A stretch of DNA of 32,991 nucleotides, taken from IMG/VR virus record IMGVR_UViG_3300032236_001009, positions 1 to 32,991 of that record; one strand, given 5' to 3'. Made by a program: the position numbers and the translations under genes. The DNA comes from a virus. Below the pieces are notes generated by a model. That model was not told where the DNA came from. It made no database searches and was given only the letters and a program-made list of their open reading frames with translations. Positions 1 to 32,991 of this stretch are shown one piece after another (position 1 is the first letter of the stretch; every line of letters starts with the position of its first letter).

Positions 1-32
1 TATCTCTCTACCGTTGCGTCTAAGGAAACAAT

Positions 33-61
33 AGTCTATACGAAAAATATCTAAAAGTAAA
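33..61 (-). promoter_or_regulatory. sigma70-like promoter pointing out of the window
   Basis: On the minus strand TTTACT (56-61) and TAGACT (33-38) are separated by 17 bp. This is the same -35/spacer arrangement as the other promoters in the window. It lies just beyond the last oxygenase gene and would drive a leftward gene outside the window. The rest of 1-110 shows no ORF. Confidence 0.5.
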
Positions 62-110
62 ACTCAAAGTGGTAACCAGAATTTCTAAAATGATGTGTAG
101 ATATAAAATT

Positions 111-734
111 TCATGCAGAAAATATCTTTGAAAGATCAAGCGAATTAATGTACTTCAACTTATTAAAACATAAATTGTAAGTTACTTTATCGAAAAAAAC
201 AGTTAAAGTCAAGCGTCCATCATAAATGCCTTGTCCAAATGTGTTTTGAACAGAATGTCGCAAATCTGCTCTATAAAGAACGAGTCTATTATACCTATTT
301 TCTACGACAATTTCTTTACCATCTTTTATAACAATTGTTCCGCTGTCTGGAGGCGGATTTTTATTGAGATATACGACACCAGCAAACAATGCTGGATCTT
401 CATGATAAGAATTTTCATCAAGAACATCATTTACAGTCATATAATGAAAATATAATCTGGTATTATAACTTATTTGAATATCATTTCTACTAAAACCAAG
501 GGCTTTTTCTGCCATTTTGTGTACAATTGTGTCATTACAGAATTTGTAAAGACTCGTATCATATTCATCAATAAGTTTTGTACGCATGCCAGGATAATAT
601 GTTATCTTTTTACTCGCTTCAAACCAATAATCTGGATGAGAAAATACGTCAAAATATTCTGATTGTTTTGCTTTAAACAATAAATCATCTGGATTGTCAA
701 AAACATCATCTATCACAAGAAAATCAGTAAGCAT
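111..734 (-). CDS. 2OG-Fe(II) oxygenase-like protein (DUF6445-like), downstream copy
   Basis: The product is 207 aa with the double-stranded beta-helix signature of 2-oxoglutarate/Fe(II) dioxygenases. The metal triad is H111-x-D113 and H160, and R174 in the motif YDGRLTLTVFF is the likely 2OG-binding arginine. Such proteins hydroxylate an unknown substrate; in T4-like marine and soil phages they often sit beside tail genes. It is the last gene of the leftward baseplate cluster. Its start overlaps the stop of the upstream paralog (724-1302) by 11 bp, so the two are probably translationally coupled. It shares 41 of 57 residues with that paralog over the catalytic block by hand count. The family call is from motif recall and the substrate is unknown. 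Confidence 0.75.
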   Translation of the reverse strand: MLTDFLVIDDVFDNPDDLLFKAKQSEYFDVFSHPDYWFEASKKITYYPGMRTKLIDEYDTSLYKFCNDTIVHKMAEKALGFSRNDIQISYNTRLYFHYMTVNDVLDENSYHEDPALFAGVVYLNKNPPPDSGTIVIKDGKEIVVENRYNRLVLYRADLRHSVQNTFGQGIYDGRLTLTVFFDKVTYNLCFNKLKYINSLDLSKIFSA

Positions 735-1302
735 TATTGTATCTCATATTAAATGCCAATTGCGAGAAGAATATAGTCAAAGTCAATCGGCTATCATAAA
801 CTGTATTGCCAAAAGAACTTTGCGGGGAATGCAAGATTCCAGCGTTATACAGAACAAGTCTATTATACCTGTTTTCAACAACAATTTCTTTACTGTCTTT
901 TATAAGAATGGTTCCGGTATTTGGTGGTGGATTTTTCTTTAAATAAACTATACCAGCGCATAATGAAGCATCTCTATGTAACCAACTTTCATTAAATATA
1001 TTGTCAATTGGTAAATAATGGAAAAATAGACGGTTGTTGTACTGATAATCTACAATAGAATTACCGTAATTAAAACAACTTTTAATTACTTTATCAAGAA
1101 TTGTTCTGTTACAATGGTTATAGAGAGCATTATCCAATTCATATAATTGTTCTGTTCTGACTCCAGAATAATTGGTTTGCGAAACATCATTTATTGTGTC
1201 GGGATGATTGAATCTATCATAATATTGCATACCTCTCGCTTTATGTACGATAAAATCGGGATCATCAAAAACGTCATCAATAACAACAATATCAGTTAAC
1301 AT
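724..1302 (-). CDS. 2OG-Fe(II) oxygenase-like protein (DUF6445-like), upstream copy
   Basis: The product is 192 aa and paralogous to the next gene. Its metal triad is H109-x-D111 and H158, with R172 as the putative 2OG-binding residue. The N-terminus (MLTD-x-x-VIDDVFD) and the block KNPPP...EIVVENRYNRLVLY are nearly the same in both copies, while the segments between diverge, which indicates an old tandem duplication. The ATG overlaps the TAA of the spike gene (TAATG), so it is cotranscribed with the baseplate genes. A role in modifying virion or host proteins is inference. Confidence 0.75.
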   Translation of the reverse strand: MLTDIVVIDDVFDDPDFIVHKARGMQYYDRFNHPDTINDVSQTNYSGVRTEQLYELDNALYNHCNRTILDKVIKSCFNYGNSIVDYQYNNRLFFHYLPIDNIFNESWLHRDASLCAGIVYLKKNPPPNTGTILIKDSKEIVVENRYNRLVLYNAGILHSPQSSFGNTVYDSRLTLTIFFSQLAFNMRYNNAY

Positions 1303-2174
1303 TACGGTAATGGAGGAATTGCTGGACCAGTTGGGCCTACTAGAGTTGGATGGAAATGAACGTCAAATATCAAATTGTTTAATGTCAACAGACCTATTTC
1401 GGAAACTATCGCTAAATCAGCAATAACAATTCCCAATTCTCCCAATGCGGATATTGGACCGTTGCATAAAATGACATTTGTCAATGGATTAGGAATGTCT
1501 CTCAATGCTCCTGTTGGATCTGGTATTCCATACGCAGGAATGCCAATGAACAACCCACCAGACATTGTAGCAAAACCACCTGGACCAGAACTTATACCAT
1601 AACCAGCATCAATTCTTGTTTCGGCAGTTATTTTATTTGCAGTTATTTCACCAGCAACAGATAAATCGCCTCCCAAATAAAGGTGATCGCCTGGTCGCAT
1701 TGTGACAGTGCCGCCAGTAAGACCGCCACCTCCAACAACCATGTCTTGTTGAGAGTACATAGAAGTTATTCCTTGTACAGTTTGACTCAGAGAGCCATTA
1801 ACGTGTAATTCATAATTTCCATGAATCAATTCAGTTTTATCGCCAAAGATTTCAATATTTGTATTACCTTCTACAGTTATATTACATTGACCTTGTACAA
1901 GAACATTATTATCGTTGATTGTTATGACATAACTGTTACCGTAAACTTTATGAACTTCATCACCGCCAGGATGCATTTCAATGAAAGTTCCGCTTTTATG
2001 CGAAAGTCTTATTCTTTCTCTCTGGGGAGTTGTATCAGTTTCAATGATATTACCAGCTTCATCATGAATCAATACATTGTTATAGGGATAAATTGGCGCA
2101 GAATTTGCATCAACCGTTGCTGGAGAAGCAGGTTCAATCCATCCATTATATCCTTTCGGTTTTGCTACTGTCAT
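1302..2174 (-). CDS. baseplate central spike, gp5 C-terminal/VgrG-like beta-helix
   Basis: The product is 290 aa. After about 50 residues comes KSGTFIEMHPGGDEVHKVYG, then short alternating strands typical of the trimeric beta-helix of T4 gp5 and VgrG (NVLVQGQCNITVEGNTNIEIFG and similar). A Gly-rich turn (VGGGG) follows. The C-terminus carries an H-x-H pair in DVHFHP and then a Pro/Gly-rich end. In P2 gpV-type spikes such an HxH binds an iron ion at the membrane-piercing tip. No lysozyme domain is present. The start ATG overlaps the stop of the upstream structural gene (ATGA). The spike role is well supported; the metal tip is inferred. Confidence 0.8.
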   Translation of the reverse strand: MTVAKPKGYNGWIEPASPATVDANSAPIYPYNNVLIHDEAGNIIETDTTPQRERIRLSHKSGTFIEMHPGGDEVHKVYGNSYVITINDNNVLVQGQCNITVEGNTNIEIFGDKTELIHGNYELHVNGSLSQTVQGITSMYSQQDMVVGGGGLTGGTVTMRPGDHLYLGGDLSVAGEITANKITAETRIDAGYGISSGPGGFATMSGGLFIGIPAYGIPDPTGALRDIPNPLTNVILCNGPISALGELGIVIADLAIVSEIGLLTLNNLIFDVHFHPTLVGPTGPAIPPLP

Positions 2175-3601
2175 GTTGTTATAATTGTTGAATTAGTTGA
2201 TAAGTTAAACGTAGAAATGACGTGCGTATTCATTGAACCTGTAACATTTATAGTATTATTACAAACCAATTTGTCACAAACTAGGGTATTTACCGTAATG
2301 GAATCCGCTACTATTGTACCATACAATATTTGGCCATTAATCGGATTGGGAAATCCTGCTGGCAACTTAACACCCGATCCAGTCACGGTTGGTACTGCGT
2401 TGATATCTACGCTGAGTATGGTATTAGCGTTCAACAGGTTTATAATAGCGTTGTCTGCTAAACTATTTTGACTAATAATTGCGTTTGTACAAATTATGGT
2501 ATTAGCAAATATGTTGTTTGCGAATACGGTATCGTAACTGATACTACCAACTACCAACGTTTGGTTTGCAGTTTGTTTAAAAATCGCGTTAGTTACATAA
2601 GCCGTTGAATTTTGTGATGCTTGTACGCCATTACTATTTGAAACTGTATTAGCCGTAGTTGAATATGTGTTGGGATCAGTTGTAGCAACTGTAGAAATGA
2701 GATTTTGTATCTGAGTAGGAGTTATGGTTGTTATGTCAGAATTACTATAAACTGGATTATTTTGTTTGTAATTATTAGACTTTGCTGTTATTGTAGCTAA
2801 TGATTGATTAGCGAACGTACCGAAATTATTGAGAACGCCACCGACAACTTGGTTTTCCAACGTTGCTGGTATACTTTCAAAACTTTTTACAGTATTCATT
2901 ATTGATCCCAAGAAACTTGAGATACAAGATTGTACCATTGCTAATAATTGAGCAGGTAGACTCAAAAGATATTGTATAATACCAAACAACTGGTTAATGA
3001 ACATAACAATTGATTCAATGTCAGATATCAATTGTTTAATATCTCGCAACCAATAATTTATCATTCTCAATAATGCTTTAGCTTGAGAATACACGTATGA
3101 AATAATACCAGTTGGATCAAGACCAACTGCTTCTAAAATGGCAGCAATTGCTAATTGGAGTTCCTGTACAATCCCATTAAATTGTATTCTGAGAAAAGCA
3201 GATGCTTGGATACTAGCGGGAGGTAATGTCAATAATTGTTGAATGTCTCCTAATAAACCTCCTCCCAACAAAGACGCAAAATCTGCAAATATCATACAAC
3301 CATGAGATAGATTCATGTTTGTGTTTGCTATTGCCGTTCCTTGTACCACACCTCTTGCTGTTCTTGGAGTAGAAGGTAAACCAAACCCAAATCCAGCAAA
3401 ATCAAATGGACCAGAATAAGGGTCTTTAGGTGGAGTTCTTTCTATTAACGTGCCGCCAAGAAAAGCCGTATTCGCTAAGTTGACTGAATATTGGCTTATG
3501 TTCCCATTAGTATTACTGGTGGTGATCAGAGAACTAAAATCGCCAGATATGGCTGAATTTATAGTAGCGGTATTGATTGTTATGGTAGAAGTTGTTGCCA
3601 T
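2171..3601 (-). CDS. baseplate hub/spike-associated structural protein
   Basis: The product is 476 aa and lies between the hub OB-fold and spike genes, overlapping both at start and stop. The N-terminus is Thr/Ser/Asn-rich. The middle, roughly residues 115-235, is hydrophobic and helical (LAIAAILEAVG, LFGIIQYLLSLPAQLLAMV). The C-terminal 170 residues consist of repeated short beta-type segments rich in Asn, Thr and Ile, as in fibrous virion proteins. It has no signal peptide and no catalytic motif that I can see. By position it probably belongs to the hub-spike complex. I cannot match it to a named T4 gene. Confidence 0.55.
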   Translation of the reverse strand: MATTSTITINTATINSAISGDFSSLITTSNTNGNISQYSVNLANTAFLGGTLIERTPPKDPYSGPFDFAGFGFGLPSTPRTARGVVQGTAIANTNMNLSHGCMIFADFASLLGGGLLGDIQQLLTLPPASIQASAFLRIQFNGIVQELQLAIAAILEAVGLDPTGIISYVYSQAKALLRMINYWLRDIKQLISDIESIVMFINQLFGIIQYLLSLPAQLLAMVQSCISSFLGSIMNTVKSFESIPATLENQVVGGVLNNFGTFANQSLATITAKSNNYKQNNPVYSNSDITTITPTQIQNLISTVATTDPNTYSTTANTVSNSNGVQASQNSTAYVTNAIFKQTANQTLVVGSISYDTVFANNIFANTIICTNAIISQNSLADNAIINLLNANTILSVDINAVPTVTGSGVKLPAGFPNPINGQILYGTIVADSITVNTLVCDKLVCNNTINVTGSMNTHVISTFNLSTNSTIITT

Positions 3602-3906
3602 TATGTATTCGCCTTTGCAGCATTTGAATTATTAACTAATCCCGGTAACACTCCCATTACAATTGGCAATTGTCCATTTTCTCTATCGGAAAAGAAACCA
3701 ACAACCCATGTTCCTTGTTTTGGCGCCGAGAAAGTCATTGAACCATTCACAGGATACATAGGATGAGCCCAAGGCAAATCAGCATCTTCTATACCATCAT
3801 AATAACCAAATATCTTGACCTGCATTCTACCAAGTCCAAGAGGATCGACTCTGTTTCGGACTTCTCCCATCCACCATATCCATGATCCGTATAAGTTAGT
3901 AGCCAT
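3601..3906 (-). CDS. baseplate hub OB-fold protein, gp5 N-terminal domain only
   Basis: The product is 101 aa and matches the OB-fold start of T4 gp5. WWMGEVRNRVDPLGLGRMQVKIFGYY is followed by LPWAHPMYP and GTWVVGFFSDRENGQLPIVMGVLPG. In T4 this domain sits at the top of the spike, contacts gp27 and is fused to lysozyme and beta-helix domains. Here it is a separate gene that stops after the OB fold. It is first in the leftward cluster, 22 bp below a T4-type late promoter on the minus strand. The ribosome-binding site is weak, and the start follows from the conserved N-terminus. Confidence 0.85.
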   Translation of the reverse strand: MATNLYGSWIWWMGEVRNRVDPLGLGRMQVKIFGYYDGIEDADLPWAHPMYPVNGSMTFSAPKQGTWVVGFFSDRENGQLPIVMGVLPGLVNNSNAAKANT

Positions 3907-3927
3907 AAAATTAATTCTGTAAATCTT

Positions 3928-3935
3928 TATTTATA
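3928..3935 (-). promoter_or_regulatory. T4-type late promoter for the baseplate cluster
   Basis: TATAAATA lies on the minus strand and matches the T4 late consensus read by gp55 with gp33 and the gp45 clamp. The predicted start is near 3922, leaving a leader of about 16 nt before the hub ATG. It is one half of a 14-bp palindrome. Confidence 0.75.
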
Positions 3936-3941
3936 TAAATA
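3934..3941 (+). promoter_or_regulatory. T4-type late promoter facing the homing endonuclease
   Basis: TATAAATA on the plus strand shares two bases with the minus-strand late promoter, so 3928-3941 (TATTTATATAAATA) is a perfect palindrome. The predicted start is near 3947, about 84 nt upstream of the endonuclease ATG at 4031. Confidence 0.6.
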
Positions 3942-4030
3942 GTATAAGTCTATTACGGACATAAATCAATAAAATACCATCCACGGAACGCCAATTCCCG
4001 ATGGTTCTAATACTAAACAGGAGTATCAGC

Positions 4031-4852
4031 ATGAATATTTATACAAGAAAGAATCCGCCGAAAGGGTATTACGTCTATTTTTATTTACGAAATAGAGACT
4101 CAAAAACGGCCAAAGCAGGAACGCCATATTACATTGGAAAAGGTAAAGGCGATAGAGCATGGGCGAAACATCAAAAAGGTATATGTGTTCCGAAAGAAAG
4201 TTCAAATATTTTAATCGTCAATTGCGAATTAACTGAAATATGTGCGTACATACTCGAAAGGTACTTTATTCGTTGGTTCGGTAGAAAAGATATAACCAAT
4301 GGAATCTTATTGAATAAAGCAGATGGCGGTCAGGGATATTCAGAGAAAGGTAAAATTCACGTAAAAGATTCTGAAGGAAAATCATATAAAGTATCTATTA
4401 ATGACTCAAGATATATTTCTGGAGAATTCAAACACTATTCAACTGGAATGGTTCCTGTCAAAGATTCTAAAGGAAATAATTTTTTAATAGATAAATCAGA
4501 TTCTCGATATATTTCGGGTGAAGTTACAATGGTAACAAAAAATCTAGTGGTTGTTAAAGACGCACAAGGAAAAATTTTTACCGTAAACAAAACCGATCCA
4601 AGATATCTTACAGGACAATTAGTTTCCGTAAATAAAGGTAATGTAGTAGTAAAAGATAAAAACGGAAATAAATTTACTGTTGGATCATCTGATCCAAGAT
4701 ATCTATCCGGAGAACTCGTTGGAGCAACAAAAGGAAAGATATCTTGTTATAATATAATAGAAAATCGATTTTGTTCAATTTCTAAGGAAGAATTTAACGA
4801 AAATAAAAATACAATTTATGTTGGAGTTAGGTCGAAATTAATACCTAGATAA
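4031..4852 (+). CDS. GIY-YIG homing endonuclease with four 32-residue repeats
   Basis: The product is 273 aa. The N-terminal GIY-YIG nuclease domain has YYVYFYL (13-19), PYYIGKGKGDR (32-42), a likely catalytic Glu in ILERYFIRWFGR (E77) and LLNKADGGQG. Residues 109-236 are four tandem 32-residue repeats of the form VKDxxGxxFxV...DxRYLSGEL, which by analogy with NUMOD modules probably bind DNA. The start at 4031 is preferred over 4001 because CAGGAG lies 7 nt upstream. The gene is rightward between two leftward clusters, as expected of a mobile selfish gene, and it is not inside a host gene. A late promoter faces it. Confidence 0.85.
   Translation: MNIYTRKNPPKGYYVYFYLRNRDSKTAKAGTPYYIGKGKGDRAWAKHQKGICVPKESSNILIVNCELTEICAYILERYFIRWFGRKDITNGILLNKADGGQGYSEKGKIHVKDSEGKSYKVSINDSRYISGEFKHYSTGMVPVKDSKGNNFLIDKSDSRYISGEVTMVTKNLVVVKDAQGKIFTVNKTDPRYLTGQLVSVNKGNVVVKDKNGNKFTVGSSDPRYLSGELVGATKGKISCYNIIENRFCSISKEEFNENKNTIYVGVRSKLIPR
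4355..4738 (+). repeat. four in-frame 96-bp repeats in the endonuclease gene
   Basis: The units are 4355-4450, 4451-4546, 4547-4642 and 4643-4738, each encoding 32 residues with a shared VKD...G, D-x-RY-[IL]-[ST]-G core. Units 3 and 4 are most alike (DPRYL, VVVKD). The repeat is seen at protein level; the DNA copies have diverged. Confidence 0.85.
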
Positions 4853-4894
4853 AGTTACCATAAAGATTCGTTGCCATTATAGCCCCAAATAAAT

Positions 4895-5317
4895 TTATTT
4901 ATTATCGGTAATCTCAATATATTCTGTTTTTGGGGTATAAGGGAAAGAAATAATCACACGAGAATTGCTATCATTGAATACTCGTTTTTTACCACCTATA
5001 GATTCAATGAATAATTTTGCGTGAATATCATATGCTAATCCAGTTTCCTTTTCTCTGAAAACCCTTTTGCATCTTAAATTCATATCCCATTCGGAATCAA
5101 CAGCAATCCATTCATCTTCATCGCCTGTCAATGGAGTCAGCGGTTCTACCTTTATCAGTTTTTCCATCAAAGCAGAGCATTTGACTACATCATCGGTAGA
5201 AAGTTCCCTTGAATCAAGGAGTTTTCCGATTTCGACTATTGCGCTTGCTAGGTTTGCTGAATTATAATATAACCCGGATATTTTTAATTCTCTAGTAAAA
5301 TGGGCAGCTAAACTCAT
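4895..5317 (-). CDS. conserved phage protein of unknown function
   Basis: The product is 140 aa and soluble. The second half, DEDEWIAVDSEWDMNLRCKRVF...GLAYDIHAKLFIE, resembles a phage pattern I have seen, but I cannot attach a function. The ATG overlaps the TGA of the 51-aa gene upstream (ATGA), so it is the last gene of the leftward small-ORF operon. It converges with the homing endonuclease, and 4853-4894 between them holds only an A/T palindrome and no clear terminator. Confidence 0.7.
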   Translation of the reverse strand: MSLAAHFTRELKISGLYYNSANLASAIVEIGKLLDSRELSTDDVVKCSALMEKLIKVEPLTPLTGDEDEWIAVDSEWDMNLRCKRVFREKETGLAYDIHAKLFIESIGGKKRVFNDSNSRVIISFPYTPKTEYIEITDNK

Positions 5318-5469
5318 GATTCTTCTTTAATGTCCATATTTGGAGCAATCACTTCGTTAAATATCTGCTCCATTTTCACATAAATATATTCTTTTTCTTC
5401 TGATTGCAGATATGTGAAACCCTCTTTCCATTTTTCACACATTGCATAAATGATTTGGCCTTTTACCAT
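5314..5469 (-). CDS. 51-aa hypothetical protein
   Basis: A short ORF (MVKGQIIYAMCEKWKEGF...PNMDIKEES) fills the gap between two larger genes. It starts 4 nt after the upstream stop and ends in an ATGA overlap with the downstream start. Charged and aromatic residues are mixed, with no TM segment. The tight packing supports it as a gene; function is unknown. Confidence 0.6.
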   Translation of the reverse strand: MVKGQIIYAMCEKWKEGFTYLQSEEKEYIYVKMEQIFNEVIAPNMDIKEES

Positions 5470-5473
5470 ATGA

Positions 5474-6103
5474 TCAATCCCAAAAATTTCTCCAATAAGT
5501 TCCTAACAAACGCAATCCATTATCAATTCTTTCGCTGTGCGCCTTTCGGCCATCCCAATCGCATTTACCTTCAACTTGCCATCTAAGAGGAACTGCATTT
5601 TTGCCTTCGTCTTCTGGATATACGGTCCAATCAATTTCAGGATGAACGATCCAATATTGCTCGTCCCATTCAACGTCTGGCTGCATTTGTTCCAATGCCC
5701 AAATAACTTCATCCATTACCCACTCATATCGCTTGAACCAATTATCATCGGTGTCCCAATCATTTTCTTTTGGAGGGGCATTAGTAGAACGTAATTCTTC
5801 TGGAACATCTGCGTCATCAATAAAACCAGCACCTTGTTTATTTTTTTTCAAATCTTTCATGATAGGAAGAACAAGCATGGCCATGGTAACGTCAGCATTC
5901 CAACTATCGTAGTTATCTGCCTTTATGTAAACTAACCGCTTTTTTTTACTTGCAATCCATTGGCAGAAATCCATTACCCAAGTTTTGGCTAACCAATCAC
6001 CGATTGCTTTTCGGTCGCGTTCCAGAACGCATAAATTCTCTAACCAATCAGCAATCTGATATGGTCCAATCCAATCGGTATATGGTCCAATCCAAACTTT
6101 CAT
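5474..6103 (-). CDS. conserved phage protein, Trp-rich, unknown function
   Basis: The product is 209 aa and unusually rich in Trp and acidic residues. Recognisable blocks are the N-terminal VWIGPYTDWIGPYQIADWLE, DNYDSWNADVTMAMLVLPIMKDLKK, FIDDADVPEELR, RYEWVMDEVIWALEQM and the C-terminal HSERIDNGLRLLGTYWRNFWD. I recognise this block order from other large myoviruses, where it is annotated only as hypothetical. No catalytic motif is evident. The ATG is followed downstream by the tightly packed 51-aa gene. The gene is certain; the role is unknown. Confidence 0.8.
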   Translation of the reverse strand: MKVWIGPYTDWIGPYQIADWLENLCVLERDRKAIGDWLAKTWVMDFCQWIASKKKRLVYIKADNYDSWNADVTMAMLVLPIMKDLKKNKQGAGFIDDADVPEELRSTNAPPKENDWDTDDNWFKRYEWVMDEVIWALEQMQPDVEWDEQYWIVHPEIDWTVYPEDEGKNAVPLRWQVEGKCDWDGRKAHSERIDNGLRLLGTYWRNFWD

Positions 6104-6118
6104 AACAACCCCATAAAT

Positions 6119-6316
6119 TTATTTTCTGAATTCTCTATCAGTTATTCTGGAAATCTCGCCTGATTCATCGTCTATTTTTATATATTTCAAATCTTCAAGA
6201 TAAAACATTGCGTTTTCCGCGCCAGTCCTTAATCCATTTTTGTAACAATAAAATCCATATCCAACGCCACAAATTAAAGTAATGATGAAATATAAAACTT
6301 CTGGTGAAATGAACAT
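6119..6316 (-). CDS. 65-aa single-TM protein
   Basis: Residues 6-25 (EVLYFIITLICGVGYGFYCY) form one membrane span, followed by a charged tail ending ITDREFRK. AAAGGGAGATTCTCG just upstream gives GGGAG about 7 nt before the ATG. It is probably an inner-membrane protein. Function is unknown. Confidence 0.65.
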   Translation of the reverse strand: MFISPEVLYFIITLICGVGYGFYCYKNGLRTGAENAMFYLEDLKYIKIDDESGEISRITDREFRK

Positions 6317-6349
6317 CGAGAATCTCCCTTTAATATGATTCTCTATTAT

Positions 6350-6604
6350 TTATTTTTTAGCAGAGGCTTCCACCACAGCAAGTTGAGCAGCTTTTCGACT
6401 GATATATCTGCCTAAATTTGTGAAATTGAAATTAGCATTCCAAACATCATATTCTCGAACGACATGACCGTGAACCTTGCCAGTATCCATATTTACAAAA
6501 TAGAATTTGTCCATCGCTTTTTCGCTTTCAACCCAATCAAAGGTTACGTTTGAAAAATCTTCAGTTGACTTTTCGATAATTTCGCTAAATGCTTCTGTAA
6601 TCAT
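6350..6604 (-). CDS. 84-aa hypothetical protein
   Basis: The product is soluble, with EYDVWNANFNFTNLGRYISRKAAQLAVVEASAKK at the C-terminus. The segment YFVNMDTGKVHGHVVREYD looks like a beta-hairpin. It lies between two membrane microproteins in the leftward operon. No family is recognised. Confidence 0.65.
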   Translation of the reverse strand: MITEAFSEIIEKSTEDFSNVTFDWVESEKAMDKFYFVNMDTGKVHGHVVREYDVWNANFNFTNLGRYISRKAAQLAVVEASAKK

Positions 6605-6612
6605 TTAAACCC

Positions 6613-6744
6613 TTATTCCCCGAATAGTCCCATAAGAGAAGCTAATATAATAAGAATACTACCAACGAATAACCCATACCCTTTATGAACGGTAGGCGAA
6701 ATCCAGATAGTTGCTAGGATAATCAAAAATTGCGTATTTGTCAT
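6613..6744 (-). CDS. 43-aa membrane microprotein
   Basis: The reading is MTNTQFLIILATIWISPTVH followed by KGYGLFVGSILIILASLMGLFGE: two short hydrophobic spans with a small loop. Its ATG begins 1 nt after the stop of the upstream gene. It accounts for the gap 6605-6745. Function is unknown. Confidence 0.55.
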   Translation of the reverse strand: MTNTQFLIILATIWISPTVHKGYGLFVGSILIILASLMGLFGE

Positions 6745-6745
6745 A

Positions 6746-6979
6746 TTAGTTTATACAAATTGAATTGACTTGTAAATCATTAAGTTCGTCTTCCCAATCT
6801 TCAAAATGAACTTCTGGGATGAAAAACTCATCGTGGAAAAACCCAGGAGTAGGATGACAATACACTATATTAAAATTATTACCTTCATCGTCCGTAGAAT
6901 AAATCAATTGCATATCACCATATTTTGGATTTTTTGAAATAAGGGTTTGAAGTTCGGCAACGTATTCATTAAGAGTCAT
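6746..6979 (-). CDS. small acidic conserved phage protein
   Basis: The product is 77 aa. I start it at the ATG at 6979 (MTLNEYVAELQTLISKNPKYGDMQLIYSTDDEG) because AGGA lies 7 nt upstream; the longer frame to 7018 adds an unsupported lysine-rich extension. The N-terminal pattern resembles the 55-aa gene at 18868-19035 (MTIKELKEILADYDEDTEIMIF). Both may share the same small fold. Function is unknown. Confidence 0.7.
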   Translation of the reverse strand: MTLNEYVAELQTLISKNPKYGDMQLIYSTDDEGNNFNIVYCHPTPGFFHDEFFIPEVHFEDWEDELNDLQVNSICIN

Positions 6980-6992
6980 GATATAATCCTTT

Positions 6993-7199
6993 TTAATAAA
7001 AATAACGATAGCATTCAAACGCTATGATATAAGCTGTTATTGGGATCGTGCTTTCTGATCCAAAATCTTCGCAAAGTTTCCTAAGATTTCCATCCTGTAA
7101 TACTAAGCTACTTTCGTATTCTTCATATTCATCAATTAGATCAATAACTTCCGTCTTATGGAGATTTTTGATATAGTTACGAATCTTGTTTTCTTTCAT
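6993..7199 (-). CDS. 68-aa hypothetical protein
   Basis: A small helical, charged protein (MKENKIRNYIKNLHKTEVIDLIDEYEEYESS...) with a C-terminal AYIIAFECYRYFY. It overlaps the 3' end of the upstream membrane protein gene by 23 bp. No family is recognised. Confidence 0.6.
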   Translation of the reverse strand: MKENKIRNYIKNLHKTEVIDLIDEYEEYESSLVLQDGNLRKLCEDFGSESTIPITAYIIAFECYRYFY

Positions 7200-7428
7200 T
7201 TTTATACTCGCGTTCCAAACTAATCAGATTATTCAAATACATATCGAAAATCTTAAATCCGCACAATATAATAATACTTAACAGAATAAAAATATTAGGG
7301 TATTTGAGTGCTACAGTTACAAAAAGTATGATAACAAAAGAAAACGCAGCAAAAATAAAAACGGTTGTACCAATTTCTGTTAATGTCAACTTTAATGCCT
7401 GTTTTTCAAGCGTAGTCATTTTCCGCAT
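7177..7428 (-). CDS. two-TM small membrane protein
   Basis: The product is 83 aa from the ATG at 7428 (MRKMTTLEKQALKL), which has AGGA 7 nt upstream; the longer frame to 7491 lacks such a site. Two hydrophobic spans, about residues 18-40 and 45-63, are followed by a basic tail EREYKNERKQDS. It is likely an inner-membrane protein. Function is unknown. Confidence 0.65.
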   Translation of the reverse strand: MRKMTTLEKQALKLTLTEIGTTVFIFAAFSFVIILFVTVALKYPNIFILLSIIILCGFKIFDMYLNNLISLEREYKNERKQDS

Positions 7429-7493
7429 AATCGTTTCCTTTAACAATATTAGTGTTGGTTTTCGTTGGAAGAGTGGATGACCAACAACCACTA

Positions 7494-7517
7494 TTTACCC
7501 CAAGGCGCTGAGGTAAA
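7494..7517 (-). other. hairpin in the 7429-7532 intergenic gap
   Basis: TTTACC and GGTAAA pair around a 12-nt centre and can be extended by a G-U and a C-G pair. There is no U-run after it in either direction, so it is not a standard terminator. It could be an attenuator or an mRNA-stability stem. Nothing else is visible in this gap. Confidence 0.3.
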
Positions 7518-7532
7518 ATACTATTATACCTT

Positions 7533-8117
7533 TTAATCAATATAAAAGCGAGTATCAATTACGTCACCGCGAATACCTTTTTCATAGATATCCAAAACGA
7601 ATTCTTCATAGCTAACAGTCGGGACATAATACCCTTTGTCAATATACTTAGCAATTCGTTTCATGGTAGCAATAGGATAATCAACTTTGTTAAAAGTAAT
7701 TCGCTTATTTTTCACATCATCAATTGCTGTTCTATCGGTATAAAACGCATCTTGATACAAACAAAATCTACACGCGTTGATATCAAATACTTCAAGCAAA
7801 TCATCAGGCGTAGCATATGATCGGTCAGTGATTAGCTGTACCTTGGTTCCATTTATGGAATATGAATACAATTTACCTTCTGGACATTCGAAGGTTTTAA
7901 TTGCCCCGACTGCAACAAGTTTTCTTTGCACTTCCTGACGTTTCCTAAGATTCTGAAAAAAGATATCAAAGTCACTAATGGAGTCTTCCTTATTAAAAAG
8001 GTGTCTAAACGCACCACCAGCCAAATAGGTTGAATCGTTTAGAATATCTAATCCAAGAAAATCCCACATATCTTGATTACAACGTTTCAAAACTACGTTG
8101 GCAGAAAACTTCATCAT
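7533..8117 (-). CDS. nucleotidyltransferase-fold protein
   Basis: The product is 194 aa. It has the Pol-beta-type nucleotidyltransferase signature: GG at residues 34-35 in LAGGAFRHLF, then D49-F-D51 in ISDFDIFF. A third acidic residue is not obvious. Related phage proteins are usually annotated as nucleotidyltransferases of unknown target; tRNA or small-molecule nucleotidylation is possible. The ATG at 8117 is chosen over the upstream TTG at 8129 because the preceding 50-aa gene stops as TGATATG and GGA lies 7 nt upstream. Confidence 0.7.
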   Translation of the reverse strand: MMKFSANVVLKRCNQDMWDFLGLDILNDSTYLAGGAFRHLFNKEDSISDFDIFFQNLRKRQEVQRKLVAVGAIKTFECPEGKLYSYSINGTKVQLITDRSYATPDDLLEVFDINACRFCLYQDAFYTDRTAIDDVKNKRITFNKVDYPIATMKRIAKYIDKGYYVPTVSYEEFVLDIYEKGIRGDVIDTRFYID

Positions 8118-8118
8118 A

Positions 8119-8271
8119 TCAAAATCCAATAAATGTAAAGATCATATAAATGAAAACCATTAGAACAAGTACGTACACTGTCCCGGCGATTTTACCCATT
8201 TCATCAAGAAGAGGACCAAATTCACCAAAACAGAGACACCATACCAATGCCATCACTAGAAACGTAAACAT
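8119..8271 (-). CDS. 50-aa membrane microprotein
   Basis: The reading is MFTFLVMALVWCLCFGEFGP then LLDEMGKIAGTVYVLVLMVF and IYMIFTFIGF: two hydrophobic stretches around a short polar segment. It stops right before the nucleotidyltransferase ATG and starts 2 nt after the upstream gene's stop, so it fills the gap neatly. Function is unknown. Confidence 0.55.
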   Translation of the reverse strand: MFTFLVMALVWCLCFGEFGPLLDEMGKIAGTVYVLVLMVFIYMIFTFIGF

Positions 8272-8272
8272 A

Positions 8273-8566
8273 TTATACTACGAAATCAGACGCATTAGCA
8301 AACATAAAGAATGAATGCGTATGATGAAATGCAATTGTCTTTGATAGCGTTTTGTTATTCTTTAGAATGATATGTTTCTCTGAAGAATACACTGTCTCTC
8401 TCATAGACCTAGCCGGTGCGCCCATCTCATAGAATTCTCTATAAGCATATTTACGCATCTGTTCATACAGATCGTCGTTATCAAACTCGACAATATCATA
8501 AAACTGATAATTGCATTTATCCGTTCCAATGGTACTCTCAATACCTTTCAACACAAAAAACTTCAT
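8273..8566 (-). CDS. 97-aa hypothetical protein
   Basis: The product begins MKFFVLKGIESTIGTDKCNY and contains a central charged region (DLYEQMRKYAYREFYEMGAPARSM). The C-terminus HHTHSFFMFANASDFVV is His/Phe-rich. It has GAGG 7 nt upstream of the ATG. No family is recognised. Confidence 0.65.
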   Translation of the reverse strand: MKFFVLKGIESTIGTDKCNYQFYDIVEFDNDDLYEQMRKYAYREFYEMGAPARSMRETVYSSEKHIILKNNKTLSKTIAFHHTHSFFMFANASDFVV

Positions 8567-8580
8567 ATTAACCTCTAAAT

Positions 8581-8907
8581 TTATCGATGAAATCCCATAG
8601 CATGTCCGCCCATAGCACTACTTCGAACAGCAGGAGCCACTTGTCTTGGTTGAGTATAGCCTGGGATGTTATTGTTTGTAACTGAATAATTGTTTACTGA
8701 GGACTTGTTTATGTTAATCCCAAGACCGCCGCCATAGCCATATCCGAATCCACCATATCCGAATCCGCCATAGCCAAAACTGCCTGGATAGCCTCCATAT
8801 TCATAAGCCATAGGAGGAACAGCAGCAACTGGTACTGGCGGATACCTGCTTTCGTAAACAGTACATCCAACTAAATTGGCTAACAGAACAAGCAGTAGAA
8901 TTTTCAT
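8581..8907 (-). CDS. Gly/Tyr-rich lipoprotein
   Basis: The product is 108 aa with a lipoprotein signal peptide, MKILLLVLLANLVGC, and acylated Cys at residue 15. A Pro-rich stretch and a GYGGFGYGGFGYGYGGG low-complexity region follow, then NNYSVTNNN and an RSSAMGGHAMGFHR end. It would be anchored in the cell envelope. It is the first gene below the leftward promoter at 8931-8959 with GAGG upstream of the ATG. An envelope function such as exclusion or lysis regulation is possible but not shown. Confidence 0.7.
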   Translation of the reverse strand: MKILLLVLLANLVGCTVYESRYPPVPVAAVPPMAYEYGGYPGSFGYGGFGYGGFGYGYGGGLGININKSSVNNYSVTNNNIPGYTQPRQVAPAVRSSAMGGHAMGFHR

Positions 8908-8930
8908 AGCTTTACCTCATGTTTAGCCAT

Positions 8931-8959
8931 ATTGTATACTATTCGTATTTAGAAGTCAA
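8931..8959 (-). promoter_or_regulatory. sigma70-like promoter for the leftward small-ORF operon
   Basis: The minus strand has TTGACT (8954-8959), a 17-bp spacer and TACAAT (8931-8936). Its predicted start is near 8924, about 17 nt upstream of the lipoprotein ATG. It is a close match to consensus and to the other promoters here. Confidence 0.75.
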
Positions 8960-8971
8960 GAACTCTTTTCT

Positions 8972-9535
8972 TCATTTACCATACAACATCATCATAATTT
9001 CAAGAGCATTATCATGGCATGGATCATGTTTGTAAACCAAATTCCTATCAAATCCTTCGACTTCGCAATATCCATATCTACTACTTGTTTCTTTGGTCAT
9101 TACAATTGCCGTTCTAAAATCAAGATATTCCCAATAATTGAACAGGACGGGAACGTTGTATTGTTTACATAAAGAATCAGCGCAGAAATTATCAAGATTT
9201 CCTCTTATGAATACATAATCATCTGGCTTGCGTCTTTCTGCGATAAATTTATGAACTATTTCTAAACCATCAACAACTGAAACATCATCACTAGACGGTA
9301 AAAGAGATTTCTGTTTAACAATATCACATTGTTTCTTCCACCAATCAAGAGAATCTCTGTCGCAAGTTCTACCGTCATTCATCTGATCCCTTGCTTTAAA
9401 CTTAACAAAACAAGTCTGTTCGGTAACAAGTTGTTCAAATGTATAGGTTTCTTCCGGTTCAAAATACGTAACTGCTATGCTCAGGACTACGGATTTCTCC
9501 GCAGTCCCAGCAGTTTCTAAGTCCATTGCAAAAAT
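8972..9535 (-). CDS. dexA: DexA-like 3'-5' exonuclease (DEDD), probable AUU start
   Basis: The frame matches T4 DexA in order: MDLETAG (Exo I, D-x-E), SLDWWKKQ, SSDDVSVVDGLEIVHKFI, RGNLDNFCAD (Exo II) and HDPCHDNALEIMMM (Exo III, H-x4-D). It degrades DNA from 3' ends. The first ATG (9526) would remove the first strand, which in T4 reads before the DFET. An in-frame ATT at 9535 adds I-F-A, restores the strand and lies 6 nt after AGAGG, whereas the ATG is 15 nt away. No in-frame ATG, GTG or TTG lies between that site and 9526. An upstream TGA limits any longer extension. The start is an inference; the family call is firm. Confidence 0.75.
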   Translation of the reverse strand: MFAMDLETAGTAEKSVVLSIAVTYFEPEETYTFEQLVTEQTCFVKFKARDQMNDGRTCDRDSLDWWKKQCDIVKQKSLLPSSDDVSVVDGLEIVHKFIAERRKPDDYVFIRGNLDNFCADSLCKQYNVPVLFNYWEYLDFRTAIVMTKETSSRYGYCEVEGFDRNLVYKHDPCHDNALEIMMMLYGK

Positions 9536-9568
9536 TTTACACCTCTGTCATTGTGACAAATAATTAAC

Positions 9569-9597
9569 ATTATAAATCTCTCAGCTAATAAAATCAA
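9569..9597 (-). promoter_or_regulatory. promoter for the dexA-like gene
   Basis: The minus strand has TTGATT (9592-9597), a 17-bp spacer and a perfect TATAAT (9569-9574). The -35 lies inside the 3' end of the VWA gene. The predicted start near 9562 leaves a leader of about 27 nt. Confidence 0.55.
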
Positions 9598-11725
9598 TGA
9601 ACTTATTAAGAATTACCTTGTTCTCAATTCGTCCACCAATAGATTTACTAAACGCTTTAGAAATTGCAGCAACAGTCATCTTTTCTGGCATTTTGTATTC
9701 TACAATTTCGATAAATTCATCATCTGTTGGACGAATCATATAAAACTCATCATAAGAATTATTACCAATTCTTACAGCTTGCTCTTTCTTCATTTTTGCC
9801 CAATGACTTCTATAATCCAAATCCCCGAAAAGATCGTAACACCTACGCTTCAATTCAGCGTAGTCGATAATTCTGATTCCAAAGATTCGAATATCTGAAG
9901 ATTGCTTTACAAGATCAAGGCAACTGTTGGTTTCTCCAAGCATAGACTTTGATACTTTCTGAGTCAATCCTCTTTGCTTATCTCTGATGTAAACGTTTGC
10001 GCTATCGGTACTGATATTACTATACCCGCCTTCCTCGCTATATTTGAACGTAATAGAATGAGATTCTCCGTCAGTTAAGAAAATGTTATTTACAATATCT
10101 GTACCAGTCCTAACCTTATAGTCTTCAGAAATCTGCCTAGACGCGATAATAGCATGGTTAAGCGGAGTTGAATGTAACCAAGTCCATCTGGGCGTATCAC
10201 AAATATATCCCCCTTTACTGTTTCTGAACTGGTGTGATCTATATTTCAATAGAACGTTAGCCGCATTTGTAAATTCGACATTATTCATTTTCGAAGAAAG
10301 TAGATTATACAGAGCAAATGGAGCAAGAATCATTTCTTTTGGAGTTCTATGAGTTTTATATCCAGTAAAGTTATTATACTCATCAAAGTAATCTTCTGAT
10401 GTAAACGCATATACCTCAAAAGGAATATTTTGTTTTTTACAGAACAAAACCAAAGAAAGAAGCTGTTTGATAGTTCCTTCAATGAACTTTGACATAGAAG
10501 CCGACCAGTCAAGGAAAAAGATCATTGAATGACTCTGTTCCTTACTAACTTTAATGCTTTTCTTAAAAATATCATTATTAACCTGATATGAATACAGTTT
10601 GTTAATATTGATATCACCAGATTTGCTTTCCCTTACTTTCTTTCGCTGGATAGCATTCTTTTTGAGTCTAAATTCTTTCAGAAGATGATTAACAGTTGCT
10701 GTGTTATCTCTTTTGAAAGTCTCAAATTCATTATTGATTAAATTGTCCCTGTAAATTTCTGGACAATCGGTTTTCATTAATGAATAAATTTTCTTGTATC
10801 CGACGATATACTTTTTCATATCTTCGTTAGCAACGTCAACATATACGCTGGTAGATGTATCGTCATCATACAATTCCGTCTGCATATTTTTGAAATTGAT
10901 ATCGGTTTTGGATTGTAGATAATCATTTTCAGCAATTGAAAAGATTTCTGCAATATCCTCTTCTGAATATTGAAACTTAGTGTAATCGCGTTCAGGATCA
11001 AATTCATGATCAACGTTTGTATCTGTAAACGGCAAAGGAGAACTTGCTTCGCCACTCATTCCAGAACCAAACCCACCTCCAGAAGACTTACCTGTTCCGT
11101 AATTATTTCCTAACTCATAATACTCAAGGATATCATCCTTACTAGCCTTGAATTTCTTGGAAAACACCTTACGCATATGCGTCTGGATTTCGTCAGAAAC
11201 CTCAATGACGTCATCGAAACTAGATACCTTTTCTACCTTCTCAAGAATTTCTTGTTCTTCTGGGGTGAAATTAATACCCGGAACAAATCCAACTTTCGTG
11301 TAAATGTTGATCTTATCAACAAGATTGATTTCTTCAATGTCAACTTTAGACAACCCAAAGAAATCAAGTTTCATCAATTCCTTATATCCGCGAGCAAAGA
11401 CAGAACGCAAACCCGGATATTTACGTTTTACGTGATCTTCAACACGTTTGTCTTCGACTACGTTAAGAATAGTCTTATTGATATGTTTTTCGATGATAGC
11501 GTTTTCCCAAGGATCAGCCTCCGTAATAAGAGCATGACCAACTTCGTGAGAAATCATAAGGTCTACAACGTCAGCTGATACGTCCTGCTTAAATACAGGA
11601 ATAACAAGGAGTCGATTGTTCGTGTCAAAGAAAGCATCGTTATTTTTAGATGCGCGTTCTTCTACAATAATGTTCTCTTGCGCAAGGAGTTTGGCAAGGT
11701 TTCTTTTAGATTCGGTCAGGCTCAT
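9581..11725 (-). CDS. metallopeptidase-VWA protein, CobT-like
   Basis: The product is 714 aa. Residues 60-64 are HEVGH, the zinc-binding motif of metallopeptidases, and an acidic region NVVEDKRVEDHVKRKYPGLR follows at about 88-107. A Gly/Ser-rich linker spans about 207-230. The C-terminal von Willebrand A domain has the MIDAS D406-W-S-A-S410 and later LTDGES. Such proteins occur in T4-like phages and resemble the CobT partner of CobS/MoxR-type AAA+ ATPases. Here the likely partner is the ATPase at 27066-27947. TGAGGATG precedes the ATG. Its role in infection is unknown; a chaperone- or protease-like complex is inference. Confidence 0.8.
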   Translation of the reverse strand: MSLTESKRNLAKLLAQENIIVEERASKNNDAFFDTNNRLLVIPVFKQDVSADVVDLMISHEVGHALITEADPWENAIIEKHINKTILNVVEDKRVEDHVKRKYPGLRSVFARGYKELMKLDFFGLSKVDIEEINLVDKINIYTKVGFVPGINFTPEEQEILEKVEKVSSFDDVIEVSDEIQTHMRKVFSKKFKASKDDILEYYELGNNYGTGKSSGGGFGSGMSGEASSPLPFTDTNVDHEFDPERDYTKFQYSEEDIAEIFSIAENDYLQSKTDINFKNMQTELYDDDTSTSVYVDVANEDMKKYIVGYKKIYSLMKTDCPEIYRDNLINNEFETFKRDNTATVNHLLKEFRLKKNAIQRKKVRESKSGDININKLYSYQVNNDIFKKSIKVSKEQSHSMIFFLDWSASMSKFIEGTIKQLLSLVLFCKKQNIPFEVYAFTSEDYFDEYNNFTGYKTHRTPKEMILAPFALYNLLSSKMNNVEFTNAANVLLKYRSHQFRNSKGGYICDTPRWTWLHSTPLNHAIIASRQISEDYKVRTGTDIVNNIFLTDGESHSITFKYSEEGGYSNISTDSANVYIRDKQRGLTQKVSKSMLGETNSCLDLVKQSSDIRIFGIRIIDYAELKRRCYDLFGDLDYRSHWAKMKKEQAVRIGNNSYDEFYMIRPTDDEFIEIVEYKMPEKMTVAAISKAFSKSIGGRIENKVILNKFIDFIS

Positions 11726-11756
11726 TTTACATCCTCAGTGGTTACGACTTTTTTAT

Positions 11757-11785
11757 ATCATAGCGTAAAAAAACAAACAAGTAAA
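11757..11785 (-). promoter_or_regulatory. promoter for the metallopeptidase-VWA gene
   Basis: The minus strand has TTTACT (11780-11785), a 17-bp spacer and TATGAT (11757-11762). The predicted start is near 11750, 25 nt upstream of the ATG. It is divergent to the rightward promoter at 11808-11836. Confidence 0.65.
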
Positions 11786-11807
11786 GTTGTTTTACGAAAA
11801 AAAGTTC

Positions 11808-11836
11808 TTGACTTTTGTTTCAAAGTGTTAGACAAT
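11808..11836 (+). promoter_or_regulatory. promoter for the cupin gene
   Basis: TTGACT (11808-11813), 17 bp, GACAAT (11831-11836). The predicted start is near 11843, about 52 nt upstream of the cupin ATG. Together with the minus-strand promoter it makes a compact divergent control region where the genome switches direction. Confidence 0.65.
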
Positions 11837-11894
11837 GAGTATGTACCCTGTTGATATGATACAAATAAATATTTTCTTTATAGATAAATCTTGT

Positions 11895-12224
11895 ATGAAA
11901 CATTTTAAAATCCAGACAATTGACCTTACTAATGTAGATTCTTTTATAGAAGAACTTGGTGAGAAGTTTTCTAATCATGATTGTTTTCAAACAAGTCAAT
12001 CGTTTGACCTTAAACCGCATTATCATTCCGATTTTGAATCAAGACTTTTCCTAGAAGGCGAAGCTACCTTCACTGTTTATGGTGAAGAAATTCATTGCAC
12101 TCCAGGCACTTATATTGAAATTTATCCAGACGTTGTTCACTCTTTTGAATACATTTCACCAACTCCACTAAAAGTCTTACGATTCTTTTCTGAAGAAGAG
12201 GATTGGAAAGCAACTTTCGTTTAG
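11895..12224 (+). CDS. small cupin, acireductone-dioxygenase-like
   Basis: The product is 109 aa. The metal ligands are H42-x-H44-x3-E48 and H82 (VVHSF), the same spacing as the H-x-H-x3-E set of acireductone dioxygenase (ARD) in methionine salvage. ARD proteins are about 180 aa, so this is a minimal cupin core. Metal binding is likely; ARD activity is only one possibility. The frame extends to 11835, but that ATG overlaps the promoter -10 box, so I start at 11895. No good Shine-Dalgarno is visible. It is monocistronic: it has its own promoter and another follows. Confidence 0.65.
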   Translation: MKHFKIQTIDLTNVDSFIEELGEKFSNHDCFQTSQSFDLKPHYHSDFESRLFLEGEATFTVYGEEIHCTPGTYIEIYPDVVHSFEYISPTPLKVLRFFSEEEDWKATFV

Positions 12225-12227
12225 GGC

Positions 12228-12256
12228 TTTACTTTTTCTATAAGATGAGTTATCAT
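12228..12256 (+). promoter_or_regulatory. promoter for the 12.3-15.8 kb operon
   Basis: TTTACT (12228-12233), 17 bp, TATCAT (12251-12256). The predicted start is near 12263, just before a strong GGAGG (12266-12270) and the ATG at 12277, so the leader is very short. Confidence 0.6.
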
Positions 12257-12276
12257 ATCTCTAACGGAGGTATGTT

Positions 12277-12522
12277 ATGGAAAAAGATCACAACTCGCTT
12301 CTTTATTATCATTTAGATAAGTTTTTCTATGATAGGTCTTTTCATGGAGAAGATTTACATAATCCAAGTTTTACTAAAGAAGTTTTTGCTGAGATTGAAC
12401 AATCTCTTTCTGAAGTTAATGAAAAGTATTTGACTCTTCCAGAAGTTGATGGAGTTAGGACTGGAAGGTTTAGAATTATGGTTACTTGGGTTGATACAGA
12501 TTTTTGGGAGAATTTACGATGA
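12277..12522 (+). CDS. 81-aa acidic hypothetical protein
   Basis: The product begins MEKDHNSLLYYHLDKFFYDR and ends MVTWVDTDFWENLR. It has a strong GGAGG 6 nt upstream and an ATGA overlap with the next gene. It is soluble and rich in aromatic and acidic residues. No family is recognised. Confidence 0.7.
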   Translation: MEKDHNSLLYYHLDKFFYDRSFHGEDLHNPSFTKEVFAEIEQSLSEVNEKYLTLPEVDGVRTGRFRIMVTWVDTDFWENLR

Positions 12523-12842
12523 TTGATTGTAATATGGCACCATCTATGGTCACGGTAGGTATGATACTTTTTATCACTGCCGTTATATCGTTTATATATG
12601 TGATTTTTAGCGTTTTATCGCCTTTTGTTAGATTTTATATTCTAAAACAAGTCAAAGTTGGTGACATTTTCACAAGTAACTCCTTGGATAATACCCAAAT
12701 AAAAGTTACCAAAATCGAATCTGGTAAGGTTCATTATCGTTATATTTTAGTCGGCGGTAAGGAATGTAAGGACGGGTATGAATGGTTTTGGTCCATTTAT
12801 GATTTCTTCTTGGTTTTCAAAAAGGTGCGTAATGTCAACTAA
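12519..12842 (+). CDS. membrane-anchored small beta-domain protein
   Basis: The product is 107 aa from ATG 12519, which overlaps the upstream stop and has GGGAG 8 nt before it. One or two membrane spans (about 15-40) precede KVGDIFTSNSLDNTQIKVTK and VHYRYI. This 'VGD...V.I..G.V.Y' pattern recurs in the genes at 14933 and 21262. It probably faces the cytoplasm. Function is unknown. Confidence 0.65.
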   Translation: MIDCNMAPSMVTVGMILFITAVISFIYVIFSVLSPFVRFYILKQVKVGDIFTSNSLDNTQIKVTKIESGKVHYRYILVGGKECKDGYEWFWSIYDFFLVFKKVRNVN

Positions 12843-13317
12843 TGATGTTCCGGGGCACGACCCGAAAAATCGTGATGAATTGTCCATGGGTTGTTGGGCT
12901 GAACACGACGATGGATCTTTGATCTTTGTTCAGTCAACAGAAGGTGGCCGAGTCATTTATATGATGTTTGACTTGTCTGTTGATCCTGTAGTAGAATATC
13001 GCGATGCTATGCCAGAAAAAGGATTCAAAGAACATTTTTCTTGGAAGGATAAAGATAGCATTAAATGGACTTGGCATGACAAGACTCCTTTTCCTTGGGA
13101 TCGCGTAATCAAGAAAGGTTCAAGGGACGGAATTCATTATGCCTCTGCTGATGATCAGATTTCAGCAGCACAAAAGGTTGCTAAATCTTTGAAGTTGAGG
13201 ATGGAAGAGTTTAATCCGGACAAGTATGATCACTTGACTGAAATCGTAAGTAAAGGAAAGACCTCCAGTCGAATTATTAACGCATTCCAGGCAGCAATTA
13301 ACGAATTGAGGAAGTAA
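12832..13317 (+). CDS. conserved phage protein, unknown function
   Basis: The product is 161 aa, started at ATG 12832 (MSTNDVPGHDPKNRDELSMG) after AGGTG; the longer frame from 12778 lies inside the previous gene. Hallmarks are MGCWAEHDDGSLIFVQSTEGGRV, EYRDAMPEKGFKEHFSWKDK and KTPFPWDRVI. I recognise this pattern from other phages, where it is hypothetical and often sits beside a zinc-ribbon gene, as here. No catalytic site is visible. Confidence 0.8.
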   Translation: MSTNDVPGHDPKNRDELSMGCWAEHDDGSLIFVQSTEGGRVIYMMFDLSVDPVVEYRDAMPEKGFKEHFSWKDKDSIKWTWHDKTPFPWDRVIKKGSRDGIHYASADDQISAAQKVAKSLKLRMEEFNPDKYDHLTEIVSKGKTSSRIINAFQAAINELRK

Positions 13318-13318
13318 A

Positions 13319-13654
13319 ATGTCGTCGACTAGAGATAAGCAAATTGCATCTGGTGCTGATATTAATGTAGGAATTGTAAAGACTTCCATGTATTGTCATG
13401 ATTGCGGTAAGAACTTTATTGCAAGCATTGATTATGACATTGATGGCAATCACGAGATTATTTGTCCGATCTGTGGCCATCAGCATTGTAGAGTTATTGA
13501 GAAAGGTGTTGTTACAAGTGATCGTTGGGACACGAGAAACCATAATCATACGGTTTCGAGAACTGAACGCATTTGGAGCGATAACAATTTGAAAATGCAA
13601 ACAGCTTCGACATCTGCGTTTTTAAGGGAGCGTTGGCTTAATTTTGGGAATTGA
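13319..13654 (+). CDS. zinc-ribbon protein
   Basis: The product is 111 aa with two Cys pairs, CHDCG and CPICGH, about 25 residues apart. This is a single zinc ribbon of the kind that binds nucleic acid or protein. The C-terminal half (RWDTRNHNHTVSRTERIWSD...) is charged, with no domain I can name. GAGG lies 7 nt upstream of the ATG, overlapping the end of the previous gene. Confidence 0.7.
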   Translation: MSSTRDKQIASGADINVGIVKTSMYCHDCGKNFIASIDYDIDGNHEIICPICGHQHCRVIEKGVVTSDRWDTRNHNHTVSRTERIWSDNNLKMQTASTSAFLRERWLNFGN

Positions 13655-13656
13655 GT

Positions 13657-14379
13657 ATGAGTGTTGCATGGCTTACTAATGGAACTTCGACTGTTGTAAC
13701 AGGAACAAATGGGACTGGTTCTTATTATTCAACATCAACTTCATCGAATTTTTACAGCTATGGTTATATAACGTCAAGCGTTAATGCTGGAATTAGTTCA
13801 ATGCAAAATGAGCCTTTGGCCTATGATACGTTAGAACGTATAATTGGTGAGATGGCGGTATATTATGGAGTGACTGATCATAAAGAGATTGTTGCGTCCA
13901 TAATGAAAACATATGGTGTTGATTTTAATAAGCATACTTTGACTATTAATAACGGATGGAAAGTTGTTGCTAAAGATGGTACTGTGATATCCTTAGATGA
14001 TAAGGGTAACGTCCAAGTAGATGATAGTAATGCTAAGGTATTATATAAAGCCAACACCATTAGAGATTTTAATAAATTCCTTAATGCTTCAGATCTTTTG
14101 GAACAATTCATTAGATTCGTTGGTACGTTTGGAGTAAAACAATCGGAAGTATTAAATATACCAATTGAAACTTTTATTAATTGGCTGATTATTGAAGCAG
14201 CTAAAATGGATGGAGAAGAACCTCCAGAGTTACCTTTGATCGAAACTGTTAATAAACCAAAGCAGTATAATAGATGTTTATGTTGTGGTAAATTTATCAG
14301 TAACAAAATGGCTACAATTTCAAAGTTTTGTAAACCAGAACATTTCCAATATTACATAGAGAAAACTAATGACAAGTAA
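13657..14379 (+). CDS. 240-aa protein with C-terminal zinc finger
   Basis: The start is ATG 13657 rather than TTG 13651, which overlaps the upstream stop. The N-terminal 45 residues are Ser/Thr/Tyr/Gly low complexity. A helical middle contains AYDTLERIIGEMAVYYG and WLIIEAAKMDGEEPPE. The end, CLCCGKFISNKMATISKFCKPEH, is a C-x2-C...C-x3-H zinc site. The order is distinctive but I cannot name a family. Confidence 0.7.
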   Translation: MSVAWLTNGTSTVVTGTNGTGSYYSTSTSSNFYSYGYITSSVNAGISSMQNEPLAYDTLERIIGEMAVYYGVTDHKEIVASIMKTYGVDFNKHTLTINNGWKVVAKDGTVISLDDKGNVQVDDSNAKVLYKANTIRDFNKFLNASDLLEQFIRFVGTFGVKQSEVLNIPIETFINWLIIEAAKMDGEEPPELPLIETVNKPKQYNRCLCCGKFISNKMATISKFCKPEHFQYYIEKTNDK

Positions 14380-14734
14380 AGTTTATTATTGCGAATCGAT
14401 ACAAAAGGCTTGTGAGAAGTATCTTGAAGCAAAGGAAAATAAACGTAAAGACAACCTTGAAAAGTGGATCAGTAAATATTCAACCTATACTGAAGGTTGG
14501 GGAACGTTTAAACAGACTTGGGAACGTTGTAGAGCATCCACAGTCGAATTCTTAGACAAAGAACTTGGTGATAATAGTGCTGGTTGGCAATATTATTTTG
14601 AATGCAAGCATATAACTGAACACGAAGAGACAGTTAAGAAAATTCTTAACATGTCTAATAGTAAAGGTTCAAACAACAAAATAACAATTGACCTAGAACA
14701 TTTTGATTTAATTAAAAATTATTACGAGGATTGA
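14369..14734 (+). CDS. 121-aa hypothetical protein
   Basis: The product is helical and charged (SIQKACEKYLEAKENKRKDNLEKWISKY) with several aromatic residues. It overlaps the previous gene by 11 bp, which suggests coupled translation. No family is recognised. Confidence 0.65.
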   Translation: MTSKVYYCESIQKACEKYLEAKENKRKDNLEKWISKYSTYTEGWGTFKQTWERCRASTVEFLDKELGDNSAGWQYYFECKHITEHEETVKKILNMSNSKGSNNKITIDLEHFDLIKNYYED

Positions 14735-14735
14735 T

Positions 14736-14936
14736 ATGAAGGCGTGGTTTTTAGTTGTTTTGTTTTATAATAATCCAGATGCAAAAATTGCTCCATTTAA
14801 AACTGAAGCTGAATGTAATAAGGCTATTCCTACAGCTATTAAAGAATTCAAGGGCGATAAAGACGTTAGGTTAATCTTCTGTTCAGAAGGTAATCTTTCT
14901 AAAGGCGTTGAGCCTGAGAAGGATGGTTGGTTATGA
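14736..14936 (+). CDS. 66-aa hypothetical protein
   Basis: The product begins MKAWFLVVLFYNNPDAKIAPFKTEAECNKA. The N-terminus is hydrophobic and could be a short strand or a weak export signal. The pattern of AEC...A resembles small phage and plasmid proteins with a tucked Cys pair (Cys also in IFCSEG). GAGG lies 6 nt upstream, and there is an ATGA overlap with the next gene. Confidence 0.65.
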   Translation: MKAWFLVVLFYNNPDAKIAPFKTEAECNKAIPTAIKEFKGDKDVRLIFCSEGNLSKGVEPEKDGWL

Positions 14937-15376
14937 GCGAAGCTGTTTCTACAATTTTGATTACTGTAGGTTGTTTAGTATTAATTGTTTTTTCGGTTTA
15001 TTTGTTAAATAATTCTGAACGAATGATTGCTTGGTTTGTTACCAAAAGTATTTGGAATTGGAAAAAGCCAAGTATTGGCGAATATTACGCTAGAAATAAT
15101 GATTATTACAAATCATTTGCAGATAATCCATTTGATGATTTACATAGAATAAGGTTTGCCAAAGTTATTGATATTAAAGAAGGTTACGTATTATATAAAA
15201 CGTATTTTCCATTAGAATACAAATTTGGGCAAATAATGGAATCTTCTGATTTGGAAAGTTGTAGTATTAATGATTTTATGGATAAGTATACTATTCCCAG
15301 TGCTCATGCCAAAACCATGATTCTTTCTAAGGTTAATAATATTCACAATGTAGTTGAGGAGAAATCCGATGTTTGA
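14933..15376 (+). CDS. membrane-anchored protein, VGD-domain-like
   Basis: The product is 147 aa from ATG 14933. An N-terminal span (STILITVGCLVLIVFSVYLL) and an amphipathic stretch precede KPSIGEYYARNN, RFAKVIDIKEGYVLYKTYF. The latter resembles the domain in the 12519 and 21262 genes. It overlaps its neighbours at both ends. Function is unknown. Confidence 0.65.
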   Translation: MSEAVSTILITVGCLVLIVFSVYLLNNSERMIAWFVTKSIWNWKKPSIGEYYARNNDYYKSFADNPFDDLHRIRFAKVIDIKEGYVLYKTYFPLEYKFGQIMESSDLESCSINDFMDKYTIPSAHAKTMILSKVNNIHNVVEEKSDV

Positions 15377-15773
15377 TAATATGTTTATTTTGTATTTGAT
15401 CACTAGACTTGATCAAGTTTTGTTTTTCTCTAATTTGATTGGTATTCTAGGAACTATCATTTTTGTTGTTTCTCTTATTGGTTATTTTGCTTGTACGCCA
15501 GATCCAAGATACAGTAAAGATAGCCGAGATCATGATGAAATTCTCCAAAAAAATTGGTTAATCATCATTAAGAAGTGTCGATGGGTGGCATTTGCTTGCG
15601 CTCTGACTATTATTGTTCCTAGTAAAGAAGATGTTAAGTTTATTATTGCGGGAACTGGTTTGATTGAGATTGCTAAAACTGATACTGCAAAAGAAATTGC
15701 TAGTAAGTCTGTTAGTATTGTTGAAAAATATCTTGATAAAATTGATCAAAAGGTAAACAAGCCAGATAAATAA
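15369..15773 (+). CDS. two-TM phage membrane protein
   Basis: The product is 134 aa from ATG 15369, with GAGGAG 7 nt upstream; the longer frame from 15354 lacks a site. Membrane spans are VLFFSNLIGILGTIIFVVSL (about 18-40) and a second near WVAFACALTIIVPS. A soluble C-terminal helix DTAKEIASKSVSIVEKYLDKIDQK follows. I recall similar phage membrane proteins of unknown role. It is not an obvious holin, because the C-terminal domain is long. Confidence 0.65.
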   Translation: MFDNMFILYLITRLDQVLFFSNLIGILGTIIFVVSLIGYFACTPDPRYSKDSRDHDEILQKNWLIIIKKCRWVAFACALTIIVPSKEDVKFIIAGTGLIEIAKTDTAKEIASKSVSIVEKYLDKIDQKVNKPDK

Positions 15774-15776
15774 GTT

Positions 15777-15838
15777 TGATGGTACTTTGAACCATCACTA
15801 AACTGACTTTTAAACATTAGGCATTTAGTCAGTATGCC
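15777..15838 (+). promoter_or_regulatory. structured leader with alternative hairpins
   Basis: Three inverted repeats lie in this 84-bp gap. TGATGGT/ACCATCA (15777-15797) is a 7-bp stem. ACTGAC (15802-15807) pairs with GTCAGT (15828-15833). GGCAT (15820-15824) pairs with ATGCC (15834-15838). The last two share sequence and cannot form together. No U-run follows, so a simple terminator is unlikely. Confidence 0.35.
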
Positions 15839-15857
15839 GTTACAATAGGAGTATAAC

Positions 15858-16688
15858 ATGGTGTATAACCAAAAATTAGTTGCATCTATTAAATGCAATG
15901 GTAAAATTCTGCGCGAATTCAAAGATACTGTTCTGATTCCATTCAACTCAGAATACAGTATAGTTCTCAAAAATCTTAATACAATAAAGGCTATTGTCAA
16001 AGTAACTATTGATGGTGAAGAAATTCTTCCGGGTGGATTGGTTATCTATCCAAATGAACAAATCGATCTTGAACGTAGTATCAAAAACAATAACTTAGAA
16101 AAAGGCAACAAGTTCAAATTTATTCAAATGACTGATTCTATTGAGAATCATAGAGGAATTAAAGTTGATGATGGTTTGATTAGGGTTAGTTACCAATTTG
16201 AAATGATTTATCAGCCTTACACTCTAACTAATTGGAATTCATACACTAACAATACTCCGATTTATGGTCCTGGAATAAGGTCATATGGTGCTGGTGGTGG
16301 CGGATACGACACCGATCAATATCAAATCACTGCTAGTTCTGCAACGAGTGGAATGTTACGAGGCGTATCTTTAAATAACATTTCAGTAGCGACTCAAGAT
16401 TGTTGTTTTGCTGATAGCAATTCTTCTGACATTAAATCTATAAATGATGCTGGTATTACTGTTCCGGGTTCTGAATCTAATCAGAAATTCTCAACTACAG
16501 TTGGTTTTCCCCTTGAGAATGAAACTCACGTAATTGTTTTGAAACTTCTTGGTGAGACTGAAGATAATAAACCTGTCACTAAAGCGATTGATACAAAGTT
16601 CAAACCTGAGTGTCAAACATGCGGTCGAAAGAATAAGGCAACATCAAAGTTTTGTAGTGAATGCGGAACTTCTCTTTCGGTGTTTTAA
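15858..16688 (+). CDS. conserved phage protein with C-terminal zinc ribbon
   Basis: The product is 276 aa. An N-terminal beta domain (KVTIDGEEILPGGLVIYPNE, NKFKFIQMTDSIENHRGIKVDDGLIRVSYQFE) is followed by a low-complexity Tyr/Gly linker and the C-terminal double-Cys ribbon CQTCG...FCSECGTSL. I recognise this domain order from many large phages, where it is unassigned. AGGAG lies upstream of the ATG. It is the last gene before a strong terminator, which starts right after the stop. Confidence 0.75.
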   Translation: MVYNQKLVASIKCNGKILREFKDTVLIPFNSEYSIVLKNLNTIKAIVKVTIDGEEILPGGLVIYPNEQIDLERSIKNNNLEKGNKFKFIQMTDSIENHRGIKVDDGLIRVSYQFEMIYQPYTLTNWNSYTNNTPIYGPGIRSYGAGGGGYDTDQYQITASSATSGMLRGVSLNNISVATQDCCFADSNSSDIKSINDAGITVPGSESNQKFSTTVGFPLENETHVIVLKLLGETEDNKPVTKAIDTKFKPECQTCGRKNKATSKFCSECGTSLSVF

Positions 16689-16719
16689 AAAAAGGGGCTT
16701 CGGCCCCTTTACTTTTTTG
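16687..16719 (+). terminator. intrinsic terminator with TTCG tetraloop
   Basis: AAAGGGGC-TTCG-GCCCCTTT (16691-16710) forms an 8-bp stem followed by ACTTTTTT. The A-run before it makes it usable on both strands. The U-tract overlaps the -35 box of the next promoter (TTTACT at 16708). Confidence 0.85.
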
Positions 16720-16735
16720 GTAAACGTAGTATAAT
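16708..16735 (+). promoter_or_regulatory. promoter for the phosphatase-SPFH unit
   Basis: TTTACT (16708-16713), 16 bp, a perfect TATAAT (16730-16735). The predicted start is near 16742, and the ATG at 16772 follows a GAGG. It overlaps the upstream terminator. Confidence 0.65.
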
Positions 16736-16771
16736 AACGTAAAACTACGCACATTTTTAACGAGGTATTAT

Positions 16772-17191
16772 ATGAGCGCATTTAGAAATAGAATGGCAAA
16801 CAGCCGAAACATGTATCAAGGACCAAGAAAGCGTGTTCTTTGTTGTTGTTCTGCTGGTTTGCTTAGGAGTCCTACGTCAGCATGGATTCTTAGTAATGAA
16901 CCTTGGGGATTTAACACAAGGGCTGTAGGATGTACGCCAGAATACGCTTTGATTCCTATTGATGAAGCATTGGTATTCTGGGCAGACGAAATTGTTGTAA
17001 TGGATGGTATACAAGAATTGCTTGTTAGAGATTTGTTGCTTAAAGCATACCATTCTCCCAAACAAGCTAATGCTGTCCCTGTTCATATTATCAGTGTTCC
17101 TGATATCTATGAATGTCGTCAGCCAGAACTTATTGAAGTATTGACTGAAAAGTTTAAAGAGATTTGGCCCAACCCTATTGCGATTGCATAA
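16772..17191 (+). CDS. low-molecular-weight protein tyrosine phosphatase
   Basis: The product is 139 aa. The catalytic loop is C26-SAGLL-R32-S (C-x5-R-S) near the N-terminus, as in LMW-PTPs, where Cys attacks phosphotyrosine and Arg binds phosphate. The general-acid Asp is probably in SVPDIYE, about 85 residues later. Three consecutive Cys (24-26) are unusual. In bacteria these enzymes act on tyrosine kinases that control capsule export. The gene leads a terminator-bounded unit with membrane proteins, so a host-envelope or signalling target is a reasonable inference. Confidence 0.8.
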   Translation: MSAFRNRMANSRNMYQGPRKRVLCCCSAGLLRSPTSAWILSNEPWGFNTRAVGCTPEYALIPIDEALVFWADEIVVMDGIQELLVRDLLLKAYHSPKQANAVPVHIISVPDIYECRQPELIEVLTEKFKEIWPNPIAIA

Positions 17192-17192
17192 T

Positions 17193-17372
17193 ATGAGATT
17201 AGCTATTTTTCCAATTTTCGTTTTTATTGCGAACTTTTTTATTCTTTGGCATATTCCTGATTGGTCTAACAAGAATAACTGGAAGAGGATTGCTTCTGTC
17301 CTTGGTATTAGTCTTTTGTCAGGACTATTAACTTTTGGATTGATGTTCTTTATTGTTGTATTTTTGAACTGA
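17193..17372 (+). CDS. 59-aa two-TM membrane protein
   Basis: The product reads MRLAIFPIFVFIANFFILWH then a polar loop and a second span LGISLLSGLLTFGLMFFIVV. The start at 17193 directly follows the phosphatase stop; the TTG at 17178 is less likely. Function is unknown. Confidence 0.6.
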   Translation: MRLAIFPIFVFIANFFILWHIPDWSNKNNWKRIASVLGISLLSGLLTFGLMFFIVVFLN

Positions 17373-17382
17373 GATAAAATTA

Positions 17383-17703
17383 ATGGATAGGTTTACGTTG
17401 AGCAATGACGAACTTGAAGACTGTGTTACGTGTATTCAATATTCTACTGCATTCATTTTAACCCATGAGCAGATTAAATCAATTTTAACCGTGTTTGATA
17501 TTGATGAGATTCGTAAATTCGGAGTTTATGATACTGTTGTTCGTGAAACCCTAATGAATAATGTTTCAAAGAAGTTACTAGGTGAATCTTGGCCAACTTA
17601 TGGTGATACTAGAAGTGGCGAAGTTGATTGGAAAAACTTTATTTCCAGATTACGTCTTTCTGCTATCGATCATGGTTGGAAAATTGCAGATGAGGTAAAT
17701 TAA
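17383..17703 (+). CDS. 106-aa hypothetical protein
   Basis: The product is soluble and acidic: MDRFTLSNDELEDCVTCIQYSTAFILTHEQ, with GESWPTYGDTRSGEVDWKNF in the middle. There is one C-x2-C but no second pair. It is the third gene of the phosphatase-SPFH unit. No family is recognised. Confidence 0.65.
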   Translation: MDRFTLSNDELEDCVTCIQYSTAFILTHEQIKSILTVFDIDEIRKFGVYDTVVRETLMNNVSKKLLGESWPTYGDTRSGEVDWKNFISRLRLSAIDHGWKIADEVN

Positions 17704-17705
17704 TT

Positions 17706-18032
17706 ATGTTTTTTACATATAACCAGAATAACTCTGGTGGTTCGTTCATTAATAATGATAAGGTTTGTCAATACGTTGTTATTGAGGCTGATGACTATAG
17801 ATTTGCTAATATCTTAGCTGAAGATATCGGAATCTATTTTAATGGTTGTGATACTGGACAAGATTGCTCTTGTTGTGGCGATCGTTGGAATGACGCATGG
17901 AATGGTGATGGAACAGACGAACCATTGATTTATGGTAAATCACCAGAGGATTATAATCTATGGGTTAAGGAAGGTGAAATTTATTGTAGAGTTTATTACA
18001 AGAATGGAACTGTAGAAGAATTTAAAAAGTGA
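17706..18032 (+). CDS. conserved phage protein (DUF7296-like)
   Basis: The product is 108 aa, with hallmark TYNQNNSGGSF at the N-terminus and IGIYFNGCDTGQDCSCCGDRW in the middle. These two blocks occur together in a widespread phage family that I recall as DUF7296; the number is from memory. The clustered Cys residues could bind zinc. Function is unknown. Confidence 0.7.
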   Translation: MFFTYNQNNSGGSFINNDKVCQYVVIEADDYRFANILAEDIGIYFNGCDTGQDCSCCGDRWNDAWNGDGTDEPLIYGKSPEDYNLWVKEGEIYCRVYYKNGTVEEFKK

Positions 18033-18040
18033 GGTATATT

Positions 18041-18826
18041 ATGAAGTTTTTGAATATTGTTTTTATGTTTCTTGTCCTGTCCGGTTGTACGCGAGTAGAA
18101 ACGGGACATGTTGGTATTCGTACCACATTTAATGGTACGATTGAACCACAGGAACTTGATGTTGGGTTCCATCAGACTTTGATTGGATCTGTTAAGAACT
18201 ATGTTGCTAATGAGATTACTTGGAAGCTGGATGATCTGCATCCTCAAACCAAGGATAGGTCTTCTCTTAATGATCTTGATATTTCATATAACTACAGCAT
18301 CAATCCTGCAAAGATTGGCGATCTAGTTGTGAAGTATAAAGGTAGAGATTACCTTGATAAAGAAACTGGTGATTACTATCCTCTCGCATTTTATGTTGAG
18401 AATGTAGTAAAGACCGCTACAACTGACGTTTTTAGTCGATATGATGCTCTTGACGCTAATCAGAATCGTGAAAAGATTCGTGATGAAATCAAGTTACAGG
18501 CTGAAGCAATGTTTAAGGAAGATGGATTGTCAGATTCTGTTGATATTCACCAAGTCTTCATTAAGAATCTTCAGCTGAGTCAGGCTATTATGGATAGCGC
18601 AAATGCTGTTATCATTAGCCAGAATGTCTTGAAGTCTAAGGAATATGAAGTTCAGACCGCCAAAAAAGAAGCTGAAAGAGTAACTCTATTGTCAGCTAAT
18701 AAAGCTAATCTTGATTATATCAGGGCAAATGCTCTTGATAAGATTGCTGATGGTGTCAAGGAAGGTCGCGTTAAGACCGTACTTTTGCCGTATGATTTTA
18801 GGGGACTCATAAACGTTAATGATTAA
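18041..18826 (+). CDS. SPFH/band-7 (prohibitin-like) lipoprotein
   Basis: The product is 261 aa. MKFLNIVFMFLVLSGC is a lipoprotein signal with Cys at residue 16. The SPFH core follows: VETGHVGIRTTFNGTIEPQE, LDVGFHQTLIG, DISYNYSINPAKIGDLVVKY, then helical FSRYDALDANQNREKIRDEI and a coiled coil (KSKEYEVQTAKKEAERVTLL). SPFH proteins form large cages on membranes and regulate FtsH proteases. The ATG at 18041 has GAGG 6 nt upstream; the GTG at 18029 overlaps the previous gene. An identical TTCG terminator follows. A role in superinfection exclusion or membrane-protease control is speculation. Confidence 0.8.
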   Translation: MKFLNIVFMFLVLSGCTRVETGHVGIRTTFNGTIEPQELDVGFHQTLIGSVKNYVANEITWKLDDLHPQTKDRSSLNDLDISYNYSINPAKIGDLVVKYKGRDYLDKETGDYYPLAFYVENVVKTATTDVFSRYDALDANQNREKIRDEIKLQAEAMFKEDGLSDSVDIHQVFIKNLQLSQAIMDSANAVIISQNVLKSKEYEVQTAKKEAERVTLLSANKANLDYIRANALDKIADGVKEGRVKTVLLPYDFRGLINVND

Positions 18827-18834
18827 AACATATT

Positions 18835-18853
18835 GGGGCTTCGGCCCCTTTAT
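18835..18853 (+). terminator. intrinsic terminator, second copy of the TTCG stem
   Basis: GGGGC-TTCG-GCCCC followed by TTTATTT repeats the 16694-16707 stem exactly, including the first TTTA after it. The U-run is weaker than in the first copy. It closes the phosphatase-SPFH unit. Confidence 0.75.
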
Positions 18854-18867
18854 TTAATGAGGTTAAC

Positions 18868-19035
18868 ATGACTATCAAAGAACTGAAAGAAATTCTAGCT
18901 GATTACGATGAAGATACTGAAATCATGATCTTTGATAAATCCAGCGGAGAGTTTAGACAGATGCTTGATAATGTTCAGTTATACAATGTAATAAGTGATA
19001 ATACATTTGTGATTGGGATTTATCCAGATGCCTAA
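18868..19035 (+). CDS. 55-aa conserved small phage protein
   Basis: The product begins MTIKELKEILADYDEDTEIM and ends FVIGIYPDA. GAGG lies 5 nt upstream. Its N-terminus resembles the 6746-6979 gene (MTLNEYVAELQTLISKNPKYGDMQLIY). The helix-turn-strand pattern is typical of a small phage family with unknown function. It overlaps the next gene by 8 bp. Confidence 0.65.
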   Translation: MTIKELKEILADYDEDTEIMIFDKSSGEFRQMLDNVQLYNVISDNTFVIGIYPDA

Positions 19036-19342
19036 CAAAATAGAAGTATATGAACGTGTTTTCCACGATATACAAATGTTTGCTAATGTTACTCTTGATA
19101 GACCTGCTTTAAATCATCTAATCTCTATTATTTGTGATTGGAGTTATGCTCATAGACAAGGTAATGGAGAATTCTCTGACGAACAACAGCAGGAATTGAT
19201 TGATTATCAGTTTAATAGACTGGAAAATGGAGAATACAGAGATTCTGTATGGAATAGTGGCATATATACGAGATTTAAGAGGTTGGAAAATGGCAACAAT
19301 CAACGACAAAATTTCACCGGAAATGAAAGAACTTGTCGATAA
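19028..19342 (+). CDS. 104-aa hypothetical protein
   Basis: The start at 19028 (MPNKIEVYERVFHDIQMFAN) is preferred over the upstream frame. The product is helical, with a repeated FNRLENGEYRDS / FKRLENGNN motif. Its last 17 codons overlap the next gene by 53 bp in another frame. This long overlap is unusual, so the true end may be affected by a frameshift, but both frames look coding. Function is unknown. Confidence 0.6.
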   Translation: MPNKIEVYERVFHDIQMFANVTLDRPALNHLISIICDWSYAHRQGNGEFSDEQQQELIDYQFNRLENGEYRDSVWNSGIYTRFKRLENGNNQRQNFTGNERTCR

Positions 19343-19472
19343 GGTATCGAAAAAGGTTGAAGAGTTTAATGCAAAAATGACAAAAGATGATCCAGAAGGG
19401 AATTCTCCCGTTCTTAATGTTTTGAAAAGCGTTGAAGCTAAACTTGAATCTTACAAAAATAAATCGGAGTAA
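19290..19472 (+). CDS. 60-aa coiled-coil protein
   Basis: The product is MATINDKISPEMKELVDKVS followed by KKVEEFNAKMTKDD, a charged helix. AGAGG is 8 nt upstream of the ATG. The track-long frame from 19200 lies in the previous gene and is not used. Function is unknown. Confidence 0.6.
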   Translation: MATINDKISPEMKELVDKVSKKVEEFNAKMTKDDPEGNSPVLNVLKSVEAKLESYKNKSE

Positions 19473-19477
19473 TTATT

Positions 19478-19762
19478 ATGGAACACAGAAGACGAGATGG
19501 GCATGGTGTTGTTTGGCGGAATGTTCCCAAAGAAAAACGAGCGAATACCGTATTCTTAACGACCACTGTACTTACTAAGCAATGTAGAAAATGTGGCAAA
19601 GTTCTTCCTCTAAGTGATTTTTATTTAGAGTCAAAGTCTAGGCGTAAACATGAAGATGACGTCAGAAACATGTGCGTATGTTGCTGGGATTTATATAATG
19701 GAAAAACGGACTCCAAAAGTTTTCCTGTAGCCAGTAAATACAAAGTAGATGATTTTTTGTAA
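19478..19762 (+). CDS. zinc-finger protein, HNH-like Cys pattern without the nuclease motif
   Basis: The product is 94 aa. CRKCGKVLPLSDFYLES then RNMCVCCWDLYNG has two Cys pairs, as in the zinc half of phage HNH or endonuclease-VII-like proteins. No H-N-H follows, so nuclease activity is unlikely. The N-terminus is basic (MEHRRRDGHG). It is the last gene before the promoter at 19771. Confidence 0.6.
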   Translation: MEHRRRDGHGVVWRNVPKEKRANTVFLTTTVLTKQCRKCGKVLPLSDFYLESKSRRKHEDDVRNMCVCCWDLYNGKTDSKSFPVASKYKVDDFL

Positions 19763-19770
19763 AATTTTTC

Positions 19771-19799
19771 TTTACTTTTCGTAAAGAATAGTCTACAAT
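19771..19799 (+). promoter_or_regulatory. promoter for the 19.8-21.2 kb operon
   Basis: TTTACT (19771-19776), 17 bp, TACAAT (19794-19799). The predicted start is near 19806, 25 nt upstream of the ATG at 19831. A T-rich run just before it may weaken readthrough from upstream. Confidence 0.7.
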
Positions 19800-19830
19800 A
19801 GGTTTCGTAATTGTTACTTAGGAGATTGAG

Positions 19831-20049
19831 ATGAAGTTTTTCCTGAATTTGTTTAACGACAAGGGTCTGCAGATTGCGTTTATTCTATCGGCTTTGTTCA
19901 TGGCAGTTGATCTCGCTTATAACGTCTATTCGACGTTTGGAACGAAGTCGGTTACTATTGATTCTTCGCATTTCGGGTGTACCGGAACCGAACCAAATGG
20001 TATAGAGGCTCGTTGTACCCAGTATACCTGGATCAAGGGTGCTAGGTGA
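19831..20049 (+). CDS. 72-aa single-TM protein
   Basis: The product begins MKFFLNLFNDKGLQIAFILSALFMAVDLAYNVY, with one span followed by a periplasm-type tail with two Cys (FGCTGTEPNGIEARCTQY). The paired Cys suggest a disulfide outside the cytoplasm. AGGAG lies 6 nt upstream. Function is unknown. Confidence 0.65.
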   Translation: MKFFLNLFNDKGLQIAFILSALFMAVDLAYNVYSTFGTKSVTIDSSHFGCTGTEPNGIEARCTQYTWIKGAR

Positions 20050-20303
20050 GTAACAATAACTTAATTAAGTTAGAGTTTCCAGAATCTCCTGAGTTCTGTA
20101 AAGGACTCAGGGAAATGTCAGAATACTTTCACGATTACGAAAAAGTAGATGAATTGACAGGAGTTCTGCTAGTTAGATATCCTGATGGTGAAGTTGAACG
20201 ATTCGTTTTCGGTGATATAATCTCTTTTAGAGAATTACATAGCATTTTGAGTTGGTGTGCTCAGGATGTATTTATCCAAAGTTTTGAGGAGGATGAGTTA
20301 TGA
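20046..20303 (+). CDS. 85-aa acidic protein with GTG start
   Basis: The start is GTG 20046, which overlaps the previous TGA as GTGA; AAGGG lies 6 nt upstream. The product reads MSNNNLIKLEFPESPEFCKG... and includes VLLVRYPDGEVERFVFGD. It is coupled to the next gene through an ATGA overlap. No family is recognised. Confidence 0.6.
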   Translation: MSNNNLIKLEFPESPEFCKGLREMSEYFHDYEKVDELTGVLLVRYPDGEVERFVFGDIISFRELHSILSWCAQDVFIQSFEEDEL

Positions 20304-21196
20304 GTCATTTTACTGTAATGGTTTTTGGTGATGATGTAGAAGCACAATTGGCCCCGTTTCATCAGTTTGAATGTACTGGTGAGAATGATGAATATGTTAT
20401 CGACGAAGACGTCACTGAAGATATTCAAGAGCGTATTGACGATGGTGAAACTATTGGAGATGCTCTTGGTTGGTATGGTCTTAACGATAAGGTTGTAGAG
20501 GACGAATCCGAAGTTGATACCGAAGGTTATGATTGCGAACACAAGTATGGATACGCAATTGTTAAAGATGGTAAATTGATTAAGGCAGTTAATCGTACTA
20601 ACCCAACTTATCATTGGGATTGGTATCAGATTGGCGGTCGTTGGTCTGGATTTTTGAAGTTAAAGGAAGGTGCCACTGGTGAAAACGGTGAACGTTCATG
20701 GTGCAATTCTGACAAAGATATTGATACAAATCGTTGTGATTCTGCTTTAAAGCGTGATATCGATATTGAAGGTATGCGAGATGCCGCAGGAGAAGATGCA
20801 GGGAACGCTTGGGATGAAATTCACCGCGTAGTTGGTGATATTACTTGGGAATCTTGGGACTCTGTTCGTGAGCGTATCTTTGATATTGATGAGGCTAGGG
20901 AATTCTATAACGAACAACCCGCCCTGTTGATGCTTAGAACAGCAGGATTGCGGCATTGGGGTAGTACAGATGAATATCTCGTAACTCGTGAAGAATATGT
21001 TACTAATGCGCGCAACAGGGCAATTAGTACATTCGCTGTTCTCAAGGACGGTGAATGGATTGAGAAGGGAGAAATGGGTTGGTTCGGTATGTCAACTGAT
21101 ACCGTTTCTCAAGTAGATTGGGACGTTGTAATTGGTAAGTTGATTGATTCAGTTTCTGACGATACTCGGATTACAATTGTAGACGCTCATATCTAA
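20300..21196 (+). CDS. conserved phage protein (MSHFTVMVFG family)
   Basis: The product is 298 aa. I recognise MSHFTVMVFGDDVEAQLAPF with ECTGENDEYV and the hallmark HWDWYQIGGRWSGFLKLK from many phages and some bacteria. The second half is acidic, with WDSVRERIFDIDEAREFYNEQP. Despite its spread, no activity is known to me. GAGGAGG lies 7 nt before the ATG. It ends 6 nt before the next promoter's -35 box. Confidence 0.8.
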   Translation: MSHFTVMVFGDDVEAQLAPFHQFECTGENDEYVIDEDVTEDIQERIDDGETIGDALGWYGLNDKVVEDESEVDTEGYDCEHKYGYAIVKDGKLIKAVNRTNPTYHWDWYQIGGRWSGFLKLKEGATGENGERSWCNSDKDIDTNRCDSALKRDIDIEGMRDAAGEDAGNAWDEIHRVVGDITWESWDSVRERIFDIDEAREFYNEQPALLMLRTAGLRHWGSTDEYLVTREEYVTNARNRAISTFAVLKDGEWIEKGEMGWFGMSTDTVSQVDWDVVIGKLIDSVSDDTRITIVDAHI

Positions 21197-21201
21197 AATT
21201 C

Positions 21202-21230
21202 TTTACTTTCCCTCCTATCTATAGTACAAT
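21202..21230 (+). promoter_or_regulatory. promoter for the 21.3-26.9 kb operon
   Basis: TTTACT (21202-21207), 17 bp, TACAAT (21225-21230). The predicted start is near 21237. The leader carries AGGAAACGAAA before the first ATG, a block repeated before the TTG start at 21931. Confidence 0.7.
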
Positions 21231-21261
21231 ATTTTCCGTTACTAATAGATAGGAAACGAAA

Positions 21262-21510
21262 ATGGATATTGAAGAACATTACGGCAATAAAATAGTTTGT
21301 CGGCATATTTTCGATAAGGATTCTATACAGATTGGTTCTAGGTGGCAAAGTTCCTGCGGTACTATTGTTACTGTAGAATCAATCTGTGATTTGGGTTGGA
21401 TAACTTATTCTTGGGTAGTAGATGGAATCAAGAAAACCAACGAAAAAGAATCTTTTGCCTTTCAATGTAGATATTGTTTGATATTGGAGAATCCAAATGG
21501 CTTACTATAG
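21262..21510 (+). CDS. 82-aa VGD-domain-like protein, no TM
   Basis: The product contains IQIGSRWQSSCGTIVTVESICDLGWITYSWVVDGIK, similar in pattern to the soluble parts of the 12519 and 14933 membrane proteins. Five Cys are present, two of them in CRYC. AGGA is 7 nt upstream of the ATG. Function is unknown. Confidence 0.6.
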   Translation: MDIEEHYGNKIVCRHIFDKDSIQIGSRWQSSCGTIVTVESICDLGWITYSWVVDGIKKTNEKESFAFQCRYCLILENPNGLL

Positions 21511-21709
21511 TGATGAATACTATAAAAAAGTTGCACCAAATTTTCTCAAGTTTATTGATGAACTGGAGGGTATTTCCCGTAAGTATGGCGTAGCTGTATC
21601 TGGTAATTTCGATTTAACGGATAATCCAGAAGAATTCAAAGACATTTATTATGACCGCGATTATACTTCTGGCGATATTCGTTGTAATGGTTATTGGGAA
21701 GATGCATAA
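21497..21709 (+). CDS. 70-aa hypothetical protein
   Basis: The product is MAYYSDEYYKKVAPNFLKFI followed by DELEGISRKYGVAVSGNF. The VAVSG...YDRDYTSGD segment may be a small alpha-beta fold. It overlaps the upstream gene by 14 bp and has GGAG upstream. No family is recognised. Confidence 0.6.
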   Translation: MAYYSDEYYKKVAPNFLKFIDELEGISRKYGVAVSGNFDLTDNPEEFKDIYYDRDYTSGDIRCNGYWEDA

Positions 21710-21711
21710 AC

Positions 21712-21876
21712 ATGAAGAATTGGGGTTCTAGAATTGCTGATGCAATTGGTTATCTCGTTATCGGATGGACTATGGGGTTATACTCAGTAACCCCATGGGA
21801 CTCTGTTAAACTCCTATTAACTATTCTATTCATTCAGGCAGTAGTTAGATTTGTTAAGGAAGTAATTGAGTATTAA
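21712..21876 (+). CDS. 54-aa two-TM membrane protein
   Basis: The product is MKNWGSRIADAIGYLVIGWT then MGLYSVTPWDSVKLLLTILF and a short tail. Two hydrophobic spans are separated by a Pro/Trp turn. ATG 21712 follows the previous stop by 2 nt. Function is unknown. Confidence 0.6.
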   Translation: MKNWGSRIADAIGYLVIGWTMGLYSVTPWDSVKLLLTILFIQAVVRFVKEVIEY

Positions 21877-21930
21877 TTATGTTCGAAGATAATTGATAGA
21901 CGAATAAATATTTTAATTTAGGAAACGAAA

Positions 21931-22176
21931 TTGGGATATCAAATACCTGATTTATGCGTCTACCAAGGCAGATGGTTTTCTGATGATTTAACTCCTGATG
22001 GAGTAAGATTTTCTCAATGGAAAAATATTGATGAATGGGAATATTTATCAATGTTGGAACATATAAAACAAGGCGCAAAGTATCAAGTAAGGATACTCAA
22101 ACAGATTGATATTCAAGGATATGGCGTTGATGAAACGTATGAAGTTCCTGAAATATCGGTAAACCCAGGATTATAG
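21931..22176 (+). CDS. 81-aa hypothetical protein with TTG start
   Basis: The frame reads M(TTG)GYQIPDLCVYQGRWFSDDLTPD and ends EISVNPGL. No ATG or GTG lies near the conserved-looking N-terminus. The TTG is preceded by TAGGAAACGAAA, the same block that precedes the ATG at 21262, with 7 nt spacing. It lies after a short gap, 21877-21930, that has no other feature. Function is unknown. Confidence 0.6.
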   Translation: MGYQIPDLCVYQGRWFSDDLTPDGVRFSQWKNIDEWEYLSMLEHIKQGAKYQVRILKQIDIQGYGVDETYEVPEISVNPGL

Positions 22177-22178
22177 TT

Positions 22179-22496
22179 ATGAATATTTTTGATTACATTT
22201 CTCAATGTGGTAAGTGTAAAGTTGCTTGTGGATGGGATTTTAAATTAGGATATACAATCCTAAATGAAAATACCAAATATCGAATTGTTGGTTATGTTAT
22301 AAATCCCTATGGGCATCAATCAATGTATCGATGGACAGTAGATGGTGAAATCGAAAATCCTGCTTCAAATAACGGACTTAATCTGGTCCCAACAATTCCA
22401 GTCACGAATCATATAATGGTTGACCCAAGTAATTTATCAGGGTATAATAAAATACAGGATTTTACTAGGGCAATGCTTAATGACTCCAATAACTGA
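22179..22496 (+). CDS. 105-aa hypothetical protein
   Basis: The product reads MNIFDYISQCGKCKVACGWD... with one C-x2-C and a third Cys nearby. A middle segment YRIVGYVINPYGHQSMYRWTVDGEI looks beta-rich. It overlaps the HAD gene by 17 bp. No family is recognised. Confidence 0.6.
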   Translation: MNIFDYISQCGKCKVACGWDFKLGYTILNENTKYRIVGYVINPYGHQSMYRWTVDGEIENPASNNGLNLVPTIPVTNHIMVDPSNLSGYNKIQDFTRAMLNDSNN

Positions 22497-22992
22497 TGTT
22501 TTCATAGATATAGATGGTGTGCTAGCAGATTTCATGGGAAGATACCGCGAAATCTATGGACACCGAGACCATCCATCAAAAAACAAAGAAAATCAATTCA
22601 ATAAAGATAACTTCAGAAACTTTGTTGAAACTGAACAGTTCAAATATCTTGAACCTTTGTCTGATTCTTATATAGGAATCAGCGCATTATATAATATGCG
22701 AGAAAGAGTCAATGTAGCCCTTTTAGGATCAATAGGTTACATTGATTATTACGAAACTCTGGTAGAACAAAAGTTATATTGGTTGCGGTTACATAATATC
22801 ACCGTACCTGCTATATTTGTTCCGGGTAAGCGTTATAAACAACTCTGGTCTGCTCCTAATCGATTATTGATTGATGATACGTTAGTCAATTGCGAACAAT
22901 GGATCGATAAAGGCGGTATTGCAATCCATCATAAAAATTGGGTTGATACCTTGTTAGATATTAAACAAAATTGTGACGGGTATTATATATGA
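22480..22992 (+). CDS. HAD-superfamily 5'-nucleotidase/phosphatase
   Basis: The product is 170 aa from ATG 22480; AGGG lies 9 nt upstream, and the frame from 22420 lies in the previous gene. HAD motif I is D10-I-D12-G-V-L, with ALLGS as a possible motif II, Lys in GKRYK and motif IV LLIDDTLVNCEQWIDKGG. This fits the 5'(3')-deoxyribonucleotidase-like group, as in phage nucleotide metabolism. The motif IV also resembles the phosphatase half of T4 polynucleotide kinase. Which substrate it uses cannot be told. Confidence 0.75.
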   Translation: MTPITDVFIDIDGVLADFMGRYREIYGHRDHPSKNKENQFNKDNFRNFVETEQFKYLEPLSDSYIGISALYNMRERVNVALLGSIGYIDYYETLVEQKLYWLRLHNITVPAIFVPGKRYKQLWSAPNRLLIDDTLVNCEQWIDKGGIAIHHKNWVDTLLDIKQNCDGYYI

Positions 22993-23168
22993 TTTCTATG
23001 ATTGCTGTATTTTTGTTTTTAACTGGATACGTTATTGTTAATATATTCGGTTCAAAATATAGAAACGTAGCTAATAAAGGCGATTATATTGGAGCCGGTT
23101 TAATACTCCTTTCTATACCCTGTTTTTTTTATGTTATTGCTATTTTTTGTTTGACATATTTGCCATGA
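22989..23168 (+). CDS. 59-aa two-TM membrane protein
   Basis: The product is MISMIAVFLFLTGYVIVNIF then a short basic loop and a second span GLILLSIPCFFYVIAIFCLT. It is coupled to the HAD gene upstream (ATGA) and to the ligase gene downstream (ATGA), so it fills the gap exactly. Function is unknown. Confidence 0.6.
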   Translation: MISMIAVFLFLTGYVIVNIFGSKYRNVANKGDYIGAGLILLSIPCFFYVIAIFCLTYLP

Positions 23169-24082
23169 TTACTAAAGAATCAGTTAAAGAATTTATTGCG
23201 AATAATCCTAAATTAGTTTCTAAAAAAGAAACGTCTGTTCCGGGTATTTACGTTCTCAAATATAAAAATAGGTGTTTCTACGATAATATTTGGAATGAAC
23301 ATATTGAAAACTGCCGTGGCGTAGTCATTGATGAAGATTATAATTTGATTGCTAATCCATTCAAGAAAATCTTCAATTATGGTATTGAATCAGGTGCCCC
23401 AACTATTTCCGATGATGAAATTGTAACAGCTGTCCGTAAGGTCAATGGTTTCATGTTGGCCGTTAGTATGTACAAAAATAAGTTACTCTTTTCAACAACT
23501 GGTTCAATTGATTCAGAATATGTATCAATGGGTTCTGATATTTTTTATCAAACCGTAACTGATGATCAAATCAAATTAGTAGAAAATTTGGCTATGTGCG
23601 GGGGTTCTACTCTGTTGTATGAAATTGTTCATCCAAATGATCCTCATATCATTCCAGAAGAGGTTGGTGCATATTTTCTTGGATTTAGACCGAATTGTTG
23701 GGATACAAGGATAATTCCCGTACATCATTACAACAAAGAGTTGTATGGTAAATCAATTGGCGATGTTGAACGCGTTAGATTTGGTGAATTGAAGCAAAGA
23801 GTAAAAGAATGTAAGCATGAAGGGTTTGTTATCTACTGTGATGATGGTAGAGCAACAAAGATCAAGAGTCCTTACTATCTGATTAAGAAGTTCTTTGCGC
23901 GTTGCAATAAGCCTGAGAAGCTACTGGAACGTAACGTTGAAAAGGCGTATCCAGAAGAATACTATCCATTGATTCGACATGTACAGACAAATGTTGATGA
24001 ATTTACTTTACTTTCTGAACAAGATCGGTTATCATATATCCGAACTTACTTAGAAAATTACATGAATGTACAGAGAGTTTGA
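23165..24082 (+). CDS. RNA ligase, Rnl1-like
   Basis: The product is 305 aa with the ligase order: ENCRGVVIDEDYNLIANPFKKIFNYG upstream of the nucleotidyl-Lys motif K92-V-N-G95, FSTTGSIDSEYV (motif III region), TLLYEIVHPND with E153, motif IV E219-G-F-V-I and motif V K232-I-K234-S. It would seal 5'-PO4/3'-OH RNA ends, as T4 Rnl1 does for cleaved tRNA. Motif I has Asn where most have Asp (KxDG). ATG 23165 is chosen for the ATGA overlap, as no strong Shine-Dalgarno is present. Likely substrates are tRNAs. Confidence 0.8.
   Translation: MITKESVKEFIANNPKLVSKKETSVPGIYVLKYKNRCFYDNIWNEHIENCRGVVIDEDYNLIANPFKKIFNYGIESGAPTISDDEIVTAVRKVNGFMLAVSMYKNKLLFSTTGSIDSEYVSMGSDIFYQTVTDDQIKLVENLAMCGGSTLLYEIVHPNDPHIIPEEVGAYFLGFRPNCWDTRIIPVHHYNKELYGKSIGDVERVRFGELKQRVKECKHEGFVIYCDDGRATKIKSPYYLIKKFFARCNKPEKLLERNVEKAYPEEYYPLIRHVQTNVDEFTLLSEQDRLSYIRTYLENYMNVQRV
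24007..24035 (+). promoter_or_regulatory. possible internal promoter in the ligase 3' end
   Basis: TTTACT (24007-24012), 17 bp, TATCAT (24030-24035) has the same layout as the 12228 promoter. It lies within coding sequence, so the match may be chance. If real it would serve the genes from 24066 on. Confidence 0.35.
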
Positions 24083-24248
24083 TAAAAAGAAATATGAAAT
24101 TCCTCCTGAAACACAGGAGCGTTTTGATTTTCTTGTAAACAAAATTTTGTACGCGAAAACTAATAACCATGTAGAATTGTATCGCGGTTTATTAGTTGTT
24201 CTTAATGCAGAATTTTCTAAATACATTTTTAAAAGGAAATTCCTATGA
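24066..24248 (+). CDS. 60-aa basic helical protein
   Basis: The product reads MYREFDKKKYEIPPETQERF then DFLVNKILYAKTNNHVELYRG. It starts inside the last codons of the ligase gene and overlaps the next gene by 4 bp. No family is recognised. Confidence 0.55.
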   Translation: MYREFDKKKYEIPPETQERFDFLVNKILYAKTNNHVELYRGLLVVLNAEFSKYIFKRKFL

Positions 24249-24397
24249 CCCAAGAAATCTTTATAGGCGCAGTAATTGGCGTTCTTATTGAACTAATGAT
24301 TATCATGGCTTTTGGTAAGATCATAATTGGTCCATGGGAATGTTTTGAGTATAAGAATAAACAATGTATTAATTGGTATAAGGTAGATGAACAATGA
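24245..24397 (+). CDS. 50-aa single-TM protein
   Basis: The product is MTQEIFIGAVIGVLIELMIIMAFGKIIIGP by position 30, followed by WECFEYKNKQCINWYKVDEQ. AGGA lies 7 nt upstream, and it ends in an ATGA overlap. One membrane span is followed by a Cys-containing tail. Function is unknown. Confidence 0.6.
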   Translation: MTQEIFIGAVIGVLIELMIIMAFGKIIIGPWECFEYKNKQCINWYKVDEQ

Positions 24398-25104
24398 TTG
24401 ATCTAAGCGTATCACAATATTGGGATAAAGATTTAATTCCCAAAATCGAAAAAGAATATAATTGCAAGTTTGTTTGTGAATCTTCAATCAAGGTAGGAAA
24501 TAGTTGGAGAGATTCTTCTTCATTGATTTTCTACAGCGAAGAAAAACATCCAGAAGGCAGTAATTATATGGCTTTCTCGTATAGTTATGAGAAGGATGCG
24601 TATGTTGTATCAGACGGTATTTCAGTAGCAGAAGTTGATATTTATGGACAGGTTGCTAATAATGGAGATATCATTTACTCAAGATTTAGGCATGACTACC
24701 GATTCTCTGCTGATAAATCAGTTTGGATTGATGGCGGTAGAAATTATACCAGAAGCGGATGCGGACCAAGTGTAACTCTTCGCATCATTGATGGCGAACT
24801 CAAAGTTACAGAAGAAATTAAATCAGAAATCGAACCTATTAATCTTCTGGATTTACCCGAAGAACGTCCTGTTGTAAAATATAGTCGAGCTAATGGTACA
24901 AAAGGTTGTTTACTTCAATTGATGACTGATCCGCCCCGGTATGTATTCAGAGTTTATGATGAAGAATACGGATTCATTGATTATAATATCAGACATTATG
25001 ATGTTGATATGGTAATTGATGATGATTCGGCTGCATTTTACGAAATTGATGGCGAACATTATATTGATTATACTCCAGAATCATTAGCATATTATGGAAC
25101 CTAG
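24394..25104 (+). CDS. 236-aa acidic hypothetical protein
   Basis: The product is beta-rich and acidic: MIDLSVSQYWDKDLIPKIEK, SSLIFYSEEKHPEGSNYMAF and VIDDDSAAFYEIDGEHYIDY. No TM, signal peptide or known catalytic motif is seen. It overlaps both neighbours (4 bp and 11 bp). I do not recognise a family. Confidence 0.65.
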   Translation: MIDLSVSQYWDKDLIPKIEKEYNCKFVCESSIKVGNSWRDSSSLIFYSEEKHPEGSNYMAFSYSYEKDAYVVSDGISVAEVDIYGQVANNGDIIYSRFRHDYRFSADKSVWIDGGRNYTRSGCGPSVTLRIIDGELKVTEEIKSEIEPINLLDLPEERPVVKYSRANGTKGCLLQLMTDPPRYVFRVYDEEYGFIDYNIRHYDVDMVIDDDSAAFYEIDGEHYIDYTPESLAYYGT

Positions 25105-25666
25105 AATTTTCATTACATCTGATATTCACGCATATCATAAAAACATTATTAAGTATTGCCCAGAATCAAGGAAGTTTTCTTCTGTTGATGAAATGAATCA
25201 TGCTATTATTCAAAATTGGAATAATAAAATATCAGCGCAGGATAATGTTTATATTCTAGGTGACGTATCGTTTAGTAATGCGTATGATTCCAGCAGATTC
25301 CTAGATCAGTTAAATGGTCAAAAGTTCCTGATCAGGGGTAATCATGATGTAAAACATATAAAGTCCTCTGATTTCAAACAGAGGTTTGCTTGGATTAAGG
25401 ATTATTATGAACTTCGTTATAACGGACGATGGATGATTCTATCTCATTATCCGTTTTTAACTTGGAATGGATCGCATCATAAAAGTATCATGTTTCATGG
25501 ACACCTACATAGTATTAATCCTATGGAACTTGACTGTAGGCGATATGATGTTGGATTAGATGGATCGCCAGATTTTTCGCCATACCTTATTGATGATGTC
25601 ATTAACATTGTTGATGAAAGATTAATTAAAGAGATTGAAATTTGCCATCATGGCAGGGAGATTTGA
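25094..25666 (+). CDS. calcineurin-like metallophosphoesterase
   Basis: The product is 190 aa with all metallophosphatase motifs: D10-x-H12 (TSDIH), GD57 (ILGDVSF), G-N83-H84-D85, SH118-Y-P, and G-H137-x-H139 near the end. This set coordinates two metals and hydrolyses phosphoester bonds, often of nucleic acids or dinucleotides. T4-like phages often encode such enzymes. It lies near the RNA ligase and kinase genes, so a nucleic-acid end-processing role is possible but unproven. Confidence 0.85.
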   Translation: MEPRIFITSDIHAYHKNIIKYCPESRKFSSVDEMNHAIIQNWNNKISAQDNVYILGDVSFSNAYDSSRFLDQLNGQKFLIRGNHDVKHIKSSDFKQRFAWIKDYYELRYNGRWMILSHYPFLTWNGSHHKSIMFHGHLHSINPMELDCRRYDVGLDGSPDFSPYLIDDVINIVDERLIKEIEICHHGREI

Positions 25667-25963
25667 ATGGATAAAAGACCGCATTATGATTTGATTGTTG
25701 CTTGGGCTGAAGGTAAGATCATCCAAGAACGAAATTGGGAAGGTGAGTGGCAGGATAATCCTACCCCTAAGTTTGACCGATATGGTGAATATCGCCTCAA
25801 GCCAGAACCTAAGCCTGACATTGTTAAAAAGTTTCTTGTTTGCTTGGACCGCAATAATACTGTGATTACAAGTAGCCTTGCAGCAGTAGGCTATAATCTT
25901 ATTTTGACGTTTGATGGTGAAACAAGACAGTTGGTATCTGCGGAGGTAAGTCCATATGTCTAA
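25667..25963 (+). CDS. AWAEGK-domain protein 1
   Basis: The product is 98 aa. The first half HYDLIVAWAEGKIIQERNWEGEWQDNPTPKFDRYGEYRLKPEP is a domain also found in the next gene and at 29181-29624. The recurring pattern H-x-D-x-I-x-AWAEGK-x-IQ...W...P...YR-x-KPE occurs alone or with tails in many phages. The tail here, FLVCLDRNNTVITSSLAAVG, is distinct. Function is unknown. GGGAG is 6 nt upstream. Confidence 0.7.
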   Translation: MDKRPHYDLIVAWAEGKIIQERNWEGEWQDNPTPKFDRYGEYRLKPEPKPDIVKKFLVCLDRNNTVITSSLAAVGYNLILTFDGETRQLVSAEVSPYV

Positions 25964-26390
25964 GCACGTACACGCAGAAATTATTAAAGCATGGGCTGAA
26001 GGAAAAAAGATTCAGCGATATTCTAATGTACTGTGTACGTGGTGTCATGATCCTAATCCTTATTTTGATCGCACCATGATGTACAGAGTTGCTCCAGAAA
26101 CTTATTTACATCGCAATGAGGGTATGTATAGCGGATATACAATTAACCCTGTTATGTCTACTAATTCCGAAGTAGGAACTTATAAATTTTCATTTGATAC
26201 GCAGAACTACGGCGATGTATTACAATCTGCTGTTGATTTTATCAAGGGAACAATAACAGTTTATGATCACGTGAAACTGTTCAAGTTTAAATCGGAAAAT
26301 CATGTCGGTAGCGATGCCGAACTTGGATATAACGTCAAATATGTTTTTGACGCAAATACCCAAGTATTGATTTCAGTGGAGAGATTGTGA
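25956..26390 (+). CDS. AWAEGK-domain protein 2
   Basis: The product is 144 aa with MSKHVHAEIIKAWAEGKKIQ, WCHDPNPYFDRTMMYRVAPE at the N-terminus, then a longer beta-rich tail (KFKSENHVGSDAELGYNVKY). It overlaps its tandem paralog by 8 bp and has GGAGG upstream. The core is shared with the neighbour; the tails differ in length and sequence. Function is unknown. Confidence 0.7.
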   Translation: MSKHVHAEIIKAWAEGKKIQRYSNVLCTWCHDPNPYFDRTMMYRVAPETYLHRNEGMYSGYTINPVMSTNSEVGTYKFSFDTQNYGDVLQSAVDFIKGTITVYDHVKLFKFKSENHVGSDAELGYNVKYVFDANTQVLISVERL

Positions 26391-26590
26391 TGCAAGTGAC
26401 ATTTATAGGTTTGATGACTTTACTCTTTATTGGGTTGAAGTTGACTAACCATATCGATTGGAGTTGGTGGCTTGTATTAAGTCCTTTTTGGGGTTCTTTT
26501 TTATTGACGTTTGTTATATTTTTCTTTTATTTTCTGTATATTGCCTACGCAAGCGCAGACAGTAAAGTAAAAAAGAGGAATAAAAAGTGA
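26390..26590 (+). CDS. 66-aa two-TM membrane protein
   Basis: The product is MQVTFIGLMTLLFIGLKLTN, HIDWSWWLVLSPFWGSFLLT and a third hydrophobic stretch before a basic tail KVKKRNKK. ATG 26390 overlaps the previous TGA. It is likely in the inner membrane. Function is unknown. Confidence 0.6.
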   Translation: MQVTFIGLMTLLFIGLKLTNHIDWSWWLVLSPFWGSFLLTFVIFFFYFLYIAYASADSKVKKRNKK

Positions 26591-27000
26591 GTAAATTGGT
26601 ATTATTGAGGGGCATGCCAGGAAGCGGCAAATCAACTCTAGCGCAACGATTTGTTACAAAGAGTCCAGAAGTCTGGGTACATTTGGAAGCAGATATGTAT
26701 TTTGTTGATGAAGAAGGTAACTATGCCTTTGAATCATCTAAAATTAAGCATGCTCATCAATGGTGCCAACAAAAAACTGAAGATTCTTTGGCGCATGGTT
26801 TCAATGTAGTGGTATCAAATACTTTTACCACTAAATGGGAATTGCGTCCTTACTTTGATATTGCTGACGTTTTTGGAATTGTTCCTGAAGTCATTCTTTT
26901 ACAAAATGTTTTTGATTCAGTTCATGATGTTCCTGAGGATGTCATGAGAAGAATGAGTGAACGTTTTGAATATGATATTTCAGAACTTTTTATGAAATAG
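26587..27000 (+). CDS. P-loop kinase, Pnk kinase-domain-like
   Basis: The product is 137 aa with Walker A GMPGSGKST (K15) at the N-terminus. HLEADMYFVDEEGNYAF and a Lys/Arg-rich segment follow, then VVVSNTFTTKWELRPYF and VPEDVMRRMSERFEYDI. The order resembles the N-terminal kinase domain of T4 polynucleotide kinase, but no phosphatase domain is attached. The GTG start at 26587 has GAGG 8 nt upstream and overlaps the previous stop as GTGA. It could phosphorylate RNA or DNA 5' ends ahead of the ligase. A zeta-toxin-like or other small kinase is the alternative. Confidence 0.7.
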   Translation: MSKLVLLRGMPGSGKSTLAQRFVTKSPEVWVHLEADMYFVDEEGNYAFESSKIKHAHQWCQQKTEDSLAHGFNVVVSNTFTTKWELRPYFDIADVFGIVPEVILLQNVFDSVHDVPEDVMRRMSERFEYDISELFMK

Positions 27001-27003
27001 TGC

Positions 27004-27032
27004 TTGACTTCCTGCTAAGGATCAAGTAAAAT
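27004..27032 (+). promoter_or_regulatory. promoter for the CobS-like ATPase
   Basis: TTGACT (27004-27009), 17 bp, TAAAAT (27027-27032). The predicted start is near 27039, leaving about 27 nt before the ATG at 27066. Confidence 0.7.
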
Positions 27033-27065
27033 ATAATCTCTGTTGTAACTTTTGAAGTATAAATT

Positions 27066-27947
27066 ATGAGCACAAATCTTATTCCTACAGTCGATCCTTT
27101 GTATATTCCATTTGGGTTTTTCACCGATCTCAAGAATGTAATTAAGTCTAAGGTCTTTTATCCTGTTTTCATTGCAGGTGAAAGCGGTCTTGGTAAGAAC
27201 GCAATGGTTGAAAATGTCTGCGCAGTTCTTGGTCGCGAACTTATCCGTTTCAACTTTTCTGTTGAGACTGATAAGGTTGATCTGATGGGCGGTCCAACTC
27301 TTCGCGATGGTAACATCGTATATAACGAAGGTCCAGTTCTGACTGCTATGCGCCGTGGTTCTGTTCTTGTCCTTGACGAAATCGGTAAGGGTAATCCTAA
27401 CACGATGCTTGTTCTCAACGGTATTCTTGAAGGCAAGCCATATTACAATCCCCATACTGGTGAAATGGTTTATCCAGCAGAAGGATTTAACGTAGTTGCT
27501 ACGTCAAACAGCGTTGGTAAGGGTTGTGATTCTGGTCGTTACCTTGAACAGATTCTTGATAGTTCACTTCTTGAACGTTTCCCTATCACGGTTATTCAAG
27601 AAGAACCTACTGAAAAGGTTGAGATGAAGATCATTGCTAATTATCTTGATGATGAAGATTTTGGCGAGAAGCTGGTTAAGTGGGCTAGGGCTATTCGTAA
27701 GTCATTTGCTAATGCAGCAATTGATGAGTATATCTCTATTCGTCGCTTGGTTCATATCTCTCGCGCTTATGGAATCTTTAAGGATCGTACCAAGGCAATT
27801 GAACTCTGTATCAATCGTTTTGATGATGAAATTCGTGATGCGTTTCTAGATTTGTATACGAAAATCGATGCGGGTATCGATCCTGAAGAGCAGACTGCTA
27901 CCACGGATGAATCTGTATCACAAACTGCATATGATCCTGGTTTCTAA
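27066..27947 (+). CDS. cobS: MoxR/CobS-like AAA+ ATPase
   Basis: The product is 293 aa. Walker A is GESGLGKN (38-45), Walker B LVLDE (102-106), sensor-1 N148 in ATSNS and the arginine-finger region LLERF (169-172). The VDLMGGPTLRDGNIVYNEGP segment is typical of the MoxR/CobS group. Asn replaces the usual Thr/Ser after the Walker Lys, a substitution I recall in phage members. Such ATPases work with VWA-domain partners, and the protein at 9581-11725 fits. Its own promoter precedes it; the next gene overlaps its stop by 1 bp. The gene symbol is by family resemblance. Confidence 0.8.
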   Translation: MSTNLIPTVDPLYIPFGFFTDLKNVIKSKVFYPVFIAGESGLGKNAMVENVCAVLGRELIRFNFSVETDKVDLMGGPTLRDGNIVYNEGPVLTAMRRGSVLVLDEIGKGNPNTMLVLNGILEGKPYYNPHTGEMVYPAEGFNVVATSNSVGKGCDSGRYLEQILDSSLLERFPITVIQEEPTEKVEMKIIANYLDDEDFGEKLVKWARAIRKSFANAAIDEYISIRRLVHISRAYGIFKDRTKAIELCINRFDDEIRDAFLDLYTKIDAGIDPEEQTATTDESVSQTAYDPGF

Positions 27948-28270
27948 TGCGGTTTACCCTTAGTACAGATAAGGGGGTCTTTGTCTCTGTTCCGGCAGAG
28001 ACATTGACCAAACTTATGGAATTTATGTTTGTCTCTGGTAATCTATTACAATATCTTGAACGAGAAAAGTTTGAGGATAAAGTTTTAGAAGGATTGGTAC
28101 AATTTAACGTCAATTGTTATACTGACTTGTACCATCATCTTGAGAACGAAAAGAAAAAACCTGTTAAGGAAAAGGTCGATATTAAACCTGAACCTGTGGT
28201 TGAAGAGATTATTGAGGAAATTCCGTTAGCTGATAATGTTATACGGTTTCCTTTTGGTAAGAAAGATTAG
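27947..28270 (+). CDS. 107-aa hypothetical protein with acidic linker
   Basis: The product has an N-terminal alpha-beta region (MRFTLSTDKGVFVSVPAETL, FMFVSGNLLQYLEREKFEDK) and a Lys/Glu/Pro-rich tail (KKKPVKEKVDIKPEPVVEEI) ending NVIRFPFGKKD. It is cotranscribed with the CobS-like ATPase and could be an accessory factor. No family is recognised. Confidence 0.6.
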   Translation: MRFTLSTDKGVFVSVPAETLTKLMEFMFVSGNLLQYLEREKFEDKVLEGLVQFNVNCYTDLYHHLENEKKKPVKEKVDIKPEPVVEEIIEEIPLADNVIRFPFGKKD

Positions 28271-28277
28271 AACATCG

Positions 28278-28285
28278 TATAAATA
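28278..28285 (+). promoter_or_regulatory. T4-type late promoter at the tRNA genes
   Basis: TATAAATA sits so that initiation would fall near 28291, two bases before the tRNA-Tyr 5' end at 28293. This suggests late transcription of the tRNA pair, in addition to readthrough from the upstream operon. Confidence 0.5.
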
Positions 28286-28292
28286 TGAAACT

Positions 28293-28379
28293 GGGTAAGC
28301 GGTGAAGTTGGAGAGTCACACCAGACTGTAAATCTGGCGCCTCGTTGCTGAGTAGGTTCGATTCCTACCTTGCCCACCA
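28293..28379 (+). tRNA. tRNA-Tyr (GUA)
   Basis: The gene is 87 nt including an encoded CCA (28377-28379). The acceptor stem GGGTAAG pairs with CTTGCCC, discriminator A. The anticodon loop CTGTAAA gives GUA. A long variable arm fits the type II structure of bacterial tRNA-Tyr, and the T loop is TTCGATT. A false ORF on the minus strand covers this region. Confidence 0.9.
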
Positions 28380-28386
28380 AAATTAA

Positions 28387-28461
28387 TCAGGGATCGTCTA
28401 ACTGGCAGGACACCGGCCTCTGAAGTCGTGAATCTTGGTTCGAACCCAAGTCCCTGAACCA
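28387..28461 (+). tRNA. tRNA-Gln (CUG)
   Basis: The gene is 75 nt with encoded CCA. TCAGGGA pairs with TCCCTGA; the U1-A72 pair is a recognition feature of GlnRS. The anticodon loop CTCTGAA gives CUG. The anticodon stem has one mismatch (C27-U43) and one G-U, with a 3' side GTCGT as in tRNA-Arg(UCU), so origin by anticodon change is possible. The T loop is TTCGAAC. It follows tRNA-Tyr by 7 nt. Confidence 0.8.
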
Positions 28462-28468
28462 TTTTAAA

Positions 28469-28798
28469 ATGAGTTACGTCATGAATCCAGAATTTCGAAA
28501 GAAGTTTCTCACTAATACTGATCAAACGGGTCGGTATATTGTCCAGTCAATTCGTACAGGCAAAACTTATTATGTTGAACCAATTGGCAACCCATATGTC
28601 CAATGGGGATCAATTGATCCAGTATCAGGTAAGCTAGTCAATAAGAAAGGTCATGATAAATATCGTGGCTCAATTGATATGGAAGATTCTATGATCTCAG
28701 AAGAAAACGGATTCAAGAATATTCAGTTACTTCCAGCAGGCACTTCTCCTGCATCTGCTATTGAAGTTTTAGACTCAAAATACCCGGATAAAAAATGA
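28469..28798 (+). CDS. 109-aa hypothetical protein
   Basis: The product contains GRYIVQSIRTGKTYYVEPIG and VQWGSIDPVSGKLVNKKGHD. It starts 7 nt after the tRNA-Gln CCA; a second ATG at 28481 (MNPEF) is a possible start, and neither has a strong Shine-Dalgarno. It ends in an ATGA overlap. No family is recognised. Confidence 0.6.
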   Translation: MSYVMNPEFRKKFLTNTDQTGRYIVQSIRTGKTYYVEPIGNPYVQWGSIDPVSGKLVNKKGHDKYRGSIDMEDSMISEENGFKNIQLLPAGTSPASAIEVLDSKYPDKK

Positions 28799-29184
28799 CT
28801 AAACTTATTACCGCAGAAGAAGCCAGAGAAATGCGAGCCATGCGTATGCGTAATTTTCACAATTATGAAATGGAAAAGTACATCAAATATATCAACAAAA
28901 AGATTAGAGAAGAAACAAAGAAAGGGAACTTTGGATTTGAGTTGTGGTATACGTATTATGTTTCATGTACTCCTGATGAAGTTATTTCAGAATTATCAGC
29001 AGCGCAGATGGCACAATTGATTAATCTTCTGGAAGAAAATGGTTATAGAGCATATCTGGATCGCGGTAAGAGACTTTGTGTATGGTGGAATGAGAAAGTA
29101 GAACCAAAGCCGTCAGAGTTTCAAGTTGTTCAACATGAACTGACGTTTAAGGAACCTTGGTATTGTTTTTGGAGGAAGTCGTGA
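28795..29184 (+). CDS. 129-aa hypothetical protein
   Basis: The N-terminus MTKLITAEEAREMRAMRMRN is helical and basic. The middle SELSAAQMAQLINLLEENGY followed by RAYLDRGKRLCVWW looks like a helix and strand pair. The C-terminus is Trp-rich (EPWYCFWRKS). It is coupled to both neighbours by ATGA and GTGA overlaps. I recall similar phage ORFs of unknown function. Confidence 0.65.
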   Translation: MTKLITAEEAREMRAMRMRNFHNYEMEKYIKYINKKIREETKKGNFGFELWYTYYVSCTPDEVISELSAAQMAQLINLLEENGYRAYLDRGKRLCVWWNEKVEPKPSEFQVVQHELTFKEPWYCFWRKS

Positions 29185-29624
29185 GTAATAGACACAAACA
29201 CGCTGACCTTATCCATGCTTGGGCAGAAGGTAAAGAGATTCAGTATTATTCTAATATTTTTAAAGACTGGCTTGATTTAAGTGAACCATCTTGGAATCTG
29301 GGTGATGAATACAGATTAAAACCAGAAAAACCATATGGTAAATATGATAAGATTATTGAATCTGTTGTTAATGAAGTTGACTTTGAAAGTATCCGTAAAG
29401 TAATGGTTGCATTGGATTGGACAGGATATGACTCAAGAGTACCTACTATTGATGATTTGAAAAATACGGTTATACAACTGACAAATGACCTTCTAGTAAA
29501 GAACTTAGCGGAAACTTCTAGTTGCGGATTTACAGTAAAATGGTATCTTGCCCATCATGACACTATTAGAGTAAGTTTTAGAGCTGTTTCTGATATTTTT
29601 GTTCCTGTTGGGAAGATTAAGTAA
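29181..29624 (+). CDS. AWAEGK-domain protein 3, GTG start
   Basis: The product is 147 aa with NRHKHADLIHAWAEGKEIQY and W-L-D-L...P-S-W...EYRLKPEKP at the N-terminus, the third copy of the domain in the tandem pair at 25667-26390. The tail (FESIRKVMVALDWTGYDSRV...) is unlike the other two. GTG 29181 has GGAGG 5 nt upstream and overlaps the previous stop (GTGA). Function is unknown. Confidence 0.7.
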   Translation: MSNRHKHADLIHAWAEGKEIQYYSNIFKDWLDLSEPSWNLGDEYRLKPEKPYGKYDKIIESVVNEVDFESIRKVMVALDWTGYDSRVPTIDDLKNTVIQLTNDLLVKNLAETSSCGFTVKWYLAHHDTIRVSFRAVSDIFVPVGKIK

Positions 29625-29839
29625 TGAACGAAAGAATTAAAGAACTTGCTCAAATTGCACAAAAATATGTTGATGATAATAAATATGAGCATGATATTGT
29701 AGCATACCACCACGGATTGGCATTCAGAGATAAGTTCGCTAAGTTGATTGTTCTGGAATGTGCTGTTATCGTAGGATCAATGGAAGAATCAAATCAAGAC
29801 ATTGCTACCAAAATCAAAGAACATTTTGGCATTGAATAA
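29624..29839 (+). CDS. MNERIKELA-family small protein, copy 1
   Basis: The product is 71 aa: MNERIKELAQIAQKYVDDNK, FRDKFAKLIVLECAVIVGS, then IATKIKEHFGIE. This helical pattern (RI-x-ELA..., FA-x-LIV-x-EC, HFG) is widespread in T4-like phages and occurs again at 30565. Function is unknown. TAATG overlaps occur at both ends. Confidence 0.7.
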   Translation: MNERIKELAQIAQKYVDDNKYEHDIVAYHHGLAFRDKFAKLIVLECAVIVGSMEESNQDIATKIKEHFGIE

Positions 29840-30072
29840 TGATTATACAATTTGATAGATTTGAAGGTACTTCTTTTGATACAGAATTTGTAGGAACTAT
29901 TAGAATCAAAATTGAGCATATTGAAGATGGATTGTTCTGGTTACATAATGGACTTAAAAAAGACCTATATCAGACATTTGGCGAAGAGCTATTTAAACAG
30001 ATATTAGATTCTGGATCGAAGAATAGTCAACATTTTGAGAAGCTGATGAAAACATTCAATGAAAGTATTTGA
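29839..30072 (+). CDS. 77-aa hypothetical protein
   Basis: The product begins MIIQFDRFEGTSFDTEFVGT and continues with IRIKIEHIEDGLFWLHNGLK, an alpha-beta pattern. It is short and acidic. It overlaps the previous stop by 1 bp. No family is recognised. Confidence 0.55.
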   Translation: MIIQFDRFEGTSFDTEFVGTIRIKIEHIEDGLFWLHNGLKKDLYQTFGEELFKQILDSGSKNSQHFEKLMKTFNESI

Positions 30073-30084
30073 AGGAGAAAGATA

Positions 30085-30297
30085 ATGATCTGGTTTCTTA
30101 GTATAGTTCTTTTGTTTCTGCTATTCGTTTTCACAATCGCTATCCTAAACAATCATCTGAATTGGAAGTGGTTATGTAAAAATGCAGGATGGCATCAAGC
30201 ACCAGAGAAAATGGTATTTGATGGTTGTTCTTGGACAGGAACTTGTCCAAGATGTGGTAAAGATGTAATGCAAGACAGTCAAGGAAATTGGTATTAA
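30085..30297 (+). CDS. TM protein with zinc-knuckle tail
   Basis: The product is 70 aa. An N-terminal span (MIWFLSIVLLFLLFVFTIAI) is followed by CKNAGWH and CSWTGTCPRCGKDVMQDSQGNWY. The Cys/His set could bind one zinc, and CPRCGKDVMQDSQGNWY recurs in other phages. GGAG lies 7 nt upstream. Function is unknown. Confidence 0.65.
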   Translation: MIWFLSIVLLFLLFVFTIAILNNHLNWKWLCKNAGWHQAPEKMVFDGCSWTGTCPRCGKDVMQDSQGNWY

Positions 30298-30308
30298 AGG
30301 ATGAACTT

Positions 30309-30581
30309 ATGATTGATTGTCCTATCTGTGGCGCAGAAGACTCTGTTACCGAACACGCTGACATAAACGACTCTGAATACAGAAGAGGATACTTCAAAGG
30401 TCTTTTAGTTGAGTATTCAACATGCTCTGTGTGTGGTTCTGAGTTTGCTGGTCCTGATCAGATCAACAGAAACGCACAGAGAGCCAGAGAGAGGATGAAT
30501 GAGATAACGATCAAGAGTTTAGAAAGGAACTCTGCATTCAACGAATCTGAAAGAGAAATTGGCTATGAACAAAAAGATTAG
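30309..30581 (+). CDS. YgiT/MqsA-type zinc-finger protein
   Basis: The product is 90 aa. Cys pairs C4-x2-C7 and C39-x2-C42 sit in the spacing of YgiT/MqsA N-terminal zinc fingers, and CSVCGSEFAGPDQINRNAQ matches phage members of that group. In bacteria MqsA is an antitoxin with a C-terminal HTH; here the HTH is missing. No toxin gene is adjacent. AGGA is 7 nt upstream. A regulatory role is possible. Confidence 0.6.
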   Translation: MIDCPICGAEDSVTEHADINDSEYRRGYFKGLLVEYSTCSVCGSEFAGPDQINRNAQRARERMNEITIKSLERNSAFNESEREIGYEQKD

Positions 30582-30822
30582 AGAACTTGCTGAACAATCT
30601 GGATTCTTTCCAGTTCCAGATGAAACTGAAGTGGACTGGGAATATCGCGCAGAGAATGCTAGATATGAAAGGTTTGCTGAATTGATTATCCAAGAATGTA
30701 TTAAAGTAATTGATCCAAACACTTGTGAGCGAGCTTTTGCAAATCAATCAAATGAAGAATTCTGGAAGAATCAGTCAATTTATCTAATTGTAAAACATTT
30801 TGGTATGAAGGAGAATAAATGA
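30565..30822 (+). CDS. MNERIKELA-family small protein, copy 2
   Basis: The product is 85 aa: MNKKIRELAEQSGFFPVPDE, RYERFAELIIQECIKVID, then IYLIVKHFGMKENK. It matches the 29624 gene at both ends with a longer middle. ATG 30565 is chosen since the TTG at 30559 has no support. It overlaps the upstream gene by 17 bp. Function is unknown. Confidence 0.7.
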   Translation: MNKKIRELAEQSGFFPVPDETEVDWEYRAENARYERFAELIIQECIKVIDPNTCERAFANQSNEEFWKNQSIYLIVKHFGMKENK

Positions 30823-31094
30823 AAGTGACCCTTCATATACCCCCGCATGAGTGCGGGTTTTACCTTACCCATAACGAACACAAGGACACCTACGATACTG
30901 TAGAAGACTGCTATGACAAAGAAGACTTTGTGTCTGAGGAAGAATGGGAGAAAGCTATCAAGGAAGACAGCGTATGGACTGCGCAATGGTATCCGAATAC
31001 TCCTGTGGGTTGTCATAGGTTCAGCGCGTCAACATTAGAAGGTTTGATGAATGTATTGAACAGATTAGACAGAGAAGAAGATAATGAAACTTAA
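30819..31094 (+). CDS. conserved phage protein (ECGFYLTHNEHKD family)
   Basis: The product is 91 aa with hallmark ECGFYLTHNEHKDTYDTVED, then VWTAQWYPNTPVGCHRFSAS. I recognise both blocks from other phages as a hypothetical protein. It is acidic and soluble. It overlaps the previous stop (ATGA). Function is unknown. Confidence 0.7.
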   Translation: MKVTLHIPPHECGFYLTHNEHKDTYDTVEDCYDKEDFVSEEEWEKAIKEDSVWTAQWYPNTPVGCHRFSASTLEGLMNVLNRLDREEDNET

Positions 31095-31248
31095 AATGTA
31101 TTTCTTGGTGAAAGGTGATGAAGTTTTATCTGGACCATATTTCACGGTTGATCAAGCAGTATCTGCAAAGTGGAATTTTCATGCTCCCCTTAGACCTATA
31201 TTGAAAGTGATGAGATTGGATGGTGTATTCAATCTTGTTGAGGTATGA
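31084..31248 (+). CDS. 54-aa hypothetical protein
   Basis: The product is MKLKMYFLVKGDEVLSGPYF then TVDQAVSAKWNFHAPLRPIL and VMRLDGVFNLVEV. The strand-helix-strand pattern suggests a small complete domain. It overlaps the previous gene by 11 bp. No family is recognised. Confidence 0.6.
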   Translation: MKLKMYFLVKGDEVLSGPYFTVDQAVSAKWNFHAPLRPILKVMRLDGVFNLVEV

Positions 31249-31250
31249 TG

Positions 31251-31508
31251 ATGAATTTAAACCAAGTATGGAATATACAATATCCATCAGAAGATTATAT
31301 ACCGCAAACATTCTTATTGTGGTATATAGCAAAAAAAGAAGATAAATTATCAATAATGAAATGGGCCGTACTCAGAGAAAACGCCGATGAAACTATTAAC
31401 GAAATAGAATCATTTCATGAGTTTAATAGATGGTGTACTGAACACGATCTTAAAGAAACAATGAAACAACTCAGCGCTTGGGCTCTTCGGGAATATAATA
31501 GGAATTGA
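31251..31508 (+). CDS. 85-aa hypothetical protein
   Basis: Three consecutive ATGs (31245, 31248, 31251) are in frame; the third is best placed, 7 nt after GAGG. The product is Trp-rich and helical: MNLNQVWNIQYPSEDYIPQT, WALREYNRN at the end. No family is recognised. Confidence 0.55.
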   Translation: MNLNQVWNIQYPSEDYIPQTFLLWYIAKKEDKLSIMKWAVLRENADETINEIESFHEFNRWCTEHDLKETMKQLSAWALREYNRN

Positions 31509-31509
31509 T

Positions 31510-31587
31510 ATGAAAATTGAAGATATCATTGTTGATAGTAAATTTGTAGATACGTTTGATCTACTTGATCCGATGACCAAAAGATAA
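31510..31587 (+). CDS. possible 25-aa microprotein
   Basis: The ORF MKIEDIIVDSKFVDTFDLLD-PMTKR has AGGA 6 nt upstream and starts right after the previous stop. It stops 3 nt before the next promoter's -35 box. Too short to confirm, but it is well placed as the last gene of the operon. Confidence 0.4.
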   Translation: MKIEDIIVDSKFVDTFDLLDPMTKR

Positions 31588-31590
31588 TTC

Positions 31591-31619
31591 TTGACTTATT
31601 TTTTGAAATAGTTTAGAAT
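31591..31619 (+). promoter_or_regulatory. promoter for the tRNA-like RNA
   Basis: TTGACT (31591-31596), 17 bp, TAGAAT (31614-31619). An AATAAATA at 31617-31624, a weak late-promoter variant, overlaps it. Predicted starts are near 31626 or 31630. No ORF follows on this strand, only the structured RNA. Confidence 0.7.
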
Positions 31620-31621
31620 AA

Positions 31622-31745
31622 ATAAAACTGAGAGGACATAGCGGGGGTGTATCGCCCCCGGTTTCTACCCGGTCATTAAAAGCGTAATTGGAGTATGTGG
31701 GTTCGATCCCTGCCGCCCCCGCTATGTCCTTTCTCTTATATTTTG
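31622..31745 (+). ncRNA. structured RNA with a tRNA-like T arm on a 16-bp stem
   Basis: GGACATAGCGGGGGTG (31634-31649) pairs with 31714-31729 over 16 bp with one G-U. Directly inside the 3' strand is a T arm, GTGGG-TTCGATC-CCTGC (31697-31713), stacked as in a tRNA, with U8-A9-like TA after the 5' strand. The inner 7 bp look like an acceptor stem. CCGG-TTTCTAC-CCGG (31658-31672) resembles an anticodon arm with UCU, but no D arm fits and the segment before the T arm is too long. No CCA is encoded. Alternatively CGGGGG can pair with the internal CCCCCG (31655-31660). The 3' end is U-rich. It may be a degraded tRNA or a tRNA mimic. Confidence 0.6.
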
Positions 31746-32503
31746 AAAGTTTTACATTCTTCGACATTATTCAAAATAATTAAATTGATCATAGTTGAAA
31801 CTATATCAAGTTTTTCTTTTTGAACTTTTCTACAGTATTCGTTTTTAGGATCAAGATACAAGTCATGATCTGGTAAATAAAAATCTGGAAAATAATTCCT
31901 AGTTTTTCCATCAAGTTCATATTCTATTGGTTCTGGTCTTTCCCAACGTATATCCAATTCATCAAGACGTAACGCTAAGAAATCTTCCCAAGTAGAATCA
32001 AATATAAACGTTCTTCCGTTTTTATCCGTAAATGGATGAGATTTCTTTGAGACTCTTTGGTGTTTTGAGTTTAAAGCTGCAATTCTAATTTTTTCTTTGG
32101 ATTGTTCAGTGTGTTTATCGCTACCGTTTTTTCTTCTTGTTTCAGCTGATTTTTTAGCGGAACCTTTGTATTTTCCTTCTTTATGTGCTTTAGAAATACC
32201 TATCCTGATAGCTGTTATTGATTCTTCGGTCATGGTTTCATTACATTTGATGGAATTATTTTTAGCATTTTCAATATATTCTTCGTGTTTTGGATTTTCT
32301 TTACACCATCTTACGTGATTCGCTTTTTGCGATGCTGTCATATTACTTACGTCAATATCGCAATGAGGACAATTGGTTATTGGAGATGTATTGGAATGTT
32401 TTATTCCTTTTGCGCAGGCTTTAGAACCTATATGATTAGAAAATGCTGATACAGTGAATTCGTTACGACAAGAAGCGCAACATATTTTGTTGTTATTGGC
32501 CAT
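31736..32503 (-). CDS. homing endonuclease: zinc fingers, NUMOD3, PD-(D/E)XK
   Basis: The product is 255 aa from ATG 32503. Two Cys-rich fingers come first (CCASC...C, CPHCDID...C). A NUMOD3-like segment ISKAHKEGKYKGSAKKSAET follows, then the nuclease domain: FDSTWEDFLALRLDELDIRW, NYFPDFYLPDHDLYLDPKNE. PD and DPK match PD-(D/E)XK, close to the Vsr/EDxHD group of phage homing enzymes. The gene is leftward and convergent to the rightward operon, and stops within the U-rich tail of the tRNA-like RNA. A late promoter lies upstream. Confidence 0.8.
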   Translation of the reverse strand: MANNNKICCASCRNEFTVSAFSNHIGSKACAKGIKHSNTSPITNCPHCDIDVSNMTASQKANHVRWCKENPKHEEYIENAKNNSIKCNETMTEESITAIRIGISKAHKEGKYKGSAKKSAETRRKNGSDKHTEQSKEKIRIAALNSKHQRVSKKSHPFTDKNGRTFIFDSTWEDFLALRLDELDIRWERPEPIEYELDGKTRNYFPDFYLPDHDLYLDPKNEYCRKVQKEKLDIVSTMINLIILNNVEECKTFKI

Positions 32504-32515
32504 TTTGATAGTCTC

Positions 32516-32523
32516 TATAAATA
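32516..32523 (+). promoter_or_regulatory. plus-strand late-promoter motif
   Basis: TATAAATA followed by AAATTGTGAGGACA. The downstream sequence matches the leader of the tRNA-like RNA (AAACTGAGAGGACA). Initiation near 32529 would run into a 7-bp hairpin (32538-32560) and on toward the 32676 gene. Confidence 0.4.
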
Positions 32524-32596
32524 AAATTGTGAGGACAGCCGTTAATAGTCTCAACGGTTGATTTATTGGTGGAACAATAAATCTAACTTACAACTT

Positions 32597-32604
32597 TATT
32601 TATA
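32597..32604 (-). promoter_or_regulatory. T4-type late promoter for the homing endonuclease
   Basis: TATAAATA on the minus strand, with a predicted start near 32591, about 88 nt upstream of the endonuclease ATG. The leader 32504-32590 includes the CCGTT/AACGG hairpin and no other ORF. Confidence 0.55.
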
Positions 32605-32611
32605 AAAAAGC

Positions 32612-32640
32612 TTGACTTTACCTTTCGAATAACTTAAAAT
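32612..32640 (+). promoter_or_regulatory. promoter for the operon leaving the window
   Basis: TTGACT (32612-32617), 17 bp, TAAAAT (32635-32640). Predicted start near 32647, 29 nt upstream of the ATG at 32676. Confidence 0.7.
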
Positions 32641-32675
32641 AGTTTCAACGAACGACAATATTTTGAAAACTATTA

Positions 32676-32864
32676 ATGATTAACAAATACGCGATATATT
32701 GGAACGATACCAATGAAGTCTTCAGAGAAGATATTGTATGTAAATATGAGGAATTGAAGTTTCACATACGTATGATTAAACTATTTAATCCTTTATATAC
32801 AGTCGAAGCCGTAGAAGAAATCATCGAACAAAAAATGCGAATTGATATTGACGGTGAAGTATAA
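32676..32864 (+). CDS. 62-aa hypothetical protein
   Basis: The product is MINKYAIYWNDTNEVFREDI then VCKYEELKFHIRMIKLFNPL. A strand followed by a helix is likely. It is first in a new operon, with a weak Shine-Dalgarno. TAATG overlaps the next gene. No family is recognised. Confidence 0.6.
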   Translation: MINKYAIYWNDTNEVFREDIVCKYEELKFHIRMIKLFNPLYTVEAVEEIIEQKMRIDIDGEV

Positions 32865-32991
32865 TGGATTGGTCGGAATTCTACAAAACAAAGATTGAGC
32901 CTCCTGTTGGCGACAAACCGAAAGCGTTTGATCAATTTATACGCGGTATATGGGTTACGCATGAAATATGGAATAAAGTTGAAAAACTTGA
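32864..32991 (+). CDS. partial hypothetical protein, cut by window end
   Basis: The open frame begins MDWSEFYKTKIEPPVGDKPK and continues to the last base (42 codons seen). It overlaps the previous stop by one base. The rest lies outside the window; no family is recognised from this part. Confidence 0.6.
   Translation, partial: MDWSEFYKTKIEPPVGDKPKAFDQFIRGIWVTHEIWNKVEKL

Follow-up and report, generated by a model that had tools for sequence, protein, structure and literature searches.

What kind of RNA has the acceptor, anticodon and T arms of a tRNA but no D arm between acceptor and anticodon arm? This question is raised by an element at 31630-31733 of a 32,991-base virus record (the window, i.e., the whole stretch of DNA analysed), for which the original prediction had proposed a tRNA mimic, decoy or regulator, or else a decaying tRNA-Arg. 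The answer that we favour, with a probability of about 0.8, is a phage gene for tRNA-Arg(UCU) whose body is permuted in a non-circular way and which is predicted to specify a translating tRNA.

The element and its surroundings

The element is bounded by a 20-bp helix (31630-31649 with 31714-31733), which encloses the T arm, the UCU anticodon arm and about 40 further bases, and which comprises a 7-bp acceptor plus 13 bp outside the acceptor. The pairing noticed first (31634-31649 with 31714-31729) is indeed unbroken in the sequence. The minimum free energy of the strand is -51 kcal/mol, compared with -32.4 +/- 3.5 kcal/mol in shuffles (z = -5.3), and none of 200 shuffles equalled it.

All parts of the element are on the plus strand. 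The 5′ side of the extended leader/trailer stem (31630-31642, 13 bp past the acceptor; partner 31721-31733) leads into the 5′ acceptor strand GGGGGTG (positions 1-7; 31643-31649), which is followed by U8, A9 and one extra U (31650-31652), a TAT that is invariant (and partly forced by the search patterns) in the 73-member alignment described below. Then come the trinucleotide CGC (31653-31655), equivalent to the tRNA 22-25 region, the anticodon arm CCCGG-TTTCTAC-CCGGT (31657-31673), with the expected UCU-bearing loop TTTCTAC at 31662-31668 and the anticodon TCT at 31664-31666, and, at the place of the variable loop, the linker CATTAAAA (31674-31681; CGTTAANN in the family version, alignment A2). 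Behind this linker stands GCG (31682-31684), the tRNA 10-13 region, which pairs with 31653-31655 to form a displaced D stem (P2), and then the displaced D loop TAATTGGAGTAT (31685-31696), carrying A14, A15, G18 G19 (31690-31691), A20 (31692), A21 and U48 (31696). The T arm with TTCGATC is present as GTGGG-TTCGATC-CCTGC (31697-31713), and the 3′ acceptor strand CGCCCCC (31714-31720) pairs with 31643-31649. Because CTA comes after the discriminator G73 (31721-31724), CCA is not encoded, as had been noticed; the 3′ side of the extended stem (31721-31733) is directly followed by the U-rich stretch that had been described as the end of the element. The reported lack of a D arm is correct for the usual place, but a D strand and loop exist, moved behind the anticodon arm.

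The view that no standard class matches the element is borne out. The Rfam tRNA model (RF00005) scores it at 20.9 bits, below the gathering cut-off of 29, and ARAGORN makes a mis-bounded 91-nt tRNA-Arg(tct) call with wrong ends. Eight of 12 relatives just pass the Rfam model (29-35 bits), in which acceptor, anticodon and T arms are aligned but the D arm is left out. Because tRNA finders presuppose the order of the cloverleaf, permuted tRNAs would escape them. The element is no tmRNA either: it has an anticodon arm, and the gathering-level Rfam matches of the window are two ordinary tRNAs only.

A sigma-70-like promoter, TTGACT-17-TAGAAT (31591-31619, plus strand), was found by a consensus scan. 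What had been called a good promoter does match the consensus at 10/12 positions, but three promoter-grade sites compare with 2.1 +/- 1.5 in shuffles of this AT-rich region, and the promoter is therefore not significant alone. On the minus strand, a gene for an endonuclease-like protein of 272 aa (31736-32554; PHROG endonuclease families, E 4.5e-9) ends just past the RNA; a Pfam search with its product gave no match. Endonuclease genes adjoin the permuted tRNA in several unrelated phages and in both orientations (besides the window, L004 1323-1682, L007 744-1193 and L009 1290-1799), and HNH_3 was identified in those of three relatives; the permuted tRNA gene may be a favoured homing site for endonuclease genes. 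A 21-nt direct repeat, 90% identical (31618-31638 and 32517-32537), brackets the segment of tRNA and endonuclease, and behind its second copy stands a CCGTTAATAGTCTCAACGG stretch that faintly resembles the anticodon arm of the permuted tRNA and may be left over from an earlier copy. Elsewhere in the window (23147-24082) lies a homologue of T4-type RNA ligase 1/tail fibre attachment protein (phrog_562); T4-type RNA ligase 1 is known for tRNA repair in T4.

A family of permuted RNAs in phages

The element is one of a family of RNAs, 82 nt long, whose members we identified in 242 phage records of GenBank and at about 100 loci of IMG/VR. BLAST with the window copy returned relatives of about 80 nt in 114 phage records (E up to 1), and BLAST with the copy of phage Felix O1 returned relatives in 242 (E up to 0.01); they reside in Felixounavirus, phi92-like, Mydovirus, Sugarlandvirus, 121Q-like jumbo and Streptomyces phages. 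Pattern scans of IMG/VR supplied many further members. No family match was found in 5,426 E. coli genomes or 72,556 plasmids, nor did an exact 30-base window pattern match in viral contigs. Two matches in bacterial contigs (L098 and L099) were rejected as bacterial homes, as they were without acceptor and T-arm pairing. The T4 species 1 and 2 RNAs were likewise rejected as relatives: the best T4 score, 26 bits, belongs to an ordinary tRNA, and species 1 reaches 19 bits.

Seventy-three distinct members align without gaps over 82 positions (alignment A2). Their common layout is a 7-nt acceptor strand, UAU, a 3-nt strand, the anticodon arm and a linker (mostly CGUUAAN plus one base), followed by the other 3-nt strand, UAANNGGNGUAU or similar, the T arm, the acceptor strand and the discriminator; CCA is encoded in 42 of the 73. 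Since the collection patterns fixed parts of the D loop, UAU (TAT) and UNAA, conservation at these columns is overstated; the widest scan left free the helices, positions 20 and 48, the discriminator and CCA.

Within this alignment, 94.0% of the cells of the whole proposed structure are paired, compared with 63.3% when shuffled and at most 47% when slid; the acceptor helix reaches 98.6% and the T helix 99.2%. For the displaced D stem alone (3-4 bp), the corresponding values are 80.5%, 56.5% and at most 34%. Its pair 12-41 occurs as UA (40), GC (20), AU (10) and CG (3) with zero mismatches, and the two displaced 3-nt strands show nine compensatory dinucleotide combinations, with one exception. 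When 3081 column pairs were ranked blindly, places 1-13 all went to proposed pairs, the anticodon helix taking ranks 1 and 6 and the displaced D stem ranks 3 and 12. The 15-48 pair came in at rank 24 (A-U 73, G-C 1, G-G 1): a search for G15, run as a prediction, yielded two true members, which carried C48 and G48, and one Ile(GAU) relative likewise has G15-C48. G15-G48 is a known alternative, listed for tRNA-Cys (PMC9976931). Such strong conservation and covariation across unrelated phages led us to reject the decaying tRNA-Arg that had been considered.

The displaced loop UAAUUGGAGUAU fits a standard D loop (A14, A15, 16, 17, G18, G19, 20, 20a, 20b, A21, then U48 directly), and the displaced stem corresponds to a D stem whose 22-25 strand precedes its 10-13 strand. 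Numbered as in standard tRNA, the strand order is therefore 1-9, 22-45, 10-21, 48-76, and since segment 10-21 is placed behind the anticodon arm, the D stem encloses that arm. Both this order of parts and the covariation are read directly from the aligned sequences. The tertiary bases U8-A14, 15-48, G18G19, A21 and 54-58 are present, in permuted order, in 75 of 75 aligned members, some of these columns being partly pattern-fixed.

Established tRNA contacts are the triples 9-12-23, 10-25-45 and 8-14-21 and the Levitt pair 15-48. The displaced D loop would keep A14, A15, G18G19, A20 and A21 to contact U8, U48 and the T loop in the usual way, and the new joins 9/22, 45/10 and 21/48 would link residues that touch in the canonical L (triples 9-12-23 and 10-25-45, A21 stacked on 8-14, pair 15-48), so that an L-shaped tRNA could form without rearrangement of the RNA. 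Energy folding alone does not pick the displaced D stem, the permuted fold lying at a median of 4.4 kcal/mol above the minimum; tRNA cores rely on tertiary contacts and modifications absent from energy models. As to origin, a tandem duplication of segment 10-45 with later loss of the outer copies would give exactly this order.

More distant permuted members include Ile(GAU), Ile(UAU) and Arg(ACG), with shorter linkers. A strict scan found 82 matches in real and none in reversed sequence, two of the 82 being low-scoring and doubtful; a relaxed scan, with 21 matches in the reversed control, revealed no further convincing isotypes. Three candidates for a permuted tRNA-Tyr(GUA) (L144 7151-7247, L151 10872-10968 and L168 7052-7146) have the displaced D strand and loop inside a long variable-arm stem. 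In four loci, ARAGORN called Ile(tat) genes of 91-96 nt, which we rejected as permuted because they have the standard order and long variable arms. These standard-order tRNA-Ile(UAU) genes (L042 4163-4256, L012 7758-7848, L114 1612-1702 and L166 6269-6364) carry class-II-like long variable arms that are unusual for isoleucine. A possible phage-borne permuted tmRNA (L154 2464-2805; Rfam RF04321, 52 bits) occurs in the same phage as permuted tRNA-Ile genes.

Identity bases, codon use and the extended stem

The bacterial arginine identity set consists of A20, C35, U/G36 and A/G73, and A73, U20, A35 and U36 belong to the isoleucine set (PMC9976931). The window element has A20, C35, U36 and G73, in agreement with the tRNA relatedness and the UCU/arginine assignment first proposed. 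The arginine members, with anticodons UCU, UCG, ACG and CCU, have A20, the base that matters most for arginine identity in bacteria, in 60/60 cases and A or G at position 73 in 53 (U or C in the other seven), while the isoleucine members (UAU; n = 15) have U20 in 14 cases and G20 in one, and always A73. C35 accompanies A20 in all 60 arginine members, A35 is found in all 15 isoleucine members, and column pair 35-20, at rank 14, is the strongest covariation outside helices; because the split between C35/A20 and A35/U20 divides two subfamilies, it may go back to a small number of evolutionary events. The 35-20 link is strengthened by the rare members with UCG, ACG or CCU.

Most family members keep the company of ordinary tRNAs: a standard tRNA lies within 1.5 kb of 59 of the 73, always on the same strand, and within 20 nt of 18. 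Nine complete phage genomes (SSBI34, LPML1, Bas93, the 87,372-base AYO145A record, Antha, Roth37, Mydo, the 348.5-kb 121Q record and UPEC06) carry the permuted RNA and, according to ARAGORN, are without a standard Arg(UCU); AGA and AGG make up 23-45% of their arginine codons. In the window, AGA is the commonest arginine codon (125/322). Replacement of the standard Arg(UCU) is not absolute: in at least one locus, L049, it occurs together with the permuted one, and in L151 the same holds for Ile(UAU). The genome paper of Felix O1 names AGA as one of the codons whose tRNA “might have been expected”, but none was found (PMC3185647). In that phage, the permuted gene lies unannotated at NC_005282 25951-26032, between tRNA-Ile and an HNH gene. 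Other permuted relatives are annotated as tRNA-Val (Streptomyces phage Yaboi, NC_048730 86693-86754) and tRNA-Leu (phage 121Q, KM507819 73592-73654), both labels probably being misannotations.

The rearranged RNA probably supplies these phages with the arginine tRNA that standard gene finders miss. The host arginyl-tRNA synthetase would most likely charge it via A20, C35 and U36, and it would read AGA/AGG, which are frequent in the phages and rare in enterobacterial hosts. For the permuted RNA, we infer expression, charging, decoding and three-dimensional fold from its sequence.

Encoded CCA is replaced in part of the family by another feature. A leader-trailer helix of 12-16 bp is present in 11 of the 31 members without CCA (nine unbroken, two with one mismatch) and in none of the 42 with CCA (Fisher p = 2.4e-5, uncorrected for relatedness). 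Over the 11 members, it is 95.5% paired, compared with 68% when shuffled, and 11 of its 14 pairs show double changes. As the helix covaries, the extension of 9 bp past the acceptor in the original prediction is a real, selected feature, but its length in the window is actually 13 bp; a look for this outer stem in relatives revealed it, with covariation, in 10 besides the window. The window core without the extension has a local hairpin as its lowest-energy fold, and with the extension the acceptor stem forms. The switch between two folds (CGGGGG/CCCCCG) fared less well: the alternative pairing exists in the window, but the internal CCCCCG partner is not conserved. We rejected this candidate; some relatives (e.g., L012, L030 and L023) do have C-rich inner strands, yet their acceptors differ.

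RNase P normally expects a free 3′ end. In the subclass of the window, the long leader-trailer helix would replace the encoded CCA; it would probably be trimmed by RNase III or a similar route, the trimming enzyme being conjectural, and CCA might then be added by the host enzyme.

Competing explanations and significance

That this extended-stem subclass, the window included, stays a long hairpin that acts as terminator or regulatory RNA and never becomes a tRNA is unlikely. The 20-bp helix ahead of a U-rich sequence, the missing CCA and the usual expectation of RNase P would suit such an RNA, but its core retains every tRNA position seen in the CCA-encoding members, closely similar cores exist with encoded CCA, and AGA is heavily used in the window, as given above.

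Still less probable is a role outside translation, in which the RNA would imitate the anticodon arm of tRNA-Arg (and Ile) of the host and, as a decoy or sponge, absorb a host anticodon nuclease or toxin. Phages are known to counter tRNA-targeting defence with tRNAs, the anticodon loop is strongly conserved, and the changed core could escape tRNA-targeting nucleases. A decoy would, however, need neither CCA nor A20, 15-48 covariation or an identity base matched to the anticodon, all of which are kept, and several arginine anticodons share one A20. We consider a working tRNA more likely than the mimic, decoy or regulator initially suggested, since the synthetase identity bases follow the anticodon, tRNA arrays are where most relatives lie, and the phages would otherwise be without a tRNA for the heavily used AGA.

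We give very little weight to a D-armless type of tRNA, in which the D arm is simply lost and a long unstructured variable region left. The Rfam model, skipping the D arm, would accommodate it in the eight relatives that pass, but the displaced D stem covaries, and the displaced loop retains A14, A15, G18G19 and A21 together with the 15-48 pair. D-armless mitochondrial tRNAs (PMC2797822) likewise have no D arm at the usual place; the phage family keeps D strand and loop elsewhere. Least probable of all is a transcript cut and religated into a standard cloverleaf, as in circularly permuted algal/archaeal tRNA genes: the parts are in permuted order and the window phage encodes an RNA ligase homologue, but both ends already carry the acceptor strands (and CCA in the 42 members), restoring the order needs internal cuts and rejoining with no intervening sequence, and in the cases known, the 5′ and 3′ halves change places around a bulge-helix-bulge motif (PMC3978253).

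With the canonical tRNA-Arg(UCU) (RF00005), the permuted tRNA family shares the 7-bp acceptor, the anticodon arm with CUUCUAA, the T arm with its TTCRA loop, the tertiary bases, A20/C35/U36 and, in most members, CCA. It differs in having strand 10-21 after the anticodon arm, an extra U after A9 and before A14, and a UUAA linker at the variable-loop place. In plant viruses, tRNA-like structures with a pseudoknotted acceptor form the 3′ end of the RNA genome. Those of TYMV and BMV, described as non-circular permutations, and bacterial Y RNA, a non-translating circular permutation, also combine a tRNA-like fold with a different strand order (PMC11472068); unlike them, the phage family is a free tRNA-sized gene of dsDNA phages, in tRNA arrays, with an ordinary, covarying 7-bp acceptor and CCA. 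In circularly permuted algal/archaeal tRNA genes, the parts are out of order too, but there the 3′ half is encoded ahead of the 5′ half, and the transcript is closed into a circle and cut anew, whereas the phage RNA has normal termini (acceptor 5′ strand first, 3′ strand last) and an internal, non-circular permutation (PMC3978253). Natural non-circular permutation of a non-coding RNA is known from hammerhead and related molecules, which differ in being ribozymes; tRNA figures in that report as reordered genes restored by circularisation (PMC10085705). In the open-access papers searched, we came upon circularly permuted tRNA genes, as well as tRNA-like structures and ribozymes of permuted order, but upon no tRNA whose permutation is non-circular.

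The arm order of tRNA is regarded as universal and underlies the gene finders. We consider it quite likely that a second tRNA backbone topology is in natural use, in which phage Arg, Ile and perhaps Tyr tRNAs of standard L shape, with segments 10-21 and 22-45 exchanged, would be charged by host synthetases and active on the ribosome. This would explain the gap noted in 2010 in the classic phage Felix O1 and correct the tRNA annotation of hundreds of phage genomes, where such genes now appear as “none”, “tRNA-OTHER”, “tRNA-Leu” or “tRNA-Val”; laboratory phages offer directly testable objects. The altered core may hide permuted tRNAs from tRNA-cutting defences of the host. If true, it would be the fold, and not the cloverleaf order, that synthetases and ribosomes require.
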